Shown piece by piece: positions 1 to 64,000 of a DNA stretch of 64,000 nucleotides. Positions within the stretch are counted from its first letter, which is position 1, and the number at the start of each line of letters is the position of its first letter. The notes under the pieces are model-generated. The model was not told the origin of the DNA. It made no database searches and was given only the letters and a program-made list of their open reading frames with translations. Source of the stretch: Desulforamulus putei DSM 12395 (GTDB lineage Bacteria > Bacillota > Desulfotomaculia > Desulfotomaculales > Desulfotomaculaceae); NCBI RefSeq assembly GCF_900129195.1, contig NZ_FQUY01000010.1, positions 1-64,000 of the forward strand. The letters are read 5' to 3'. Position numbers and translations under genes: made by a program.

Positions 1-15
1 CGTCGTGGGGTAGAA

Positions 16-219
16 ATGAGATATGATTCTCAACAGGATCGCTGGGTTGTCGTTTTAGGAAATCGCGAGTATGGCCTTTATTGCGGAGAATATTTTCAAC
101 TTTTGGTCGGAAATACCAACATTGCCTGTAGATTAGAGTTGGATAGTGAATGGTATGTTATTATGCAAGATGTACGATTAAATTTAAAAATTCAGGAAAC
201 ATACCGGGTGATAATTTAA
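16..219 (+). CDS. DUF5348-family small protein
   Basis: A 67-residue protein with an ATG start 6 bases after GGGGTAG. The text reads as a compact beta-rich domain (RWVVVLGNREYGL, then CRLELDSEWYVIM near residues 35-50), which I recognise as the DUF5348 type found as small stand-alone proteins in Firmicutes, often on accessory DNA. No catalytic residues are evident and the function is unknown. The gene is closed by a hairpin immediately downstream. It is the first complete gene of the window, so its upstream neighbours are unseen. Confidence in the gene is high; the family name is from memory. Confidence 0.75.
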   Translation: MRYDSQQDRWVVVLGNREYGLYCGEYFQLLVGNTNIACRLELDSEWYVIMQDVRLNLKIQETYRVII

Positions 220-229
220 GTTAGAAAAA

Positions 230-266
230 GGGGGGAGTGGTTGTTCTTGCCACTTCCTCCCTTTCT
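230..266 (+). terminator. Terminator after the DUF5348 gene
   Basis: GGGGGAGTGG and CCACTTCCTCCC form a stem with a one-base irregularity around a loop TTGTTCTTG, followed by TTTCT. It sits 11 bases after the DUF5348 stop. It overlaps the earliest possible start of the next reading frame, which argues against translation starting there. Confidence 0.6.
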
Positions 267-1418
267 AAAATATCGGTCATTATATCCGTCAACTTTGGGT
301 CATCATGCAACATCAATCTTAGGACATTATGCAGCGTTAATAACAATCAGGTTCTTGGAGGGAGGAAAGCTCCTTCTATACATGCACTATGTCCTTTTGG
401 TGCACTTGAAAGTTTGTATTCATTGCTTTTTATGGAAAGCTTTATTAAGAAAATCTATTTAGGAACTTTCGTTTTGCTGATATTGACAGTTATTTTGGCA
501 ATTCTTTTCCGTCGAAGCTTTTGCGGCTTGCTTTGTCCTTTCGGAGCGTTGCAGGAGGCATTTTCCCTTCTTGGACGAAAAATATTCAAAAAGCGGTTTA
601 TTGTACCGCAGAAAATTGATAAACCTTTGCGTTACTTAAAATATGTCATACTATTGCTTACTGTCGCAATGGCATGGTATTATGGGAAACTCTGGATGGC
701 TCCTTATGACCCATATTCAGCCTATTCACACATATGGACTGTTTCTGAGTCCATTAAAGAAGATCCCCATGCCATCGTAGGGTTTATCCTGTTGGCAGTT
801 ACGCTATTGGGCTCTTTCCTGTATGATCGTTTCTTCTGTAAATATCTTTGCCCTGTGGGAGCATTCTACGGAATTATCGGTAAGATAAGTCCTACAAGAG
901 TTGAACGGAATGACAATCTATGCATTCATTGTAAAGCATGCAACAAAGCTTGTCCTGTCAATATTGATATAGCTAAAGCAGTCAAAGTTACCGATGCAGA
1001 ATGTATTAACTGTAATGAGTGTGTTTTGGCCTGCTCTAAAATGGGAGCACTGGAGGTAAAGACAGCAAGAAAGGCATTTCATCCTATTGCAATGCTTCTT
1101 ATAGTAGTAGGTTTGTTTTTTGGCACCATACTAATAGCTCAAACAACTGGAAATCTTCAAACTACTCCTTCAGCACGGAAGGAGGGTCAGATTGTGCCGA
1201 TATCTGAAGTAAAAGGTTATTATACGATTGAAGAAACAGCCATTGCAACCGGCTTATCATTGAAAGAAGTATATGAAAAGCTAGGTATCCCGGAAAATGT
1301 TTCAAAGAATACGAAAATGAAAGAAATATCGAATGAAGTACCAGGCTATAATTTTGACGAAGCTAAGGCAAAAGCCGGAGGATCGGAAAATACCGCTAAT
1401 AATATAGAAGAACCATAA
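237..1418 (+). CDS. Polytopic 4Fe-4S membrane protein (NapH/RnfA-like ferredoxin), 5' end doubtful
   Basis: Membrane-bound electron-transfer protein. It has two CxxxCP motifs after membrane segments (CGLLCPFGALQ near residue 97, CKYLCPVGAFYG near 203), then two ferredoxin clusters (CIHCKACNKACP near 230 and CINCNECVLACS near 256), another transmembrane helix near 282-302 and a soluble tail. This is the NapH/NosR-like fold that passes electrons between the membrane and soluble redox partners. The first ~45 codons look non-coding: they overlap the preceding terminator and lack the expected first membrane helix, and family-like sequence begins only at GGRKAPSIHALCPFG. Translation may start at the internal ATG at 432, or the 5' end may be lost or frameshifted. 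The partner protein is unknown. Followed by a strong terminator. Confidence 0.7.
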   Translation: MVVLATSSLSKISVIISVNFGSSCNINLRTLCSVNNNQVLGGRKAPSIHALCPFGALESLYSLLFMESFIKKIYLGTFVLLILTVILAILFRRSFCGLLCPFGALQEAFSLLGRKIFKKRFIVPQKIDKPLRYLKYVILLLTVAMAWYYGKLWMAPYDPYSAYSHIWTVSESIKEDPHAIVGFILLAVTLLGSFLYDRFFCKYLCPVGAFYGIIGKISPTRVERNDNLCIHCKACNKACPVNIDIAKAVKVTDAECINCNECVLACSKMGALEVKTARKAFHPIAMLLIVVGLFFGTILIAQTTGNLQTTPSARKEGQIVPISEVKGYYTIEETAIATGLSLKEVYEKLGIPENVSKNTKMKEISNEVPGYNFDEAKAKAGGSENTANNIEEP

Positions 1419-1448
1419 AACTATAACAAGGTAGATGAAAATAACAGT

Positions 1449-1481
1449 ACTACCCTCTAAGCGGAGGGTAGTTAATTTTTT
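1449..1481 (+). terminator. Terminator after the 4Fe-4S membrane protein
   Basis: Perfect stem ACTACCCTC / GAGGGTAGT with a 6-base loop, then TTAATTTTTT. It lies 30 bases after the stop codon. The rest of the gap to 1690 holds nothing I recognise. Confidence 0.85.
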
Positions 1482-1689
1482 CTGGTCACGATAACCTGGG
1501 ATACTCCGATGGGATAATGGTTAGTTTATCTGTAATTTTTCATTCCTATTCTCGACATATAAAATGCAAAGTTGTAAATGTGTCGAATCTTTCTATCATA
1601 TCGACAAACCTACAGAGAATTCTCCGAAGGTATATCACCCTTTCATGGGGAATAGATTTGCTAAATAAAAAAAGTTGGAGGCGTAGTTC

Positions 1690-1899
1690 ATGCTGAATAA
1701 CGTTCACAGACATATTAAGCAGATCTCTCAGGAACAAATGGTCTATTTGGCTGATTTTCAAGAAGTTAACATTGTAAGTAATAAGGAGACCGTTCGTCAT
1801 ATAAAACGGTTAGCGAAGGAAACAGGTTTGCCGGTATCAAGGGTGGTGGAAGCATTGATCAGGGCGGCCCTGGATGATGTAAAGGTGGCCGCAGGCTAG
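1690..1899 (+). CDS. Small ribbon-helix-helix-like protein
   Basis: A 69-residue protein with ATG preceded by TTGGAGGCG, a good ribosome site 9 bases away. Residues 29-65 read as beta strand, helix, helix (VNIVSNKETVRHIKRLAKE, then GLPVSRVVEALIRAAL), resembling CopG/Arc-type ribbon-helix-helix DNA-binding domains. The N-terminal 25 residues are of unknown character. There is no toxin partner next to it: the next gene is the oppositely oriented sdaAA. A DNA-binding role is inferred from the secondary-structure pattern only. Confidence 0.55.
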   Translation: MLNNVHRHIKQISQEQMVYLADFQEVNIVSNKETVRHIKRLAKETGLPVSRVVEALIRAALDDVKVAAG

Positions 1900-1937
1900 T
1901 TAGAAGTGAGATATGAGAGGTTAGAAAGGATAAAGGC

Positions 1938-1970
1938 GAAAAAGGTGATGGAAAATACCCATCACCTTTA
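1938..1970 (-). terminator. Terminator of sdaAB-sdaAA
   Basis: Inverted repeat AAAGGTGATGG / CCATCACCTTT with a 7-base loop. On the minus strand the stem runs into TTTTTCGCC. The sdaAA stop codon (1968-1970) lies at the edge of the stem. It may also serve the small plus-strand gene upstream. Confidence 0.75.
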
Positions 1971-2852
1971 CTCTTGATCTTTTTTATTAATCCTTTGGTT
2001 TAGTTCCTGACCGGTGGGAGTTGTGGCCAATCCGGCCAGAGAAGTCTCACGCAGGCAGGAAGGTAGCATAGTGCCTATCTTATACATGGCTTCAATGACT
2101 TCGTCACAGGGGATGACACTGGTAATCCCGGCCAGAGCCATATCCGCGGCAACGATGGATACGGCAGCGCCCATGGAATTTCTTTTCACACAGGGCACTT
2201 CCACAAGACCTGCCACAGGGTCACAGACCAGGCCCAACAGGTTTTTCAGGGCAATGGCGGCAGCATGGGCACATTGCTCCGCTGACCCCCCGGCCAGTTC
2301 AGCTACAGCGGATGCTGCCATGGCGGCAGCCGCTCCAATTTCTGCCTGGCATCCCCCGGCGGCTCCGGAAATGGTAGCATTGTTGGCAATGACAAAACCA
2401 ATGCCGCCGGCATTAAACAAGGCATACACCATCTGCTCCCGGCCGCTCCCAAGATGCCGTCCGGCGGCCAGGATGCTTCCGGGCAGTACACCACTGGAAC
2501 CGGCGGTAGGCGTTGCCACAATCAACCCCATGGAAGCATTGACCTCAGAAGTTGCCAGGGCATAATTTACGGCATCCAGGACAACTCCCTGACACAAACT
2601 CCTGCCCCTTTGGGCATATTCCCTTAAACGCCTGGCATCTCCACCGGTCAGCCCGCTGCGGGATAATACAACTTCATTCATTCCTTTTTCCACGGCCTGT
2701 TCCATCACCAGCAGGCTTTTTTCCATATTGGAAAAAACCTCTTCTCTGGTACGACCGCCGGCTTGTACCTCTTGTTCCAACACCACTTCCCCGATGGTTT
2801 TACCATGTTGCCGGGCAAGTGCAACCAGTTCGGCTACAGTACGATATTTCAA
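1968..2852 (-). CDS. sdaAA: L-serine dehydratase, iron-sulfur type, alpha subunit
   Basis: Catalytic subunit of the oxygen-sensitive [4Fe-4S] L-serine ammonia-lyase, which converts serine to pyruvate and ammonia in the cytoplasm. It is 294 aa, the usual length. The family block PTAGSSGVLPG lies at residues 115-125, and cluster-ligand candidates Cys168 (GGCQAEIG), Cys210 and Cys221 (CDPVAGLVEVPC) are all present. It follows the beta subunit with a 17-base gap in a two-gene operon, as in other Firmicutes that split the E. coli SdaA chain into two proteins. A serine-fermenting anaerobe is the natural context. Expression probably comes from the palindrome-overlapping promoter before sdaAB. Confidence 0.95.
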   Translation of the reverse strand: MKYRTVAELVALARQHGKTIGEVVLEQEVQAGGRTREEVFSNMEKSLLVMEQAVEKGMNEVVLSRSGLTGGDARRLREYAQRGRSLCQGVVLDAVNYALATSEVNASMGLIVATPTAGSSGVLPGSILAAGRHLGSGREQMVYALFNAGGIGFVIANNATISGAAGGCQAEIGAAAAMAASAVAELAGGSAEQCAHAAAIALKNLLGLVCDPVAGLVEVPCVKRNSMGAAVSIVAADMALAGITSVIPCDEVIEAMYKIGTMLPSCLRETSLAGLATTPTGQELNQRINKKDQE

Positions 2853-2869
2853 CAGCCTTCCCCTCTCAT

Positions 2870-3535
2870 CTAAGTTGTAAGTAATGCTACACTGTATACA
2901 TGGTCAATTTGTTTTACATCTTTAATGATTTCATCAGTTAAATCCTGATCCGTTTCAATGACCATCAGGGCTTGATCTCCCTTGGATTTTCTGGCAACCT
3001 CCATATGACCGATATTAATTTCATTACAAGCCAGCACCTGCGCTACCCGGGCTACAGCCCCGTACCTGTCATGATGAAACACCAGCAGGGTGGGACTGTC
3101 CCCGCTCAGTGAGATCCTAAACCCTTCAATTTCCGTAATGGTGATCTTCCCGCCGCCCAGAGAAATACCGACCACTTCCAGGGATCCTGTGTGGTCACTT
3201 AGCCGCACCTTGGCAGTATTGGGATGATAATCCGATTCTTCCGGGATAATTTTAAAGACGATTTCCACGCCACGTTCCCGGGCCAGTTGAAAGGAGTTAA
3301 CAATATTTTCATCGTCTGCATGAAGGTCTAAAATACCTCCCACCAATGCTAGATCCGTTCCGTGACCGCGGTAAGTCTGGGCAAAGGAACCATATAAAGT
3401 AATCTCGGCTTTGGTTGGCTGCCTGCCAAAAATATCCCGGGCTGTCTTGCCAATTCTGGCTGCACCGGCCGTATGGGAACTGGACGGGCCCACCATGATT
3501 GGACCAATGATGTCAAAAATAGAATTGTATCGCAT
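2870..3535 (-). CDS. sdaAB: L-serine dehydratase, iron-sulfur type, beta subunit
   Basis: 221-residue beta subunit of serine dehydratase. The N-terminal domain holds the diagnostic motif MVGPSSSHTAGAARIG (residues 14-29). The C-terminal ~70 residues form an ACT domain (LLVFHHDRYGAVARVAQVL onward), the regulatory fold that in this family senses serine. It heterodimerises with SdaAA, encoded directly downstream. The ATG at 3535 follows AAGGAGACTC. The upstream promoter carries an inverted repeat over its -35 box and faces a divergent MarR-type regulator, which is a candidate controller of this operon. Confidence 0.95.
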   Translation of the reverse strand: MRYNSIFDIIGPIMVGPSSSHTAGAARIGKTARDIFGRQPTKAEITLYGSFAQTYRGHGTDLALVGGILDLHADDENIVNSFQLARERGVEIVFKIIPEESDYHPNTAKVRLSDHTGSLEVVGISLGGGKITITEIEGFRISLSGDSPTLLVFHHDRYGAVARVAQVLACNEINIGHMEVARKSKGDQALMVIETDQDLTDEIIKDVKQIDHVYSVALLTT

Positions 3536-3570
3536 TATGAGTCTCCTTACACGAATAACAATCCAGGAAG

Positions 3571-3599
3571 ATCATAACACTTCTTGAGAACATTCTCAA
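3571..3599 (-). promoter_or_regulatory. Promoter of sdaAB-sdaAA with palindromic operator
   Basis: On the minus strand TTGAGA (3594-3599), a 17-base spacer, and TATGAT (3571-3576) make a near-consensus sigma-A promoter 36 bases before the sdaAB start. The -35 box is half of a palindrome, TTGAGAA-CA-TTCTCAA on the plus strand (3584-3599). A repressor bound there would block RNA polymerase. The neighbouring MarR-family gene is the obvious candidate, by position only. Confidence 0.65.
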
Positions 3600-3755
3600 C
3601 AGGAAGAGTCTGTAAATAAGATACAAAAATGTAAAATGATATATATTTTTCTGAATATTGTTTATGTTTTAGTTATTAGTATTTACTATAATTCGAATTA
3701 ATGATATTCTAAATACAATGAATATTTTTATTTTTTTGGCAACGGAGGTGATCCT

Positions 3756-4232
3756 GTGGAGCAAAAACTAATTGAACAAGCTGAACAATTAAAGGACTTA
3801 TTAAGAACTCTTAACCGAAAATTTCGTCAATATATGATGGCTCAAACCGTTGGCTGCGGTTTAACCGTTCCCCAGCTTCATTTAATGCAGGAATTGTTTC
3901 AAAATCCAGGCATCACACTGGGTGAATTAAGTATAAGGTTGGGGTTGGCTAAAAGCACTGTTTCAGGCATTGTTGACCGGCTGGAGAAACAAAATAAAGT
4001 TATTAGAAAGCGCAATGAACAAGACCGCAGGGTAGTTCACATTGACCTTTCCCCCCAGGTGAAAGAGCTCGGCCATAACATATCTTTAATGCGTACAAAC
4101 TATCTGGCAAGTCTTCTGGCCTCCATGACACAGGAGGAAATAACCGGACTACTAACAGGCCTGGAAAAAATTAATCAACTAATGATGCAAGAAACCAACG
4201 GGCCCGGTTCCGCCGACCCGGATCTTGACTAA
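3756..4232 (+). CDS. MarR-family transcriptional regulator
   Basis: 158 aa with a GTG start preceded by an almost perfect Shine-Dalgarno (GGAGGTGATC). MarR winged-helix domain: dimerisation helix at 10-35, recognition region ITLGELSIRLGLAKSTVSGIVDRLEKQ (roughly residues 53-79), and wing IRKRNEQDRRVVHIDLS (88-104) with the conserved DRR. The ligand is unknown. It is transcribed away from sdaAB, and the shared intergenic region holds a palindrome over the sdaAB promoter, so it may repress serine dehydratase. The gene is monocistronic and closed by a strong terminator. Confidence 0.9.
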   Translation: MEQKLIEQAEQLKDLLRTLNRKFRQYMMAQTVGCGLTVPQLHLMQELFQNPGITLGELSIRLGLAKSTVSGIVDRLEKQNKVIRKRNEQDRRVVHIDLSPQVKELGHNISLMRTNYLASLLASMTQEEITGLLTGLEKINQLMMQETNGPGSADPDLD

Positions 4233-4259
4233 TTGGATATCAATCAGCCTTAAGCAAGG

Positions 4260-4293
4260 CAGGTGTTGGAGGCATTCCAACACCTGATTTTTT
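4260..4293 (+). terminator. Terminator of the MarR gene
   Basis: Perfect stem CAGGTGTTGGA / TCCAACACCTG with loop GGCAT, then ATTTTTTAT. It sits between convergent genes. Confidence 0.9.
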
Positions 4294-4302
4294 ATCTTTC
4301 GC

Positions 4303-4926
4303 CTAACTGCCAAATTTAATGTTAACCTTAGGGCCGGTATGTTGCTTTTTCACATGAATGTCCGTCATAACCGTTGGCTTTAAGAATAAATTATTCTGAC
4401 CCCCCAGTACAGGTTCATCGGTCACTTCGTTGCTGGAAGCTTCTGCCTCCTCTGCTTCAGGTTCTGTCACACTCACTTCAAAATTTTCCTGGGGTATTGT
4501 TGGCATAACTTCATCCGCCTGGTCGGCACTCTCTTCAACCGGTTGCGGCGTTTCCTCAACAGGTTCTTCCACGGAAATCTCCGGAGCTTCCTGCGGCTCA
4601 TCGACCAAGGTTTCTTCCAGCGCCTGTTCTTCGGTTTGTTCAATCACCTCTGGGTGCTGTACGGAAATCTCTTGCTGGTCATCGGTAATCTCCTCATCCA
4701 TCTCACTGACCGTGTGTTGATACTCTGCAACCTCGCCATTGGACAGACCAACAGCCACTTTTTCTTCCGCCGGCTGTTCCGGCTGTTGATACTCATCCGC
4801 CTTTGTTTGACCGCTCTCAGAGTAAGCACTGGCATTGGTACCCTTTTGAGATAAGTAAAGGAGAATAAAGATTAAAAATAGTGTAAATGCATTGTAATTA
4901 GACCCCCGCTCACCTGCCACCTGCAC
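4303..4926 (-). CDS. Acidic single-pass membrane protein of unknown function
   Basis: 207 aa. An N-terminal hydrophobic segment (AFTLFLIFILLYLS, residues 13-26) is followed by about 150 residues dominated by Glu, Pro, Val, Gln and Asp in irregular EEP/VEE-type repeats, and a short basic C-terminus ending with HVKKQHTGPKVNIKFGS. The hydrophobic start resembles small sporulation proteins of the YjcZ type, but the long acidic tail does not. It is probably anchored in the membrane with a disordered charged domain. The start is GTG at 4926, or the GTG two codons later. I do not recognise a family. It converges with the MarR gene. Confidence 0.6.
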   Translation of the reverse strand: MQVAGERGSNYNAFTLFLIFILLYLSQKGTNASAYSESGQTKADEYQQPEQPAEEKVAVGLSNGEVAEYQHTVSEMDEEITDDQQEISVQHPEVIEQTEEQALEETLVDEPQEAPEISVEEPVEETPQPVEESADQADEVMPTIPQENFEVSVTEPEAEEAEASSNEVTDEPVLGGQNNLFLKPTVMTDIHVKKQHTGPKVNIKFGS

Positions 4927-5084
4927 TAACCCCTTTCTTTAAAAACTAAAAAATTGACCCTGGTATATATTACGAGAAAATCCGTTAAGTGTTACAAATT
5001 CATAAAATCAAAGATGATGCTGTGTATATTAAAGTTATACCGGAGGACAAATTACTTAAAGGGTCATAAGATAGGGGGAAAAAG

Positions 5085-5177
5085 ATGAATCTCTGGTTTT
5101 TTACGCTGCTCACCGCATTGATCGGCCTGGCTACAGCTCTATGGTTTATTCTCATCTCCCGTTTGGACAGGAGGTAA
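5085..5177 (+). CDS. Very small single-pass membrane protein (30 aa)
   Basis: ATG at 5085 follows AGATAGGGGGAAAAAG. The 30-residue product begins MNLWFFTLLTALIGLATALW, continues as one hydrophobic helix and ends with the basic SRLDRR, as expected for a bitopic micro-protein with a cytoplasmic basic C-terminus. It stands alone between a minus-strand gene of unknown function and a pair of half-ferritins. The function is unknown. Codon use and the ribosome site support it, but the length leaves real doubt. Confidence 0.45.
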   Translation: MNLWFFTLLTALIGLATALWFILISRLDRR

Positions 5178-5208
5178 TAAAGTGACATGAAAAAGAGCCA
5201 GCCCCATG

Positions 5209-5433
5209 CTAGCTCTTAATCTTGGCCAGGATTTTTGTGACTGGAAAGGGTTTGTTTTCGATGGCCACAACTTCTTTTTGCAATATCTCGATATGCCTCA
5301 TTTCCTCATCCCTTAACTTGAGAAACAGCTGTCTGGCGGAGGGATTCCGCACCCTGATGGCAGCATCATTATAAAAGACCTGGTTCTTAATTTTATCTTC
5401 TAAAGCGTCGTTCAGGAATTCCAGGCTGTCCAT
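5209..5433 (-). CDS. Half-ferritin (rubrerythrin-like two-helix) protein
   Basis: 74 aa, about half of a rubrerythrin domain. Helix one has the FY..AA pattern (residues 19-25) and helix two the diagnostic LRDEEMRH (EExxH, residues 41-48), matching helices 1-2 of a ferritin-like bundle. A four-helix di-iron site would therefore need a dimer. The gene lies 9 bases after another ~68-residue ferritin-like gene, so the two may assemble together. Likely roles are iron binding or peroxide detoxification, inferred from the family. Metal-binding capacity is uncertain because the first-helix glutamate is not clearly placed. Confidence 0.65.
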   Translation of the reverse strand: MDSLEFLNDALEDKIKNQVFYNDAAIRVRNPSARQLFLKLRDEEMRHIEILQKEVVAIENKPFPVTKILAKIKS

Positions 5434-5442
5434 AGCGGCCTC

Positions 5443-5649
5443 CTATTTGATATCCAGCTTTTGCATTTCTTGTCTTAATTCGGCTAGGTGACTCTGGGCG
5501 GTCATTTCAAAAACCTTAAAGATTTTTTTTAAACGCTTATCTTTCACTGTTTTGGACAAATAGGCATATTTTGCCCGGCGGAGCTCTTCCCCGTCATAGG
5601 CCTGCTTGAAGACATTATTTTCTACGTCCTTCTGGGTAAGTTTGGCCAA
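5443..5649 (-). CDS. Second half-ferritin-like small protein
   Basis: 68 aa. The residue pattern EELRRAKYAYLSK, a turn at KDKRLKK, then FEMTAQSHLAELRQEMQKL parallels the two helices of its downstream neighbour (E...Y..L, then E.....H...L). The ExxH spacing is altered, so iron binding may be weaker or lost. It is first in a two-gene unit with the EExxH half-ferritin. Its ATG at 5649 follows GGGGGTGAAATTG. I infer a structural partner for the second protein; no established family name comes to mind. Confidence 0.55.
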   Translation of the reverse strand: MAKLTQKDVENNVFKQAYDGEELRRAKYAYLSKTVKDKRLKKIFKVFEMTAQSHLAELRQEMQKLDIK

Positions 5650-5777
5650 TCAATTTCACCCCCATGCTTCCTTTCATCCATCTTCTTAGCAATCATCATT
5701 CTAAGGCATATTATTATCTTTTCAGCGGAAAATATTAAGGTAATGGATTACTTAACGATCAGGGAAGGAAAGATTAT

Positions 5778-6866
5778 ATGAAAGTAGCCATTGTGGGTGC
5801 AGGGATTGCCGGGCTTTCCTGTGCCCTGGAACTTGAGAAACATGGTATCCGACCAGTTATCTTTGAACAAAGACACCGCCTGGGAAGTCCTTTTCCCTTT
5901 GCTCCCATGTTGTTGAACTTTATATTCCGTCCTGTCAAAGATCAGCTAAAGGAATTAAAAAAGAGTTTTGACATAGATATTAAACCAATCAGTGACATAC
6001 GGCTGCTGCGGGTGCAGGGACCCGGCACGGCATATACCGTAAGGGGGCATCTTGGTTATACCGTTTTACGGGGTCAAGATCAGTATGCCATTGAATCGCA
6101 ACTGGCCAGCAGGTTAAAAACCCCTGTCCGGTTTGAATCCCCCGTTAAACCCAAAGATTTACTAAAAGACTTTGACTACATCGTGGTGGCGGACGGCACC
6201 AAAAAATATGCAAAAGAACTGGGTGTCTGGAAAAGCACTTATCAGTCCTGGGTCCGGGGTGCCAATATATTAGGCGAATTTAACCCCCGGGAAGTTCGCT
6301 TCTGGTTCAATACCGGTTATGCCGGAAGCGGTTTTGCCCACATGGTTCCGTTGGGAACCGAAAGAGCAGCCTTAACGCTGAGTGTTTCTTATATTATCCG
6401 GGATGAGTTACCCCGGTACTGGCAGGCTTTTATTGAACAGGAAAAGATAAATCCTGAAAATGTTATGAATTGGGACACTGATTATGAAACCGGCCTGGTT
6501 TTCCCACACCGGGTGGGGAATACATTCTTTGTGGGAAACAGCGGCGGCTTTGTCACCGGTTGGCTGGGAATCGGTATTTTTTCTTGTATCGCCAGCGGGG
6601 TGGAAGCAGCCCGGTCCATTGCCCTGGGCAGCAATTACGAAAAAAGAATACGGTTTCTCCAGCAAATTATGGAGAGGCAGGCTCGTTTCCGTCTCTTATG
6701 GGATGGCTTCAATAACAGGAATTTGGACCGGGCCATTCGATTGATGGGCAGCCCTGTTTTAAAACACTCTCTTTACCACACCAACCTTAATGTAATGAAG
6801 ATGGCGGATCCTCTCATTCATCTCTGGTTGGATAAAGTTTCCGAACACGAAAAAACAATCCGTTAA
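5778..6866 (+). CDS. FAD-dependent oxidoreductase (geranylgeranyl-reductase-like)
   Basis: 362 aa. The N-terminus MKVAIVGAGIAGLSCALEL carries the GxGxxG dinucleotide-binding motif and FEQR closes the Rossmann unit (residues 30-33). A middle strand YIVVADGTKKY (about 134-144) resembles the second FAD contact, and VGNSGGFVTGWLGIGI (about 255-270) matches the GD/GN...G block near the FAD in geranylgeranyl reductase and phenol-hydroxylase-like flavoproteins. The substrate is unknown. RBS is GGGAAGG, 8 bases before ATG. It is monocistronic with no pathway partner nearby. Confidence 0.8.
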   Translation: MKVAIVGAGIAGLSCALELEKHGIRPVIFEQRHRLGSPFPFAPMLLNFIFRPVKDQLKELKKSFDIDIKPISDIRLLRVQGPGTAYTVRGHLGYTVLRGQDQYAIESQLASRLKTPVRFESPVKPKDLLKDFDYIVVADGTKKYAKELGVWKSTYQSWVRGANILGEFNPREVRFWFNTGYAGSGFAHMVPLGTERAALTLSVSYIIRDELPRYWQAFIEQEKINPENVMNWDTDYETGLVFPHRVGNTFFVGNSGGFVTGWLGIGIFSCIASGVEAARSIALGSNYEKRIRFLQQIMERQARFRLLWDGFNNRNLDRAIRLMGSPVLKHSLYHTNLNVMKMADPLIHLWLDKVSEHEKTIR

Positions 6867-7029
6867 CAAATCCTGCAAGGTCTGCATAGGATGGTTTGTG
6901 ACAGAAAATTGTACATCGCCGCCTGAAAAATTCTATAAAATTTACTACTAATTAACAGAACTATGTTCTATTATTAACACATATGCTTTATAATCAGATA
7001 AATATCTCGACAGGAAGGAGTGGTTTATT

Positions 7030-7293
7030 TTGATGAACAAATTATTCCCGATTAACCCTCGTAATCGCCAGTATTATAAACCAACCCCCTTCGTTGAAGA
7101 GCAGGGTTACGGCGAAACCAGCAACAATCATTTAAATACCTACTGGCGGGTAAATAACGACGGCCACATGTGGCTGGCGGAATCCTGCGTCCGGGGTGCG
7201 GGGGACCGCAGGGTCTTCAAAGCTTGTTCCGAAGCTGAGAAATGGGCCAGGGAGTATGCCTATTCCAGGGCAAAACCATGGGGCGGGTTTTAG
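7030..7293 (+). CDS. Hypothetical 87-aa protein
   Basis: Preceded by AGGAAGGAG and starting at TTG 7030 or ATG 7033. The protein is polar and aromatic-rich (YWRVNNDGHMWLAESCVRGAG at its centre, then FKACSEAEKWAREYAYSRAKPWGGF). No membrane segment and no known catalytic motif; two Cys about 19 residues apart. A TATAAT box lies 30 bases upstream of the RBS, and two hairpins follow the gene. I do not recognise the family. Confidence 0.6.
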   Translation: MMNKLFPINPRNRQYYKPTPFVEEQGYGETSNNHLNTYWRVNNDGHMWLAESCVRGAGDRRVFKACSEAEKWAREYAYSRAKPWGGF

Positions 7294-7366
7294 TGGATGA
7301 TTGGTTTGGTTCTTATGTGAAAGTGCCTGACAGTACCTTAAATCAAATAGAATGCTTTCCTCAGAG

Positions 7367-7390
7367 AACCCACTTCAGGTGGGTTACTTG
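7367..7390 (+). terminator. Hairpin after the 87-aa gene
   Basis: AACCCAC / GTGGGTT with loop TTCAG, followed by ACTTGTTTAT. The weak U-run makes it a partial terminator; a second hairpin follows 15 bases later. Confidence 0.5.
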
Positions 7391-7404
7391 TTTATAAAAA
7401 TCCA

Positions 7405-7434
7405 GAAACCCTCCAATAAGGAGGGTTTCCTTTA
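7405..7434 (+). terminator. Second hairpin after the 87-aa gene
   Basis: GAAACCCTCC / GGAGGGTTTC, perfect, loop AATAA, followed by CTTTAA. Together with the preceding hairpin it separates two plus-strand genes. The rest of the gap to 7605 shows nothing else. Confidence 0.6.
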
Positions 7435-7604
7435 ACGGACGGAGGCGAACGCCTAAGGTTGCACAACCGGTCCGGTGATTATAATATCGTCAATTTTTAA
7501 CAAGATTATTTATGCTCCCATTTAACAATAGCTGGAACTTGTCATAAAGATTTTTGATCTGGCCATATTAACTATGGACAATATTTCAAATCTGGAGGTG
7601 CCCA

Positions 7605-8744
7605 TTGTCCCTCTACATTTCCGGAGATAAATTATTTGAGTATATGGTTGCATATATCCTGCGCAACAATGGTTATATAGCCGGCGTCCCCCGGCGCAAA
7701 TTAGGCGGTCGGGGGACTCAGCATGAGGTTGGTGTGATTGGTATTGATTTAAACAACAGCCCCTTTTGTTTAAATACGGTTTTGCTGGTGGCTGCCAGGG
7801 GTCCTGCTCCGGCCAACCACACCGCTGACATGCAGTTGGTCCGCAACCTGAAAGCCACCCTCCTGGACCTGGAGCAAACATTACCTTCCCGCCGGGAACT
7901 GATCCGGGACCTGTTGGATAACAACCGGGGTGATTTATTTCACCGCATTTACGGGGGCAAAAAAGCGAAGGAAACTCTGACCGTGAATTACGTAGGAGGC
8001 GTCTTTGTGGCCGGGGAATTTTCCTACCCGGCCTGGGAGTACGCCAACGCCCACGGGATTTATGTGGTTCACCTGCCGGAGCTTATGGCCGGCCAGCCTG
8101 TTCTTCACTGGTACCGGCAAATCCGCAGTCTGATGTCCCAAATTTTGGCCTTGGATGGGCTAACTCTGCCGGGACTAGCCAAAAAAACAAAAAAAATCCC
8201 TGACTTCCGGGAAATTCTTTTATTATTGCAGCAGCCTCTGCAGGGGGAATTAATTCCCGAACACAGCCATGATCTTTTCACCATCTTTAACGAACTGCTG
8301 CGAACCGAAGAGATGGCTCCCCTGGCCCGCAGTTTACAGCGAACGGCCCTTGCCACCATCAACGGTTACCCGGTGGTCATTGAATATAACGTGGGGTACA
8401 AAGCCCTGCTGGATGCCGCATTGTCTGTTTACGAAAGAAAAATAAGAACCATTAAATCCGTGGTCCCGGCCACCACCTACAAACCCCTGGATGTGGTTCA
8501 CTTAAAGGTCAGTGAGGTAACCCCGGCGTCAGATAACCAGGTGCTGAGGCTTTCCTACCAGGTAGAGCAGGAAAATGTCCCCCCGGCCATTCAAAATCTG
8601 GCCGGGGCGGTTTATGTGCCCAATACGGTTTTGGATAAACGTTCCATGAAAAGATTCCGGCTGAAAATGCCCTTAAAGGCGGGGCTCAGCCTGGTATGCG
8701 AGTTCTGCCAGGAAACTAACCTGTCTGCCGGGGCTGTTAGATAA
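7605..8744 (+). CDS. Hypothetical protein with a degenerate restriction-endonuclease-like N-terminus
   Basis: 379 aa, TTG start 5 bases after GGAGGTG. Residues 8-95 run like the Mrr/PD-(D/E)XK fold: helix LFEYMVAYILRNNGY, then GRGTQHEVGVIGIDL, a strand LLVAARG, and a helix QLVRNLKATLLDLE. In active nucleases the corresponding positions read HE(V/I)D...G and (V)E(A)K. Here the Asp is Gly and the E-x-K is A-R-G, so catalysis is probably lost. The C-terminal two thirds are unrecognised and end with a CxxC (VCEFCQE). I infer a DNA- or RNA-binding relic of a nuclease fold. No restriction or methylase partner is adjacent. Confidence 0.6.
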   Translation: MSLYISGDKLFEYMVAYILRNNGYIAGVPRRKLGGRGTQHEVGVIGIDLNNSPFCLNTVLLVAARGPAPANHTADMQLVRNLKATLLDLEQTLPSRRELIRDLLDNNRGDLFHRIYGGKKAKETLTVNYVGGVFVAGEFSYPAWEYANAHGIYVVHLPELMAGQPVLHWYRQIRSLMSQILALDGLTLPGLAKKTKKIPDFREILLLLQQPLQGELIPEHSHDLFTIFNELLRTEEMAPLARSLQRTALATINGYPVVIEYNVGYKALLDAALSVYERKIRTIKSVVPATTYKPLDVVHLKVSEVTPASDNQVLRLSYQVEQENVPPAIQNLAGAVYVPNTVLDKRSMKRFRLKMPLKAGLSLVCEFCQETNLSAGAVR

Positions 8745-8891
8745 GGTTGTTAAATACCGCCAGGGTTCCTGATACTGTTAGTTCGTCATTTGCCGGCAAT
8801 TTTCTTTATGTTTAGAGAGGGCGGAAGAAAATACCGTATAAAAAGAAATACCCGTTTATGAACGGGTTCAGACAAGACAGGCAGGCGCAGT

Positions 8892-10181
8892 TTATTCGTA
8901 GTTTTCTCTTAAATCAAAGACACGTTTACTCTTCTTTTCCGACCTTGGTAAGCTGCCGTAGGCCACCGCTTCCACTTCGCACTGGATGCCGATGCGGGAT
9001 TTGATATTCCTCCGGCATTCTTCGCTCACCTGTACCGGGTCAAAGCCCTCCCGGACCTCCACTTTGATAGAGAGACGGTCTTTCCCCGCCGACCGGGTAA
9101 GAATCATTTGATATTCACTGCCGGCTCCCTTTGATAATTTTAACACATGATCAATTTGCCCGGGATAAATATTGACCCCTTTTACCTTGACCATGTCATC
9201 GGTCCTGCCCAGCACCCGGTCGATCATGGGGAAGGGAGAACCGCAGGGACAGCGCTCTGGGCGCAGCCGGGTGATGTCGTGGGTACGATACCGCAGCAGG
9301 GGCATTCCTTCTTTGGTCAGTGTGGTAATCACCAGTTCTCCCTGCCGGCCGGGGGCCAGTTGTTCGCCGGTAACCGGATCGATGATTTCAAACAACAAAT
9401 GGTCGGACCAGAAATGCAAACCGTTATGAATTGGACAATCGATGGCGATGCCGGGACCGTAGATTTCCGTTAGCCCGTAAATATCATAGGTTTCAATTCC
9501 CAGCAATTCCTCAATGCGCCCCCGCATTTTGTCTCCCCAGCGTTCACTGCCGAAGATTCCCCTGCGCAGGGCCAGTCTGTTCTTGATACCCCGTTTATGA
9601 ATTTCCTCCGCCAACAGCAGCCCGTAGGAAGATGTGCCGATGAGCACCGTGGCCTGCAAATCTTCCATGAGTTCCAGTTGTTTTTCGGTATTGCCCGGCC
9701 CCGTGGGTATGGTCATGGCCCCCAGACGCTCTACTCCGGCCTGAAAGCCGATGCCTGCGGTCCACAAACCGTAACCGGGGGTGACCTGCACCCGGTCCTT
9801 TCTGGTTACACCGGCGGCGGCCAGGCAGCGGGCCATCATCTCCGCCCAAACATTCACGTCACCGGCGGTATATGGGACAATAATAGGTTTTCCGGTGGTG
9901 CCGGAGGACGAATGAATGCGAATCACTTCCTCATCGGAAACGGCCTGCAGTCCCAGGGGATAACCCGCCCGTAGTTCTGTTTTGGTGGTAAAGGGTACCA
10001 TGGCCAGATCCTTGATGGTCCGTATTTGTTCAGGTTTTATCCCCGCTTCATCCAGCTTCCGGCGATAAAAAGGCGAATGTTTATAGATGCGGTGCATCAA
10101 CTTTGGCAGCTGTTTTTCCTGAAGGGCAAAAAGATGATCGTAATTAAAAGAGGAATCTCTTTGTTGAAGAAATAAGGACAA
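8892..10181 (-). CDS. Phenylacetate/arylacetate-CoA ligase (AMP-forming)
   Basis: 429 aa from the TTG at 10181, chosen because GGGAGGTG lies 7 bases upstream. PaaK family: adenylate motif IHSSSGTTGKP (near residue 89), YGLTEIYGPG, the hinge region RTDDMVKVKGVNIYPGQI, and the CPCG metal-like motif. It activates arylacetates to CoA thioesters with ATP. It is the last gene of the ECF-iorAB operon, one base after iorB. IorAB interconverts arylpyruvate and arylacetyl-CoA, so this ligase would feed arylacetyl-CoA into reductive carboxylation, or be reversed to release arylacetate. The regulatory leader favours the biosynthetic direction. Specificity (indoleacetate versus phenylacetate) cannot be read from sequence. 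Confidence 0.9.
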   Translation of the reverse strand: MSLFLQQRDSSFNYDHLFALQEKQLPKLMHRIYKHSPFYRRKLDEAGIKPEQIRTIKDLAMVPFTTKTELRAGYPLGLQAVSDEEVIRIHSSSGTTGKPIIVPYTAGDVNVWAEMMARCLAAAGVTRKDRVQVTPGYGLWTAGIGFQAGVERLGAMTIPTGPGNTEKQLELMEDLQATVLIGTSSYGLLLAEEIHKRGIKNRLALRRGIFGSERWGDKMRGRIEELLGIETYDIYGLTEIYGPGIAIDCPIHNGLHFWSDHLLFEIIDPVTGEQLAPGRQGELVITTLTKEGMPLLRYRTHDITRLRPERCPCGSPFPMIDRVLGRTDDMVKVKGVNIYPGQIDHVLKLSKGAGSEYQMILTRSAGKDRLSIKVEVREGFDPVQVSEECRRNIKSRIGIQCEVEAVAYGSLPRSEKKSKRVFDLRENYE

Positions 10182-10182
10182 A

Positions 10183-10773
10183 TTAAGCACCTCCCACTGC
10201 CTGCCGGCCCAGTGCAAAGGCCGTCAGATTCATTTCCCGCAGCCTCGGGGGGATGACATCTTCCATCACCGCCCTGAGGTGATCGGCGCTGTAGGGCAGC
10301 AGGTCTAATACAGACAGCGCCCCCAGCATGACCATATTGGTGGCTTTATAAGTACCGGCCTGGTTGGCTAACGAAGTAGCATCAAACAAATATAGGGAGT
10401 CTGTTCTTTCCTTGAGAAAAGCAGTCAACTGTTCGGGGTGATAGGAGGAAAACCCCAGGGAAACCGAAACAGGATAGATGGTGGCGGAGTTGGCAATAAC
10501 AACGGCGCCTTTTTTTAGTTTCGTTACCGCACGAACTGTTTCCGCCAGTTCCAACCCCAGGAGTACATCTGCCTGGCCGTTGGGGATTAACGCACTATAA
10601 TCACCAGCCCCCATTCGTACCTGGCTCATGACCGCCCCTTCCCTTTGGGCCATGCCAATGACCTCGGAAGTTCGTACGGGCAGACCGACCTCCATGGCAG
10701 CACGGGCTAAAATACGGGAGGCCAGGACATTCCCCTGTCCTCCGACGCCGGCAATCACGATATCCAGCCTCAT
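10183..10773 (-). CDS. iorB: Indolepyruvate ferredoxin oxidoreductase, beta subunit
   Basis: 196 aa gamma-type (POR-gamma) subunit. The opening IVIAGVGGQGNVLASRIL is the family hallmark. With IorA it interconverts indolepyruvate (or other arylpyruvates), CoA and oxidised ferredoxin with indoleacetyl-CoA, CO2 and reduced ferredoxin. It overlaps iorA by an ATGA-type junction and is followed one base later by the CoA ligase. Usual length, no oddities. Cytoplasmic, oxygen-sensitive complex. Confidence 0.95.
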   Translation of the reverse strand: MRLDIVIAGVGGQGNVLASRILARAAMEVGLPVRTSEVIGMAQREGAVMSQVRMGAGDYSALIPNGQADVLLGLELAETVRAVTKLKKGAVVIANSATIYPVSVSLGFSSYHPEQLTAFLKERTDSLYLFDATSLANQAGTYKATNMVMLGALSVLDLLPYSADHLRAVMEDVIPPRLREMNLTAFALGRQAVGGA

Positions 10774-12572
10774 CGGATCACTCCTCCCTCTGTTATGGCC
10801 TCACAGGGGCAGATCTGGCGGCACAAATCACAGCCGGTGCAGGTGGCGCCGATGACCGGTCCCTGCTCTCCCCTGGAGATGGCCGGACAGCCCAACTCTT
10901 CAATACAAAGCCCGCAGTGGATACACTTTGCAGCATCAATGGTCCTGGGAGCCTTGCGCTCTTTTACCAGGGCCACACATTCCTTTCTCATGACGACCAG
11001 GGAGACGCCGTTAAATTCCAGGGCTTCCCGGGCGGCAGCCAGCGCAGCTTGATAATCGAGGGGGTCCACCACTTTTACCAATGGAACCCCGCAGGCTTCC
11101 GCCAGTTTTGCTATATCCAGCGGTTGCACCGGCTCACCGGCAGCGTTCCGGTTAAGCCCCGGGTGACTCTGGTGACCGGTCATGGCAGTGGTCCGGTTAT
11201 CTAAAACCACCACAGTGATCTTTGAACCGTTGTGAACAGCATTGATCAATCCGGGAAGGCCGGTATGGAAAAAGGTGGAATCCCCCAGAAAAGCAATCAC
11301 TCTTCGTTCTTTCTCTGCCAACTGGAGCCCGGAACCTATGGTAATACTGGCTCCCATGCACAGGCAGGTATCCACCGCGTGCAAGGGGGCCATGTTGCCC
11401 AAAGTATAGCAGCCAATATCTCCGGTAAAAATGGCATCGCTGCCGGCTGCCGCTTGTTTGAAGACATAGAAGGAAGCCCGGTGCGGGCACCCGGCACACA
11501 ACACCGGCGGGCGAACCGGCAAAGGAGGTTGGCTCATGGCTTCTTCCGGTGGTAAATCAATTCTTAAAAATTTTGCTAAAATCCCTTTGACTTTGTCGGT
11601 GTCCAATTCACCCTCCCGGGGCACCAGGTGGTTGTATTTGCCCTTTACCACTAGGGGGCGCCTGTGCTGCCAGACTAACTTTATGAGCTGGTCTTCCAGT
11701 ACCGGTTCCTGCTCTTCCACCACCAGGACCCGGTCAAGCTGATCCAGAAACCGTAACACCAGGTTTACAGGCAGCGGGTAAGGCGTGCCGATTTTCAGCA
11801 CCGGCAGGTTGAGGCCTAACAATGCAAGGGCCTCCTTAACGTAATGATAGGCTACGCCGCCGGCGATGATCCCCTGTCGCCCGGTGCCGGGGCTGACAGT
11901 ATTAAAGGGACTGGTTTCCAACATTTCCCTGGCCTTTTCTTGTTGCTGATTCAGCCAAATATGACGTTGGGCGGCCAGGCTGGGGAAAATTACCCACTCC
12001 GGACCCTTTTGAAAACCGGTATGCCCCCGTGATGGCAAAGTTTTGTCCACCACTTCTACGTCCTGGCAAACATGACAGGTGCGGGTGGTTGGCCGAAGAA
12101 TCACCGGCAGCCCCAGTTCCTCGGACAGCCGGAAGGCTTCCCTGGCCATTTCTTTGGCCTCCCGGGGATCCGCCGGATCCAGGACCGGCAGTTTGGCAAA
12201 CTGGGCGAACTTTCGGGTATCCTGCTCATTTTGAGAACTGTGGGGCCCCGGGTCATCGGCCACCGCCAGCACCAGCCCCCCTTTCACCCCAATATAGGCC
12301 AGGGTCATCAGGGGGTCTGCCGCCACATTCAATCCCACTTGTTTCATGGTGACCATGGCTCTGGCGCCGGCGTAGGCGGCCCCGGCGGCCACCTCCAGGG
12401 CCACTTTTTCGTTGACTGACCATTCGGCATAGAATCCCCTCTCTTTGGCCAGGGAAGCCAGGGTGGTAAAAATCTCGGAAGACGGAGTTCCCGGGTAGCC
12501 TGTGACCACCTGCACCCCGGCCTCCAACGCTCCATAAGCAATGGCCTCGTTGCCCATTAACAGTTTCTTCAT
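10770..12572 (-). CDS. iorA: Indolepyruvate ferredoxin oxidoreductase, alpha subunit
   Basis: About 600 aa. ATG at 12572 (MKKLLMGNEAIAYGAL) was chosen over an upstream frame extension because AACGGAGG lies just before it. Pyrimidine-binding domain with YPGTPSSEI (near residue 26), TPP/Mg domain GDIGCYTLG...GDSTFFHTG, and a C-terminal ferredoxin domain with CIHCGLCIEELGCP and CTGCDLCRQICP for two [4Fe-4S] clusters. It uses TPP to decarboxylate arylpyruvates, or in reverse to carboxylate arylacetyl-CoA. It forms the enzyme with IorB and is co-transcribed with an ECF transporter 13 bases upstream. Confidence 0.97.
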   Translation of the reverse strand: MKKLLMGNEAIAYGALEAGVQVVTGYPGTPSSEIFTTLASLAKERGFYAEWSVNEKVALEVAAGAAYAGARAMVTMKQVGLNVAADPLMTLAYIGVKGGLVLAVADDPGPHSSQNEQDTRKFAQFAKLPVLDPADPREAKEMAREAFRLSEELGLPVILRPTTRTCHVCQDVEVVDKTLPSRGHTGFQKGPEWVIFPSLAAQRHIWLNQQQEKAREMLETSPFNTVSPGTGRQGIIAGGVAYHYVKEALALLGLNLPVLKIGTPYPLPVNLVLRFLDQLDRVLVVEEQEPVLEDQLIKLVWQHRRPLVVKGKYNHLVPREGELDTDKVKGILAKFLRIDLPPEEAMSQPPLPVRPPVLCAGCPHRASFYVFKQAAAGSDAIFTGDIGCYTLGNMAPLHAVDTCLCMGASITIGSGLQLAEKERRVIAFLGDSTFFHTGLPGLINAVHNGSKITVVVLDNRTTAMTGHQSHPGLNRNAAGEPVQPLDIAKLAEACGVPLVKVVDPLDYQAALAAAREALEFNGVSLVVMRKECVALVKERKAPRTIDAAKCIHCGLCIEELGCPAISRGEQGPVIGATCTGCDLCRQICPCEAITEGGVIR

Positions 12573-12585
12573 CAAACGACCTCCG

Positions 12586-13380
12586 TTACAGTTGAACAAC
12601 TCCGTATCCTTGCATCCTTAAAAACAATGCCAGAACAATGAAGATTAAGGTTGATAAAATGACCATCATATCCAGCTTTGTGATGGCAGGTTCCTTATAA
12701 TATGTGCGGATGCCGCTGCCATAGCCCCTGGTCTCCATGGCAATGGCCAAGCGTTCCGCCTTTTTCAGTGAGATCAGGACCAGCGGCAAAGCCACTGTGG
12801 CATAGGCTTTTATTTTTTGTAAAGGGTTCCCGCTGTCCACGGGACAACCCCTTACCTGCTGGGCATAACGGACCTGTACCGCTTCTGCCATAAAAGTGGG
12901 CACAAACCGCAGGGCCGTCATAAACATGAACACATAATCATAGGGAAGTTTAAGCTTCTCGGTGAGAACCAGGATAATGTCTTTATACTGGGTGGTGGCT
13001 AAAAAGATGATAAAACTTAATACCACCGCCATCATTCTTACGGCCATGGCCAGCCCCATGTACAGGGCCTCCCCGGTAACCGGCAGAATATGGCCGGGCA
13101 ACAGGTAAAACAGGACTTCCTCACCCTGGAAGAAGATAACCTGTAGAAGCACTAAGATGCCGGCAAAGACCGTCAAACCTTTAAAAACAGTAGCCAAATC
13201 CTTCAGCACTTTACCCAGCAGCGCCACCGCCACCACCGTGGATAACAGCGTTAACAGATAGTACACATTGTTAAAGGCGAGCGCCAAAAACATAACCCCC
13301 AGCGCCCAGGCCAGCTTACTTAGCGGATTTAAGCTATGGACCACGGATTCCCGGTATACATACTCAATCACACGGGCCAT
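12586..13380 (-). CDS. ecfT: ECF transporter transmembrane subunit
   Basis: 264 aa integral membrane protein with five or six hydrophobic helices. It has the coupling-helix motif near residue 212 (ERLAIAMETRGYGSG), the A-x-RG signature through which EcfT grips the two ATPases. The ATG at 13380 follows GGAGGTAGCATCG and overlaps the ATPase gene by 17 bases. It makes a complete ECF module with the two EcfA proteins and a dedicated S component. Its operon partners are iorAB and an arylacetate-CoA ligase, which suggests an aromatic amino acid or related substrate. Confidence 0.92.
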   Translation of the reverse strand: MARVIEYVYRESVVHSLNPLSKLAWALGVMFLALAFNNVYYLLTLLSTVVAVALLGKVLKDLATVFKGLTVFAGILVLLQVIFFQGEEVLFYLLPGHILPVTGEALYMGLAMAVRMMAVVLSFIIFLATTQYKDIILVLTEKLKLPYDYVFMFMTALRFVPTFMAEAVQVRYAQQVRGCPVDSGNPLQKIKAYATVALPLVLISLKKAERLAIAMETRGYGSGIRTYYKEPAITKLDMMVILSTLIFIVLALFLRMQGYGVVQL

Positions 13381-14215
13381 CGATGCTACCTCCGTTCACC
13401 TTGTGCAAGTGTTCAACCATTTCGTCCACCGTCAAGATGACTTCTGAACCCGGGGTAAGCAAACCGTTCAACCGGTTGGCCAGCAGAGTAATTTGGGGTG
13501 GTTCCAGTAAGGTTTGGGCCAGTAGTTGGGTCTGGCTTAATACATCTCTGGTAGAACCGTCCGCAATCACCCTTCCCTGACAGAGAACAATCACTCGCCG
13601 AGCGTACCGGGCCACCAGGGTCATATCGTGGGTAATAAAGAGGATGGTATGCCCCTCCCGGTTCAGGTCACGGACAAGTTCCATAATCTGCAGCCTTTCC
13701 AGGGAATCCTGCCCGGTGGTGGGTTCATCCAAAATGATGATCCTGGTTTGCATAGCCAGCACGGAAGCCAGGGCCACCCTCTGGCGCTGCCCCCGGCTTA
13801 GCCGGTGGGGGTAAACCTGGGCCAGATGCTGGAGGCCTACATCCCTCAGGGCTGCCGCCACCCGTTTCTCAATTTCATCCCGGGGTAAGCCCAGGTTCTG
13901 CAGACCAAAGGCCACTTCCTTTTGCACCGTGTCATGGAAGATTTGGTGGTCGGGATTCTGAAATACAAATCCGACCTGCCGGGCCAGGTGGGAAATGCGG
14001 GTCTTCGCAGCATCCTGCCCGCACACGGTGACCCGACCGGTCTGGGGGCGCAGCAGTCCGATGCAATGTTTAACCAGCGTGGTTTTGCCGGCGCCGTTCT
14101 GGCCCACCAGGGCCACCAGCTCACCCGGGTAAATGGTTAGATTAATATCCTGCAGGGCCGGTTGACCCTGTTCGTAACTGTAAGACAAACCCTTTATGTC
14201 AATGAGCGGTTGCAT
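13364..14215 (-). CDS. ecfA: ECF transporter ATP-binding subunit (second)
   Basis: About 283 aa from the ATG at 14215, chosen because GGAGGAAAATT precedes it. ABC ATPase: Walker A GQNGAGKTT, Q-loop FVFQNPDHQIF, signature LSRGQRQRVALAS, Walker B IIILDEPTTGQD, and the H-loop in ITHDM. It powers substrate import with the other EcfA and EcfT. The start lies 22 bases inside the upstream ATPase gene, so the two are translationally coupled. The last ~60 residues form the C-terminal EcfA dimerisation segment. Confidence 0.92.
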   Translation of the reverse strand: MQPLIDIKGLSYSYEQGQPALQDINLTIYPGELVALVGQNGAGKTTLVKHCIGLLRPQTGRVTVCGQDAAKTRISHLARQVGFVFQNPDHQIFHDTVQKEVAFGLQNLGLPRDEIEKRVAAALRDVGLQHLAQVYPHRLSRGQRQRVALASVLAMQTRIIILDEPTTGQDSLERLQIMELVRDLNREGHTILFITHDMTLVARYARRVIVLCQGRVIADGSTRDVLSQTQLLAQTLLEPPQITLLANRLNGLLTPGSEVILTVDEMVEHLHKVNGGSIDGPCD

Positions 14216-15078
14216 AATTTTCCTCCGCCGCCGGGCACCAGTGCCCGGCAAAATTCAATGCCTTCCTCCAGGGTAATGGGCAAATGACACCGGCCGCCGT
14301 TAAGCCTCAAAGCCAATTCGGTGACCTGGGGCAGCGCCACCCCCAGATGGTAAATGCTTTTATGCTTAAAAACCTCCCGGGGCGTTCCTGCCAATGCCAC
14401 TTCTCCCTGGGATAAAATCACCAACTGATCACAGTGGCGGGCCAGCAATTCGGTTTTTTGTTCCGCCACCAGCACTGTGATACCATGCTTAACGTTCAGC
14501 TGTTTTAGTACCGTGAATACTTCTTCGGTGCCCAGAGGATCCAACTCTGAAGTTGGTTCATCCAGGACCAGCACCTCCGGCAGCAGGGCCAAGGCGGCGG
14601 CAATGGCCAGACGCTGTTTCTGACCGCCGGAAAGGGAGCGGGTGGACCTGTGCCTCAGGTGGCTGATTCCTACACTGGACAAAGCAGTTGTGATCCGCTG
14701 TTCCATTTCATCCGGCGGCACCCCGTAGTTTTCCAGGCCAAAGACCAGTTCTTGTTCCACATCCAGGCAAATGATTTGGGCCTCCGGGTCATCCAATACG
14801 GTGCCCACCAGGCGGCCGATTTCCGCCGTGGATAAATTGCCGGTGGGGCAACCCTTGAGAAGCACCTGGCCGCTGCAGGCGCCTCCTTCCACGTGAGGAA
14901 TGATACCGTTGATGGACTTTATTAAAGTGGTTTTACCAGCCCCGGTGGGGCCGGTAAAACCGATAAAAGATCCCTTTGGCAGGGTCAGGTTGATGTCTTT
15001 CAAGGCATAAAAATCGGTATTGGGATAGCGGTAGCTGAAACGCTTAAAACAAACCACCGGTTCCGCCGCTGCTGTCAT
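14194..15078 (-). CDS. ecfA: ECF transporter ATP-binding subunit (first)
   Basis: 294 aa ABC ATPase. Walker A GPTGAGKTT (near residue 44), Q-loop region VLDDPEAQII, signature LSGGQKQRLAIAAALA, Walker B VLVLDEPTSELD. The DDPEAQ version of the Q-helix is characteristic of EcfA proteins and not of ordinary ABC importers. The switch position in VLVAEQKTE has Glu where ABC ATPases usually have His, so this site may hydrolyse poorly and the pair may be asymmetric. It lies 21 bases after the S component and overlaps the second ATPase gene. Confidence 0.92.
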   Translation of the reverse strand: MTAAAEPVVCFKRFSYRYPNTDFYALKDINLTLPKGSFIGFTGPTGAGKTTLIKSINGIIPHVEGGACSGQVLLKGCPTGNLSTAEIGRLVGTVLDDPEAQIICLDVEQELVFGLENYGVPPDEMEQRITTALSSVGISHLRHRSTRSLSGGQKQRLAIAAALALLPEVLVLDEPTSELDPLGTEEVFTVLKQLNVKHGITVLVAEQKTELLARHCDQLVILSQGEVALAGTPREVFKHKSIYHLGVALPQVTELALRLNGGRCHLPITLEEGIEFCRALVPGGGGKLCNRSLT

Positions 15079-15099
15079 GGTCGGTCCCTCCCGCTGCCG

Positions 15100-15648
15100 C
15101 TAACGATAGAGAAATTTTTTGACCGGCGCGTACAATGCCTGGGCAATCACCATGTTAATGACAGCCACCGGTATCACCACGCCCACAAAGGCAGCCTGCA
15201 TGGCAGCCACAGGCAAGTTCAAGGCCAACCGGAAATTTAAGACCACATATAAACCGCCGCTGACCAGGGTCCCCATGAGGGTGGCCAAGGAAGGCTTGAA
15301 GGAATAATTTTTGATGGAAAATTCCGGCAAATAACTGGCCAGCAGGGCACAAACCAAGGCGCCGGCCGGCTCAGTGGCCAGGTTCAGGTAGGGGATGGGA
15401 GACTTGGAAAAAATCATGCTCACAGCGCCGGCTACAATGCCGATCCCCAGAGCCATGCCGATCCTAGGGCGCAGGAGAAGGATCGCCAAACAGTACATGG
15501 CGATGACAAAGTTCGGTGTAATGCCTAATATGGCTGGGGAAAACATGCGAAGAACGGCGCCGATGGCAATCAAAAAGGCCACCACCGCAATTTCTTTGGT
15601 CTTGCTCATCTTACCGATAATCACTTGCTCAACTACGGGATTGCTCAT
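15100..15648 (-). CDS. ECF transporter S component, TrpP-like (probable tryptophan uptake)
   Basis: About 182 aa from the ATG at 15648, chosen because AAGGAGAG lies 8 bases before it; an in-frame ATG six bases earlier sits on top of that RBS. Six hydrophobic segments, starting with IAVVAFLIAIGAVLRMFSP and FVIAMYCLAILLL, as in S components of the TrpP type. It is the substrate-binding membrane protein of the module encoded next to it. Tryptophan or a related arylacetate as substrate is inferred from the TRAP-like leader and from iorAB downstream. The family placement is from recall; another small aromatic substrate remains possible. Confidence 0.75.
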   Translation of the reverse strand: MSNPVVEQVIIGKMSKTKEIAVVAFLIAIGAVLRMFSPAILGITPNFVIAMYCLAILLLRPRIGMALGIGIVAGAVSMIFSKSPIPYLNLATEPAGALVCALLASYLPEFSIKNYSFKPSLATLMGTLVSGGLYVVLNFRLALNLPVAAMQAAFVGVVIPVAVINMVIAQALYAPVKKFLYR

Positions 15649-15671
15649 AACCATCTCTCCTTGTCTCAATT

Positions 15672-15704
15672 AAATTTAAAAAACCAGGCAAGAGCAGCCT
15701 GGTT
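15672..15704 (-). terminator. Intrinsic terminator inside the ECF-iorAB leader
   Basis: On the minus strand AACCAGGC / GCCTGGTT with loop TGCTCTT, then TTTTTTAAATTT. It lies between the promoter and the first gene, so it must act as an attenuator. CTGCTC in its loop side (15692-15697) is complementary to GAGCAG inside the GAG-repeat array (15757-15762). This offers a competing antiterminator pairing that a bound protein would prevent. Confidence 0.85.
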
Positions 15705-15734
15705 AAAGACACGGCAAAACTAAGCGCACCGGTA

Positions 15735-15814
15735 CTCCCCTCAGCTCAACTCATCTCTGCTCACCTCCGATATTAAGTTGTAGAAACCCTCAGCTAAAAA
15801 TGGTTCTATGACTA
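15735..15814 (-). promoter_or_regulatory. TRAP (MtrB)-type binding site: 11 GAG/UAG triplets
   Basis: Read on the minus strand, seven GAG triplets occur with an exact 5-base period (plus-strand CTC at 15735, 15740, 15745, 15750, 15755, 15760, 15765). Upstream come GAG at 15789, and UAG at 15794, 15806 and 15812, making 11 in total. TRAP of Bacillus binds 11 G/UAG triplets separated by 2-3 bases, one per subunit, when tryptophan is bound. Eight of the ten steps fit that spacing; two gaps (9 and 21 bases) do not. The array lies just before an intrinsic terminator, the arrangement of TRAP attenuators. No mtrB gene is in this window. Confidence 0.75.
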
Positions 15815-15827
15815 AACCTTGTCATTT

Positions 15828-15856
15828 AGTTTAGCACAAACAGGCGCACCTGTCAC
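15828..15856 (-). promoter_or_regulatory. Promoter of the ECF-iorAB operon
   Basis: Minus strand GTGACA (15851-15856), 17-base spacer, TAAACT (15828-15833). It predicts a start near 15820, about 6 bases before the first UAG triplet, giving a leader of roughly 170 bases. It begins 28 bases downstream of the yedF stop, so the operon is separate from selD-yedF. Confidence 0.6.
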
Positions 15857-15883
15857 CCATTTTTTAAACAGGACGGCACGGTA

Positions 15884-16474
15884 TTATAAAGTAATGACCG
15901 TCCCTCCGGCAGTCAGGTTTTCCAGAATCTCCAGCATATTGGTCACCCGACCCACCGCCAGTTGATCCTTTAATTTATAATAATCCAGGCAGGTGCCGCA
16001 GGAAAGCACTTCGGTGCCCCGCCGGGCCAGTTTTGTAATTTGCTCCAGCACCCGGGACTGTTGAACGGCCAAACGAACCCCCGAGTTCACCAGCATGATC
16101 ACCCTAGGGGCGGGTTTTTCCAGGAGACTGTTAAAGAAACTCACCATCAAGGTCTCTCCCAGGTCTTCGGCCCCGTTGCCAAAGGTATTGCTGGTGATAA
16201 GATAAACCACGGGTCCGGTCTCACATTTGCCGGGTACCGCCACTGCCGGCCCTGTTCCTTCGCCCTTGGTGATGGTAATATAGAATTCCCCGTTCTTTTC
16301 CTCCACGCTGACCTTACAACCGGCATTTTCAGCAAACCGGGTTACATTTTCGAGGGCCACCCGGTTATCCACAACGGAGACCACGGTACCCTGTTCCATT
16401 TCCTCCAGCGCCTTTTTGGTATTGATAACCGGCTGCGGGCAAGCCAGCCCGCGGTTATTAATTTCCCTGATCAT
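15884..16474 (-). CDS. yedF: Selenium metabolism protein YedF (TusA domain plus DsrE-like domain)
   Basis: 196 aa. The N-terminal ~75 residues are a TusA-like domain with the CPxP motif (NRGLACPQPVINTKKAL, Cys12). The C-terminal part is a DsrE-like fold (VYLITSNTFGNGAEDLGETLM, then LSCGTCLDYY with two Cys). This two-domain form occurs beside selD in selenium-using bacteria and is thought to carry or deliver persulfide/perselenide. Here it overlaps selD by 17 bases, so the two are co-translated. The exact biochemical role in the family is not settled. Confidence 0.9.
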   Translation of the reverse strand: MIREINNRGLACPQPVINTKKALEEMEQGTVVSVVDNRVALENVTRFAENAGCKVSVEEKNGEFYITITKGEGTGPAVAVPGKCETGPVVYLITSNTFGNGAEDLGETLMVSFFNSLLEKPAPRVIMLVNSGVRLAVQQSRVLEQITKLARRGTEVLSCGTCLDYYKLKDQLAVGRVTNMLEILENLTAGGTVITL

Positions 16475-17522
16475 GCTGTTTCCCCCTCTGGATTGTGATC
16501 AAATATTGACCCGGGGGTGTTAGTTCGCCGACAATCCTAGCATCTGCCACGCCCCGGAGGTGTAATTCCTTTACTAAAGTCTCTGCCCTAGCGGGTTGTA
16601 CGGCGATCAACAACCCTCCGGAGGTTTGAGGATCAAAGAAGATATCAGTCTCTTCCCGGGTAACCCCTTCCTCAATCTTTACCTGATCGCCCAGGTGGTT
16701 CCGGTTGTTATAAGCCCCGGCAGGTATAATCCCCATCCGGGCCAGTTCCCTTGCCCCGGGTAAAACAGGAACCTCCCCGGCGTAAAGGTTTATACTTAAG
16801 CCGCTGGCCCGGGCCATCTCGGCAGCATGTCCCAGGAAGCCAAAACCCGTGATATCCGTACAAGCGGATGCTCCAACATCCAGCATGGCGCCGGCCGCCT
16901 CTTTATTCAGTGAAGCCATGGTGGCAATGGCCCTGTTCATGATTTCCGGACCTACCAGATCCGCTTTAATACCCGTATTGATAATGCCCGTGCCCAGGGG
17001 TTTGGTCAAAACTAAAAGGTCCCCTGTTTTGGCAGTGGCGTTGCTGTAGATCTTGTCCGGGTGTACCATCCCGGTAACGGCCAGGCCGTATTTGGGTTCG
17101 TCGTCCTGCACACTGTGCCCACCGGCAATGATGGCGCCGGCCTCGGTGACTTTATCCGCACCACCCCTTAAAATCTCTTTCAGGATGTCCGGGGACAAGC
17201 AGGCGGGGAAGCAAACGATATTAAGGGCCAACAGCGGCGTGCCGCCCATGGCATAAACATCGCTCAAGGCGTTGGCTGCCGCAATCTGGCCAAAAAGATA
17301 AGGGTCATCCACCATGGGTGTAAAAAAATCCACGGTTTGAATGGTGGCCAGTTCATCATTCAGACGATAAACCGCCGCATCGTCTGAAGTATCCAGACCC
17401 ACCAGCAGGTCAGGGTTCGTATTCTTGGGCAGATGACGCAGTACCTGCGACAGGACCTCCGGTCCTACTTTGGCCGCTCACCCGGCAGCCTTTGTCATTT
17501 GCGTCAATCTGATCTTTGCCAC
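16458..17522 (-). CDS. selD: Selenide, water dikinase, selenocysteine-containing
   Basis: 354 aa when read through an in-frame TGA at 17478-17480. The GTG start at 17522 gives VAKIRLTQMTKAAGU, then AAKVGPEVLSQVL, matching the SelD N-terminus where Cys or Sec is the active-site residue (here Sec15). The ATP-binding Gly-rich and Asp motifs follow (GLDTSDDAAVY, IIAGGHSVQDDEP, and the DxTGFG motif). It makes selenophosphate from selenide and ATP for tRNA-Sec charging. A hairpin just after the TGA fits a bacterial SECIS. Gene callers that stop at TGA would start it falsely at 17402. SelA, SelB and tRNA-Sec must be elsewhere. Confidence 0.95.
17445..17480 (-). promoter_or_regulatory. Bacterial SECIS element of selD
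   Basis: After the UGA and an 11-base linker, the mRNA reads AGGACC-GGA-GGTCCT, a perfect 6-bp hairpin with a G-rich loop whose apex is 17 bases beyond UGA (stem 17452-17466). Bacterial SECIS elements recognised by SelB have this position and guanines in the apical loop. Confidence 0.75.
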
Positions 17523-17601
17523 GGCGCCACCCCCTTTACAAATGACATTATTAGCCCTTCGCCAAGATTTATGTACTTTCCTTTAGGCTTTACATAACTT
17601 T

Positions 17602-17629
17602 TTGTTATAAAAACAACAAGCATTGTCAA
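17602..17629 (-). promoter_or_regulatory. Possible promoter of selD-yedF
   Basis: Minus strand consensus TTGACA (17624-17629), 16-base spacer, TAACAA (17602-17607). The -10 box is weak. It lies about 80 bases before the selD start in the region divergent from murI. Confidence 0.4.
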
Positions 17630-17681
17630 CTATTTCATTTTATTATAGATAAGAATGGTTTCTCTGGTAAAAATGATTGGC

Positions 17682-17710
17682 TTGCTTCCAGGTAAACAGG
17701 AGAGTATAAT
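17682..17710 (+). promoter_or_regulatory. Promoter of murI
   Basis: TTGCTT (17682-17687), 17-base spacer, TATAAT (17705-17710), 36 bases before the TTG start. Confidence 0.65.
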
Positions 17711-17745
17711 GAATTACAGCATTTACCAACCTCGAGGTGATTTTC

Positions 17746-18555
17746 TTGACCCAACGGCAACCCATAGGCGTATTTGACTCAGGTGTAGGTGGATTATCGG
17801 TCGCCAGGGAAATTCGCAGGTTGCTTCCTATGGAAGACCTGATATACTATGCGGACTCTGCTTACTGTCCCTACGGAGAAAAAGACCCGGCAATCATTCG
17901 TCAGCGTGAACGGGCCATTGTAGAATTTCTCCTATCCCGGGGCGCCAAGCTGATCGTGGTGGCCTGTAATACCGCCTCCTCCGCCGGCCTGGAGGAATTG
18001 CGAAAACTTTTTGCCGCACCCATTGTGGGAATGGAACCGGGCGTTAAACCTGCCGTCGCCGCCACCCGTAACGGCAAAATCGGCGTACTGGCCACTGGTG
18101 TGACCATTACCGGCGACCGCTTTGCTTCCCTGGTAAAGCGCTATGCCGAAAATACCAGGGTCATCACCCAGCCCTGCCCGGGCCTGGTGGAGTTAGTAGA
18201 GTGTGGCAAGCTGGAGGAACCGGAGACAGAAAGGGTATTAAGAGGTTTTCTCCAACCGATGCTGGAACAGGGAGCAGACACCATCGTCCTGGGCTGTACC
18301 CATTACCCTTTTTTACGTCCCCTGATTGAACGATTGGCCGGCCCCGGCGTTGCGGTTATCGACACCGGCGCCGCCGTGGCCAAACAGGTCAGTAAGGTAT
18401 TAGATGAAAACAACCTGGCAGTGAAGGAAGGCCCCCCGGGCACAGAGCAATTCTTCACCAGCGGTAACCAGCAGGAAGTGGAAAAGGTGATCCGCGCCCT
18501 CTGGATCCGGGATAACATTCAGGTAAAAAATCTGCCCTTACATGCAACCTCATAA
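17746..18555 (+). CDS. murI: Glutamate racemase
   Basis: 269 aa from the TTG at 17746, placed 6 bases after GAGGTG; a GTG at 17737 lies inside that RBS. It converts L- to D-glutamate for peptidoglycan. Family blocks: GVFDSGVGGLSVAREI at the N-terminus, first catalytic Cys in VVACNTASSAG (about residue 73), second in LGCTHYPFL (about residue 184). Normal length. Single gene with its own promoter and terminator. Confidence 0.96.
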   Translation: MTQRQPIGVFDSGVGGLSVAREIRRLLPMEDLIYYADSAYCPYGEKDPAIIRQRERAIVEFLLSRGAKLIVVACNTASSAGLEELRKLFAAPIVGMEPGVKPAVAATRNGKIGVLATGVTITGDRFASLVKRYAENTRVITQPCPGLVELVECGKLEEPETERVLRGFLQPMLEQGADTIVLGCTHYPFLRPLIERLAGPGVAVIDTGAAVAKQVSKVLDENNLAVKEGPPGTEQFFTSGNQQEVEKVIRALWIRDNIQVKNLPLHATS

Positions 18556-18558
18556 TAA

Positions 18559-18590
18559 ATGCGGCAGTGTCTCTGCCGCATTTCATTTTA
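18559..18590 (+). terminator. Terminator of murI
   Basis: ATGCGGCAG / CTGCCGCAT with loop TGTCT, then TTCATTTTAT. It may also serve the convergent sod gene. Confidence 0.8.
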
Positions 18591-18598
18591 TCTTATCG

Positions 18599-19198
<600 letters not shown>

Positions 19199-19295
19199 TT
19201 TTATTCCTCCGTTTCAAAATAATAACTAAGTTATACCCCATATTATAATACACTGTTACGAACTGTTTATTACCTGTTTCTTACATTATACTTAC

Positions 19296-19478
19296 TTATC
19301 GATGGCAATCTTCTCGAAAGGTCTTACAATAGGTTTCTGCCAAAAGCAGTACATGGTCGATAAATTCATCCGGGTAACTAAAGTCTCTGGAGCAAAAAAA
19401 TCCAGGGTCCTCCAGGTAAACAGCCACCGGGTGCCTGCCAAACACATTGATAAACTGTTCCATGGATGAAATAGTCAT
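19296..19478 (-). CDS. Hypothetical 60-aa protein
   Basis: ATG at 19478 is preceded by GGGAGG at 8 bases, so I start here and not at the longer frame. The 60-residue product begins MTISSMEQFINVFGRHPVAV and is helical and acidic, with Cys in FFCSRDF and near the C-terminus. No known motif. It is isolated between sod and a divergent winged-helix-like gene. Confidence 0.5.
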   Translation of the reverse strand: MTISSMEQFINVFGRHPVAVYLEDPGFFCSRDFSYPDEFIDHVLLLAETYCKTFREDCHR

Positions 19479-19683
19479 CTTCTCTACCTCCCAGCAGCAG
19501 TTTAGCAATAAAACCTGACAATACCATTAACCAGTTGTTATTTAACCATTAAATTTTCTTATGTTATCCAGTTCATTTCATGCTGCCTATTTGACATAAC
19601 ATAAAACATCGTGGTTATATATTTACAGTGAAAAGTTTGTCTGGTTTAATTATGAAAGATGGTTTTAGTAGGAGGGTATTGCC

Positions 19684-20208
19684 ATGACCGAAAACAACGC
19701 CTGCGGCTGTAAACCCCGCAGAATCTCCAAAGGGCTGCTGACAAGGGTGGCCAATTTTATTCGGGATAAGTCCGTTGACGGTATTTGTGTAAAAAGCATA
19801 GCCGAAATTGCTGACGAAATGGGCCTGCTGCTGCCCGCCATCGTGGTGGATGCTCTGGACAAACTGGAACAAAAAGGCACCATTCAAGTAAAAGAGCGGG
19901 GCAAAGAGTTGACGGATCCCACCACTTTCATCTATATCGGGGATGATGAAGTCACCAAGCTCATGTCCAGCACGGTCCTGCTGACCCATGAACTGGCAGC
20001 AACCCTGGGGGATCACCCTCAGTTTCAACAACTGAGACAAAAAATCAATGAAATGATCAATATCCTTGAGCAGCAAAACAAAGAGGTACAAGAGTTTCAG
20101 GCTTTCAAAAGCGGTGTGGTCAGACAGATCGAAGCCCAGGATGGCGTATACCACATCATCTCCAAAACCCGTCTAAATAATTTGTTCATCGAAGAAACCA
20201 GAAGGTAA
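19684..20208 (+). CDS. Winged-helix-like hypothetical protein
   Basis: 174 aa. A Cys-rich start (NACGCKP) is followed by a winged-helix-like stretch (GLLTRVANFIRDK, IAEIADEMGLLLPAIVVDALDKLEQKGTIQVKERG; residues 18-75) and a C-terminal coiled coil (FQQLRQKINEMINILEQQNKEVQEF). RBS AGGAGGGTATTGCC precedes ATG. It is probably a DNA-binding regulator with a dimerising helix, by fold pattern only. It is followed 4 bases later by a small membrane protein, likely in the same transcript. Confidence 0.6.
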   Translation: MTENNACGCKPRRISKGLLTRVANFIRDKSVDGICVKSIAEIADEMGLLLPAIVVDALDKLEQKGTIQVKERGKELTDPTTFIYIGDDEVTKLMSSTVLLTHELAATLGDHPQFQQLRQKINEMINILEQQNKEVQEFQAFKSGVVRQIEAQDGVYHIISKTRLNNLFIEETRR

Positions 20209-20212
20209 CCCC

Positions 20213-20371
20213 ATGAAAATCGATAAACAAAGCGCCATCATCAGCTCCATCGTACTGGTGGGCAGTTCTGTTACCCAGCACCTCCTTTATGGTCATATTG
20301 ACTGGGCCTACAGCATTCTCATGGCTATTGTCTTCATTATCCTGGCCCCTTACATCAGCAGGAAAAAATAA
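20213..20371 (+). CDS. Small two-helix membrane protein (52 aa)
   Basis: ATG at 20213 lies 4 bases after the upstream stop; the RBS GAAGG is inside the previous gene. The product begins MKIDKQSAIISSIVLVGSSV, has a second hydrophobic stretch ILMAIVFIILAPYI and ends in a basic tail SRKK. Its position suggests an operon with the winged-helix-like gene. Its stop codon lies within the terminator stem. The function is unknown. Confidence 0.6.
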   Translation: MKIDKQSAIISSIVLVGSSVTQHLLYGHIDWAYSILMAIVFIILAPYISRKK

Positions 20372-20400
20372 CGAACCGGGATCAAAAATCCCGGTTCGTT
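20370..20400. terminator. Shared terminator of two convergent genes
   Basis: Perfect 13-bp stem AACGAACCGGGAT / ATCCCGGTTCGTT with loop CAAAA, then TGCTGTT. The stem includes the plus-strand stop codon and the last codons of the minus-strand gene that ends at 20382. Confidence 0.75.
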
Positions 20401-20843
20401 TGCTGTTGAGGCCAGCCTGCGGCGGGGTCCTTATCAAACTCCAGCCCGATCATGGATATGGAATTTTCAAAGATATCGGGGCTATGGTGTTCCTTGAATC
20501 TTAAAATGAGACCAAACATAGGAGACTTTTTATTAAGTTCCTGCAGCTTCTCCAGAATCTGCCCGGCTTTGTTTCTGGCAAATTTGATAGCAAAGCCTAC
20601 ACCGTCGGTAAAAGCCAGGTAAAGCAGGTAGGCGTCCTCCTCTTTATTGTACTCCCAGCGATATTCAAATTTTCCGGTGTGTGCCGCAGCAATCCGGTTG
20701 TTGGGATGGATAGCCTGATAGGGGACTTCAAAATCCGGGTGTTCCAGAATAATTCCTACGGTTTCTTTGGCCTTTCTTGGTTTGATGGTACCTATACTGC
20801 CACCGACGGGTTCAATTATTTTAATTTTAGGATGCGTGGTCAC
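20382..20843 (-). CDS. Hypothetical 153-aa protein
   Basis: Start GTG at 20843 because AAAGGAGG lies 7 bases upstream; the frame is open 16 codons further, without an RBS. Mixed alpha/beta soluble protein: KIKIIEPVGGSIGTI near the start, a central part rich in aromatic strands (FEYRWEYNKEEDAYLLYLAFTDG), and the helix ILEKLQELNKKSP. No catalytic motif or membrane segment. I do not recognise the family. Its 3' end is inside the shared terminator hairpin. Confidence 0.6.
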   Translation of the reverse strand: MTTHPKIKIIEPVGGSIGTIKPRKAKETVGIILEHPDFEVPYQAIHPNNRIAAAHTGKFEYRWEYNKEEDAYLLYLAFTDGVGFAIKFARNKAGQILEKLQELNKKSPMFGLILRFKEHHSPDIFENSISMIGLEFDKDPAAGWPQQQTNRDF

Positions 20844-20999
20844 AAAAGTTCCTCCTTTTGTAAGAAACAATTCCTTACCTATTTTGTCCATTGTTTCTTA
20901 TATTACATAGTCATACATAAAAAAACAACACTGAAATGCCTAGCACTTTCCATTTATTTATTAATTCAACTCCTTTACTTTCCTGACTGTTACAAAAGA

Positions 21000-21130
21000 G
21001 ATCACTTGTATGATATCGAGATGTCCACCGAAAACCTGGCGGAAGCGCTTTAGTCCGCAGGGATAACCGGTCCCGTCAAATCTTTCGTGATGGTATATAA
21101 TCATGGGAATTATGAAGCCGTTGACAGAGG
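21000..21130 (-). pseudogene. Remnant of an HD-GYP domain gene
   Basis: On the minus strand, 21048-21092 reads HHERFDGTGYPCGLK, the conserved HHExxDGxGYPxGL core of HD-GYP cyclic-di-GMP phosphodiesterases. Flanking sequence can be matched to the family only by changing frame (AMPLSTAS upstream; ARFSVDI downstream), and stops interrupt it. There is no start, RBS or room for a gene. It is the debris of a signalling gene, downstream of the GGDEF gene. Confidence 0.6.
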
Positions 21131-21143
21131 CATTGCCTTAAAA

Positions 21144-21172
21144 TGAAAAACCGGGGTATCATGAAATACCCC
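21144..21172 (-). terminator. Terminator downstream of the CBS-GGDEF gene
   Basis: GGGGTAT / ATACCCC stem with a 6-base loop. On the minus strand it is followed by GGTTTTTC. It lies about 95 bases past the stop at 21265, between the gene and the HD-GYP debris. Confidence 0.6.
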
Positions 21173-21264
21173 TCATATTACAAAAAAATTATTAGTTAAT
21201 TGTCGCAAACAATGTCCTTAAGTTAAAGCCACTACAGTCACAAATCATAGTCAATAATTGTACT

Positions 21265-22137
21265 CTATGCACTTCCACAAGCTATTTCATTCTGAAAAAA
21301 TCCGTCTGCTACAGCCAGTTTTGTTTTCTCCTTCTTCGCTTTTGTTGATGCCAGGCTGGCTAAATTTATAAGGTCCATTACCGTTTCCCTGGGGTTCTGT
21401 GCCCTTGCGTCCTGCCGCCTTCCTCCTGCAATACCGGCCGAAGCAGTAACATTAATATTATTTTTGAATTTATGGGTAGAGATTGCTTTTAATAATATTT
21501 CTGCCAATACCATACATTTATCCAGGTTATATTGCGTAAGCACGACAAATTCATCTCCTCCAAACCTGCAAAGATAGGTATCTCCATGAGAATGACTTTT
21601 CAAAAGCATTCCTAATTCTTTTAATATGAGATCCCCTTGTGCATGTCCGAATTCCTTGTCTATTTGCCCGAATTCATTAAGGTCGATAAATATTACAGAT
21701 ATTTCAAAACCTTTTTCTAAAAGCTCCATACCCATATGATATATATATTCGCTTCGGTAAAGCCCGGTAAGAGGGTCATAGTATTTACCAAGCTCTGTAT
21801 AAAGACAGGTTTTGGTAACCAACCCCACCAAGCTATCCTTCTCTTTAACCAGGAGCGTCTCAATTTTATTTTCCTCAAATACCTGCTTTGCTTTCCATAA
21901 TGAGGTCTCTGGTGTAACTGATATAACCTTTTTTGTCATGGCGTCGGCAACAATTCTGTTGGGATGGGTTTTTCGTATATCCCTGGAGGTCAATACCCCT
22001 ACCAGCTTTCCATCGTGCATGACGGGAATGCAGTTGATATTATTTTCATCCATAATCCTTTCTGCTTTGCAGATACCGTCATAAGCATCGACAGTATTTA
22101 TTTTTTTTATCATAATATTCGAAACACAAGAAATCAT
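21265..22137 (-). CDS. CBS-pair diguanylate cyclase
   Basis: 290 aa, cytoplasmic. Two CBS motifs occupy residues 1-125 (GICKAERIMDENNINCIPV...GVLTSRDIRKT; MTKKVISVTPETSLWKAKQV...VGLVTKTCL). A GGDEF domain follows (DPLTGLYRSEYIYHM start, CRFGGDEFVVL active site near residue 198). The catalytic GGDEF is intact, but the inhibitory RxxD site five residues before it reads SHGD, so product inhibition is probably absent. CBS pairs usually sense adenosine nucleotides, so c-di-GMP synthesis may follow energy state. It overlaps the upstream gene by ATGA. Confidence 0.9.
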   Translation of the reverse strand: MISCVSNIMIKKINTVDAYDGICKAERIMDENNINCIPVMHDGKLVGVLTSRDIRKTHPNRIVADAMTKKVISVTPETSLWKAKQVFEENKIETLLVKEKDSLVGLVTKTCLYTELGKYYDPLTGLYRSEYIYHMGMELLEKGFEISVIFIDLNEFGQIDKEFGHAQGDLILKELGMLLKSHSHGDTYLCRFGGDEFVVLTQYNLDKCMVLAEILLKAISTHKFKNNINVTASAGIAGGRRQDARAQNPRETVMDLINLASLASTKAKKEKTKLAVADGFFQNEIACGSA

Positions 22138-22484
22138 AAATCAATAGATTTGCTAACCTGAAGCACAATATTTAATTGTGCTTTAATAATTGTAGACTCG
22201 TTAGCAACTTTCCCCCCTTCATCCAGAATTAAAGGAATAAGCCTGTCTTTTGTGATCATGTTAGTCAATGACTTTCTAATTACAATCGCTTCAATAACCG
22301 GGTGCTCTATCTCAACTATTTCATACTGCTCCGGAGACAAAATATCAACCATTCTTCTGGCAGCTTCCGGTCCTATGGGAGCCTTCCTGCCCACAATCAA
22401 TACATCTTGCATGGGAGGAACCTCGAATTCCGAGAGACGTATTGTAATTTCAGCCTTCCTGGTAGATTCGACAAAATCACTCAT
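22134..22484 (-). CDS. Unknown partner protein of the CBS-GGDEF gene
   Basis: 116 aa starting MSDFVESTRKAEITIRLSEF; ATG at 22484 is placed 6 bases after AAAGGTG. Soluble alpha/beta protein with two similar strands (VLIVGRKAPIGPEAARRMVDIL; IVEIEHPVIEAIVIRKSL) and a C-terminal segment ESTIIKAQLNIVLQVSKSI. No known motif. The ATGA overlap with the diguanylate cyclase means coupled translation, so I infer a regulator or effector of that enzyme. Homology is not recognised. Confidence 0.6.
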   Translation of the reverse strand: MSDFVESTRKAEITIRLSEFEVPPMQDVLIVGRKAPIGPEAARRMVDILSPEQYEIVEIEHPVIEAIVIRKSLTNMITKDRLIPLILDEGGKVANESTIIKAQLNIVLQVSKSIDL

Positions 22485-22581
22485 TAATTTCACCTTTACA
22501 ATAATATATTTGGATTACTTTATATATTTTATCATATTATATACTAAAAAGTCCATTATATAGTAGTAACTGTATCCGATG

Positions 22582-22600
22582 GTTACCACCATATGGTAAC
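22582..22600. repeat. Inverted repeat in the gap upstream of the GGDEF operon
   Basis: GTTACCA-CCATA-TGGTAAC, a perfect 7-bp inverted repeat about 100 bases upstream of the 22484 start and 50 bases past the next minus-strand gene. No U-run follows, so it looks more like a protein-binding site than a terminator. Confidence 0.35.
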
Positions 22601-22649
22601 TTATCTTTATTAACAAGGAAACGAAACCCCGAAATCTTTTTGGTTTGCT

Positions 22650-22967
22650 CTAGATTTTTCGTTCAAAGGCTCCACAGGCCATTTGGTACTGGCCGCCTTC
22701 CCCCAGCAGTTTCTCTAATGCTTCTTTTCCCAGCAACAACATCAATTCAACAATTTCAATACTGTCCGGCACCCTTTTGCTTCTGTTTTGATAGGCCTTT
22801 ACCCTGGCCAGGCACACCCTGCGGGTTTCCTGCCGCCCGATGACCTTGACAAAATATTTACACTGGCTGCAGGAATGTTGAAATTTCTCCCCGGCCTGGG
22901 GCATAACCATCCGGTGACCGGCAAAGAGAAAGTTATTTTTATAATAGTTCTTTACTTTATCGTCCAT
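22650..22967 (-). CDS. Cys-containing small protein co-transcribed with dinB
   Basis: 105 aa. Residues 30-55 hold HSCSQCKYFVKVIGRQETRRVC with a CxxC and a further Cys, and a fourth Cys occurs in MACGAFERKI at the C-terminus, so it is a possible zinc-binding protein. It overlaps dinB by 11 bases and must be translated from the same SOS-controlled mRNA. It is not the YolD type that accompanies Y-family polymerases in Bacillus. The function is unknown; a role with DNA polymerase IV or in the SOS response is inferred from position. Confidence 0.65.
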   Translation of the reverse strand: MDDKVKNYYKNNFLFAGHRMVMPQAGEKFQHSCSQCKYFVKVIGRQETRRVCLARVKAYQNRSKRVPDSIEIVELMLLLGKEALEKLLGEGGQYQMACGAFERKI

Positions 22968-24147
22968 AGTAAACCCCGCAGTCTGTCAGGGACACCGCCC
23001 TCTTAATGCTGTGTTGCCCCCACCGGGAACGAATTAAATCCGTAGCCCGGTCAATCTTCTCCTGCTTCTCCCGTTGGGACAGGAGGTCCATTTGCCTCTC
23101 CTGTATTCTGACCAATCCCGAAAGTGTCAGTCCCACCAACCTGGCCTTCACGTCCTTATCCCAGTATTTTTTCAGCAAAAACATTCCCATTTCGTAAACC
23201 TCCCGGGTAATATCGGTATAAGCAGGCAGCACCCTGGAATGGGTCTCGGTAAAAAGGTTGGGGTCCCTAATGGTAAGGCTCACCCTGTTGCCCAGGCAAC
23301 CTGCCTTGCGGGCTCGCTGGGCCACTTCTTCGGCTAATTCGACAATGACCACCTTTATCTGGTCATAACCCCGGTAATCCCTAGGTAGTGTAACCTGGTT
23401 GCCCACACTCTTGATCACATCCAGGGAACCAGGGTTCACTGGACTGTAGTCAATACCATGGGCGGAATAGTGCAGAATCTCCCCCACCAGACCATACCTC
23501 TTTTTCAACAAGTCCACTGGCAGGGCCGCCAGATCCCCGATGGTCTTAACGCCGATCTGGTTTAACCATCTCCCAATGCGGGATCCCACCCCAAACAGTT
23601 CCTTCACCGGCAACGGCCAGACCTTGTGGGGCCAGTCCTCCAACGTAAGGGCAATGATTTTATTGGGTTTTTCCATTTCAGCCGCCATTTTCGCCACCAG
23701 CTTGGAAGGTCCGATGCCGATATTGACCCCCACCCCCACTTCCTCATTAATTCGGCTCTGGATTCTCCGGGCAATCTCCAGGGGGCTGCCGAATAGTTTC
23801 AGGCAGCCGGTAACATCGACAAAACTTTCGTCAATGGAGAAAGGTTCCACCAGGTCACTGAAATCCCGGAGGATATTATTGATACGGCTGGAAAAAGCGG
23901 CATAGTCCCTATGGGAAGGTGAAACAAAAACAGCATGGGGACAAAGGGCCCGGGCCTCCGTGACAATCATACCGGTTTTAATGCCATATTGTTTCTTGGC
24001 TTCATAGCTGGCCGCCAAAACAATACCTGTTCTTTTGGCCGGGTCCCCTCCCACAATGACAGGCTTTCCCCGCAGACCTGGATCCATGGCCTGATGAACA
24101 GAAGCAAAAAAACTGTTCATATCACATAACAAAATGGTCCTGGACAT
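22957..24147 (-). CDS. dinB: DNA polymerase IV (Y family)
   Basis: 396 aa from the ATG at 24147 (MSRTILLCDMNSFFASV); GGTGATAACA precedes it. Palm motifs: DMNSFFASVHQ with the first catalytic Asp, SIDESFVDVTG with the second Asp and Glu. Helix-hairpin-helix region LFGVGSRIGRWLNQIGVKTIGDL, then the little-finger domain. It carries out error-prone translesion synthesis. The promoter carries a LexA-type operator. It is co-transcribed with a Cys-containing small gene. No obvious beta-clamp motif can be assigned by eye. Confidence 0.95.
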   Translation of the reverse strand: MSRTILLCDMNSFFASVHQAMDPGLRGKPVIVGGDPAKRTGIVLAASYEAKKQYGIKTGMIVTEARALCPHAVFVSPSHRDYAAFSSRINNILRDFSDLVEPFSIDESFVDVTGCLKLFGSPLEIARRIQSRINEEVGVGVNIGIGPSKLVAKMAAEMEKPNKIIALTLEDWPHKVWPLPVKELFGVGSRIGRWLNQIGVKTIGDLAALPVDLLKKRYGLVGEILHYSAHGIDYSPVNPGSLDVIKSVGNQVTLPRDYRGYDQIKVVIVELAEEVAQRARKAGCLGNRVSLTIRDPNLFTETHSRVLPAYTDITREVYEMGMFLLKKYWDKDVKARLVGLTLSGLVRIQERQMDLLSQREKQEKIDRATDLIRSRWGQHSIKRAVSLTDCGVYYGR

Positions 24148-24157
24148 TGTTATCACC

Positions 24158-24213
24158 AAACATTTATTCGGTTATATATCCCTATTATACACCAAACATT
24201 TGTTCTGAATCAA
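24158..24213 (-). promoter_or_regulatory. SOS promoter of dinB with two LexA-like boxes
   Basis: Minus strand TTGATT (24208-24213), 18-base spacer, TATAAT (24184-24189). The spacer contains GAACAAATGTTT (24194-24205), close to the Gram-positive LexA box GAAC-N4-GTTC. A second copy, GAATAAATGTTT, occurs at 24158-24169. Both are followed by GGTG, so they form a 36-base-spaced direct repeat around the transcription start. Confidence 0.75.
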
Positions 24214-24384
24214 GGGAAAGCCTGTCTATAGCAGCTGGAAAAAGTTGTATAACAATGCCAAGACCCAGGTTTTATGAACCCGGGTCTTCTAACGGAGAGT
24301 AGATTTTTTTGCCTACTGGCAGTTTTATTTTTCCCCTTTTCAGGTGTAACATTTATGAAATGTTTTCCATAATATGGATTAACA

Positions 24385-24498
24385 TTAATGATTTTCAACC
24401 ATCAGCTTCAGGCGGGTAAAAACTTCCTGATGTCCGGCAGACTCGAACAACGGCAGGTCCTGGTCGCGGTCGAATGGTGTGGTAGTTTTGTTATTCAT
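24385..24498 (-). CDS. Short ORF of 37 aa next to gene debris
   Basis: ATG at 24498 has a good RBS (CGGGAGG at 9 bases). The product begins MNNKTTTPFDRDQDLPLFES and ends LKLMVENH. It overlaps the end of an upstream reading frame by 8 bases, like a second gene in an operon whose first gene is now truncated. No recognised domain. It may be a leftover of a mobile segment near the tRNA. Confidence 0.35.
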   Translation of the reverse strand: MNNKTTTPFDRDQDLPLFESAGHQEVFTRLKLMVENH

Positions 24499-24664
24499 TG
24501 TGGACTACCTCCCGGGCAAAGGTCAGGGGATCCTCTTCCCAGGCCTGCCGCCGGCTTTTCTCGGCCGCGTCGAAGAAACTCAGTTGGGTCGCTTCTTCGT
24601 TCTTCCCCGGCTCCCGTACCCGGTCCGGCCCGACCCTGCGGTTGCGGGCCCGGGCTGCTATTGA
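24491..24664 (-). pseudogene. 3' fragment of a lost gene
   Basis: An open frame without any start codon, of higher GC than its surroundings. It reads like a genuine C-terminus (EEATQLSFFDAAEKSRRQAW, then EEDPLTFAREVVHNE), followed by a stop and an overlapping short ORF. The 5' part of the gene is absent: a stop lies at 24665. The product is not recognised. It lies 115 bases from the 3' end of tRNA-Pro, a usual place for remnants of integrated elements. Confidence 0.45.
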
Positions 24665-24778
24665 TCAAGCATCTTCTTAAAACTGAGAGGATTTTCTTTT
24701 TAAAAATCGGTTACTGTACCGTTTGCTGTACCAATGCAAAAAATTAAGGTCTGCATTTCTGCAAACCCTTGTACTTAC

Positions 24779-24855
24779 TGGTCGGAGCGACAGGAGTTGA
24801 ACCTGCGACCTCTACCACCCCAAGGTAGCGCTCTCCCAAACTGAGCTACGCCCCG
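24779..24855 (-). tRNA. tRNA-Pro (GGG)
   Basis: Complete cloverleaf with encoded CCA. Acceptor stem CGGGGCG / CGCTCCG (one G-U), D arm GCTCAGTTTGGGAGAGC, anticodon stem CTACC / GGTAG with loop TTGGGGT giving anticodon GGG, and T arm with GGTTCAACTCC. 77 bases. It decodes CCC and CCU and is the cognate of a CCC specifier suggested for the proBAC T-box in this window. Confidence 0.95.
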
Positions 24856-25000
24856 GTCTATACACTTGTCTTGCAGAGCAGCTTGCCCTGTCGACAAATG
24901 TTATTATAGCTAATGCCATATTAAAAGTCAACAGACAAATTATATATTTTTAAATTCTATTTTTGGCTGGCGAAAGTTGCTTTATGTCTAAAAAGCAATG

Positions 25001-25798
25001 TTAAATTCTTAGTTCGGGTGGCAAATCAAATTCCGCTACGATAATGGTGTGGTCGGAGGGCTTTTCTTTACGCCTGGGTTCCATGTCAATCCAAGCTTTG
25101 GTTGAGCGCTCGGCCAGGGGGGCGGTGGCCCAGATGTGGTCGATGCGCCAGCCCAGGTTTCGTTCCAGTCCTTTGGGGATGCGGTAGTCCCAGAAGGTGA
25201 ACTGGCCGCCCTCCGGTTGGTGGAGGCGGAATACGTCCTGGAAGCCCCACTCTTTCACATACTGCAGGGCCAAGTGTTCTTCCGGGTGAAAGCCCACTTT
25301 GCCCAGCAGTTGCTTAGGGTGGTGGACATCCTTTGGTTCCGGGGCTACGTTGAAGTCGCCCATCCAGAGAACCGGCTGGTCCGGGCAGAAGTTGCGGTCG
25401 AAGTAGTCCCGCAGGGCTTTGATCCAGGCAATCTTGTATTTAAATTTTTCACTATCCGGGGACTGTCCCTGGGGGATGTAAGTGTTGATGACAGGAATCC
25501 CTTTCACAGACACAGCCAGCAAACGGGCTTCTCCCGGTTCGGCGATGTCTCCCAGGTGGCTGTCTAGCAGAACCATTGGGTGGGGACTCAGGGTAGCAAC
25601 TCCGTTATAGGATTTTTGTCCTTTGTAGAGGGCGTGATAACCAGCTGGTTTGAAGTACTCTTCGGGAAAATCCGCATCCATCACCTTGGTCTCCTGGAGG
25701 CAGATGACATCCGGTTTGTTTTCCTGCAGCCATTCCAGCAGTATTTCTTTACGGCTGCGAATGGAATTTACATTAAAGCTGGCAACCTTAAAGTTCAT
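25001..25798 (-). CDS. xth: Exodeoxyribonuclease III
   Basis: 265 aa AP-endonuclease/3'-5' exonuclease of the EEP superfamily. Catalytic motifs: FNVNSIRSR at the N-terminus, LQETKV with the metal Glu (about residue 36), WMGDFNVAPEPKDV with Asp-Asn, and the terminal SDHTII with Asp-His. It acts in base-excision repair in the cytoplasm. RBS GGAAGGATC precedes ATG at 25798. Full length with a monocistronic appearance. Confidence 0.96.
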   Translation of the reverse strand: MNFKVASFNVNSIRSRKEILLEWLQENKPDVICLQETKVMDADFPEEYFKPAGYHALYKGQKSYNGVATLSPHPMVLLDSHLGDIAEPGEARLLAVSVKGIPVINTYIPQGQSPDSEKFKYKIAWIKALRDYFDRNFCPDQPVLWMGDFNVAPEPKDVHHPKQLLGKVGFHPEEHLALQYVKEWGFQDVFRLHQPEGGQFTFWDYRIPKGLERNLGWRIDHIWATAPLAERSTKAWIDMEPRRKEKPSDHTIIVAEFDLPPELRI

Positions 25799-25911
25799 GT
25801 TTGATCCTTCCTTGTTTGTTTTATGTTACAAGGATACTTCTCCTTTCAGGTTCTTAATACCTTCCTGTACTTTGACAGACTTCCGGTATCATAATCCCTT
25901 TCTTTAAAGAC

Positions 25912-25939
25912 ATAAAAAAATTGCGGGAGCCCCGCAATT
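25912..25939 (-). terminator. Terminator downstream of ppx and small ORF
   Basis: AATTGCGGG / CCCGCAATT, loop AGC. The minus strand continues into TTTTTTTATG. It ends the minus-strand transcript that contains ppx and the 39-aa ORF before xth. Confidence 0.8.
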
Positions 25940-25950
25940 GATTATCTTGG

Positions 25951-26070
25951 CTAAAATTCTTTAACCTCTTTCAGCACCGTTCTAACACACCAGGCCAGGA
26001 TGACAAACAAACAAAGAATCAACCACATCCGGAGGCATTCACCCCTCTCCTGTACCAAAACCTCACTCAT
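25951..26070 (-). CDS. Small membrane protein (39 aa)
   Basis: ATG at 26070. The product starts MSEVLVQERGECLRMWLILC, has one hydrophobic helix (WLILCLFVILAWCV) and an amphipathic tail VRTVLKEVKEF. It ends just before the terminator, as a real last gene would. The RBS is weak (AGGGAATG, 12 bases upstream), so it may be translated poorly or not at all. The function is unknown. Confidence 0.4.
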   Translation of the reverse strand: MSEVLVQERGECLRMWLILCLFVILAWCVRTVLKEVKEF

Positions 26071-26306
26071 GGTCAGTTAATCATTCCCTGAACGGCCGTA
26101 CTCGTTGCCTGTTTCCTCATATCGTCCAGTGACCGGTTGTTTCGCCGGTTTCTGGTTTATATTTACGGAAACGCAGTCTTCGTTAAGAGGTTTTTTCTAA
26201 TTGATCTCCTCATGAGTGGTATTTTCGGCATTCCCCTACCATTATCATATTCAGGGGGTTGCTTTTCTATATCTGCTTCCGTATTATCTTGTTCTGCCGC
26301 TCATGT

Positions 26307-27824
26307 TTATTCCTTGGGAAATTTAAATTTTATCCCAAAAACTTTATTAAAGTTGGTCACTTTTTTATAGAGCTCCCGGATTTCCAAATCTGCGTTTTCA
26401 GTGGTAACACAATCAATTTGTACCTCTTTTTCCTTGATGGTGCAAATGACATCCTGCACCACACCTGCCTCGGTGCGGTCCAAATTTTCCGCCATACGAA
26501 TAAAGACGCCCAACCTGCGGACCAGATTGCCGTCCTGGGGAAACAGTATATCGGAATGCTGCTGAAGTTTAAATTTAAGATCCATCTTGTCATGACAGGC
26601 CGCCACCAGGGATACCAATACCAATTCCCGATGGGAAAGCCCGTTGAGCCGGGCGTTCAACAGTACATACATGGTATGTTTGTGATGGTTGTAGTAGCTG
26701 ACCACATTCCCCACATCGTGTAGCAGGGCTGCAATGCGAAGAATTTTACGTTCCCAGAGGCCGTAACCGTGCAGCGGCTGCAGTTGGTCAAACAAAGAAA
26801 GGGAAAGTTTGGCCACGTGCTCTGCATGATACCGTCGAACCTGATAGAGATCCATAAAGTTTTGCACGCTATGTTCGGTTACATTGTCTACCACGGGATA
26901 GGGCCAATTCTTGAACAGGTATTCGTAGAAAACGCCCTCCCTCAGCCCTGCGCCGCTGATACGAATACCCGGCGCCCCTGTGTAATCCAGCAGTTTGGAA
27001 ATTGCTGCCACACCGCCTAAAATGATGTCCGCCCTTTCTTTGGACAGACCCGGAACAGCCTTGCGCTCTTCCACTGTTGTGTTTTGCAGGTGCTGATAAA
27101 TTTCCTTGACTCGTTCAGCATGGATCCTATAGTTGTGCAATAAGTTGAGACTGTAACGGGTACGTTTCCGGTCGATACGCCCCAGGTTCCGTATGGTGCC
27201 GCCAATCCCGATGATTTCTAAACCACGGGCGGACTCCAGCCAGGGAATGGTAGAAAATTGATCTTTCAAATACTTCTCCAATTGTTTGATTTCAGCGGGT
27301 TGGGGTGCGGGTGAAGGCAAGAAGTTTTCCGTGAGATTGACAGCGCCAAATGGGAGGCTTGCCCAGTGCACAATTTTTCTGTCCCGGCATAAAATCAACT
27401 CTGTGCTGCCACCGCCGATATCAACAAGCAAGGCATCGTTAAACTCCATGCTGTTAACAACACCCAGATATTCATAGCGGGCTTCCTCTTCTTCCGAAAG
27501 GATCCGGAAGTATACTCCGGTCTCCTTCATAATGGTTTCCAGTACCTCACCGCCGTTCACCGCGTTGCGAATGGCGGCGGTGGCAACACCATGCACGCTG
27601 TCAGCCCTGTTGGCCCGGCAAAACTTCTGAAACAGTTTTATTGTTTGAACGGCCCTATCAACGGCCGGCCCTTTGATAACCCTTTCGGGCCCCATGTTCT
27701 CACCGATTCTGGCGGTTTCCTTTATCTCGTCCAGCAGTTTATAGGAACCGTTCTCATCGATCTTCATCAAAATCAGTCGTATCGAGTTGGAGCCCAGATC
27801 GATAATCCCAATGTTTCTTGACAT
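26307..27824 (-). CDS. ppx: Exopolyphosphatase / guanosine pentaphosphatase (Ppx/GppA)
   Basis: 505 aa. The actin-like phosphatase domain carries IIDLGSNSIRLI (residues 6-17), the catalytic stretch LSEEEEARYEYLG, and VDIGGGSTELIL. The C-terminal half is an HD-type domain with LLHDVGNVVSYYNHHKH (His and Asp ligands). It hydrolyses polyphosphate and/or pppGpp. The two-domain form of about 500 residues is usual. RBS AGGAGG precedes ATG. About 240 bases between ppx and the 39-aa ORF contain coding-like but frame-broken text. Confidence 0.93.
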   Translation of the reverse strand: MSRNIGIIDLGSNSIRLILMKIDENGSYKLLDEIKETARIGENMGPERVIKGPAVDRAVQTIKLFQKFCRANRADSVHGVATAAIRNAVNGGEVLETIMKETGVYFRILSEEEEARYEYLGVVNSMEFNDALLVDIGGGSTELILCRDRKIVHWASLPFGAVNLTENFLPSPAPQPAEIKQLEKYLKDQFSTIPWLESARGLEIIGIGGTIRNLGRIDRKRTRYSLNLLHNYRIHAERVKEIYQHLQNTTVEERKAVPGLSKERADIILGGVAAISKLLDYTGAPGIRISGAGLREGVFYEYLFKNWPYPVVDNVTEHSVQNFMDLYQVRRYHAEHVAKLSLSLFDQLQPLHGYGLWERKILRIAALLHDVGNVVSYYNHHKHTMYVLLNARLNGLSHRELVLVSLVAACHDKMDLKFKLQQHSDILFPQDGNLVRRLGVFIRMAENLDRTEAGVVQDVICTIKEKEVQIDCVTTENADLEIRELYKKVTNFNKVFGIKFKFPKE

Positions 27825-27959
27825 AAATTCCTCCTATACGACAAATATTGACATTGCATTTCTTAAATTTGTTACCAAATCCCTTAAGGTTTTACTTTCT
27901 ATTCTAACAGATTCTCCGAGGAGGTGCCACAGGATTCCTTTTTTATCCAACCAACGGTT

Positions 27960-28007
27960 ATTAAAAGACATGAAGGCCACCTGCCGGTGGCCTTCATGTC
28001 TTTTAAT
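27960..28007 (-). terminator. Long perfect terminator hairpin at the end of the VanW gene
   Basis: 22-bp perfect stem ATTAAAAGACATGAAGGCC.. (27960-27981) with its complement at 27986-28007, loop TGCC. The minus strand runs out through CTTTTAAT. The VanW stop codon at 28003-28005 is inside the stem, so termination and translation end are merged. Confidence 0.85.
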
Positions 28008-29448
28008 ATTCAGTTTCGACAATATTGTTCCGGGGTTGATTGGGTTGAGTTTGTAAATTGGCCTTTGCATCTTGAGGCTTTTCTTCTTCATTTTTCCGCC
28101 CGACTTTAACAACTTTAGGCCGCGGGTGATAATAACTGTCCGGCAATGCTTCCTTCTTGATCACGGCGCCGTTCTCCTTAATGATTCTTTCCGCCTTGGC
28201 CCGGAAACCTGCATAGGCCGGTGAAACTAACACTTCCTCATCCGGCTGCAGGGTGGGATCAAATTCTTTAATAACCTGGTCCGGCACAATGGTCTCGGTA
28301 ACCCAGCTGCGCACAACAACGTCTTTCTTGATTGCGGTGTCACCGTAAACTTGAACGGTAATAGAACCACTTCTAACGACGGTTCGCAAGTATACATGTC
28401 CGGGCAGCGTATTTTTAAATCTAAAATCTAGCTGGTTCCAGGCCACCGCTGCATCCCGTCCCAATGGAACATAACCGATGGCAAGGGAGTGGTTATGGCG
28501 TTCCACAGGGGTTAAATTGGCTAGCAGGACAGCATTGTACAGTGTGGTGGAAACCTGGCAAATCCCGCCTCCTAAAGCTTCTTCGAATTTATTGGCCACA
28601 ATCACTGCCGCCGGGCGATAGCCGGCTTTACTTGTCCGTTCTCCCACGATTTTGTTAAAAGAAAATTCCTGGCCCGGTGCCAGTATGACGCCGTTGATTC
28701 GGTTGGCAGCGGTCCGAATATTGACGGTCCGGTCTATGTTCTTGGCATCAAAATGGGTGGTGAACTCTCCTATTTTGCCATTTATTCTCAACCTCTCAAT
28801 ATCCGCCAGGGTTTTCCCAGCCTTTAGCTCATCCACTTTGAGGTTTAGTTGAATATTTGCCTGACGAATGTCGGTATTAAGAAGTTCTGTATAAGCCTGA
28901 TCCAGATTTACCTTAAGACCTTTTTGGTCGGGTACCATGATTACTCGCCCGTCGTCTGAAATCACAAGTTTTGCATCGATGGCTGGTCGCTCAATGGCCC
29001 GTACAACGGGGGCCAGGGCGGAAGCCAATTGTTCCTTGTTCAATCCTATGGAAAGGGTGATTTCTCTTTTTACCGGGTGAAAGTATGCTTGTATATGTCT
29101 CAACAAGAAATTGACATCATTTTGTAAGGCCTGGTTCAGAACATCCTCAACGTTTACCGTAAAGCCAAGTTCCTTTAGCGTCATGGGCCAGGATTTGTCC
29201 TGATATCTCAGCTGTATTTGCTTATTCATCAAGGCCTGTTCAAGTTCATTTAACTTCTCCGTAGCCTGCTGCCTTTCCAGGTTTGACAGCTCAATACCCT
29301 CGACAAAAACCCCGGGTGGGACACGCTTTGCCTCGGCGCTCCGCAGTTGGAAAGTCAAGCCGCAGAATACTGCGCCTGTCAGTGAAGCAGCAATACCCAG
29401 GAAAATCGCCAGGAACAGTAACCTGGATCCGTTACCCTTTTTGGCCAA
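28003..29448 (-). CDS. VanW-family cell-surface protein with peptidoglycan-binding-like repeats
   Basis: 481 aa from the TTG at 29448, chosen for GAAGGAAGG 8 bases upstream. It has an N-terminal signal anchor (LLFLAIFLGIAASLTGAVFCGL), a repeat region with GVFVEGIELSNLERQQATEKL typical of the PG_binding_4 domain, and the VanW block TFNFIVGERTSKAGY-like segment (FSFNKIVGERTSKAGYRPA) followed by LGGGICQVSTTLYNAVLLA. A G5-like tail follows (ETIVPDQVIKEFDPTLQPDEEV). It is probably exported and cell-wall associated. The precise function of VanW proteins is not established. Confidence 0.9.
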   Translation of the reverse strand: MAKKGNGSRLLFLAIFLGIAASLTGAVFCGLTFQLRSAEAKRVPPGVFVEGIELSNLERQQATEKLNELEQALMNKQIQLRYQDKSWPMTLKELGFTVNVEDVLNQALQNDVNFLLRHIQAYFHPVKREITLSIGLNKEQLASALAPVVRAIERPAIDAKLVISDDGRVIMVPDQKGLKVNLDQAYTELLNTDIRQANIQLNLKVDELKAGKTLADIERLRINGKIGEFTTHFDAKNIDRTVNIRTAANRINGVILAPGQEFSFNKIVGERTSKAGYRPAAVIVANKFEEALGGGICQVSTTLYNAVLLANLTPVERHNHSLAIGYVPLGRDAAVAWNQLDFRFKNTLPGHVYLRTVVRSGSITVQVYGDTAIKKDVVVRSWVTETIVPDQVIKEFDPTLQPDEEVLVSPAYAGFRAKAERIIKENGAVIKKEALPDSYYHPRPKVVKVGRKNEEEKPQDAKANLQTQPNQPRNNIVETEY

Positions 29449-29500
29449 ATTAAAAACCTTCCTTCTCTGACAAATTAATATGATCCAAGCAATAAGACGC

Positions 29501-29530
29501 AAAAAAAGACAAAAGGTTTCTTTGTCTTTT
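29501..29530 (-). terminator. Hairpin with U-run just upstream of the VanW gene
   Basis: Minus strand AAAAGACAAA / TTTGTCTTTT, loop GAAACCT, ending in a run of seven T. It lies about 55 bases before the VanW start. No minus-strand gene precedes it for over 2 kb, so it is either a leader attenuator or the end of an unannotated short transcript. Confidence 0.55.
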
Positions 29531-29681
29531 AAATTAATACAATTTTTCAGTTCTGTTTAGTCCCTTTATCCTTTCCTCTGGCAATGAAAATAGATTAAGC
29601 AATAACTGGCAGCAGAATAAAAACTTGTTAGAGTAATCTTCTTTACGGGATACAAAATACTTTATAAGGAGGGATTTGTGA

Positions 29682-29813
29682 ATGGCAAAGGAAAAACCAA
29701 ATACAAAAACAAGTAATAAAAACAGGGGACAGGTTTTGTGTGAACTGCCTGCCCCCTGTTTTATTCGTTTTTTAGGCCAATCTGCGCTGGTGGTAACACC
29801 CGATAAAGGATAG
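29682..29813 (+). CDS. Possible short ORF (43 aa) interrupted by a terminator-like hairpin
   Basis: AAGGAGGG at 29666-29673 is a strong RBS. From ATG 29682 a 43-aa frame begins MAKEKPNTKTSNKNRGQVLC. From GTG 29678, in another frame, a 12-codon peptide ends at 29716, just before a hairpin. The short lysine-rich peptide followed directly by a terminator looks the more natural unit. Either could be a tiny gene, or a leader for the transporter downstream. Confidence 0.3.
   Translation: MAKEKPNTKTSNKNRGQVLCELPAPCFIRFLGQSALVVTPDKG
29721..29773 (+). terminator. Terminator after the short ORF
   Basis: AACAGGGG...CAGG pairs with CCTG..CCCCTGTT (29748-29760), followed by TTATTCGTTTTTT. The remaining 150 bases to the transporter gene hold only its RBS. 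Confidence 0.7.
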
Positions 29814-29930
29814 GTTTATAAGGATATCTTTATAGGGTTTATCATCATGAATTATTTCCAATTTAAAAATAATTCCATTAGACTTAGAAAGGAGATTCTG
29901 AATAGAACAAATTGTTAGGAGATGGTTATT

Positions 29931-30953
29931 ATGCAAGAAAATGCTTTACTTAACAGCAACCAACAAAGAAAAATTCGGGGTGAAATCCGGGGGCTTGTTC
30001 TGGCAGTAGTGATGGGGGTGCTTGCTCACAACATCGTGAGTCTCCCTCTTTTATCAATACCTGGTCCCTTAATTATTGCAATTATAGTGGGGATAACATG
30101 GCGGGCCCTGATGGGAATACCTGCTCATGCCAGTGCCGGTATAAGATTGGCTAGTAAAAAACTTCTACAACTGGGAATTATTTTAATGGGTGTACGACTT
30201 AATCTGAATGCTATCTTCACTGCGGCTCCACAAATAATTCTTCTTGATGTCTCAGTTATTGTTTTAGCTATTGGTATTATTTATTATTTGGGGAGAATAT
30301 ATCGTGTTGAGAAAAAACTTGCCTTATTAACGGCGGTAGGAACTGGGATTTGCGGTGCAGCCGCCATTGCCGCCATTGCACCAACGATTAAATCCGATGA
30401 GGATGAAACGGTAGTATCGGTAGCAACGGTTGCCATCCTGGGAACCTTTGGGAGTATTATTTACATTTTGTTACAGCCTTATTTAGGTTTGAGTTTAAAA
30501 GAATATGGGATCTTTGCCGGAGCAACCCTTCATGAGGTGGCCCATGTAGTAGCAGCTTCTCAACCTTTTGGTAGTGCAGCTGCAGATATGGCTATCTTGA
30601 CGAAACTTGGCCGGGTGGCAATGATTGTTCCTGTTACTCTAGTAACTAGTTTTTGGTTCAACTTGCGTAACAAAGAAAAGAGTGGAATAAATGAGATTAC
30701 AATTCCCTGGTTTATCTTTGGTTTTATTGCTATGAGTTGTCTTAATACTGTTGGTATAATAGATAGAAAACTTGTTTCACTTATGTTGCAGGCCAGCGCT
30801 GTAATTTTGACTGTAGCTATGGCAGGTATGGGGCTTAGCGTCAATTTAAAAATGTTTAAACGAATGGGACAAAAGGCATTTCTTATTGGAATAATTGGTT
30901 CTGTTATTATTTCAATTGCTGGTTTTTTAGCCATCCGCATAATTAGTTTTTAG
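29931..30953 (+). CDS. YeiH-family putative sulfate/sulfite exporter
   Basis: 340 aa from the ATG at 29931; an earlier ATG at 29922 lies directly on the RBS AGGAG. About ten hydrophobic helices, with the family block GTGICGAAAIAAIAPTIKSDEDE (near residue 140) and ATLHEVAHVVAA (near 195). UPF0324/YeiH proteins are polytopic membrane proteins thought to move sulfur compounds such as sulfite, or taurine-related anions. It is followed 12 bases later by a LysR regulator, a pairing seen in several bacteria (CysL/YeiE types). The substrate is inferred. Confidence 0.88.
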   Translation: MQENALLNSNQQRKIRGEIRGLVLAVVMGVLAHNIVSLPLLSIPGPLIIAIIVGITWRALMGIPAHASAGIRLASKKLLQLGIILMGVRLNLNAIFTAAPQIILLDVSVIVLAIGIIYYLGRIYRVEKKLALLTAVGTGICGAAAIAAIAPTIKSDEDETVVSVATVAILGTFGSIIYILLQPYLGLSLKEYGIFAGATLHEVAHVVAASQPFGSAAADMAILTKLGRVAMIVPVTLVTSFWFNLRNKEKSGINEITIPWFIFGFIAMSCLNTVGIIDRKLVSLMLQASAVILTVAMAGMGLSVNLKMFKRMGQKAFLIGIIGSVIISIAGFLAIRIISF

Positions 30954-30965
30954 GAGGAATCGTAT

Positions 30966-31874
30966 TTGAGTTTGTACCAATTCCGGATTTTTAAGACAGT
31001 GGCAGACAAAAAAAGTTTTTCAGGGGCTGCACAGGCCCTTTTTATTTCTCAACCGGCAGTCAGCATGCACATTAAGTCCTTGGAGGACCATTTTGGCACC
31101 AAATTGTTCGAGCGTAACACCCAGCAGGTAACGATTACAGAAGCTGGCCGAATCTTGTATCAATATGTGGACAAGATATTATCCTTAATGGATGCGGCAG
31201 AAAAAGATATCGCAAGATTTACCGGCAGTATCCAGGGACCATTATCACTGGGGGCAAGTTTTACGTTAGGGGAATACGTTATACCAAAAATACTGGGGGC
31301 ATTTAATGAACAACATCCTCAGGTAAAAGCCTTACTCCAGGTGACAAACACAGAACATGTCGTGAGTATGGTAGTGAAGCAAGAGCTAGATTTGGGACTG
31401 GTGGAAAACCGGGTGGAAAATTTGGAATTGACCGTAAAACCTTTCCTGCATGACGAACTCATTGTTGTGATACCAAAGGACCATCCACTGGCTCAACAAC
31501 AGGTTATTTCATTAGATGAACTTGTAGCCTTACCCTTGGTTCTAAGGGAGCAAGGATCTGGAACCAGGAGGATTACTGAAGAGCGACTGGAAGAGGAGGG
31601 AGTAGACCCGTCTTTCTTGAATGTGGTAATGGAATTAGGAAGTACAGAAGCAGTAAAGGCGGCTGTGGAAGCGGGGTTTGGAACAACGATTATTTCCAAA
31701 TGGGCGGTACAAAAGGAATTAAAGCTGGGAACCCTTGTCCCTGTTAAAATAAAAGATTTATCTTTATTTCGTCAGTTTTATCTAATTTATCACAAAGGAA
31801 AATTTCAATCCCCGGCGATGGAGGAGTTTATTGCTTTTCTCATTTCCTTTTGCTCCATGGGGGTTAGACAATAG
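30966..31874 (+). CDS. LysR-family regulator (CysL/YeiE-like)
   Basis: 302 aa, TTG start after GGAGGAATCGTA. Helix-turn-helix at residues 16-46 (KSFSGAAQALFISQPAVSMHIKSLE), then the LysR effector domain (GPLSLGASFTLGEYVIPKILGAF onward, residues 90-300). It is probably the regulator of the adjacent YeiH-type exporter, with which it shares a transcript. The co-inducer is unknown. The close linkage resembles the YeiE-YeiH pair that responds to sulfite in enterobacteria. Confidence 0.88.
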   Translation: MSLYQFRIFKTVADKKSFSGAAQALFISQPAVSMHIKSLEDHFGTKLFERNTQQVTITEAGRILYQYVDKILSLMDAAEKDIARFTGSIQGPLSLGASFTLGEYVIPKILGAFNEQHPQVKALLQVTNTEHVVSMVVKQELDLGLVENRVENLELTVKPFLHDELIVVIPKDHPLAQQQVISLDELVALPLVLREQGSGTRRITEERLEEEGVDPSFLNVVMELGSTEAVKAAVEAGFGTTIISKWAVQKELKLGTLVPVKIKDLSLFRQFYLIYHKGKFQSPAMEEFIAFLISFCSMGVRQ

Positions 31875-32044
31875 TAATGTTAAAAAAGTATACCTTTCAT
31901 ATGAACATTCTTGACTCCTTTGATTTTGCGGACCCGTACGGGAAGTGGTTATTACCGTCGATGGCAAGATGCGGTAAAGGAATCAAAGTCAGCGTCGGTG
32001 GGCAAAAAATCATGCTAAACCAGTAAAACCGACAATAAATGTAG

Positions 32045-32089
32045 AAAAGCCGTCTCATGCTTTAAGAATCTAAGCAGGAGACGGCTTTT
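32045..32089 (+). terminator. Terminator downstream of the LysR gene; rest of gap empty
   Basis: AAAAGCCGTCTC / GAGACGGCTTTT around a 21-base loop, with a further AAGC/GCTT-like inner pairing. It can serve the plus-strand LysR transcript and the convergent 32208 gene. The other ~290 bases of the 31875-32207 gap hold no gene I can support; a short frame near 31930-31975 (VREVVITVDGKM) may be debris. Confidence 0.65.
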
Positions 32090-32207
32090 GTGGTCAGTCC
32101 TAAACCACCTGCTTCTGGTTAAAAGGCCGTTGCTGACCGCCAAATATAGAAATATCCTTCTCGCCCTAGCTACAATTTCACAAAGTAAAGCCTGACCCTA
32201 TTGTTTA

Positions 32208-32765
32208 TTAGTGATGTTCAAATTCTCTGGGCTTACAAATAATTTCTTTAATTTTTGTATCAAAGATATATTGGGAGTGGGCCGGAACCATAACAACGGC
32301 CGTATCTGCTCCTCTGCCGCTTCCCGCCACCACCACAATTTCTTCTCCGTGAGGTATCAAGCCGGCATCAAGGGCCATGCCCGCTACCTCAACACAGACT
32401 TTGACACCCTGTCCAAACATTCTTAATGTATACGCCATAATTTCTGAAGGGTAAATTCCTTGGAACTTATAGCGAAGGGCCCGGTCCAAACCGGCCATCA
32501 GATGGGTGGTTGCCAGAACCTCTATGCCTGCCTGCTGCAACCGCTGCCTGGCTTCCGGCTTCATGGTTAACTTACCCGGTTCTTTAAAACCGGCCTGGTA
32601 GGTTACACAGACCACTTTTTTACCGCAGTCGATGAATTTTTCCGCAGTGGTCCCTGTGCTGGAGGCCACCACAATGTAGTTAATTCCTCTTTCCCTGGCA
32701 TATTGAAGGGCCGCCTCTATGGTTGCTTCGGTATTTTCTTTTCCTTCCTTGTCCCAGTAAACCAA
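32208..32765 (-). CDS. Pyruvate kinase C-terminal-domain-like protein
   Basis: 185 aa. This is a stand-alone alpha/beta domain like the C-terminal (regulatory) domain of pyruvate kinase: TIEAALQYARERGINYIVVASSTGTTAEKF, with the S-T-G-T phosphate loop (residues 35-39), VVCVTYQAGF, and the final segment EEIVVVAGSGRGADTAVVMVPA. The catalytic TIM barrel is absent, so it is not a kinase. Such single domains are common in clostridia and archaea without a settled function. Start ATG 32765; the weak RBS GGGAAGTGAT lies upstream. Confidence 0.85.
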   Translation of the reverse strand: MVYWDKEGKENTEATIEAALQYARERGINYIVVASSTGTTAEKFIDCGKKVVCVTYQAGFKEPGKLTMKPEARQRLQQAGIEVLATTHLMAGLDRALRYKFQGIYPSEIMAYTLRMFGQGVKVCVEVAGMALDAGLIPHGEEIVVVAGSGRGADTAVVMVPAHSQYIFDTKIKEIICKPREFEHH

Positions 32766-32933
32766 AATATATCACTTCCCTTTAAACGAATGTTCTTTTT
32801 ATTACCATATCAAATCTTAAGAGTTTGAAACAAGTATCAACATAAATTATCATAATTTTTTAAATTCCATGGTAGGAAAACCAGGGGTTCATAGAGAATA
32901 AATGCGACAGTGTCTGAATAGGAGGTTGGAACA

Positions 32934-33785
32934 TTGATACGCATAGGAATTGTGGGTGGTGGTCGGGGCGGTTTAGCCATGTTACGCCTGATGTCCTCCC
33001 TCTCAGAAATAACCGTAATTGGTATTGCGGACTTAAATGAAAACGCCCCTGCCATTGTGGCCGCCAGGGAATCTGGAATCCCGACTTTTTCAGACTTCAT
33101 GCAGCTCTTGAAACTACCGAATTTAGATATTGTGTTGGACGTAACCGGTAATGCCTCCGTAAATCAGGCTATCATGGAAAACAAGCAGGAAAGCACCCGC
33201 CTAGCTGATGCTGTTATCTCCAGGCTGATGTATATGGTGGCCCGGGGCCAGGAAGAAGCAGCCCAAGAATTGAGGACCCAGGCCCAACAACTGGCCGGCA
33301 TGGCAGAAGAATTAAACAACACGGTACAAAGTGTGCCGGCGGCCATTGATGCTGTAACAAGGGCGCTGGGCAGTCACTGTGAAAAGTTAAACACCGCTGT
33401 ATCCCAGGCAGAAAAACATATTAAAGATACCGACGAAGTGATCGAATTTATTAAAAAAGTAGCAGACCAAACAAAACTGCTGGGCCTCAATGCCGCCATT
33501 GAAGCAGCTAGGGCCGGCAACCACGGTCGTGGTTTCGGGGTGGTGGCCAACGAAGTTCGCAAGCTGGCCGAGGACAGTGTTGTGTCCGCCAAGAAAATTA
33601 GTACAATCCTTGGCAATATTGAGGAATCCATGAAAACCATTATCGCCGGTATCGAAGAAACAGCCGGCATTGCTCAGATGCAAACCACTACCACCGAGCA
33701 GGTAGGTATAGCTGTTAAACAATTAGGGCGCATGGCGGGCGAGATGAAGGAATTTGCCGCTAAATTAGCGGAATTTGCAGATTAA
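32934..33785 (+). CDS. Soluble chemoreceptor-like protein with N-terminal Rossmann domain
   Basis: 283 aa, TTG start after GGAGG. Residues 1-85 are a dinucleotide-binding fold: [18 protein letters not shown], then [16 protein letters not shown] with the acidic residue ending strand 2, and IVLDVTGN. Residues 115-283 are a chemoreceptor signalling coiled coil with the hairpin [22 protein letters not shown] and [14 protein letters not shown]. No transmembrane segment or HAMP. It may report a nucleotide-bound or redox signal to CheA/CheW, or act in another dimer-based switch; the ligand is inferred. No che genes are nearby. It ends at a clear terminator. Confidence 0.85.
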
Positions 33786-33786
33786 T

Positions 33787-33816
33787 AAGGTATGCCCAAT
33801 CTGGGCATGCCTTTTA
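33787..33816 (+). terminator. Terminator of the Rossmann-chemoreceptor gene
   Basis: AGGTATGCCC / GGGCATGCCT (one G-U), loop AATCT, then TTTTATAT. Confidence 0.8.
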
Positions 33817-33877
33817 TATAGTGAAAATTTAAAATTTTTTGTTATAAAGTTCCTGTTTGCCCGGCATACTAAGGATT

Positions 33878-34633
33878 ATGAAAAGAATCCTACAAATCAT
33901 GGTAAACCGAAAAGTGCAAACAGGGAAAATTTTGCTTTCGGCAACCATTATCCTTTCTTTAATCCTGGCCCCGATGTCCATGCTGGAAGCAGCCAGCCTG
34001 AAACAAAATAAGACCAATATTTTGTGCATCTGGACAGACCAGCAACACCTCAAGGCAGTGACCCTGATGAACTTTGACGCTCTTAACGGCAGGATTGGCA
34101 TTCTTAGTGTTCCTGTTTTTGCTCGTCTTGAAGCAAATGGGAAACAAACCACCATTGGCCTGCTCTGGGTTCAAGAAGGAAGGAATGGGTTAAAAAGAAG
34201 ATTGGAAGAGGCCCTGCAGATTCAGATCGACGGTCACATTACCTTTGATCAACCCGTCATTGAAAAGGCCAGCAACCTGGTTGGCTCCATTGATGTGAAG
34301 GGGAGGGAAACTACGTTACTACAGGCTTTCGAAGATACCCGGACAGAGCGGCGCAAGGATGATCAGGATGTCATTCGGGCCATGGCAGCCAACATTATTT
34401 CACCCAGTGGGATAAAAAAAGTACCCCGGTTGTTATGGTTATTTACCACGCAGGTGGACAGCGATATCCACCCGGAGCTCATGCTAAGAATCTACAAGGT
34501 GGTCAGTCACGAGGGGCCGACCATCCTCACGAAAAAGGCCCTCCAGGGTAAAGATTATTATCAGGACGGCTGCCGGTACCGTTATGTAGAGCCGACCACC
34601 TGGAAAAATATTATGAATGAAATAAGCGCTTAG
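33878..34633 (+). CDS. Divergent LCP-like secreted/anchored protein
   Basis: About 251 aa from ATG 33878; the TTG at 33857 is possible. There is a basic start and a hydrophobic signal segment ILLSATIILSLILAPMSMLEA. The rest follows the LytR-CpsA-Psr pattern: NILCIWTDQQHLKAVTLMNFD, GRIGILSVPVF, a helix GLKRRLEEALQIQIDGHITFD, then NLVGSIDV. In true LCP enzymes the first strand reads D.R.DT and ILSIPRDT. Here the Arg and Asp residues that bind the polyprenyl pyrophosphate are missing, so ligase activity is unlikely. It is probably exported to the cell surface; the function is unknown. Confidence 0.55.
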   Translation: MKRILQIMVNRKVQTGKILLSATIILSLILAPMSMLEAASLKQNKTNILCIWTDQQHLKAVTLMNFDALNGRIGILSVPVFARLEANGKQTTIGLLWVQEGRNGLKRRLEEALQIQIDGHITFDQPVIEKASNLVGSIDVKGRETTLLQAFEDTRTERRKDDQDVIRAMAANIISPSGIKKVPRLLWLFTTQVDSDIHPELMLRIYKVVSHEGPTILTKKALQGKDYYQDGCRYRYVEPTTWKNIMNEISA

Positions 34634-34682
34634 CCCACCGGGGGCCAGGCACTTTTTACTGCGTTCTTTCATTGGGCCTGCA

Positions 34683-34859
34683 TCAGGTCATGGCCATCAA
34701 CATGCCTAAAAGAAAGCAAATAAAACCGCCTGACGATAAAACAAGCCACCTCTTTTGATTGGAACGCTGCCCGGTCAACCGGTTTAAAAAAAGACCCATT
34801 ATACCCACAAAAAGCAGGATACCCCCTGCCAGTACAAAGAAAAAGCTTACCGCCAGCAT
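34683..34859 (-). CDS. Small two-helix membrane protein (58 aa)
   Basis: ATG at 34859 with RBS GGGAGG 7 bases upstream. The product begins MLAVSFFFVLAGGILLFVGI and has a second helix (WLVLSSGGFICFLLGMLMAM) after a short basic loop NRLTGQRSNQKR. Two membrane passes. It converges with the LCP-like gene and follows a terminator of the gene at 34967. The function is unknown, but the ribosome site and the membrane-protein pattern make it a convincing missed gene. Confidence 0.6.
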   Translation of the reverse strand: MLAVSFFFVLAGGILLFVGIMGLFLNRLTGQRSNQKRWLVLSSGGFICFLLGMLMAMT

Positions 34860-34921
34860 TTTTGGCCTCCCTGGCCCATTGAAATGATTTAAGATTCCTA
34901 GAAATTATACCATAAAAGGAT

Positions 34922-34950
34922 AAAAAATCTTCACCCTGCGGTGAAGATTT
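34922..34950 (-). terminator. Terminator of the 71-aa gene
   Basis: AATCTTCACC / GGTGAAGATT, loop CTGC. The minus strand continues TTTTTTA. It lies 17 bases past the stop at 34967. Confidence 0.85.
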
Positions 34951-34966
34951 GCTTTTGATGGGATTT

Positions 34967-35182
34967 CTAACGTGCGGAGGCTTGGAGACGCTCGTAGATT
35001 TCAGTTGCTTGCTCACCCTTCAGGTTACAGGCCATTTCCAAGAGCATCTTCTCCTTTAACAGGGCGGAGCGACCCTCCGGAAAGGAAATACAATACTTGC
35101 TGGTGCCCGGAACCGGGGAAACAGTTAAATTTAATTCTCGGAATCTATTAATAGCTTCTATCACGTTGAGCTGGTACTTCAT
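34967..35182 (-). CDS. Hypothetical 71-aa protein
   Basis: Small soluble protein with RBS GGAGGTATACAGGG before ATG. A helix (LNVIEAINRFRELN), two short strands (LTVSPVPGTSKYCISFP) and C-terminal helices (LLKEKMLLEMACNLKGEQATEIYERL). No motif known to me. It lies 66 bases downstream of bshC on the same strand, so it could share its transcript. Confidence 0.6.
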   Translation of the reverse strand: MKYQLNVIEAINRFRELNLTVSPVPGTSKYCISFPEGRSALLKEKMLLEMACNLKGEQATEIYERLQASAR

Positions 35183-35248
35183 CCCTGTATACCTCCTTTT
35201 TCCCTTTGCTATATTTTATTCCATTTCCGTAGGAAAGTGAATACTTTC

Positions 35249-36886
35249 TCAATCAAAAAAGAGTATTTTTTGTTTCCAGTCGAATAGACCAATGGCATGG
35301 TATATTTCTTTTAACAAATCCGGTCCATATTTCATTAAGTACGGGAATATATTATAGACCCTTTCCTGCCACTGTCCCAAGGGATGAAGCATGGCATTCA
35401 CCTTGTTTAATTGACGGATGGCCACCTCATTGTTTTTGCGGTGACGCTGTTTCACTTTATCTTCAAAGGAGTTAACAACCCGCAGCAAACGTCTCAGGTT
35501 TTCTTTGCCCAGCCCTTTCAGTTCCGGGTCTATACTCGCCACTTCTTTCACAAGGTTTGTCTGTTTTTCTCTTAAAACAAAACGGAAATCATTAAATATC
35601 TCCTCTATCCCCACTTCATCCGTTCGCTTAACGTAAGCATCGATAAATCCTTCTAAACCCACGGGCAGCAGTTGCAGTGGAACCTGGTACTTGGTAAGTA
35701 ACTTCTCCACCAGGGGTTCCACCAGGGTAATATTGGGACGTGGGTAAACAATGGGCATTTCCTGGCCAAAATGCCGAAAGATGTTCTTAAGCAGGGCAAA
35801 GTAGCTGATCTCTCCGGGTCCGGCCACATAGGCCAGCACCGGCAGCAGTTCTTCTTGAACCACCGGTCGCAGGACAACATCCGGACTGAACAACTCCGGG
35901 TTGCTCAAAGAGAGCTGCGCCAGTTGCTCTTTCTCCCAGGTGTTCACCCCTTCCCGGTCGGTGAACTGACCCTTTTTCAAATATAACGCGGTTCTCTGGC
36001 CTTTTATATAGATAAACAAATGAAGCTTATCTTCTTCGCTCTGTACCTGGGGTGAAAAACCCGCTGCCGCAACCTCTTGACAGGTCCGTTGCAGCAAATG
36101 GTCCACTTCCGGCGCCGTCTTAACCGCTCTGTAAAAGAGACCGGCTGATAACCTGCGCAGAGGCGGCAGAACCGGGTTCATCAGAATCAGGCCGTCATCT
36201 TTAAAAAGAAAAGTCATTAACCGGCCAAACCACTGGGCGAGATTTGCCGACTGCCGGGCAGTCTCTCTTAACAGGACAAGCCCTTCCTGCTGCCATCCTA
36301 TTGGAGGTGTTAGCTTCTCCAGTTGCTGAAGAAACAGCGGTACCTCCTGCGGCACAGAAACATGTCCCAGGGAAAACCGCCCGGCCGGCTTTTCTGTTAA
36401 AGTAATTTTTTGGGGCCCTTCGGCAGTGGGCACAAAAATATGGTTTATCTCTGCAAAATCATGATCGTCAGCACCAATCCAAAACACCGGAACCACCGGG
36501 TAATTCAACTTTGCCGCAAGTTCCCGGGCCAGTTTGATGGCCCCCATGGCTTTATAAACCGTGTACAGCGGTCCGGTCAGTATGCCGGGCTGCTGCCCGG
36601 TGACCACAGCCACCCCTAAACCTTTTTCCAACAGGCCGATATTGTGTAATGTTTGATCCCCGCAGCCCAGTTGCAAATTATCATGCTTGAGGGTTTCCGC
36701 CAAAAACTTAAGCTGTCCTTTTTTTTTAGCGGACAAATGTTTCAGACGGACGGCAAACCCGTCAATTTGCCTTGGGTCGTAAGTAAAAAAACGGCTAACC
36801 TCCGAAAAGTCGCTGAGGTATGCTTTTGCCAGGGGCTGGGAATAGAAACCGTTGAGCTCCTGAATACGCAAACAAAATTCCTCCAT
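35249..36886 (-). CDS. bshC: Bacillithiol biosynthesis cysteine-adding enzyme BshC
   Basis: 545 aa, usual for the family. ATG 36886 is used because AAAGGAC is 8 bases away; a GTG precedes it. BshC adds cysteine to glucosaminyl-malate in the last step of bacillithiol synthesis. Recognisable blocks: AVVTGQQPGILTGPLYTVYKAMGAIKLA (residues about 94-121), VPVFWIGADDHDFAEINH (132-149) and IVYPRPNITLVEP. The C-terminal ~150 residues include a long coiled coil. BshA and BshB are not in the window. Bacillithiol in an anaerobe would serve redox and metal buffering. Confidence 0.93.
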   Translation of the reverse strand: MEEFCLRIQELNGFYSQPLAKAYLSDFSEVSRFFTYDPRQIDGFAVRLKHLSAKKKGQLKFLAETLKHDNLQLGCGDQTLHNIGLLEKGLGVAVVTGQQPGILTGPLYTVYKAMGAIKLARELAAKLNYPVVPVFWIGADDHDFAEINHIFVPTAEGPQKITLTEKPAGRFSLGHVSVPQEVPLFLQQLEKLTPPIGWQQEGLVLLRETARQSANLAQWFGRLMTFLFKDDGLILMNPVLPPLRRLSAGLFYRAVKTAPEVDHLLQRTCQEVAAAGFSPQVQSEEDKLHLFIYIKGQRTALYLKKGQFTDREGVNTWEKEQLAQLSLSNPELFSPDVVLRPVVQEELLPVLAYVAGPGEISYFALLKNIFRHFGQEMPIVYPRPNITLVEPLVEKLLTKYQVPLQLLPVGLEGFIDAYVKRTDEVGIEEIFNDFRFVLREKQTNLVKEVASIDPELKGLGKENLRRLLRVVNSFEDKVKQRHRKNNEVAIRQLNKVNAMLHPLGQWQERVYNIFPYLMKYGPDLLKEIYHAIGLFDWKQKILFFD

Positions 36887-36941
36887 CACTGATGTCCTTT
36901 AAGCATTTTTTCTTTTTTTAGCGAGGATTATCCTGCAAAGA

Positions 36942-37844
36942 CTACTCTTTTCTACGGCCGGTGAAGACGGCCAGAATACCTCCTATAAATAAGGCGGAGT
37001 ACAGGAAGCCGGTGATTGAGACAATAATGGTGATAAATTCGGCAAAGCTTCCCCTTGGCGTAATGTCGCCATACCCCACGCTGGTAAAGGTGATCACAGT
37101 AAAGTAAAGGAGTCGCAGCGGTTCGGTAACCGGTCCGGAACCGTCGATAAAAGAATAGGGGTCGGTACGGGAAACCAGTAAAATCATGGTATAAAGGTTA
37201 AAAATAATGACCAGCAACCAGGAGATTATCATTAGGACGGGAATAAAACGTCTGTCCAAATAGGCAAACATGGCTCCGGGGGCCTGCAGACAGAAAAAAA
37301 TTCCTTTAAATATCTGGTAAAAATTTAAGATGAGACCCGTCAGCATAATCCCTTCTACCAGGGGTCCCGGTGCAGGAACATCGTTTATCACGTAAATATA
37401 GAGAAAAGGCACCAAGACAGAATAAACCGCAACCCTAAAAATCCGGGACTCAATTTCACAATCAAACAGCAGTTTCTGACTAATAAAAATGATGGGTGAC
37501 ATCAACAGGGCTACAAAACCCAGGGAAATCATGGTTGTCATAATACTCAACCCGAGAATACCGATGAGCCCGACCTGAATTCTTTGGTACCAGTAATAGA
37601 ATGACAACAATAAACCATAGATCACTAAAAAAATCAACAACAACAGGGGCATCCGGGCGATTGACCCCAGTGAATATTTGATTAACCTGGCAGCGTGTCC
37701 GGCCAATCCGAAAAAACTAACGGCAACCACAGGCTGTCTTTTTTGTGACGGAGCTACAGGGCTGATGGAGTGAATTAAAAGCAACAATGTTCCCAACAAA
37801 ACAAACAATACCGTAAAGCTATGTAACATTTCCAACAGGTCCAA
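36942..37844 (-). CDS. Two-pore-type potassium channel family membrane protein
   Basis: 300 aa, at least seven hydrophobic segments. Near residues 250-262 a pore loop and filter TFTSVGYGDITPRG is followed by the last helix (EFITIIVSITGFLYSALFIGGIL), matching the Ion_trans_2 pore domain. The N-terminal ~200 residues form several helices not usual for a simple KcsA-like channel, and no cytoplasmic RCK domain follows. Potassium selectivity is inferred from VGYGD. Gating is unknown. Monocistronic. Confidence 0.8.
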   Translation of the reverse strand: MDLLEMLHSFTVLFVLLGTLLLLIHSISPVAPSQKRQPVVAVSFFGLAGHAARLIKYSLGSIARMPLLLLIFLVIYGLLLSFYYWYQRIQVGLIGILGLSIMTTMISLGFVALLMSPIIFISQKLLFDCEIESRIFRVAVYSVLVPFLYIYVINDVPAPGPLVEGIMLTGLILNFYQIFKGIFFCLQAPGAMFAYLDRRFIPVLMIISWLLVIIFNLYTMILLVSRTDPYSFIDGSGPVTEPLRLLYFTVITFTSVGYGDITPRGSFAEFITIIVSITGFLYSALFIGGILAVFTGRRKE

Positions 37845-37974
37845 CTACAGCACCCCCTGCCCACCCTTTGTTCTAACTATATTCCAGGCAAGGGACAAGT
37901 TAGAATCTAAAAGCCGTACTTAAATTCACTGAATACAAAACTTCCGAGGGTACTTCAGGCAGACTTTACAAAAA

Positions 37975-38000
37975 GCAAAAAACCGGGAAACCCCGGTTTG
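37975..38000 (-). terminator. Terminator of the FmdB-type gene
   Basis: AACCGGG / CCCGGTT-type stem with loop AAAC. The minus strand continues TTTTTGCTTTTTG. It lies 40 bases past the stop at 38041. Confidence 0.7.
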
Positions 38001-38040
38001 CTAAACTGTATTCGTTACGGATCGTAACGGCTTAAATGCC

Positions 38041-38268
38041 TCAACCGCCGGAACCACATCCGTCTGCCTTGGGCGCAGCCTTGGAGGCACTGCAGGAACC
38101 GCTGTCTGCCGGTCTGCCGACGGAACTGGGTAGAAAAGGAGCAGAGATTTTTTTCTCTACAGACTCACTGGCACATTGGGGACATTTTACTTCCTCCTCG
38201 CGACCAGCCAGCTGAAGTTTCTCAAAAACTTTACCACAAGCTTTACAGGAAAATTCAAAGATCGGCAC
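38041..38268 (-). CDS. FmdB-type zinc-ribbon protein
   Basis: 75 aa. It opens MPIFEFSCKACGKVFEKLQ with CxxC (Cys8, Cys11), and a second CxxC lies in VKCPQCASESV (about residues 29-32), a classical zinc ribbon. A low-complexity Ser/Gly/Ala tail with two more Cys (SGSCSASK, DGCGSGG) follows. FmdB proteins were named as regulators of formamidase but act as putative regulators of unknown target in most bacteria. RBS GGAGGTGATAAAG. Confidence 0.9.
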   Translation of the reverse strand: MPIFEFSCKACGKVFEKLQLAGREEEVKCPQCASESVEKKISAPFLPSSVGRPADSGSCSASKAAPKADGCGSGG

Positions 38269-38384
38269 TTTATCACCTCCAAACAGTCAGCTTTCCAACT
38301 ATATGTTATTCGACATAATTTGCAAAACTCCTTCACCAAAAGCAAAAGAGGAGTCATGCTTGCATTATTGCCTGAATGGATAAA

Positions 38385-38423
38385 ATATTAAAATCCACGG
38401 TTTCATAAAAAGAACCGTGGATT
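38385..38423 (-). terminator. Terminator of the 148-aa gene
   Basis: AATCCACGGTT / AACCGTGGATT around a 10-base loop. The minus strand continues TTTTAATATTTTA. It begins 6 bases past the stop at 38429. Confidence 0.8.
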
Positions 38424-38428
38424 ATATC

Positions 38429-38875
38429 TTAACGGTATTTTCTGATGAGGCGTTCCAGGTCATCCAGAAACTCATTCATTTTGTCCGGGTTTTGCCGGAT
38501 AAATCTCTCCAGTTGGTCTTTAACCTGGTTCTCCCGTTCATCTTTAATGTCCATGGTCTGAACGGTTGTGTATGGCTGCTGCACTTGGGAGGCCGGTTGT
38601 GTGTAATTGGGGTTGGTATAGCTGATGGCGGCATCCTGTTGGACGGTTTCATGAACCGGTTGGGTGGTGAATTCGGTTTTGGGGGCTGTTATGGAAAACA
38701 TGGAGGATTCAAAGTTATGCATTTCACTACGGATAGCGGAAAGTGAGTTTCGGGTGGCTTCCAGGATGTTGGCAAAGATTTCAAGTTGTTTTTCCAGGCC
38801 GGGATTGGCATGATTAAACAGGGTAAGGCCAAACAGTGCAACCCGCGGGTCTCTGAGGGGCGGAAATCTAAACAT
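38429..38875 (-). CDS. Hypothetical 148-aa coiled-coil protein
   Basis: The N-terminal part is helical (PGLEKQLEIFANILEATRNSLSAIRSEMHNFESSM, residues 25-59). The middle is low complexity rich in Thr, Gln and Pro (QPASQVQQPYTTVQT), and the C-terminus is a charged helix (NQVKDQLERFIRQNPDKMNEFLDDLERLIRKYR). No transmembrane segment. A spore-coat-like or structural role is possible but not shown. RBS AAAGGAGTT before ATG. Not recognised. Confidence 0.6.
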   Translation of the reverse strand: MFRFPPLRDPRVALFGLTLFNHANPGLEKQLEIFANILEATRNSLSAIRSEMHNFESSMFSITAPKTEFTTQPVHETVQQDAAISYTNPNYTQPASQVQQPYTTVQTMDIKDERENQVKDQLERFIRQNPDKMNEFLDDLERLIRKYR

Positions 38876-38983
38876 GGCTTTTAACTCCTTTCACAGTGAA
38901 ACCTTTTATTTTTTATAATACGTTTTATCGCTTTAATGGGTCACATATTTTTCCATAAAATTGGGTGGTCTGCAATCATGGTT

Positions 38984-40081
38984 TTACAGCTTCTTTTCAT
39001 AGACACGGAATATTTTATTCACTTTACTGCCCACGGCGGAGGTAATGATGCTGTTCATGTCTTTGTTGGTATCCATAATCAGTGAAAGCTCCGCCTGCCG
39101 GTAACCCTTTTTGATAATGGTCTCCATTGCCCTGTTAATTAGCAGTGCCACCACTCCCCGGCGCCGGTATTCCGGAATGACTGCCAGCACCCCTACCCGT
39201 AAAGATGTCGGTCTGAAAAGTCCCGGGATGTTTCTAAGAAAACCGGACCGCCGGGCGGCCCGCAACTTCGGGCCCAAATCAGGCATCATCAGGCAGACCC
39301 CCACCGTTCTGTTCTCCACTTCACAAAAGATCAGCATGTCCGGGTCGGTAAAGTTTCTTAAACCGGCCAAAAAATGGGCTGCCTCTTCCTCGTCCATGGG
39401 AACGAAACCCCACTGACTTGTCATGGCCTCATTGTTTATGTCGGCTAATTTTTTTCCTTCTCCCCAGAGATCATTAAAATTTATGGAGCGTAATTGCAAG
39501 CCGGGAGTCCTGGCCGCTCTGCGAGCCACGGCTGTCAGCTTACGGCGTTCCCTGGTAAATTCCGGCCGCCAGAGATACGAATATAGGTCAAGCAGCCTGG
39601 AAAAACCATTTTCCTCCAGCAGGGTTGCATAGTAGGGGGGATTATAAGGCATCATCAGCTGGGGCGGTAAATCAAAACCCTCCACCAGCAATCCCACCTG
39701 CTGGGTGGTATTTAATGTGGCAGGTCCCTGCACCAGTGTTTTTCCCCGATCAGCCAGGCTTTGACATGCCGCTTTGATAAGCTCCCGGGCCACTTCAGAA
39801 CGGTTAACCGATTCAAAACAGCCAAACAAGCCCACTCTTTCATCTGCCAGAAGGTCGTCGGTGATGGCTGCAATACGCCCAACGGGTCTTTTATCATCCA
39901 TTGCCAAAAAGCATTCCAGGTGCACATGCCTTAACACAGGGTTTGCTTGGGGGTTGAACATCTGTCTCTCACTGTCCCGGGGAATTGGCGTCCAAAGGGG
40001 ATCCTGGGCATAGATTCGCCGGGGGATCTCAAAAAAGTTTTGCCAGTGACCTTGCCCGCTTACATTAATAATTTCTAACAA
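38984..40081 (-). CDS. GNAT-fold N-acetyltransferase-like protein
   Basis: 365 aa from the TTG at 40081, chosen because TTGGAGGAA precedes it by 7 bases; the frame extends to an ATG without RBS. Two-part protein: an N-terminal domain with ECFLAMDDKRPVGRIAAITD and YNPPYYATLLEENGF, and a C-terminal GNAT core with LRVGVLAVIPEYRRRGVVALLINRAMETI, in which RRRGVVA is the acetyl-CoA pyrophosphate loop (near residue 310). The acceptor is unknown. Similar ~370-aa proteins are widespread in bacteria. It may be in one transcript with the 148-aa gene 108 bases downstream. Confidence 0.75.
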   Translation of the reverse strand: MLEIINVSGQGHWQNFFEIPRRIYAQDPLWTPIPRDSERQMFNPQANPVLRHVHLECFLAMDDKRPVGRIAAITDDLLADERVGLFGCFESVNRSEVARELIKAACQSLADRGKTLVQGPATLNTTQQVGLLVEGFDLPPQLMMPYNPPYYATLLEENGFSRLLDLYSYLWRPEFTRERRKLTAVARRAARTPGLQLRSINFNDLWGEGKKLADINNEAMTSQWGFVPMDEEEAAHFLAGLRNFTDPDMLIFCEVENRTVGVCLMMPDLGPKLRAARRSGFLRNIPGLFRPTSLRVGVLAVIPEYRRRGVVALLINRAMETIIKKGYRQAELSLIMDTNKDMNSIITSAVGSKVNKIFRVYEKKL

Positions 40082-40196
40082 AATAAATTCCTCCAAGTTT
40101 TTCATTAATGCATTTTATGTTTCTCCCTCCGGTATGGTGCCAAAGACAAAGCGCCTGTCAACTTTTTAGAAAATTTATGTAGTATTAACGGTTTAC

Positions 40197-40226
40197 TTGA
40201 CATTGATATTTTAAAATCGTTATAAT
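40197..40226 (+). promoter_or_regulatory. Promoter of the proBAC operon
   Basis: Perfect TTGACA (40197-40202), 18-base spacer, perfect TATAAT (40221-40226). It predicts a start near 40233, at the front of the T-box leader. Confidence 0.85.
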
Positions 40227-40243
40227 TGATGCAAATATCATAT

Positions 40244-40477
40244 CCAGGCGATGATGGAGAACAGTAAAAATCCGACGTCTGACAGAGAGTGGAACTCGGC
40301 GGCTGGAAGGTTCCTCAGACTACGATTTTGAAACCCGCTCCGGAGTTGTTCGGGAATAAACCGGACCGGCGGCCTCCGATACAGGGCAAAGAGTGAATGC
40401 ATAATATTTATGCATTAATAAAGGTGGTACCGCGAAAGTCAACCCTTTCGTCCTTTGGGACGAAAGGGTTTTTGTTT
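40244..40477 (+). ncRNA. T-box riboswitch leader of proBAC
   Basis: A leader with the T-box landmark AAGGTGGTACCGCG (40421-40434) followed by an intrinsic terminator (AACCCTTTCGTCC / GACGAAAGGGTT, then TTTGTTTTC, 40441-40477). Stem I is framed by GTGGAACTC and GGAGTTGTTC. The likely specifier is CCC (40334-40336, in GAAACCCGC), a proline codon. Uncharged tRNA-Pro would base-pair with the specifier and the T-box bulge, forming the antiterminator and turning on proline synthesis. The exact specifier is inferred; ACC in an offset reading would be threonine, but the operon makes proline. Confidence 0.92.
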
Positions 40478-40500
40478 TCAGAGATAAGGGGGCAACCAAA

Positions 40501-41601
40501 ATGGAACACTACAAACGAATTGTCATTAAAATTGGCAGCAGTAGCTTGACAAATAACCGTGGTTTGTTGGATCACTCCCGTATGATGGCTCTGGCCGACG
40601 CCATGGCTGAACTTTTTCGCAGGGGCTGGCAGCCGGTCCTGGTGTCTTCGGGAGCAGTGGCTGCCGGTCTGGGGCAACTGGGCTGGAGCCGGTCCAACCT
40701 GACCATGCCGGAAAGGCAGGCCGCCGCCTCCGTGGGGCAAGGTCTGCTGATGGAAAAGTACAACGAACTGTTCCAGGCCCGGGGCATTCAGGTGGGTCAG
40801 GTGTTATTGACCAAAGAAGATTTGGCCGACCGGCGCCGTTATCTCAATGCCCGCAACACGCTCAATGTATTGCTGAACCGGCATGTGCTGCCCATTGTCA
40901 ATGAAAACGACACCGTGGCCTTTGCCGAGATTCGATTCGGGGATAACGATACCTTAAGCGCTCTGGTGGCCGGGCTGGTGGAAGCGGAACTTCTGGTTAT
41001 CCTTACGGACATTGACGGTTTTTACAGCGGGGATCCCCGCAAGGACCCCACCGCCAGGTTGATACCGGTGGTCCGCCAGGTGGATGAAAGTATTGTGCAG
41101 GCGGCCGGCGGCAGCGGCAGCCCGGTGGGTACCGGCGGCATGCGCACCAAGCTGGCTGCCGCCCGCATCGCCGCCCGCAGCGGCGTGCGTACCGTGGTGG
41201 CCGGCGGCAAAGACCCGGCCATCATCCTGTCCCTTGCAGCGGGGGAACGCCTAGGCACCTGCTTTGAACCCTCGCCCCACTGCTTACGCAGCCGCAAACA
41301 GTGGATTGCCTTTGGCAGCGTAGCCAGAGGCACCCTGACCATTGACCAGGGCGCTGTCAAGGCGTTGACAGAGGACAACAAAAGTCTCCTGGCAGTGGGC
41401 GTCACCGGGGTCAGGGGAAACTTCCCCGCCGGCAGCGTGGTCGCTGTGGAGGATGACCGGGGGGGCGAACTGGCCCGGGGAATCTCCAACCTGTCATCCG
41501 ATGATCTGCGGCTGGTCATTAAAAACCCCGGGCGGGGCCTGGAAGTCATTAATCGAGACTGGTTAGTCTGTGAAAGGAGTTTTTCCACATGTCAATCGTA
41601 A
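40501..41601 (+). CDS. proB: Glutamate 5-kinase
   Basis: 366 aa. Phosphorylates glutamate, the first step of proline synthesis. Amino-acid kinase domain: IVIKIGSSSLT at residues 6-16, VSSGAVAAGLGQLG, PIVNENDTVAF, LLVILTDIDGFYSGDPR. A C-terminal PUA domain (about 275-360, WIAFGSVARGTLTIDQGAVKAL) is present, as in full-length bacterial ProB that is feedback inhibited by proline. It begins 24 bases after the T-box terminator; ATG at 40501 with RBS AAGGGGGCAACC. It overlaps proA by 13 bases. Confidence 0.97.
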   Translation: MEHYKRIVIKIGSSSLTNNRGLLDHSRMMALADAMAELFRRGWQPVLVSSGAVAAGLGQLGWSRSNLTMPERQAAASVGQGLLMEKYNELFQARGIQVGQVLLTKEDLADRRRYLNARNTLNVLLNRHVLPIVNENDTVAFAEIRFGDNDTLSALVAGLVEAELLVILTDIDGFYSGDPRKDPTARLIPVVRQVDESIVQAAGGSGSPVGTGGMRTKLAAARIAARSGVRTVVAGGKDPAIILSLAAGERLGTCFEPSPHCLRSRKQWIAFGSVARGTLTIDQGAVKALTEDNKSLLAVGVTGVRGNFPAGSVVAVEDDRGGELARGISNLSSDDLRLVIKNPGRGLEVINRDWLVCERSFSTCQS

Positions 41602-42836
41602 GAGAACTTGCCAAGCAGGCCAAGGCGGCCTCCAGAAAACTGGCAACCCTTGAAACTGCGGCCAAAAACGATGCTTTGCTGAACGTGGCCCGGCAGCTCC
41701 TGGCAGACCGGGAAAGCATCCTGCGAGCTAATGAAATCGATCTGGCAAAGGGCAAACAAGCCGGCCTCAGCCCTTCCCTGCTGGACCGCCTGGCCCTTAC
41801 CGCCGCCCGTATCGAGGATATGGTGGAAGGCATCAAACAGGTGGTGGAACTGGCAGACCCGGTGGGCCAGGTGATGGAATCCTGGAGCAGGCCCAATGGT
41901 TTAACCATTGCCAAGGTCCGGGTTCCCATGGGTGTGGTGGGCATGGTTTATGAAGCCCGTCCCAACGTTACGGTGGACACCTGCGCCCTTTGCTTAAAGG
42001 CCGGCAGCGCGGTGCTTCTCAGAGGCAGTTCCAACGCCCTCAACAGCAACCGGGCACTGGTTGCCTCCATCAAAAAGGGGCTGGAAGGCACCGCCATTCC
42101 GGTGGCAGCGGTACAATTTGTGGATACCGGTGATCGGGAAGCGGTGGATGAAATGCTGCGGCTGAACGGCCTGTTGGACCTGGTTATTCCCCGGGGCGGC
42201 GCCGGCCTGATTCGACGGGTGGTGGAAACCGCCACGGTGCCGGTTATTGAAACCGGCGTCGGCAATTGTCATGTTTACGTCGATAAAGAGGCAGACCCCG
42301 CCATGGCCCTTGACATCATTCTCAATGCCAAGTGCCAGCGCTACGGAGTTTGCAACGCGGCAGAAACCCTTCTGGTGCACCGGGAAATTGCCCCGTCCTG
42401 GCTGCCGGGAGCCCTGCAGTCCCTGAGGGACAGGGGTGTGGAGGTCCGGGGCTGTCCCGCTGTTTTAAAGATTGTGCCGGAAGTTAAGTTGGCGGACGAA
42501 AGGGACTGGGCCACCGAGTTTCTGGCGCCCATTCTGGCTGTCAAAATCGTAGCAGATTTGTCTGAGGCCCTGGACCATATACAAACCTATGGCACCGGTC
42601 ACTCGGAATGTATCGTGACCAACAACCAGGATACTGCAGCGGAGTTTTTACAGCAGGTGGATGCCGCCGCGGTTTACCATAACGCTTCTACCCGTTTTAC
42701 CGACGGGTTCCAATATGGTTTTGGCGCTGAGATCGGCATCAGCACCCAAAAACTTCACGCCCGGGGACCCATGGGTCTCAGGGAACTGACCAGCTATAAA
42801 TATGTGGTCAGGGGAACCGGTCAGGTTCGTTCCTAG
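41589..42836 (+). CDS. proA: Gamma-glutamyl phosphate reductase
   Basis: 415 aa, NADPH-dependent reductase making glutamate-5-semialdehyde. Aldehyde-dehydrogenase superfamily: VPMGVVGMVYEARPNVTVD (near 112-130), VLLRGSSNALNSN, and the catalytic Cys in RYGVCNAAETLLVH (near 256). ATG at 41589 has RBS AAAGGAG inside the end of proB, giving translational coupling. Together with ProB it should form the enzyme complex that channels the labile phosphate. Normal length. Confidence 0.97.
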   Translation: MSIVRELAKQAKAASRKLATLETAAKNDALLNVARQLLADRESILRANEIDLAKGKQAGLSPSLLDRLALTAARIEDMVEGIKQVVELADPVGQVMESWSRPNGLTIAKVRVPMGVVGMVYEARPNVTVDTCALCLKAGSAVLLRGSSNALNSNRALVASIKKGLEGTAIPVAAVQFVDTGDREAVDEMLRLNGLLDLVIPRGGAGLIRRVVETATVPVIETGVGNCHVYVDKEADPAMALDIILNAKCQRYGVCNAAETLLVHREIAPSWLPGALQSLRDRGVEVRGCPAVLKIVPEVKLADERDWATEFLAPILAVKIVADLSEALDHIQTYGTGHSECIVTNNQDTAAEFLQQVDAAAVYHNASTRFTDGFQYGFGAEIGISTQKLHARGPMGLRELTSYKYVVRGTGQVRS

Positions 42837-42853
42837 TAAAGGAGGGCTCAATC

Positions 42854-43699
42854 GTGCTGGAAGGAAAGACCTTCTTTTTTATAGGCGCCGGCAATATCTG
42901 CGAATCAATGGTAAAAGGACTGCTGTCCACCGGAATAGTGCGCCCCGGTGAAATCTGGGTGTCCAACCGGAGCAACCAGGAGCGGCTGAACTTCCTGCGC
43001 AATTATTATGGAATTGTGCCGGTTACGGATAAAAAGACGGCCGCCGGTGAGGCCGATGTCATCATTTTGGCCATGAAACCACAGGATATCTTTTCGGCCC
43101 TGGAGGAACTGGCGGGCTCCGTCAAGGAAAACCAGCTGGTGATTTCCGTGCTGGCGGGGATTCCCACTTCTCTGATTGAAGATGGCCTGGGCATTGAAGT
43201 GGCTGTGGTGCGGGCCATGCCCAACACTTCCTGTGCGGTGCTGGAATCAGCCACAGGGCTCTGCGCCGGCCGATATACCCGCCCGGAGCAGCTCAGGCTG
43301 GCGGAAGAAGTGTTTCGTATGATGGGTGAAGTGGTCATCGTCGAGGAAAGTCTGCTGGATGCGGTGACGGGTTTGTCCGGCAGCGGCCCTGCTTATATTT
43401 ATTACCTGGTGGAGGCCATGGAAAAGGCCGGCGAGTGCGCCGGCATTCCCAGGGAACTGGCCAGACCCCTGGTCTTAAAGACACTGATGGGGGCCGCCAA
43501 AATGCTCATGGAGACAGGGGAACCCCCCGAGGTCTTGCGGCGCCAGGTGACTTCTCCCAACGGTACAACCATGGCCGGTATCAATGAATTAAACAAAGGA
43601 AATTTTCAAACCACCATTCGCAGGGCTGTTTTGCGGGCCACCCAGCGTTCCCGGGAGTTGGGGCGCATCATTGTGGAAAAACAGTATGCCCACCAGTAA
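42854..43699 (+). CDS. proC: Pyrroline-5-carboxylate reductase
   Basis: 281 aa, last step of proline synthesis (NAD(P)H). Rossmann motif FIGAGNICESMVKGLL (residues 10-25), AMKPQDI, VVRAMPNTSC, and the C-terminal active-site helix DAVTGLSGSGPAYIYYLVEAM with LRRQVTSPNGTTMAG. It starts GTG at 42854 after AAAGGAGGGC, 17 bases past proA. It completes an uninterrupted proBAC operon under one T-box. Confidence 0.97.
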   Translation: MLEGKTFFFIGAGNICESMVKGLLSTGIVRPGEIWVSNRSNQERLNFLRNYYGIVPVTDKKTAAGEADVIILAMKPQDIFSALEELAGSVKENQLVISVLAGIPTSLIEDGLGIEVAVVRAMPNTSCAVLESATGLCAGRYTRPEQLRLAEEVFRMMGEVVIVEESLLDAVTGLSGSGPAYIYYLVEAMEKAGECAGIPRELARPLVLKTLMGAAKMLMETGEPPEVLRRQVTSPNGTTMAGINELNKGNFQTTIRRAVLRATQRSRELGRIIVEKQYAHQ

Positions 43700-43767
43700 T
43701 TAGCAAAGGATTATTGGTTTAAAGCCGCCCCCCAAATCGCAAGCTATGCTCAGGGGGGTGAGCTGCA

Positions 43768-43896
43768 TTGGAAGAAAAGACAACGAAGAACCTGAAAGAG
43801 CCTGTGCAAGTTATTTATAAGGGCAAGAAAACCACGACTTCTCCGGCCGATTGCGGTGAAGGCGGAGTTTACCAGCCCAATGGTTCCGACGGCTGA
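43768..43896 (+). CDS. Conserved-looking small protein downstream of proC (42 aa)
   Basis: TTG at 43768 is preceded by GGGGGGTGA at the ideal distance. The product starts MEEKTTKNLKEPVQVIYKGK, continues KTTTSPADCGEGGVYQ and ends PNGSDG. It is lysine/threonine rich at the front with one Cys in a Gly-rich tail. It looks like a translated gene and not a spacer, probably as the last member of the proBAC transcript. It resembles a short secreted or modified peptide only in size; there is no leader motif or maturase nearby. The function is unknown. Confidence 0.5.
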   Translation: MEEKTTKNLKEPVQVIYKGKKTTTSPADCGEGGVYQPNGSDG

Positions 43897-43902
43897 CCCC
43901 GC

Positions 43903-43933
43903 TAAAGAAAAATCCCCGCAGGTTGCGGGGATT
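43903..43933 (-). terminator. Terminator of the UspA gene
   Basis: AATCCCCGCA / TGCGGGGATT, loop GGT. The minus strand continues TTTTTCTTT. It may also end the plus-strand small gene. Confidence 0.85.
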
Positions 43934-43950
43934 CCCTATCTCAATAAGGT

Positions 43951-44373
43951 TTACTTGACTAATGTTACGGGAACATCTACATTGGCCAGTACCTTGGCGC
44001 TTACGCTGCCCAATACCCAGCCTGTCAAACCGGACAACCCTCTTCTGCCCATAATAACCTTATCAAAACCTTGCTCTTTCACCATATCGATAATCACTTC
44101 AGCGGCGTCGCCGGACTCCAAAACGGTATTAACCTTAATCCCCTCTGCCTCAAACAAGGCCTTTGCCTTATTTAAACTGCCCCTGAAGAAGTCCTGGCAG
44201 GCGTTAAGGACCTCAATGGGGTTGGCCACAAAATCCCGGGCAAAGGGAGCGTCGCTGCATGCCACTGTGAGAATGGTTATTTCGTTGGAACTGTGGCTTT
44301 TGGCCAAATTAAGCGCATATTGAACTGCATTGTGGGAAGCATCGGAACCATCATAGGGTACAAGTATCTTCAT
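43951..44373 (-). CDS. Universal stress protein (UspA family)
   Basis: 140 aa from ATG 44373, with AAAGGGG 9 bases before it; an ATG six codons upstream lacks an RBS. Alpha/beta fold starting KILVPYDGSDASHNAVQYAL with the UspA Asp. The ATP-binding loop GRRGLSGLTGWVLGSVS near the C-terminus matches G-x2-G-x9-G-S, so it probably binds ATP like MJ0577-type Usp. It acts in stress survival with unknown partners. TATAAT lies 35 bases upstream. Confidence 0.92.
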   Translation of the reverse strand: MKILVPYDGSDASHNAVQYALNLAKSHSSNEITILTVACSDAPFARDFVANPIEVLNACQDFFRGSLNKAKALFEAEGIKVNTVLESGDAAEVIIDMVKEQGFDKVIMGRRGLSGLTGWVLGSVSAKVLANVDVPVTLVK

Positions 44374-44512
44374 TTTGGTTGCCCCTTTCATTGTTTTTGT
44401 TTTACATTATAGGACATGTAAGGGACAATTGCAGTAGTTATGTGAATATTTAGCAAAATATTTATTAATGCGTCATACTTTTTTAATGCAATGGTTCCGA
44501 GGCGTCAGCAAA

Positions 44513-44536
44513 GAAAAAACCCCCTTTAATGGGGGT
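44513..44536 (-). terminator. Terminator of the ACT-hom-thrB-lysC operon
   Basis: CCCCC / GGGGG stem with loop TTTAAT. The minus strand continues TTTTTTC. It directly follows the lysC stop at 44538. Confidence 0.85.
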
Positions 44537-44537
44537 A

Positions 44538-45776
44538 TTATTTTGCATAGTTTCTGGCTTCTTCCAGGTTGTCCAGTTTGAATTTTTTGTGCAGGGCCCG
44601 GACTGCCTTTTCGGTTTCGGATCTTTTGATGACACAGGAAACTTTAATTTCCGAAGTGGTGATCATTTCCAGGTTGATCCCTTCCTCGGCCAGGGCCTCA
44701 AACATGTCGGCGGCCACCCCGGGGTGAGAAATCATGCCGGCCCCCACAATGGATACCTTGGCCACATCCTCGTCATGAGTGTAGCCTTTAAAACCTACTT
44801 CTTCCTGAATGGCTTCAATGGTCAGCAGGGTCTTTCTAAGATCATCCTGGGTGACGGTGAAACCGATATCGTTCATGTTATTGCGCATGGCGCTCTGGAT
44901 AATCATGTCCACGTTAATGTTCTGGGCGGACAAAGCTTTAAAAATTTTCATGGCCACCCCGGGCCTGTCCGGCACGTCAAATAAACCAATCTTCGCTACG
45001 TTATAATCATGGGCCACTCCGCTGACCACCGGTGCATTTTCCATATTCGGAGCCTCCTCCACAATAGTTCCTTCACTGTAATTAAAGCTTGTACGAACAT
45101 GAATGGGAATCCCGTACTGTTTGGCCAACTCCACTGAACGGGGATGTAAAACCTGGGCTCCCAGGCTGGCCAGTTCCAGCATTTCATCATAGGAAATACG
45201 AGGAAGTTTGCTGGCTTCCGGCACCACCCTGGGATCGGCGGTATAAACCCCGTCTACGTCGGTAAAAATTTCACACACATCGGCCTTCAATGCCGCCGCC
45301 AGAGCCACGGCAGTGGTATCGGAACCGCCACGGCCCAGGGTTGTAATATCATTATTGGGATTGATGCCCTGAAAACCGGCAACCACCACCACCCGGCCTT
45401 GGTTCAGTTCTGCCATAACACGGCCGGTTTCGATCTTTAAAATCTTGGCTTTGGTGTGTACATCGTCGGTGTAAATACCCACCTGACCACCGGTAAGAGA
45501 AATGACATCGGAACCAAGATCCCGGATGGCCATGGATAAAAGGGCAATGGAAACTTGTTCCCCGGTGGAGAGCAGCATATCCATTTCCCGCTCCGAGGGG
45601 TTATTGGTAACCTGCTTCATTAAGGCAATTAAGTCGTCCGTGGTATCCCCCATGGCAGAGACCGTTACCACCACCTGGTTTCCCTTTTGGTGCTCTTCCA
45701 CAACCCGTTTGGCGACCCGCTTGATGCGCTCGGGGGTGGCCACGGAACTGCCGCCAAATTTTTTGACAACCAGCAT
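44538..45776 (-). CDS. lysC: Aspartate kinase
   Basis: 412 aa. First step of lysine, threonine and methionine synthesis. N-terminal kinase motif VKKFGGSSVATPERI (residues 4-18), the GRGGSDTTAVALAAAL block, and VDGVYTADPRVVPEA. Two C-terminal ACT domains start near LFDVPDRPGVAMKIF and VSIVGAGMISHPGVAADMF, the regulatory part for lysine or threonine feedback. It is the last gene of the operon with hom and thrB, so it is probably tuned to threonine supply. There is an internal start that could give the small beta form, as in Bacillus. Confidence 0.96.
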   Translation of the reverse strand: MLVVKKFGGSSVATPERIKRVAKRVVEEHQKGNQVVVTVSAMGDTTDDLIALMKQVTNNPSEREMDMLLSTGEQVSIALLSMAIRDLGSDVISLTGGQVGIYTDDVHTKAKILKIETGRVMAELNQGRVVVVAGFQGINPNNDITTLGRGGSDTTAVALAAALKADVCEIFTDVDGVYTADPRVVPEASKLPRISYDEMLELASLGAQVLHPRSVELAKQYGIPIHVRTSFNYSEGTIVEEAPNMENAPVVSGVAHDYNVAKIGLFDVPDRPGVAMKIFKALSAQNINVDMIIQSAMRNNMNDIGFTVTQDDLRKTLLTIEAIQEEVGFKGYTHDEDVAKVSIVGAGMISHPGVAADMFEALAEEGINLEMITTSEIKVSCVIKRSETEKAVRALHKKFKLDNLEEARNYAK

Positions 45777-45829
45777 TTTGCTACCGCCTCTCTGGTGATT
45801 TAATTCTTTACTCGCATAAAATTATTTAA

Positions 45830-46732
45830 TCATAAAATTTGTGTTCCATCAACCGCCGGTTGCAGCGCTTTCACCCGGCAGGTAACACCGGCTTCCCGAA
45901 AGGAATTATGCATAGCTTCCGCAATCCCTTCGTTGTGGCCGTCGGTCAGAGCAATCACAGTGGGACCTGCGCCGCTCAGGGTGACACTCAAGGCGCCGGC
46001 CTGATTGGCTGCCTCAATGACCTTTGTGAGGCCGGGAACCAGAGGGGCCCGGTAGGGCTGGTGCAGCGCATCCTGTGACGCTACAGACAGCAAGTCCAAC
46101 CTCTTTTCGCAAAGGGCTCCCACCAGTAACGCCGTACGGCTCAGGTTAAAAATGGCATCCTGCAGTCTCACCTCTTTGGGTAATACCTCCCTGGCAGCAT
46201 GGGTGGACAGCTTAAAATCTGGGATGGCCACCACCACCTTTAATTCCTTGGGGGGAGTAATTTTTAGATAATGGACCACTCCCTCGGCCACCACCGAGAT
46301 CACCATCCCCCCCAGCAGGGCCGGCGCCACATTGTCAGGGTGTCCTTCCAGTTCGGTGGCCAGGGCCAGAATTTTCTCCCGGGACAGGGTTTCCCCGGTC
46401 AACCGGTTGGCGGCCACCAGGCCGCCAACGATGGCCGCAGCGCTGCTGCCCAGGCCCCGGGCTGTGGGTATTCTATTCACCAGCGTAATGGAGAGCCCGG
46501 GATTTTCCCGGCCAATCTCCTGAAAAAGACGCTGGGCAGCCCGCCAGACAATATTCCTTTCATCTCTTTCAATGTCATCCGCCCCTTCTCCCTCTACCTC
46601 AATGGAGATCCTGCCGGGGGAAAGGGACATGTGAATTTCGTTATAGAGCCCCAGGGCCATACCAAGGCAGTCAAAGCCCGGACCCATGTTGGCAGTGGTG
46701 GCCGGTACCGATACACTGACAGTATTCTTCAT
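45830..46732 (-). CDS. thrB: Homoserine kinase
   Basis: 300 aa GHMP kinase. Phosphorylates homoserine for threonine synthesis. ATP loop PTARGLGSSAAAIVGGLVAAN (residues 89-109), N-terminal VPATTANMGPGFDCLGMALG, and the C-terminal GHMP motif LSGAGPTVIAL. Its ATG at 46732 lies 8 bases after the hom stop, so coupled expression is likely. Threonine synthase (thrC) is not in the window, so this branch is completed elsewhere. Confidence 0.96.
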   Translation of the reverse strand: MKNTVSVSVPATTANMGPGFDCLGMALGLYNEIHMSLSPGRISIEVEGEGADDIERDERNIVWRAAQRLFQEIGRENPGLSITLVNRIPTARGLGSSAAAIVGGLVAANRLTGETLSREKILALATELEGHPDNVAPALLGGMVISVVAEGVVHYLKITPPKELKVVVAIPDFKLSTHAAREVLPKEVRLQDAIFNLSRTALLVGALCEKRLDLLSVASQDALHQPYRAPLVPGLTKVIEAANQAGALSVTLSGAGPTVIALTDGHNEGIAEAMHNSFREAGVTCRVKALQPAVDGTQIL

Positions 46733-46740
46733 AGAATTAA

Positions 46741-48033
46741 TTATTCTTCTCCTTCCACCCGAATCACATTTGCCACTTCAATCACGGAAGAAAGCTGTTT
46801 GATGTCCATCAAAGCATCTTGAACATTCTGTTCTTGTACCCTGTGGGTCACCAGCACCAGTTCCGCAGTCTTTCCGGTGGCTTCCTTTTGAATAACGGAT
46901 TTGAGGCTGACCTCCTTGTTACCAAAGACCAGGGCAATGGAAGCCAGTACGCCCGGTTTGTCTGTCACCTGCAGCCGAATGTAATACTTGCTGAAGGTTT
47001 CACCGATGGCCAGTACAGGACGCTCCTTGAAACAGGTGCAGCCGATGATGCCCGGCACATTCCGCAAAATATCCCTGGCCGCATCCATAATATCCGCCAC
47101 CACCGCACTGGCGGTGGGCAATTCGCCGGCTCCCCGGCCGTAGAACATGGTATCTCCCACAGCGTTCCCCCGCACAAAGACTGCATTAAAGACATCTCCA
47201 ACCGCAGCCAGGGGATGATTTTTGGGGATAAAGGTCGGGTGAACCCGCACTTCAACTCCTTCGGGACGGTCCTTGGCAATACCCAGCAATTTAATGATAT
47301 ACCCTAGTTCGTTAGCGTATGAAATATCCTGGGCAGTGATTTTAGTGATTCCCTCTGTGTAAACCTGATGTAACGGTATCCTGGTATTAAAGGCGATGGA
47401 AGCCAGGATGGCAATTTTTCTTGCCGCATCAAAACCGCCCACATCTGCGGTGGGATCGGACTCGGCATAACCCTTGGCCTGGGCTTCCCTTAAAACATCG
47501 TCAAAATCGCAGCCCTCCTGGGTCATTTTAGTCAGCATATAGTTGGTAGTTCCGTTAATAATGCCAAAGACCTCTTCAATGCGGTTGCCGGCCAAACTTT
47601 GTTTTAAGGTGCGAATAATGGGAATGCCGCCCGCTACGCTGGCCTCAAAGAATAAATCACACTTATTGCTCTGGGCCGCTTTGAAGAGCCGCTGGCCGTG
47701 TTCCGCCACCATATCCTTATTGGCCGTAACCACACTTTTACCATGGTTTAAGGCTTCCAAAACATAATCCAGCGCAGGATGAATACCTCCCAAAACTTCC
47801 ACCACGATTTTGATTTCCGGGTCATTGGTAATATCCCCCAGGTTGGTGGTAAGAATTCCCTCCGGCAAAGGGATTCCCCGGTCCTTATCCAAACTGCGCA
47901 CCATAATTTTTTTAATTTCCAGTTTTACGCCCACCCGCTGCCGGATGTTTTCCTGGTTTTCCGCCAGGATGCGATATACGCCACGGCCGACGGTACCAAG
48001 GCCCAACAACCCTATTTTAATGACTTGTTCCAT
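46741..48033 (-). CDS. hom: Homoserine dehydrogenase
   Basis: 430 aa from ATG 48033, chosen for GGAAAGGAGATTCG just upstream; the open frame runs much further back but only through the ACT gene. NAD-binding GLLGLGTVGRGVYRIL at residues 7-22, substrate motif GGIPIIRTL, GFDAARKIAILASIAF, and a C-terminal ACT domain (KPGVLASIALVFGNKEVSLKSV) for threonine feedback. It reduces aspartate-semialdehyde to homoserine. It sits between a PheB-type ACT protein and thrB. Confidence 0.97.
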   Translation of the reverse strand: MEQVIKIGLLGLGTVGRGVYRILAENQENIRQRVGVKLEIKKIMVRSLDKDRGIPLPEGILTTNLGDITNDPEIKIVVEVLGGIHPALDYVLEALNHGKSVVTANKDMVAEHGQRLFKAAQSNKCDLFFEASVAGGIPIIRTLKQSLAGNRIEEVFGIINGTTNYMLTKMTQEGCDFDDVLREAQAKGYAESDPTADVGGFDAARKIAILASIAFNTRIPLHQVYTEGITKITAQDISYANELGYIIKLLGIAKDRPEGVEVRVHPTFIPKNHPLAAVGDVFNAVFVRGNAVGDTMFYGRGAGELPTASAVVADIMDAARDILRNVPGIIGCTCFKERPVLAIGETFSKYYIRLQVTDKPGVLASIALVFGNKEVSLKSVIQKEATGKTAELVLVTHRVQEQNVQDALMDIKQLSSVIEVANVIRVEGEE

Positions 48034-48056
48034 ACGAATCTCCTTTCCCTCACAGG

Positions 48057-48503
48057 CTAGTTCTGGCCCACCAGGCGGACATCCCGAACCCCTGTCACCT
48101 CGCTGATAATTCGCAATAATTCCTCCAGGTCCTGATTCATTTCTGCCGTCTCGATGGAAAGGGTGGCATTGGCCAGCCCTTGCAACGGCAAGTTCTGGTT
48201 GATGGTTAAGATACTGCCCTTGACAGAGGCAATAATATTTAATACTGTAGAGAGGACACCGGGACGGTGTTCCATTAGCAAAGCAAGGGTGACAATTTTC
48301 CCTTTGCTCCACTGGTGAAAGGGAAAAACCTTGTCTTTGTACTTATAGAAGGCGCTACGGCTTAAATCCACCTTCTCCACCGCTTCATTGACGGTATTGG
48401 CTTCGCCTCTCAACAATAGCTCCTTGGCCATTACCGTTTTTAAAATGGCTTCCGGAAGAATATCCTCTTGCACCAAAAAGTATCTTAACTCTTTTTTTGA
48501 CAC
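48057..48503 (-). CDS. ACT-domain protein of the PheB/UPF0735 type
   Basis: 148 aa from GTG 48503, where the length and N-terminus match Bacillus PheB; the frame also has an ATG at 48527 with a weak RBS. The N-terminal segment [20 protein letters not shown] is followed by a helix-turn-helix-like block [25 protein letters not shown] and a C-terminal ACT domain ([31 protein letters not shown]). It probably senses an amino acid and adjusts aspartate-family flux; role inferred from its place directly before hom. Confidence 0.88.
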
Positions 48504-48559
48504 AGCTTCCCTAACCTCGCAGTCCATTTTGAGTGGATATTTATCCTTTTACAGTAGAC

Positions 48560-48588
48560 ATTATACCATTCCCAAAATAACCCTTCAA
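48560..48588 (-). promoter_or_regulatory. Promoter of the ACT-hom-thrB-lysC operon
   Basis: Minus strand TTGAAG (48583-48588), 17-base spacer, TATAAT (48560-48565), about 57 bases before the GTG. No T-box or other known leader fits in the short 5' region. The gap from here to 48800 holds no other feature I can identify. Confidence 0.65.
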
Positions 48589-48800
48589 ACCGAATATATA
48601 GATGTTTATGTTCATTTTTAAAATATGTGGCTGCCGTTCTTGGTTTCCCTCCGTCTTGCTCCCCCTGGCAATTATTTTACACATTTTCCCAATATTCTGA
48701 CATTTAGTGAAGTTTCACTATTACTATTACCAATTGCTGCCCGGAAATTGTATGGTAAAAAGAAATATGGCCAGGTATAATTTCCTAAAGCAAAACAGTA

Positions 48801-48840
48801 AGCCCCACAGACTCTCTACATTGCCTGTGGGGCTGTTTTT
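48801..48840. terminator. Terminator near the end of spoIVA
   Basis: AGCCCCACAG / CTGTGGGGCT with a 14-base loop; TTTTT follows on the plus strand. It begins 8 bases past the spoIVA stop and is the only terminator candidate for that gene. Confidence 0.65.
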
Positions 48841-48847
48841 ACTCTAA

Positions 48848-50326
48848 TTAAATAATGATACAAATTAGACCGCCACTGCCTTCATTAACAATCCTTTGCA
48901 AGGTCTCCTGCAGCTTAACCTGGGCATTTTCCGGCATCCGGTGCAGTTTATTCTGAATGCCTTCCCGAACCAGATCATGCAGGCTTTTACCGAAGATTTC
49001 GGACTCCCAGATTTTCTGAGGATTCTCATCAAACCCTGCCAGCATGTACTGGACCAGCTCTTCGCATTGTTTCTCGGTCCCGATAATGGGCGTGATTTCA
49101 GTGGTAATATCGGCCCTGATGATATGCAGGGAAGGAGCGCTGGCCTTCAGTTTAACACCAAAGCGATTTCCCTGGCGGATCAGTTCCGGTTCCTCCAGAT
49201 TCATTTCATCCAACCTGGGGGTCACAACACCATAACCGGTGTCTCGCACCTCCTGCAAAGCAGTGGCCACTTTGTCGTATTCCCGTTTGGCCACAGCCAG
49301 ATCTTTCATTAACCGGAACAGGTGATGGTCTCCTTCAATTTCAAAACCGGTTTCTTCGGCCAGTACCCGGTAAAACAGCTCCGGCTTCGCCACCATTTCA
49401 ATGGAAGCAGAACCGGTGCCCATATCCATTTGTTTAAGATTGACTTGGTGCACAAAATCATATCTGTCCAGATTGTTCACAGCGGTTTCAATATCTCTCA
49501 GGCGACGCACGTGACGCACGGTATCTCTGACCGCATCCTCAAAGTTTTGCCTGAGCCAGTGTTTGCTTTCCAGTTCTTCAATCCAGAGGGGCAGGCTGAT
49601 ATTGACTTCGTTCACCGGGAATTCAAAGAGAACCTGCTCCAGAATCTTGAGGATATCCTGCTGTTTTAACTCCGCACAGTCAATGGGCAGTACCGGCACA
49701 TCATATTTTTCTTCCAGCTCGGCTGCCAGCTGAAGGGTTTCATTGGCATGGGGTTTCACGGAGTTCAATATAATAACAAAGGGTTTGTTAATATCCTTAA
49801 GTTCTTCCACCACCCTTTCTTCGGCGTCTACATAATTTTCCCTGGGTATATCAGTAATGGTGCCGTCGGTGGTGACCACCACGCCGATGGTGGAATGTTC
49901 GGAGATCACCTTGCGAGTGCCGATTTCAGCGGCTTCCTGGAATGGAATGGGTTCTTCATACCAGGGGGTGGTTACCATCCGGGGCCCCTCTTCTTCTTCG
50001 TAACCCAGAGCGCCCAGCACACGGTAACCCACACAATCCACCAATCTTACTCTTATCTTAAGGCTTGGATTAACAGCAATTTCAACGGCCTCGTTGGGAA
50101 CAAATTTGGGTTCGGTGGTCATAATGGTTCTTCCGGCGCCGCTCTGGGGGAGTTCATCCTTAGCCCGTTCTTTATCATACACATTTTTGATATTGGGAAT
50201 TACTGCCAATTCCATAAATCTTTTAATAAATGTGGATTTACCGGTTCGCACACCGCCGACCACACCGAGGTAGATATCTCCCCCGGTCCGCTCCGCTATA
50301 TCGCGGAAGATATCCATCTTTTCCAT
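48848..50326 (-). CDS. spoIVA: Stage IV sporulation protein A
   Basis: 492 aa. ATPase that polymerises on the forespore surface and anchors the spore coat. It has the Walker A motif GVVGGVRTGKSTFIKRFM (residues 21-38), the G-domain-like strand RVRLVDCVGYRVLGAL, and the conserved C-terminus GGLICIII. Expressed in the mother cell in Bacillus under sigma-E. RBS GGAGGGGATAATCGTTT precedes ATG 50326. Full length, so endospore formation is supported. Confidence 0.97.
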   Translation of the reverse strand: MEKMDIFRDIAERTGGDIYLGVVGGVRTGKSTFIKRFMELAVIPNIKNVYDKERAKDELPQSGAGRTIMTTEPKFVPNEAVEIAVNPSLKIRVRLVDCVGYRVLGALGYEEEEGPRMVTTPWYEEPIPFQEAAEIGTRKVISEHSTIGVVVTTDGTITDIPRENYVDAEERVVEELKDINKPFVIILNSVKPHANETLQLAAELEEKYDVPVLPIDCAELKQQDILKILEQVLFEFPVNEVNISLPLWIEELESKHWLRQNFEDAVRDTVRHVRRLRDIETAVNNLDRYDFVHQVNLKQMDMGTGSASIEMVAKPELFYRVLAEETGFEIEGDHHLFRLMKDLAVAKREYDKVATALQEVRDTGYGVVTPRLDEMNLEEPELIRQGNRFGVKLKASAPSLHIIRADITTEITPIIGTEKQCEELVQYMLAGFDENPQKIWESEIFGKSLHDLVREGIQNKLHRMPENAQVKLQETLQRIVNEGSGGLICIII

Positions 50327-50682
50327 AAACGATTATCCCCTCCTTCAAAGTTCATAAAATGATAGGGAAATTTATATTGAAATACTGCATCCCTCCTCCG
50401 CGATAATGGACCGTAGAGACCGGAAAAACTGATTACTTTGCAGGAGGAAGGTAGTCCCTTCTTCCCTGAATTTTTTTCCATTGGCATACATTAACATTAT
50501 ATATATATGATGGTCACGGTACTTTATGACAGAAAATTTATTCTTGGCTTATTCCGGTTGATTGCATCATTTTTTCCTGTTGTTTTAAAGATATTTGATA
50601 TTTGTCCCTTTATGACTGTTTACGGCAACCTGAGAAATTATTTTACAATTAAATTTTCTCTTCTAACCGGGTTAGAATATGT

Positions 50683-50712
50683 CACCAACCCCAAAACCCT
50701 TCCATATATTGA
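50683..50712 (+). promoter_or_regulatory. Sigma-K-like promoter before the PK-rich small gene
   Basis: CACC (50683-50686), 16 bases, CATATATTGA (50703-50712), fitting mACm-N16-CATAnnnTA except the last base. The start would lie about 25 bases before the RBS. This suggests late mother-cell expression, as for coat genes. The rest of the 50327-50747 gap holds an AT-rich region with only a weak open frame. Confidence 0.4.
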
Positions 50713-50747
50713 CTATATACCATTTTAAAAAAGAAGGAGGATTGCAA

Positions 50748-50930
50748 ATGGGTTACGGATTTGGTCCCGGGTGGGATAAACCCGTAAAAAAACCGGTTCA
50801 GGATAAACCGGCTGTAAAACCCCCGGTACATGAAAAACCGGCAAATCCTAAAAAGCCACACATGAAAACACCGCCTTTCCCCTTTGATTTCAGTCAGTTC
50901 TTTGGAGGCAAGAAGCAAAAGAAAAGGTAA
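50748..50930 (+). CDS. Small Lys/Pro-rich protein, possible spore-coat component
   Basis: 60 aa from ATG 50748, with AGAAGGAGG 8 bases upstream. It begins MGYGFGPGWDKP, then repeats of K-P-V/P-H-E-K-P type (KPVQDKPAVKPP, HEKPANPKKPH), and ends FPFDFSQFFGGKKQKKR. It is highly basic and proline-rich, without membrane segment or enzyme motif. It lies next to spoIVA with a sigma-K-like promoter, so a coat or cortex-associated role is plausible. The stop is embedded in the terminator stem. Confidence 0.55.
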   Translation: MGYGFGPGWDKPVKKPVQDKPAVKPPVHEKPANPKKPHMKTPPFPFDFSQFFGGKKQKKR

Positions 50931-50976
50931 ATAAACAGTAAAAAGCAGGGCGTTCCCTGCTTTTTACTGTTTATTT
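50929..50976. terminator. Perfect 22-bp bidirectional terminator
   Basis: AAATAAACAGTAAAAAGC..GG (50929-50950) pairs perfectly with 50955-50976, loop CGTT. Runs of T lie within both arms. The stop codons of the small gene (50928-50930) and of gpsA (50975-50977) are both at the stem ends, so convergent transcripts share one hairpin. Confidence 0.9.
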
Positions 50977-52012
50977 ACTCCAGTGTCCAGTTTATTTTGC
51001 TGAGGGCAATTTCCTCAACCTCTAATTTTTTGCCCCTCCCCATTAAATTTAAAACCGCCTCCCGGGGCGGGAGTTTCTCAAACAATACTTTATAAATCTG
51101 TTCGGTAATGGGCATTTCCACCCCCTGCCGTTTGGCCAGTTCCCAGGCTACCCGGGTGGTTCTTACACCCTCCACCACCATGTTTACGCTGGCCACGGCT
51201 TCTTCCAGGGATTTCCCTTTGCCGATGGCAATGCCGCAGCGGCGATTGCGGCTGTGCATGCTGGTGCAGGTAACGATTAAGTCACCCACCCCCGCCAGCC
51301 CGGCAAAGGTTGACAAGTTTGCCCCCATGCTCAAACCCAGGCGGGTGATTTCCGCCAGCCCCCGGGTCATCATGGCAGCCTTGGTGTTATCCCCATATTC
51401 CAACCCGTCGGCAATGCCGGTACCAAGGGCAATAATGTTCTTCAAAGCGCCGCCCAGTTCCACTCCCACCAAATCCGGATTGGTGTAGACACGAAAGTCC
51501 CGGGTCATAAACAGGTCCTGCACATACTTGGCTGTTTCAATTTCTCGAGAGGCAGCCACCACCGCGGTGGGTATGTTGCGGCCCACCTCCTCGGCATGGC
51601 TGGGACCTGACAGTACCGCATAACGTCCCAAGGCTGCTTCCCCCGCCTCGGCGGCAAACACCTCGGACAACCTCTGAAGGGTGCTTTCTTCCAGTCCCTT
51701 GGCCACATTGATAATCACAGCATCGGATTTAATAAAAGGCAAAGACTGCTGCAACAGGTCCCGAAAACAATGGGAGGGAACCCCGAAGACCACCGCTGCC
51801 GCCTCATGCAGGACTTTTTCCAAATCCGTATCGGCGGTGATGTTCGGGTGTAATTTTATCCCAGGCAGGTATCTTTGGTTTTCCCCTTCATTAATGAACC
51901 GGGCCAATTCCTGTCTGCGTGCCCAGAGAACCACAGCATGGTTATTCTGGGCCAGCACCTGGGCCAGTGCCGTGGCCCAACTGCCGGCTCCCACTATGGC
52001 AATTTTGATCAT
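50975..52012 (-). CDS. gpsA: Glycerol-3-phosphate dehydrogenase (NAD(P)+)
   Basis: 345 aa. Makes sn-glycerol-3-phosphate for phospholipids. N-terminal [18 protein letters not shown] (residues 4-21), [17 protein letters not shown] (near 134), the catalytic Lys region [17 protein letters not shown], and the C-terminal block [11 protein letters not shown]. It forms an operon with plsY, 15 bases upstream, which uses glycerol-3-phosphate. The order der-plsY-gpsA is common in Firmicutes. Confidence 0.97.
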
Positions 52013-52027
52013 TCCCAGTCCTCCAAT

Positions 52028-52630
52028 CTATGACTTCTTCCGGCCAATTTTAAATTCAGTGCCGTTGAGAAGTCGTTTGATATTGGACGAGTGCTTCCAC
52101 ACCGCAAAGGCGGCCACCAGCACGGAAAATATCAGGGTTGCTTTATTATAATGAAAGATTATCATCCAGAGGGGCAGGGAAACTGCTCCCAAAATGGAAC
52201 CTAAAGAAACATAACGGGACCATGCCACTGTGGTTAACCATACCAGAAAGGCCAGCAGCAAGGGCAGTGGAGCAATGGCCAGTACCGCACCGGCGCCGGT
52301 GGCGATGATTTTGCCGCCTTTGAAACCAAGCCAGAGGGGCCAGCTGTGCCCGGCCATTACGGCCAGGGCTGCAGCAAGGACGGTAATGTCCGTATTTTCT
52401 AGCTGTTTAGCCAGTAAAACCGCTGTTACACCTTTCAACATATCCAGCGCTAACACCAACAGACCCGGTCCTTTGCCCAGGGTGCGCCAAACGTTGGTGG
52501 CCCCGATATTCCCGCTGCCGTATTTGCGGATATCAATCCCCTTCCAGAAACGGGCCAGTAAAAACCCGAAGGGAATTGATCCGATCAAATAGGCCCCGGC
52601 TATGACGAAAATAGTGGTTATAGTAAACAA
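52028..52630 (-). CDS. plsY: Glycerol-3-phosphate acyltransferase (acyl-phosphate)
   Basis: 200 aa integral membrane protein. Transfers an acyl group from acyl-phosphate to glycerol-3-phosphate, the first step of phosphatidic acid synthesis. Three family motifs are visible: YLIGSIPFGFLLARFWKGIDIRKYGSGNIGATN (residues 14-46), GHSWPLWLGFKGGKIIATGAG, and LGSILGAVSLPLW. Five hydrophobic segments. It lies between der and gpsA in the same transcript. Its substrate comes from PlsX, not in the window. Confidence 0.96.
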   Translation of the reverse strand: MFTITTIFVIAGAYLIGSIPFGFLLARFWKGIDIRKYGSGNIGATNVWRTLGKGPGLLVLALDMLKGVTAVLLAKQLENTDITVLAAALAVMAGHSWPLWLGFKGGKIIATGAGAVLAIAPLPLLLAFLVWLTTVAWSRYVSLGSILGAVSLPLWMIIFHYNKATLIFSVLVAAFAVWKHSSNIKRLLNGTEFKIGRKKS

Positions 52631-52677
52631 AATGCATTCCTCCGAATCTTAAGGAAAAAGCTTACCGGCAGTAATGC

Positions 52678-53997
52678 TTATTGGTCCTTGGCATCCCTTT
52701 TGCGCAGGAAGAACCGGATCGGTGTACCCTCGAAGCCATAGGCATCTCTAATCTTGTTTTCCAGGTAGCGCTGGTAAGAAAAATGCATTAATTCCGGTTC
52801 GTTGACAAACAAAATAAAGGTAGGCGGCTTCACGCCACCCTGGGTGGCATAAAAGATTTTCAGCTTGCGTTGTTTATCCCCCGGCGGCGGGGTGGCCTGG
52901 GTGGCTTCCCGAATAAGATTGTTAAGGTCCGCTGTGGACACGCGCTTGCTGGCCTCATCCACCACGTAATCCACCGTCTCCAGCACTTTTGGCAGCCGCT
53001 GTTTGGTCAGGGCGGAAATATACAGTGTGGGCGCGTAATGTAAAAAGCTCAGCTCTTCTCTTATTTTCTTATCAAATTTGTTCATGGTCTTATCGTCTTT
53101 TTCGATGAGATCCCATTTATTGACCACCAAAATGACGGCCTTACCCTTATCGTGGGCATAGCCGACGATCTTTTTGTCCTGTTCGGCTACTCCTTCGGTG
53201 GCATCAAAGACCATTAAAACCACATCACAGCGGTCTATGGCCCGCAGGGCCCGGACCACGCTGTATCGCTCAGCGGGCAAATCAATGCGGTTGCGCCGCC
53301 TCATGCCGGCGGTGTCCACAATGACGTAATTTTTGCCGTTTCGCTCAAAGGGTGAGTCAATGGCATCCCGGGTGGTTCCCGGAATATTGCTTACTATCAC
53401 CCGTTCTTCCCCCAGAATGGCATTAACCAGGGAGGATTTCCCGACGTTGGGCCTGCCGATGACAGCAATTCGCACGGTATCCGGCGGGTAGGGATCCTCC
53501 TCCTGGGGGGGCAGTAACGTGACCAGTTCATCCAGCAAATCACCGGTGTTTAACCCTTCTGCGGCGGATACAGGAATGGGTTCTCCCAACCCCAACTGGT
53601 AAAATTCGTAGTAAGGAATCTTATCGAACTGTTCCACTTTGTTGGCCACCAGTAAAACCGGCTTATCAGCCCTGCGCAGGCTCCTGGCCACTTCTTCATC
53701 GACAGCGGTAAGACCTTCCCTGGCATCCACCACAAACAGGACCACATCCGCCTCCTTTATGGCCAGTTCCGCTTGTTTTCTGATTTGAGAGGTTATGACA
53801 TCCTCGGCAAAGTCCAGGCCGCCGGTATCTACCAGAGTAAATTCACGTCCCCGCCATTCCGCGTCCTGATACAGCCTGTCCCGAGTCACCCCGGGCATGT
53901 CTTCAACAATGGCAACCCGGGCGCCCACAATCCTGTTAAATAACGTAGATTTCCCCACATTGGGTCGCCCGACAATAGCAACAATGGGTTTCGCCAA
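52678..53997 (-). CDS. der: GTPase Der (EngA), ribosome assembly
   Basis: 439 aa with two tandem GTPase domains and a C-terminal KH-like domain. G1 motifs: [14 protein letters not shown] at residue 10 and [15 protein letters not shown] near 184. G3: DTGGLD and DTAGMRR. G4: NKVEQ and NKWD. The KH domain starts near 355 ([14 protein letters not shown] onward). Needed for late 50S maturation. It begins the der-plsY-gpsA unit. ATG 53997 is preceded by GAAAAGGGGGAAAACCC. Confidence 0.97.
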
Positions 53998-54157
53998 AGG
54001 GTTTTCCCCCTTTTCTCCAGTGTAGTCATTTCAATTTAAGGATATCTGACGGTCGTTTGGTTATGGGCAGCCTGGCAATTCCTACCGCTATGCTCACGCA
54101 GCTTTCATGGTAGTTGAAAAACCGGTCTGCCTGCATAGGTTTTGTTTTTAATAAGTT

Positions 54158-55486
54158 TCACCAGTTTGTATCTTGTTTAATCCCCAGCGCCACTTCCACC
54201 AGATCCCGCGGGCCTTCCACCACTGCCACCGGCACCCGCAGTTGTTGAGAAACATCACGGACCCGCAGGTCGTCCAGAAACACGTCTTCCCCGTTGCGGA
54301 GCATGACAGTGGGCAGTACCAGCAGGTCCCCGATTTCCTTACCCTGCAGGCTGTCAATGATATCCCGGGCGGTTAACAGGCCGGTTACGGTGACAGTTTC
54401 TCCAAAGAAAGTATTTTTGACAACCTCCAGGTTCACCTGCAGCCCTGCCACCTGGTTTAACCCTTCCACCACCTGCCGCAAAAAAGGCTCCCCGGACATG
54501 CCTGTCACCAGGGTGACGGTGCGGTTATGTTCAATCCGGTCCGGCAGGTCCTCTTTTAGCAATTCCCACTCATCCAAAAACAGCCTGGCCAGGCCGACGC
54601 CGTTTTCGGTTTGGGGAAAATCACCATAGTTTTCGGTGGGAGGAATGGGTTTTCCTGCCATGACATAAAATTCATCAGAGGCGTAGACAAAGGGGTAATC
54701 CCAGCGGGCTAAAAACTTGCGCTGGTAGTCTTCTATGAGTTCCACCACAGCCCGGGCTTCTTCCCGGTTAAAAGGTCGCAGATTAAAAAGCCCTTCTCTG
54801 AACTTGGTTATCCCCACCGGAACCACCGCCAGGGAATGCACCCGGGGCCACAGTCGGGACAAATCCTCGATGGTCCTCACCAGTTCTTTACCGTCATTGA
54901 TGCCGGGACAAAGGACCACCTGGGTTTGCATTTCTATGCCCGCCTCGGCCAGTCTTGTCAGTTGATCCATAATTTTACCGGCATGCCGGTTATTTAACAT
55001 GCGACGGCGCAGATCGGGATTGGTGGTGTGGACGGAAATGTAGAGAGGTCCCAACCTTTGATCAATAATTCTTTGCAGTTCCGCCTCATCTACATTGGTC
55101 AGGGTGACAAAGTTTCCCTGCCAAAAAGAAAGACGATAATCATCGTCTTTAATATAAAGGGTCTCCCGCATCCCGGGCGCCATCTGGTCTACAAAGCAAA
55201 AGAGGCAGCGATTTCGGCAACGCCTGGTAGGCCCAAAGGAATGCTCGCCAAAATCCAACCCCAAATCTTCTTCATAATCCTTTTCGATCTCAATTTCCCA
55301 CTCTTCGCCATCCCCGGTCACCACCCGGGCCACCAGTTCTTCATTGGCACAGAGAAAGCGATAATCCAAGATATCCCGGACCGGCTGGTCATTGATGGCC
55401 ACCAGCCTGTCTCCCGGTTGAATGCCCAATTGGTCTGCAATGCTGTCCCTATCGACACCTGTGATTAATAATCCGTTGCTGTTCAT
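54158..55486 (-). CDS. DUF512 radical-SAM-like protein with PDZ domain
   Basis: 442 aa from ATG 55486, placed after GGGGAGATTTTT; the frame extends 10 codons without an RBS. N-terminal PDZ-like segment (ITGVDRDSIADQLGIQPGDRLVAIN, residues 5-30), then a radical-SAM-type cluster motif CRNRCLFCFVDQ (CxxxCxxC, near 90) and TIM-barrel text, and the DUF512 C-terminal domain ending GPRDLVEVALG. Widespread in clostridia and cyanobacteria; the reaction is unknown. It sits upstream of der, about 160 bases away, in a cluster conserved in Peptococcaceae as far as I recall. Confidence 0.9.
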   Translation of the reverse strand: MNSNGLLITGVDRDSIADQLGIQPGDRLVAINDQPVRDILDYRFLCANEELVARVVTGDGEEWEIEIEKDYEEDLGLDFGEHSFGPTRRCRNRCLFCFVDQMAPGMRETLYIKDDDYRLSFWQGNFVTLTNVDEAELQRIIDQRLGPLYISVHTTNPDLRRRMLNNRHAGKIMDQLTRLAEAGIEMQTQVVLCPGINDGKELVRTIEDLSRLWPRVHSLAVVPVGITKFREGLFNLRPFNREEARAVVELIEDYQRKFLARWDYPFVYASDEFYVMAGKPIPPTENYGDFPQTENGVGLARLFLDEWELLKEDLPDRIEHNRTVTLVTGMSGEPFLRQVVEGLNQVAGLQVNLEVVKNTFFGETVTVTGLLTARDIIDSLQGKEIGDLLVLPTVMLRNGEDVFLDDLRVRDVSQQLRVPVAVVEGPRDLVEVALGIKQDTNW

Positions 55487-55548
55487 AAAAATCTCCCCGT
55501 GGACGTACTGCATCAATTATCCACCATTTGCCAATCATAGTCAAGGAC

Positions 55549-55731
55549 TTAGTGTTGAACAATGAGGTATGTCCCATTTCCCAGGTCATGAACGGTACTT
55601 TGTAAAACATTGGCAAGATGGCGGGCCAATTTTTCCCGTTCGTCCTCGTCCCGCGCTATAATAATAGGAAGGTCTCCTGTAATGTTATCGGGGTTGACAG
55701 TCACCGCCGCCATGATAGTCCCCTTGGACAT
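55549..55731 (-). CDS. Capping complex subunit for YIEGIA
   Basis: 60 aa, MSKGTIMAAVTVNPDNITGD at the start, then LPIIIARDEDEREKLARHLANVLQ and a final strand GTYLIVQH. I recognise it as the small partner that accompanies YIEGIA membrane proteins in spore-formers. It is a soluble alpha/beta protein with RBS GGAGGTGTTCGC. It is encoded 21 bases after the YIEGIA gene, in the same transcript. Function not established. Confidence 0.85.
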   Translation of the reverse strand: MSKGTIMAAVTVNPDNITGDLPIIIARDEDEREKLARHLANVLQSTVHDLGNGTYLIVQH

Positions 55732-55752
55732 GCGAACACCTCCTCACCGCTG

Positions 55753-56643
55753 CTAATCGGATGCGTAGCGTCCTGCCCTGGATTTTAACGGTCTTGAGGC
55801 GGCGCTTTCCAAAACAGGCGCCTTTTTCACCGCTTCAATCAAGGCCTTCATATCCGGCTCATTGGGTACAATATAAAAACCAACCTGGCCGGTATCCGGG
55901 TCTTTACGAAGCATGGGCGTAAATTCGGGTAAATCTACGTCTTTTTTGGTCCCCAGAATGGTAGCCGCCGTGTGGGCAATGGCCAGTCGCTGGCCTATAT
56001 CATGAATGGTGGCCCGGGCGTCATCATTCCTGGGTTTAAGAATTACCCCCAGACCGTCTTCTAATATTTTCCTGCGGCTTGCTTTCAGACCCACGGACAT
56101 AATGTTGATATGATCCACATACAAAACAGTATCTTTAAAATGTAGTTTTGCCGGCACCACTTCGCAAATATCGCCTATGGTCTCGCCGGACTTAAAAAGC
56201 AGGCTGATGAGGATCAACACCATTCCACCGGCGATGCCGGGCAGCAACCCTAAAAATTGCGTGATCAGGGAAGTGAGAAAGGCTGTGGCCATCACCAGGT
56301 AATTGCGTGCTTCAAAGGTGCGGGCGATCCCTTCGATATAATCTTTCCCCCGCTGTACCAGTTCACTTTCCTCAAGACTTTCCAGGGTTTGTCTTTCCAT
56401 GCTCCGGATTTCTCGAAATTGCTGCGCTGCCAGGGCCAGAAAGGTAAAGGCTGCATAATCCGGCTCCAACAGGGCCGGCACAGCGATGGCCCCCAGGGAC
56501 GCCGCTATAAAGCCCAGGGAAAGGTGTGTCACAAAACCATGGGGGTAGCCGGGATACTGCCTGTAATCCACCCGCAGCAGGACCACGCGGGTTAAAAAAC
56601 CGGCCATAATACCGTTAACCACCACCATCAGGTATTTTTCCAT
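55753..56643 (-). CDS. YIEGIA-family membrane protein (sporulation-associated)
   Basis: 296 aa. Multipass: MVVVNGIMAGFLTRVVLL at the start, hydrophobic stretches near 40-60 and 115-150. The name-giving motif is GKDYIEGIARTFEARN (residues about 100-115). The C-terminal half is soluble (PAKLHFKDTVLYVDHINIM onward). It occurs only in endospore formers as far as I know, next to its capping subunit. A role in the forespore or mother-cell membrane is inferred. It is followed by the DUF512 gene. Confidence 0.88.
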   Translation of the reverse strand: MEKYLMVVVNGIMAGFLTRVVLLRVDYRQYPGYPHGFVTHLSLGFIAASLGAIAVPALLEPDYAAFTFLALAAQQFREIRSMERQTLESLEESELVQRGKDYIEGIARTFEARNYLVMATAFLTSLITQFLGLLPGIAGGMVLILISLLFKSGETIGDICEVVPAKLHFKDTVLYVDHINIMSVGLKASRRKILEDGLGVILKPRNDDARATIHDIGQRLAIAHTAATILGTKKDVDLPEFTPMLRKDPDTGQVGFYIVPNEPDMKALIEAVKKAPVLESAASRPLKSRAGRYASD

Positions 56644-56725
56644 ACAATCACCTCCGTGAGCTCAAAATCCGCTGTCTGAGATGTAAAATCAGGGTATCTT
56701 TCTTCAAACAGAACATGGAATATCG

Positions 56726-56762
56726 TAAAACTGCCGCCTCCCTGCTGAAGGCGGCAGTTTCT
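56726..56762 (-). terminator. Terminator of spoIIP
   Basis: AACTGCCGCC / GGCGGCAGTT, loop TCCCTGCTGAA. The minus strand continues TTTTAC. It separates spoIIP from the YIEGIA gene. Confidence 0.75.
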
Positions 56763-56796
56763 TTTGGGGGATATTGATTCCACCGGGTTCACCGGT

Positions 56797-58080
56797 TCAG
56801 TCCTCTGTTACATCATCCCGGTGGTCGATGACCGCCCGGTCTGCCATATTATCACTGGCTTTTTTCATTACTTTGGTATCTCCTGCCGGTTTCTTCGCCC
56901 TCTGTCTTATTCTGGTAACCGGTCCCAGGTAATTGGTAAATTCTTTACCAAAACCGGCTAATCGATCACCGACACCCTTCAGGCTGCCTGTACTGATGAA
57001 CAGGAAACCGCCGCCCAGCAGCAGGGTTAATCCCAAAATCCAGCCAACCGCCCGCCAGCCGCCTGTACCGGTGGCGCCGGGCTGGGTGATACCGCCCCCG
57101 GGAACATTACGTGTTTGCGGGCCACCTTCAATTCCTAAAACCGTAGGTATGGCATCGGCAAACAGGGCTACACCCCGCTCAGCCTCTCCTTTGGTATTGG
57201 TATGGGTCCCCGCTTCAATCAGGATGGCTGTGGGCATTAAATCCTGGTTGTAATTACCTTTAGCCATAAAAATTTCTTTAACAATGGTAGGGTGAACCTT
57301 ATTGGCATAGGCCATCATCCGCCGGGCAAAATCCTTGTTTGCCTCCATATTGGGGTTCTGCCGACCAACCACCAAACGCAGCTGGCTGACTTTATTGTCA
57401 GAAACAGTGGCCCTATAATAACTGGCATCAGGAATACCGTCCCGGTGAACATCAATGATGGCCACAGGATTTTGCTTCATCAGTTTCATGGCGGTACGCC
57501 GGGACCGCTGGTAAGCCGCATTGTCGTGAGGATCATGGGGTGTTTGATCATACACCACCCTGGTGTCGCTCTTTTGCTGAAGCCTGCTCACCAGACTTCT
57601 CCCTACATCATAAATGCCGCCCTTAAAAGGTATGCTCTCGGAACCGTCACTGGGCACGTAGGCCTCATCGCTGTGGGTATGATAAATACCCACTGTACCT
57701 CCTTTGCGGTTTGCGGCAGCCATGGCCAGTCGCTCGTCGGTAAAGAACTCATGCCAGGCCAAAAATTGCTTGTCCTTGCCGAGGGACTTGGCAACAGCCC
57801 TGTTTTGGTCTACCTTAATAACCCGGTAATGGTCTCCTTTTGAATTGATAATCTCGTCGCCCACTGCCACGCCCCGGCAGGCCCGACTGATGACCGATCC
57901 TTTGGCATCGACAATATCAATGGCTTTGCCAACAATATGATCCGCATCTTCATTGGACAAAACAGAGGCGGGATTCCATGCCGGAAGGACTGTTTCCGAT
58001 AATCCCAGGTAACCGATTATGCCAATTCCTGTAAACATCATCAAGAGGCTAAGAATCACAAAGAATTGTTTAGTCTTCAA
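56797..58080 (-). CDS. spoIIP: Stage II sporulation protein P
   Basis: 427 aa. Peptidoglycan amidase/endopeptidase of the engulfment machine with SpoIID and SpoIIM. N-terminal signal anchor (FFVILSLLMMFTGIGIIGYLG). The catalytic domain has VGIYHTHSDEAYVPSDG (zinc His, near residue 155), NPVAIIDVHRDGIPD and LIEAGTHTNTKGEAERG. A C-terminal transmembrane helix (AVGWILGLTLLLGGGFLFIS) and a basic tail follow, an extra anchor not found in all SpoIIP. It overlaps the DUF1614 gene by 11 bases. Confidence 0.93.
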   Translation of the reverse strand: MKTKQFFVILSLLMMFTGIGIIGYLGLSETVLPAWNPASVLSNEDADHIVGKAIDIVDAKGSVISRACRGVAVGDEIINSKGDHYRVIKVDQNRAVAKSLGKDKQFLAWHEFFTDERLAMAAANRKGGTVGIYHTHSDEAYVPSDGSESIPFKGGIYDVGRSLVSRLQQKSDTRVVYDQTPHDPHDNAAYQRSRRTAMKLMKQNPVAIIDVHRDGIPDASYYRATVSDNKVSQLRLVVGRQNPNMEANKDFARRMMAYANKVHPTIVKEIFMAKGNYNQDLMPTAILIEAGTHTNTKGEAERGVALFADAIPTVLGIEGGPQTRNVPGGGITQPGATGTGGWRAVGWILGLTLLLGGGFLFISTGSLKGVGDRLAGFGKEFTNYLGPVTRIRQRAKKPAGDTKVMKKASDNMADRAVIDHRDDVTED

Positions 58081-58855
58081 GACGGTCTACCTCCTCCCTG
58101 GCTAACTCCCTGCGAGATTCTTTATCACCATCACCCCGGGGGTTATCATCTCCTTTTTTGCGGCCAAACTGAGGCTTCCTTAGTCCCGCCAGCAGGGCGT
58201 CGGGCTTTCCTTCGGAGGTGGGGCCGCCTTGCAGTCTCTCTCTGGTCTCCCCGATCAAATCGGCCAGCAGGATGGCTAAAATACCTGAAATAACAATGGA
58301 GTCAAAGGCGCCGGCGCCGCCAATGCTTTTGAGGGCATTGGTGGCGTTATTGCGAACCAGGTAAAAATAGTTTGCTATGTCTGCCATTAAAACCCCCAGG
58401 GTAGCGCCGATGAAAGCGCTCCTGCGGGAACGTCCTGCTATATAAGCAATCACTGCTGCAACGATGGGAAACAAATAAAGGGTATCCAGAAATCCAAACC
58501 TGCCGGCCGGCTCAGGCAAACCGGTCATTAACCGGGAACCGATAAACCAGATAACCGCCGCCGTCAGCGCCGAAGCAATTAAGGCCCGGCTCACCTCTTT
58601 GCCGGTACCCGCTTTAACCAGAAGGTAGACAGCCAACCCTACGGGCACCAGCGCCCCTCCCACGTTTATTTCCAGGGGTACCGGCGTGCCGGGTACCGGA
58701 ATGTTGATGAAGCTGCCCACAATCAGAGCCAAAATCACGGCCAGGGCTCCCTTGTCGGACAATCTCATACGGTCCAGTGCCCGCTGGGCTATGCCAAAAA
58801 AGATGAGCAAGGACACTACAATTAAAACAATAAGTCCCAATGGAAAACGGTCCAT
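58070..58855 (-). CDS. DUF1614-family membrane protein
   Basis: 261 aa. About seven hydrophobic helices, starting GLIVLIVVSLLIFFGIAQ, with the conserved segment IGATLGVLMADIANYFYLV and GGAGAFDSIVISGILAILLADL (residues about 150-210). A charged hydrophilic tail (FGRKKGDDNPRGDGDKESRRELAREE) follows. DUF1614 proteins are polytopic with no known activity. The gene overlaps spoIIP by 11 bases, suggesting a sporulation link in this organism group. RBS GGAGGCAGGTTT before ATG. Confidence 0.85.
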   Translation of the reverse strand: MDRFPLGLIVLIVVSLLIFFGIAQRALDRMRLSDKGALAVILALIVGSFINIPVPGTPVPLEINVGGALVPVGLAVYLLVKAGTGKEVSRALIASALTAAVIWFIGSRLMTGLPEPAGRFGFLDTLYLFPIVAAVIAYIAGRSRRSAFIGATLGVLMADIANYFYLVRNNATNALKSIGGAGAFDSIVISGILAILLADLIGETRERLQGGPTSEGKPDALLAGLRKPQFGRKKGDDNPRGDGDKESRRELAREEVDRLED

Positions 58856-58949
58856 AAACCTGCCTCCTTTTGATTAAATTCATATCTGAAAAATAGAGTT
58901 CCCTCCGGTGGTCAAATTATGCAGCGGCAATAGAAAAGGCCGATAGCCT

Positions 58950-58987
58950 TGCAAAATAAAAAACGGCTGTCAAAAAGACAACCGTTT
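58950..58987 (-). terminator. Terminator of ispH-rpsA
   Basis: AACGGCTGTC / GACAACCGTT-type stem (one mismatch), loop AAAAA. The minus strand continues into TTTTTTATTTTGC. It starts 9 bases past the stop. Confidence 0.8.
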
Positions 58988-58995
58988 CTTGATCC

Positions 58996-61026
58996 TTACT
59001 TATCCTCTTTAAACATATCCCCGAACACATCGCCCAGGGTAACCTTTTCTTCAGGATTTTCTGTCACCTGGGGTTGGGCCGCCGGTTCTTCCAGCTTCCG
59101 CTGGCGCGGTTCCCGGGCCGGCCGGCCTTCACTGTTTACTTCACGGATGGAAAGACGAATGCGTTTTTCAGCCGGATCAACACTGAGCACCTTAACGTTA
59201 ACCTCATCGCCTTCTTTTACCACATCTTCCGGCTTCTCCACATGGTGGTCGGCCAGGTGGGAAATGTGTACCAGTCCTTCCACGCCGGGCTCTAACTGGA
59301 CAAAAGCGCCAAAGGGAGCCAAGCGGACAACTTTGGCCGGGACTACGCTGCCAACGGGATATTTTTGTTCAACGTTGTCCCAGGGGTTGGGCAACACTTG
59401 CTTCAGACCAAGGGAGATCTTTTCGTTTTCCCTGTCCACCTTTAAGACCATAACTTCCAGTTCATCCCCCACTTTAACCACTTCCTGGGGATGATTGATC
59501 CGGTGCCAGCTCATTTCGGAAATGTGCAGCAAACCGTCTAAACCGCCCAGGTCCGCAAAGGCGCCGAAATTGGTTAAACGGCGTACAACACCTTTAACAA
59601 CCTGGCCTTCCTGGAGGGTAGCCAGCAATTCTTCACGCCGGCGGGCATGCTGTTCTTCCAGAACAGATTTGCGGGAAACAACCACCTTTTTGCGGTTTTT
59701 GTTCAGCTCGATGACCCGCACTTCTATTTCCTGATTCAGGTATTTGGTAAGGTCTTCCACGTAACCGCGCTCAACCAGGGATGCGGGCAGGAAGGCCCGA
59801 ATGCCAACATCCACCAGCAAGCCGCCTTTGACCACTTCACGGACAACACCTTTGATAACAGTGCCATTTTCCATGGCCTCTTCCAAACCACCCCAGGCCT
59901 TTTCGGCATCGGCCCGTTCCTTGGACAGGATAATCTTCCCTTCGTTGTCTTCGGCTTTAATAACGATGCATTCTATTTCATCCCCGACTTTTACGATATC
60001 CTGGGGATTATCAACTCCGTAAAAGGCCAGTTCCTTACGGGGAATCACGCCCTCGGACTTGGCTCCGATATCAACCAATACTTCATCCATGCCTACTTGG
60101 ACAACAACGCCCTTGACTAATTCCCCGGGTTGGGGAGATTTTACCTCCATTGCTTCGTTCATTCCTTCTTCACCGTTGGTCATCTGGTCCAGTTCCTTCA
60201 TCCTTCTTTTAACCTCCTCTATAATTGCGTCAGGTGTTGAAGCACCCGCTGTCAGGCCGAGAATTTTATGGCCGTGAAACCATTCTTCCCGTAACTCCTG
60301 CGCAGATTCTACATGATAGGTGGGAGTCCCGGTTTCCTGACAAATCCTGGCTAGTTTTTTGGTATTGGCACTGTTCTTGCCGCCCAACACAACCATTACG
60401 TCTACTTTTTGGGCCAGTTCCAGCGCAGCCCGCTGGCGTTCTCCCGTGGCATGACAAATGGTGTTACGGGCATCCACTTCTACTCCTTGTTTTTCAAGTG
60501 CTTCAACCAGTTTCCGGTAATTAGCCAATGGCTGAGTTGTCTGTGCCACGACCCCTACCTTAGGGTGATCCACCCGACTTAATTCATCAGCATTTTCTAC
60601 CACAATCCCCTTGCCCAGGGTCCAACCCAGAATTCCCTGAACTTCAGGATGTCCCGGGTCTCCCAGGATATAGACTGGCATACCCTGTTCTGCCATTTCA
60701 TGAGCAGCCCTTTGTGCCCTGGCCACAAAGGGACAGGTTGCATCAATAATTTCCAGGCCTTTTTCTTTAGCCTGCTGAAAAATTTCCGGACCCACTCCGT
60801 GGGACCGAATGATAACGCTGCCCCCTGCTGCCTCATCCAGGTTTTTAATTTCTTTGACCCCTTGTTTGGCCAAATCCTGCACCACCTGCGGGTTATGGAT
60901 TAGCGGCCCCAGGGTATAAATATTTCCTTTCTTTTCTCTGGCAGCGGTTAAGGCCATGTCAATGGCCCGTTTCACACCATAGCAAAAACCGGCCTTATTG
61001 GCCAACAATACTTCAATCGAGATCAC
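58996..61026 (-). CDS. ispH-rpsA: IspH (HMBPP reductase) fused to ribosomal protein S1
   Basis: 676 aa, two proteins in one chain. Residues 1-280: IspH with AGFCYGVKRAIDMA (Cys), DATCPFV (Cys), and the ICHATGERQ Cys, the three [4Fe-4S] ligands. It makes IPP/DMAPP in the MEP pathway. Residues 300-650: four S1 RNA-binding repeats, e.g. GVVVQVGMDEVLVDIGAKSEGVIP and GVVRRLTNFGAFADLGGLDGLLHISEMSW. The tail is low complexity and acidic. The fusion is known in clostridia and was seen here directly; whether it is proteolysed is unknown. It is followed by a terminator. Confidence 0.96.
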   Translation of the reverse strand: MISIEVLLANKAGFCYGVKRAIDMALTAAREKKGNIYTLGPLIHNPQVVQDLAKQGVKEIKNLDEAAGGSVIIRSHGVGPEIFQQAKEKGLEIIDATCPFVARAQRAAHEMAEQGMPVYILGDPGHPEVQGILGWTLGKGIVVENADELSRVDHPKVGVVAQTTQPLANYRKLVEALEKQGVEVDARNTICHATGERQRAALELAQKVDVMVVLGGKNSANTKKLARICQETGTPTYHVESAQELREEWFHGHKILGLTAGASTPDAIIEEVKRRMKELDQMTNGEEGMNEAMEVKSPQPGELVKGVVVQVGMDEVLVDIGAKSEGVIPRKELAFYGVDNPQDIVKVGDEIECIVIKAEDNEGKIILSKERADAEKAWGGLEEAMENGTVIKGVVREVVKGGLLVDVGIRAFLPASLVERGYVEDLTKYLNQEIEVRVIELNKNRKKVVVSRKSVLEEQHARRREELLATLQEGQVVKGVVRRLTNFGAFADLGGLDGLLHISEMSWHRINHPQEVVKVGDELEVMVLKVDRENEKISLGLKQVLPNPWDNVEQKYPVGSVVPAKVVRLAPFGAFVQLEPGVEGLVHISHLADHHVEKPEDVVKEGDEVNVKVLSVDPAEKRIRLSIREVNSEGRPAREPRQRKLEEPAAQPQVTENPEEKVTLGDVFGDMFKEDK

Positions 61027-61072
61027 CCTCTGTTCCGGTTCGTTTCTCTAATGAAAAATATTTCCCACTAAT

Positions 61073-61651
61073 TTACTTCATTAAATTAGCAATTTGATCC
61101 ATTACCTGCTGGCTTAAGGCCTCCAGTTCTTCTTTACCGGGCCGGCCACGCCACAGTTCCGGCATATAAACGGGCTCTCCTATGATAACTGTAATTTTAT
61201 CAAACATTCCCCTGGTTCCCTTCAAAGCCACGGGCAGGATGGGTACATCGGCTTTAACGGCCAACATGGCAGCCCCTATATGAGGCTTTTGTAATTCTCC
61301 CGTTTTGCTTCTGGTTCCTTCGGGAAATACGCCCACCATGTTGCCGCTTTGCAAAAGTTCCAACGCTTTTCGGATGGCATGCCGATCCGATTTTTCACGG
61401 TTTACCGGAAAGGCCCCCAGCATCGTAATAATGGTAGCCAGAACGGGAACTTTAAATAATTGCGCCTTGGCCATGAAGTGGATACGTCTGGTTAAGGCAC
61501 AGCCCAAAACCACCGGGTCCAGGTTGCTGACGTGATTGGCAACAACCACCACGCCGCCGCTGGCTGGTAAATGCTCCAATCCAATGACTTGCCACCTGCG
61601 CCAAACCAGCAGCATCCCACGGATAATCACCCGGAGAACTGTATAAAGCAT
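61073..61651 (-). CDS. plsC: 1-acyl-sn-glycerol-3-phosphate acyltransferase
   Basis: 192 aa. Catalytic NHVSNLDP (H(X)4D, residues 38-45) and FPEGTRSKTGELQKP (near 108), the two hallmarks of the family. A membrane-associated N-terminus. Makes phosphatidic acid from lysophosphatidic acid, downstream of PlsY, encoded 9 kb away. The ATG at 61651 lies 9 bases after cmk, so the genes are transcribed together with ispH-rpsA. Confidence 0.93.
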   Translation of the reverse strand: MLYTVLRVIIRGMLLVWRRWQVIGLEHLPASGGVVVVANHVSNLDPVVLGCALTRRIHFMAKAQLFKVPVLATIITMLGAFPVNREKSDRHAIRKALELLQSGNMVGVFPEGTRSKTGELQKPHIGAAMLAVKADVPILPVALKGTRGMFDKITVIIGEPVYMPELWRGRPGKEELEALSQQVMDQIANLMK

Positions 61652-61660
61652 GGGATCCCC

Positions 61661-62329
61661 CTATTTGCTCTTCTCGATCCAAGAAATGATGTTGTCAACC
61701 ACCTCTTCTATGGTCATGCCGGAACTGTCGATGATGATGGCATCTCCGGCAGGAACCAGAGGAGATACCGCACGGTGGCTGTCTTTGTAATCCCTCTCCT
61801 GGATTTCCTTTGTTAACTTGTCAATATCGACGGTATAACCTTTATCCGCCAATTCTTTCGCCCGGCGCTGGGCGCGTTCCTCTGCGGAAGCGGTTAGAAA
61901 GAATTTGGCAGTGGCCCGGGGTAATACCACCGTTCCGATATCCCGCCCGTCCATGATAACGTCTGTTTCACCGGCCATTTGACGCTGCCGGTTCACCAAT
62001 ACTTCTCTCACGCCGGGAACTCCGGCCACCGTGGATACATGGCGGGTGACCTCGGAAGAACGAATTTCTTCCGTGACGTCCTCTCCGTCCAGCAGCACCG
62101 ATTGTTGGAGGCCGGGAAGCAGCTTTATCGTGGTTTCCCTGGCCAGATTGGTCAAGGCATCGGCATCATCCAGGTTGAGGCCCTGTCGCAAAGCCTTCAG
62201 GGTAACGGCCCGGTACATGGCGCCGGTATCGATATATAGTAAACCCAACTTGCGGGCAACCAATTTGGCCACTGTACTTTTTCCTGCCCCGGCGGGGCCG
62301 TCAATGGCAACACAAATTCTGTTTGACAA
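61661..62329 (-). CDS. cmk: Cytidylate kinase
   Basis: 222 aa from TTG 62329, chosen because GGAGGTTATACCCGA precedes it; the open frame runs 41 codons further but those are non-homologous. P-loop IDGPAGAGKSTVAKLVA (near residue 9), the CMP-binding part DTGAMYRAVTLKAL, and DGRDIGTVVLP. The lid AEERAQRRAKELADKG follows. Phosphorylates CMP and dCMP. First of a cmk-plsC-ispH/rpsA unit, after two hairpins that separate it from aroA. Confidence 0.94.
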   Translation of the reverse strand: MSNRICVAIDGPAGAGKSTVAKLVARKLGLLYIDTGAMYRAVTLKALRQGLNLDDADALTNLARETTIKLLPGLQQSVLLDGEDVTEEIRSSEVTRHVSTVAGVPGVREVLVNRQRQMAGETDVIMDGRDIGTVVLPRATAKFFLTASAEERAQRRAKELADKGYTVDIDKLTKEIQERDYKDSHRAVSPLVPAGDAIIIDSSGMTIEEVVDNIISWIEKSK

Positions 62330-62532
62330 TCGGGTATAACCTCCAATGGTAAGGTGGAACGAAGCAATAGTATCATTAGTTTTTCGACATCCAGCTGGAA
62401 ATTCCTTTTTTTCATAGAAAAACTTGGCCAGGTCCAATCCTAAAGAATACAAGTATCCTCAAGCATAATCACAGGACATACCCGCAGGGTACAAGCAGGC
62501 AGGTACGTTTTACTGCCTGGTGCCCCGTATTC

Positions 62533-62559
62533 AATCAGTAAGATGAATACTTACTGATT
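62533..62559. repeat. Inverted repeat between aroA and cmk
   Basis: AATCAGTAAG / CTTACTGATT, perfect 10-bp stem with loop ATGAATA. It lacks a U-run. It lies 6 bases beyond the aroA terminator and about 200 bases before the cmk start, so it may be a protein site or part of a cmk leader. Confidence 0.4.
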
Positions 62560-62564
62560 CACTA

Positions 62565-62600
62565 ATAAAAAAGCCGGAAGAGGAAAAACTCTTCCAGCTG
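62565..62600 (-). terminator. Terminator of aroA
   Basis: AAGCCGGAAGAG pairs with CTCTTCCAGCT around GAAAAA with one mismatch. The minus strand continues TTTTTTATTAG. It lies directly after the aroA stop. The remaining ~230 bases to cmk contain one more hairpin and no gene. Confidence 0.75.
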
Positions 62601-62602
62601 TA

Positions 62603-63892
62603 TTATTCTACGGAAAGTAATTTTAATGCATCGTTAAATCCAGGAAAACTCACCGGAATACACTGGGCGCCTTCGATAACGGTCTGCCCCTTGGCGCCCA
62701 GCCCCGCCACCGCCATGGCCATGGCAATGCGGTGATCGCCGTAACTCTGACAGGTTGTTCCGGTCAAGGATTTTCCTCCCCGAATCACCAGCCCGTCCGG
62801 CAGTTCTTCAATATCCACCCCGAATTTTTTAAGTTCCCTGGCCACCGTGGCGATACGATTGCTTTCTTTTACTTTGAGTTCGGCCGCATCCCGGATTTCC
62901 GTCGTTCCTTCGGCATAGGCCGCCGCCACGGCCAGAACGGGGATTTCATCGATCAATCTGGGAATCAGAGGACCGGCTATTTTTGTGCTTTGCAGTTTCC
63001 CGCCGGAGATTTTTATATCCGCCACCGGCTCGCCGCCCTGTTGCCGCTCATTGATGATTTCCACACCGGCCCCCATTTGTTTAAGGACATCCAGCAAACC
63101 ATCTCTGGTGGGATTCATGCCGACTCCCTGCAACGTAACTTCCGAACCCGGCAGGATGGCTGCGGCCACCATCAAAAATGCTGCAGAAGAAATGTCACCG
63201 GGTACCGTTATTTTCAACCCCTTTAACTCCGGGAAGCCCTTCAGGGTTACAGTATTTCCCGACACACGGATATCTGCTCCAAAGGCCTGCAGCATTCGTT
63301 CGGTGTGATCCCGGGAGCGGGTGGGCTCGGTCACGGAGGTTTCCCCTTCGGCATAGAGCCCGGCCAGCAGTATGGCTGATTTGATCTGGGCGCTGGCCAC
63401 CGGCGATTGATAGTGAATGGGCTTTAACCTGCCGCCCCGCACAGCCATGGGTAAAAGATTATTGTGATCCCGCCCCAGGAAGACAGCGCCCATCTCCGCA
63501 AGAGGACCGGTCACTCTGGCCATAGGACGCCCCCGCAGGGATTGGTCGCCGGTGATGACACTGCAGAAAGGCTGCCCGGCCAGAATCCCCATCAGCAAGC
63601 GGGTGGTGGTGCCGGAATTCCCGGCATCCAGCACATCGGCCGGCTCCCGCAGCCCCTGCAAACCCACTCCATGCACCCTGAGCCTTCCTGCCACTGGGCC
63701 TTCAATTGGCACACCCATAGCCTTAAAACAGGCAACGGTGGCCAGGCAGTCCTCGCCCATCAGAAAATGATCAACTTCTGTAATTCCCCGGGCCAAAGCG
63801 CCCAGCATCACTGCCCGGTGGGATATTGACTTGTCGCCGGGAACTGACAGCGTTCCCCGCAGCTTTTTAACTGGGTTGATGGTTAGTTTCAT
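62603..63892 (-). CDS. aroA: 3-phosphoshikimate 1-carboxyvinyltransferase (EPSP synthase)
   Basis: 429 aa from ATG 63892 (MKLTINPVKKLRGTLSVPG), with GAGGGCTAAC before it. Shikimate-pathway enzyme. Motifs: GDKSISHRAVML (residues about 20-31), LDAGNSGTTTRLLMGIL (near 92), GDQSLRGRPM, and the C-terminal KVKESNRIATVARELKKFG. The glyphosate-related LDAGNSGT block differs in the Asp of some class II enzymes and could bear on sensitivity, but that cannot be judged by eye. The start overlaps the upstream gene's stop region, so an aro/tyr operon is likely. Confidence 0.95.
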   Translation of the reverse strand: MKLTINPVKKLRGTLSVPGDKSISHRAVMLGALARGITEVDHFLMGEDCLATVACFKAMGVPIEGPVAGRLRVHGVGLQGLREPADVLDAGNSGTTTRLLMGILAGQPFCSVITGDQSLRGRPMARVTGPLAEMGAVFLGRDHNNLLPMAVRGGRLKPIHYQSPVASAQIKSAILLAGLYAEGETSVTEPTRSRDHTERMLQAFGADIRVSGNTVTLKGFPELKGLKITVPGDISSAAFLMVAAAILPGSEVTLQGVGMNPTRDGLLDVLKQMGAGVEIINERQQGGEPVADIKISGGKLQSTKIAGPLIPRLIDEIPVLAVAAAYAEGTTEIRDAAELKVKESNRIATVARELKKFGVDIEELPDGLVIRGGKSLTGTTCQSYGDHRIAMAMAVAGLGAKGQTVIEGAQCIPVSFPGFNDALKLLSVE

Positions 63893-63900
63893 GTTAGCCC

Positions 63901-64000
63901 TCATCTTCTCTGAAGTTTTTCGCACAGGACATGTTTTCTGTTTTCAGGCAGCGCCTCCCTGGTATCCCTGGCCCGTTCCAGCGACTGTACCAGCTCTTCC
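63901..64000 (-). CDS. tyrA: C-terminal fragment of probable prephenate dehydrogenase
   Basis: Open frame entering from the window edge, ending at a TGA at 63901-63903. The 32 residues read EELVQSLERARDTREALPEN, then RKHVLCEKLQRR, a helix with the R-A-R-x-x-R-x-x-L-P pattern found at the C-terminus of TyrA-type proteins. Its place directly before aroA supports this, since tyrA-aroA pairs are usual in Peptococcaceae. Identity rests on the tail only; the gene is truncated by the window edge. Confidence 0.55.
   Translation of the reverse strand, partial: EELVQSLERARDTREALPENRKHVLCEKLQRR

Follow-up and report, generated by a model that had tools for sequence, protein, structure and literature searches.

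The window, a stretch of 64,000 nucleotides from Desulforamulus putei DSM 12395, carries on its minus strand an operon that joins a transporter to an oxidoreductase and a CoA ligase. Its first gene is trpP (15100..15648), the S component of an ECF transporter, which matched Pfam TrpP (PF17099) with 57.3 bits against a cut-off of 27.2. It is followed by two ECF ATPases (14194..15078 and 13364..14212) and by a T component of the CbiQ family (12586..13380). Then come iorA (10770..12572), the alpha subunit of indolepyruvate:ferredoxin oxidoreductase (IOR; TIGR03336, 820 bits against a cut-off of 651), iorB (10183..10773), the beta subunit, which matched POR (PF01558) and fell below the equivalog cut-off of TIGR03334 (IOR_beta), and the gene for an AMP-forming aryl-acid CoA ligase (8892..10199). 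Because the ligase scored 437 bits against the PaaK equivalog TIGR02155, whose cut-off is 646, we class it only as a PaaK-like AMP-forming ligase. The gene order trpP-ecfA-ecfA-ecfT-iorA-iorB-paaK was the same in all full-length orthologs. Upstream of the operon, yedF follows selD, and its end lies immediately ahead of the trpP promoter. Close to its start, the selD gene (16458-17510, minus strand) contains an in-frame TGA, which gives AAGUAAKVGPEVL if read as selenocysteine, and the listed open reading frame begins downstream of it; SelD is probably itself a selenoprotein. Elsewhere in the window, a T-box leader (40242-40458, plus strand) precedes a proB-proA-like gene pair.

Between yedF on one side and trpP on the other, the minus strand holds the leader of the operon. 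A consensus scan placed a promoter, GTGACA-17-TAAACT, at 15828..15856 and an intrinsic terminator, with an 8-bp stem (15704-15682), a 7-nt loop and a U tract, at 15676..15704. The first-pass annotation had described seven GAG triplets at an exact 5-base period and four further G/UAG triplets, 11 in all, with a terminator behind them, and the triplet positions bear this out. The main array (15735..15767) consists of GAG triplets starting at 15767, 15762, 15757, 15752, 15747, 15742 and 15737, all 5 nt apart. The 5' part (15789..15814) holds TAG at 15814, 15808 and 15796 and GAG at 15791, with irregular steps of 6, 12 and 5 nt, and a 24-nt step separates this last GAG from the one at 15767. The 11 triplets between promoter and terminator thus include only seven contiguous ones, and the two gaps that had been named as a weak point of the array are real, the 5' part being irregular with its steps of 6, 12 and 24. 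One extra TAG stands alone at 15722, beyond the 11. The array lies about 90 nt from the trpP start, with the terminator in between. A comparison of the leader with Rfam returned no RNA family match.

The start of the main array (15760-15790 of the window, and likewise in orthologs) reads GGAGGTGAG, a Shine-Dalgarno-like string, and an A/T-rich motif resembling ACAATTTnATA is conserved before it. In 9 of 13 trpP leaders an ATG-AGy-TGA mini-ORF comes after this Shine-Dalgarno-like array start, and the Pelotomaculum leaders retain the ATG by means of a 3-nt spacer. The mini-ORF might serve a leader-peptide mechanism, but GAG repeats readily give rise to strings of this kind, and two genomes (G031 and G051) have not kept the frame.

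We quantified the array with a chain score that rewards 5-nt steps, using 1000 dinucleotide-preserving shuffles as the null. The array scored 7.35 against a shuffle maximum of 4.85, so that none of the 1000 shuffles reached it. Across the 3.1 Mb genome, exact KAGNN arrays of five in a row occurred in three regions only: the leader of the trpE operon, the trpP leader, and two tandem arrays ahead of an amino-acid permease. A reversed-pattern control of this search is not independent, since GAG reads the same backwards. The array at the trpE operon was the expected positive control within the same genome. The tandem arrays (G000:C34:51148-51298, about 7149-7299 of L024) lie upstream of a permease of family PF00324, and each is followed by a possible terminator; paired arrays of similar kind were seen at G001:C11 and G008:C53.

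The leader is conserved well beyond D. putei. Array and terminator were kept in all members of the genus that have trpP, and in one genome (G002) the array is still there although the trpP frame is broken. Pelotomaculum and other Peptococcaceae-type operons kept the array with 9-12 triplets, a score that again no shuffle out of 1000 reached; in orthologs 9-11 of the triplets are nearly contiguous. The promoter hexamers and their 17-nt spacer were retained in most orthologous leaders, and GAG triplets stood near the ribosome-binding site in several orthologs. The Pelotomaculum leaders have in addition a strong hairpin at their 5' end, a feature reminiscent of the 5' stem-loop in the trp leader of B. 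subtilis.

The absence of mtrB, the gene for TRAP, had been noted as a weakness; it is absent from the window alone. A genome search found it at C18:44172-44372 (PF02081, 133 bits), on the same contig as the trp leader array and about 7 kb from it. The closest chains to this MtrB are solved TRAP structures, matching residues 10-75 (65 residues), and its segments KLDKGE and KIRG include the lysines and arginine that contact RNA in B. subtilis TRAP. Nine of 10 genomes of the family carry mtrB, as do 105 of 113 across the class. Together with the conservation of array and terminator in several genera, the presence of mtrB supports the original reading of a TRAP-type leader: of the conditions named in advance as refuting it, neither a lack of MtrB nor a loss of the array from orthologous leaders was borne out. 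We rejected anti-TRAP as a conserved partner: a search gave one clear free-standing match (in G063) and none in the D. putei genome, and the remaining matches were weak and lay mostly inside long frames of other proteins.

The occurrence of the array in the class bears on whether it goes with the transporter or with the enzymes. We surveyed the 113 genomes of the class for six-triplet arrays. Most of these stood at trpE, and there were also some at trpB, TrpB2, a tryptophan-type ABC transporter and trpP. Unexpectedly, others stood directly at iorA with no transporter (G005, G051 and G060), at the CoA ligase (G010 and G011) or at DctP (G062). In G061, G062, G063 and G065 a DctPQM tripartite carboxylate transporter replaces trpP-ECF before iorAB and the ligase. 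The array thus persists where trpP-ECF is absent or has been swapped for DctPQM. Further candidate TRAP targets among the loci collected were tryptophan-type ABC transporter operons, TrpB2 and trpB (L146, L147, L148, L149, L132, L133 and L136). Arrays of six or seven triplets also occurred before an Fe-alcohol dehydrogenase (L150, G097:C14) and a Uma2-family gene (L153, G112:C48); these may be chance or new targets.

We then compared two sets of loci from the class: 38 of the IorA clade found in the window, at 59-84% identity, and 18 of IorA paralogs. The coding strand was scanned up to 6.5 kb upstream with an array threshold score of 4.5. Arrays were found upstream of 29 of the 38 clade loci and of none of the 18 paralogs (Fisher P = 2e-8, a value that overstates independence because the loci are related by descent). 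The maximum score was 2.6 among the paralogs and 3.45 in the antisense control, and lowering the threshold to 3.5 gave 32 of 38 against 0 of 18. On the tree, arrays were retained across many families of the IorA clade while the upstream genes changed. The association links the array to the enzyme genes. Nine clade loci fell below the threshold; three of these have weak arrays and two lie at contig ends. In G053 and G058, clade loci without an array, no ligase gene adjoins iorAB. The paralogous iorA genes often have a PaaK-like gene nearby, yet no array. One expectation, that arrays would be missing from trpP operons lacking iorAB, proved wrong: G051 has a strong array at its separate trpP-ECF operon, although at L041 and L048 the arrays are weak or absent.

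These results bear on whether TRAP is involved at all. A GAG repeat might arise by chance, serve as a structural repeat or bind another protein, and GAG arrays do resemble a purine-rich ribosome-binding sequence, as the Shine-Dalgarno-like array start illustrates. We regard such an origin as very improbable in view of the shuffle test, the conservation across genera, the trpE array in the same genome, the near-universal mtrB and the difference between the IorA clade and its paralogs. Judged from sequence, this is a genuine and conserved TRAP-type leader on a new type of target, and TRAP is predicted to bind it.

How binding would be converted into control is a separate question. The first-pass annotation had pointed to GAGCAG in the array and CTGCTC in the terminator loop as an obvious antiterminator. 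The complementarity exists over 6 bp, but shuffling the terminator sequence gave pairings as good too often (p = 0.15), and the match is not conserved within the genus; no antiterminator beyond chance was found in the trpP leader of D. putei. The folding comparison that had been suggested as a check did not come out in favor of a switch either: equilibrium folds with and without blocked triplets revealed none. At equilibrium the terminator is favored in our leader, and folding of the full transcript always retained it. Among all leaders folded at full length, only one had a minimum-energy structure lacking the terminator, and there it costs <2 kcal/mol. By contrast, the leaders of the DctPQM group have a clear candidate, an 8-9 bp pairing of the last triplets with one arm of the terminator (GATGAGTG:CACTCATC; for the majority of these leaders, p is about 0.01), which has the form of a textbook antiterminator that excludes the terminator stem.

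Read-through of our own leader may therefore be governed by folding during transcription, by direct TRAP-induced termination or by something else. B. subtilis TRAP is able to cause termination without an attenuator hairpin (PMC3913778). It is possible, though we lean against it, that TRAP binds here and exerts its control mainly by direct termination or by translational repression, the terminator working without an antiterminator switch. The B. subtilis precedent, the lack of an antiterminator beyond chance in our leader and the GAG triplets near the ribosome-binding site of several orthologs would agree with this, whereas the strong conservation of the terminator and the excluding antiterminators of the DctPQM-iorAB-paaK relatives argue against it.

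Since the leader looks like a TRAP site, its presence suggests that cells with enough tryptophan switch off an alternative salvage route. We consider it probable that the operon is a TRAP-repressed salvage operon, in which a transporter, an AMP-forming aryl-acid CoA ligase and IOR serve the salvage of indoleacetate, of tryptophan or of both. With ample tryptophan, the nascent RNA would be wrapped at its GAG/UAG array by TRAP (MtrB), and RNA polymerase would stop at the terminator without reaching trpP. Under tryptophan shortage it would read through, and TrpP-ECF, IorAB and the CoA ligase would be made. The operon would then serve to take up tryptophan, indole-3-acetate (or an aryl acid like it) or both. 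At the expense of ATP the ligase would convert the acid to its CoA ester, and IorAB, working in the reductive direction with ferredoxin and CO2, would yield indolepyruvate, from which a general aminotransferase would form tryptophan. With both the ligase and IorB below their equivalog cut-offs, the substrate of the ligase could be another aryl acid. TRAP binding, the response to tryptophan, the direction of the enzymes and the ligase substrate are inferred. A reductive direction has precedents: in Methanococcus maripaludis IOR runs biosynthetically (PMC4162585, PMC3462420), and in Bacteroides the pairing of IOR with an AMP-forming ligase, a type that favors acyl-CoA synthesis, has been taken as a hint of a biosynthetic role as in methanogens (PMC13285125). 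Repression by tryptophan fits an anabolic direction, and acid uptake would be in keeping with the exchange of TrpP for a carboxylate transporter.

The same genes could also be read in the opposite direction. IOR is oxidative in peptide-fermenting anaerobes, and trpP of the same operon is by family a tryptophan importer, so TrpP-ECF might import tryptophan under TRAP control while IorAB oxidises indolepyruvate and the ligase recycles spilled indoleacetate; a related oxidative pathway is described in PMC13285125. We think this unlikely. Catabolic genes under such control would be off exactly when tryptophan is abundant, the AMP-forming type of the ligase is the one that favors the CoA ester, and elsewhere in the class the arrays stand on genes of trp biosynthesis and uptake. 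Extending the anabolic reading to the whole class is more tentative, and we would give it slightly less than an even chance: one IorA clade and an AMP-forming ligase would belong to the TRAP regulon and make tryptophan from scavenged indole-3-acetate, with TrpP-ECF or DctPQM as interchangeable transporters.

TRAP control is known mainly from Bacillus, where it acts on trp biosynthesis and trpP. The TRAP-type control described here is found throughout a class of anaerobes and on an enzyme pair with an unsettled physiological direction in bacteria. Being controlled by the end product argues independently for an anabolic direction of IOR. The exchange of transporters (ECF TrpP, DctPQM or none) before the same enzymes hints at what the module imports. 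Among the papers searched, none dealt with TRAP control of iorAB or of an ECF-type trpP, an absence that is weak evidence. The S component of the operon, overlooked as such in the first-pass annotation, is TrpP, which TRAP is known to target in Bacillus. As a TRAP target the operon is therefore far less of a surprise, and it is the enzyme half that stays unexpected.

The leader resembles that of B. subtilis trpEDCFBA in having a G/UAG array followed by a hairpin and a U tract before the first gene, and the systems share mtrB in the genome and tryptophan-related genes downstream. In B. subtilis the TRAP site is made up of 11 repeats spaced by 2-3 nt (PMC3913778), whereas our array has two gaps. 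It is split by the 24-nt step, its intrinsic terminator is stronger than that of the B. subtilis trp leader, there is no clear antiterminator, and the target is transport, IOR and a CoA ligase rather than trpE. As in B. subtilis trpP (yhaG), a TrpP-family gene lies under a TRAP-type array. There, trpP stands alone, and TRAP represses its translation by covering the Shine-Dalgarno sequence (PMC13170310), so TRAP control of a trpP operon is expected in kind. Our array, by contrast, lies well upstream of the start codon and is separated from it by a terminator, and our trpP is the first gene of an operon with ECF, iorAB and ligase genes; the transcriptional form of control and the enzyme genes iorAB and CoA ligase are the new and unexpected part. 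With the M. maripaludis route from aryl acids to aromatic amino acids the operon shares IorAB as the candidate reductive carboxylating enzyme, and it differs in being bacterial, in having an AMP-forming ligase in the operon and in its predicted tryptophan-responsive RNA control. In the Bacteroides system (PMC13285125), IOR likewise adjoins an AMP-forming arylacetate-CoA ligase with a proposed biosynthetic role; no TRAP control is reported there, and our operon adds the transporter genes.
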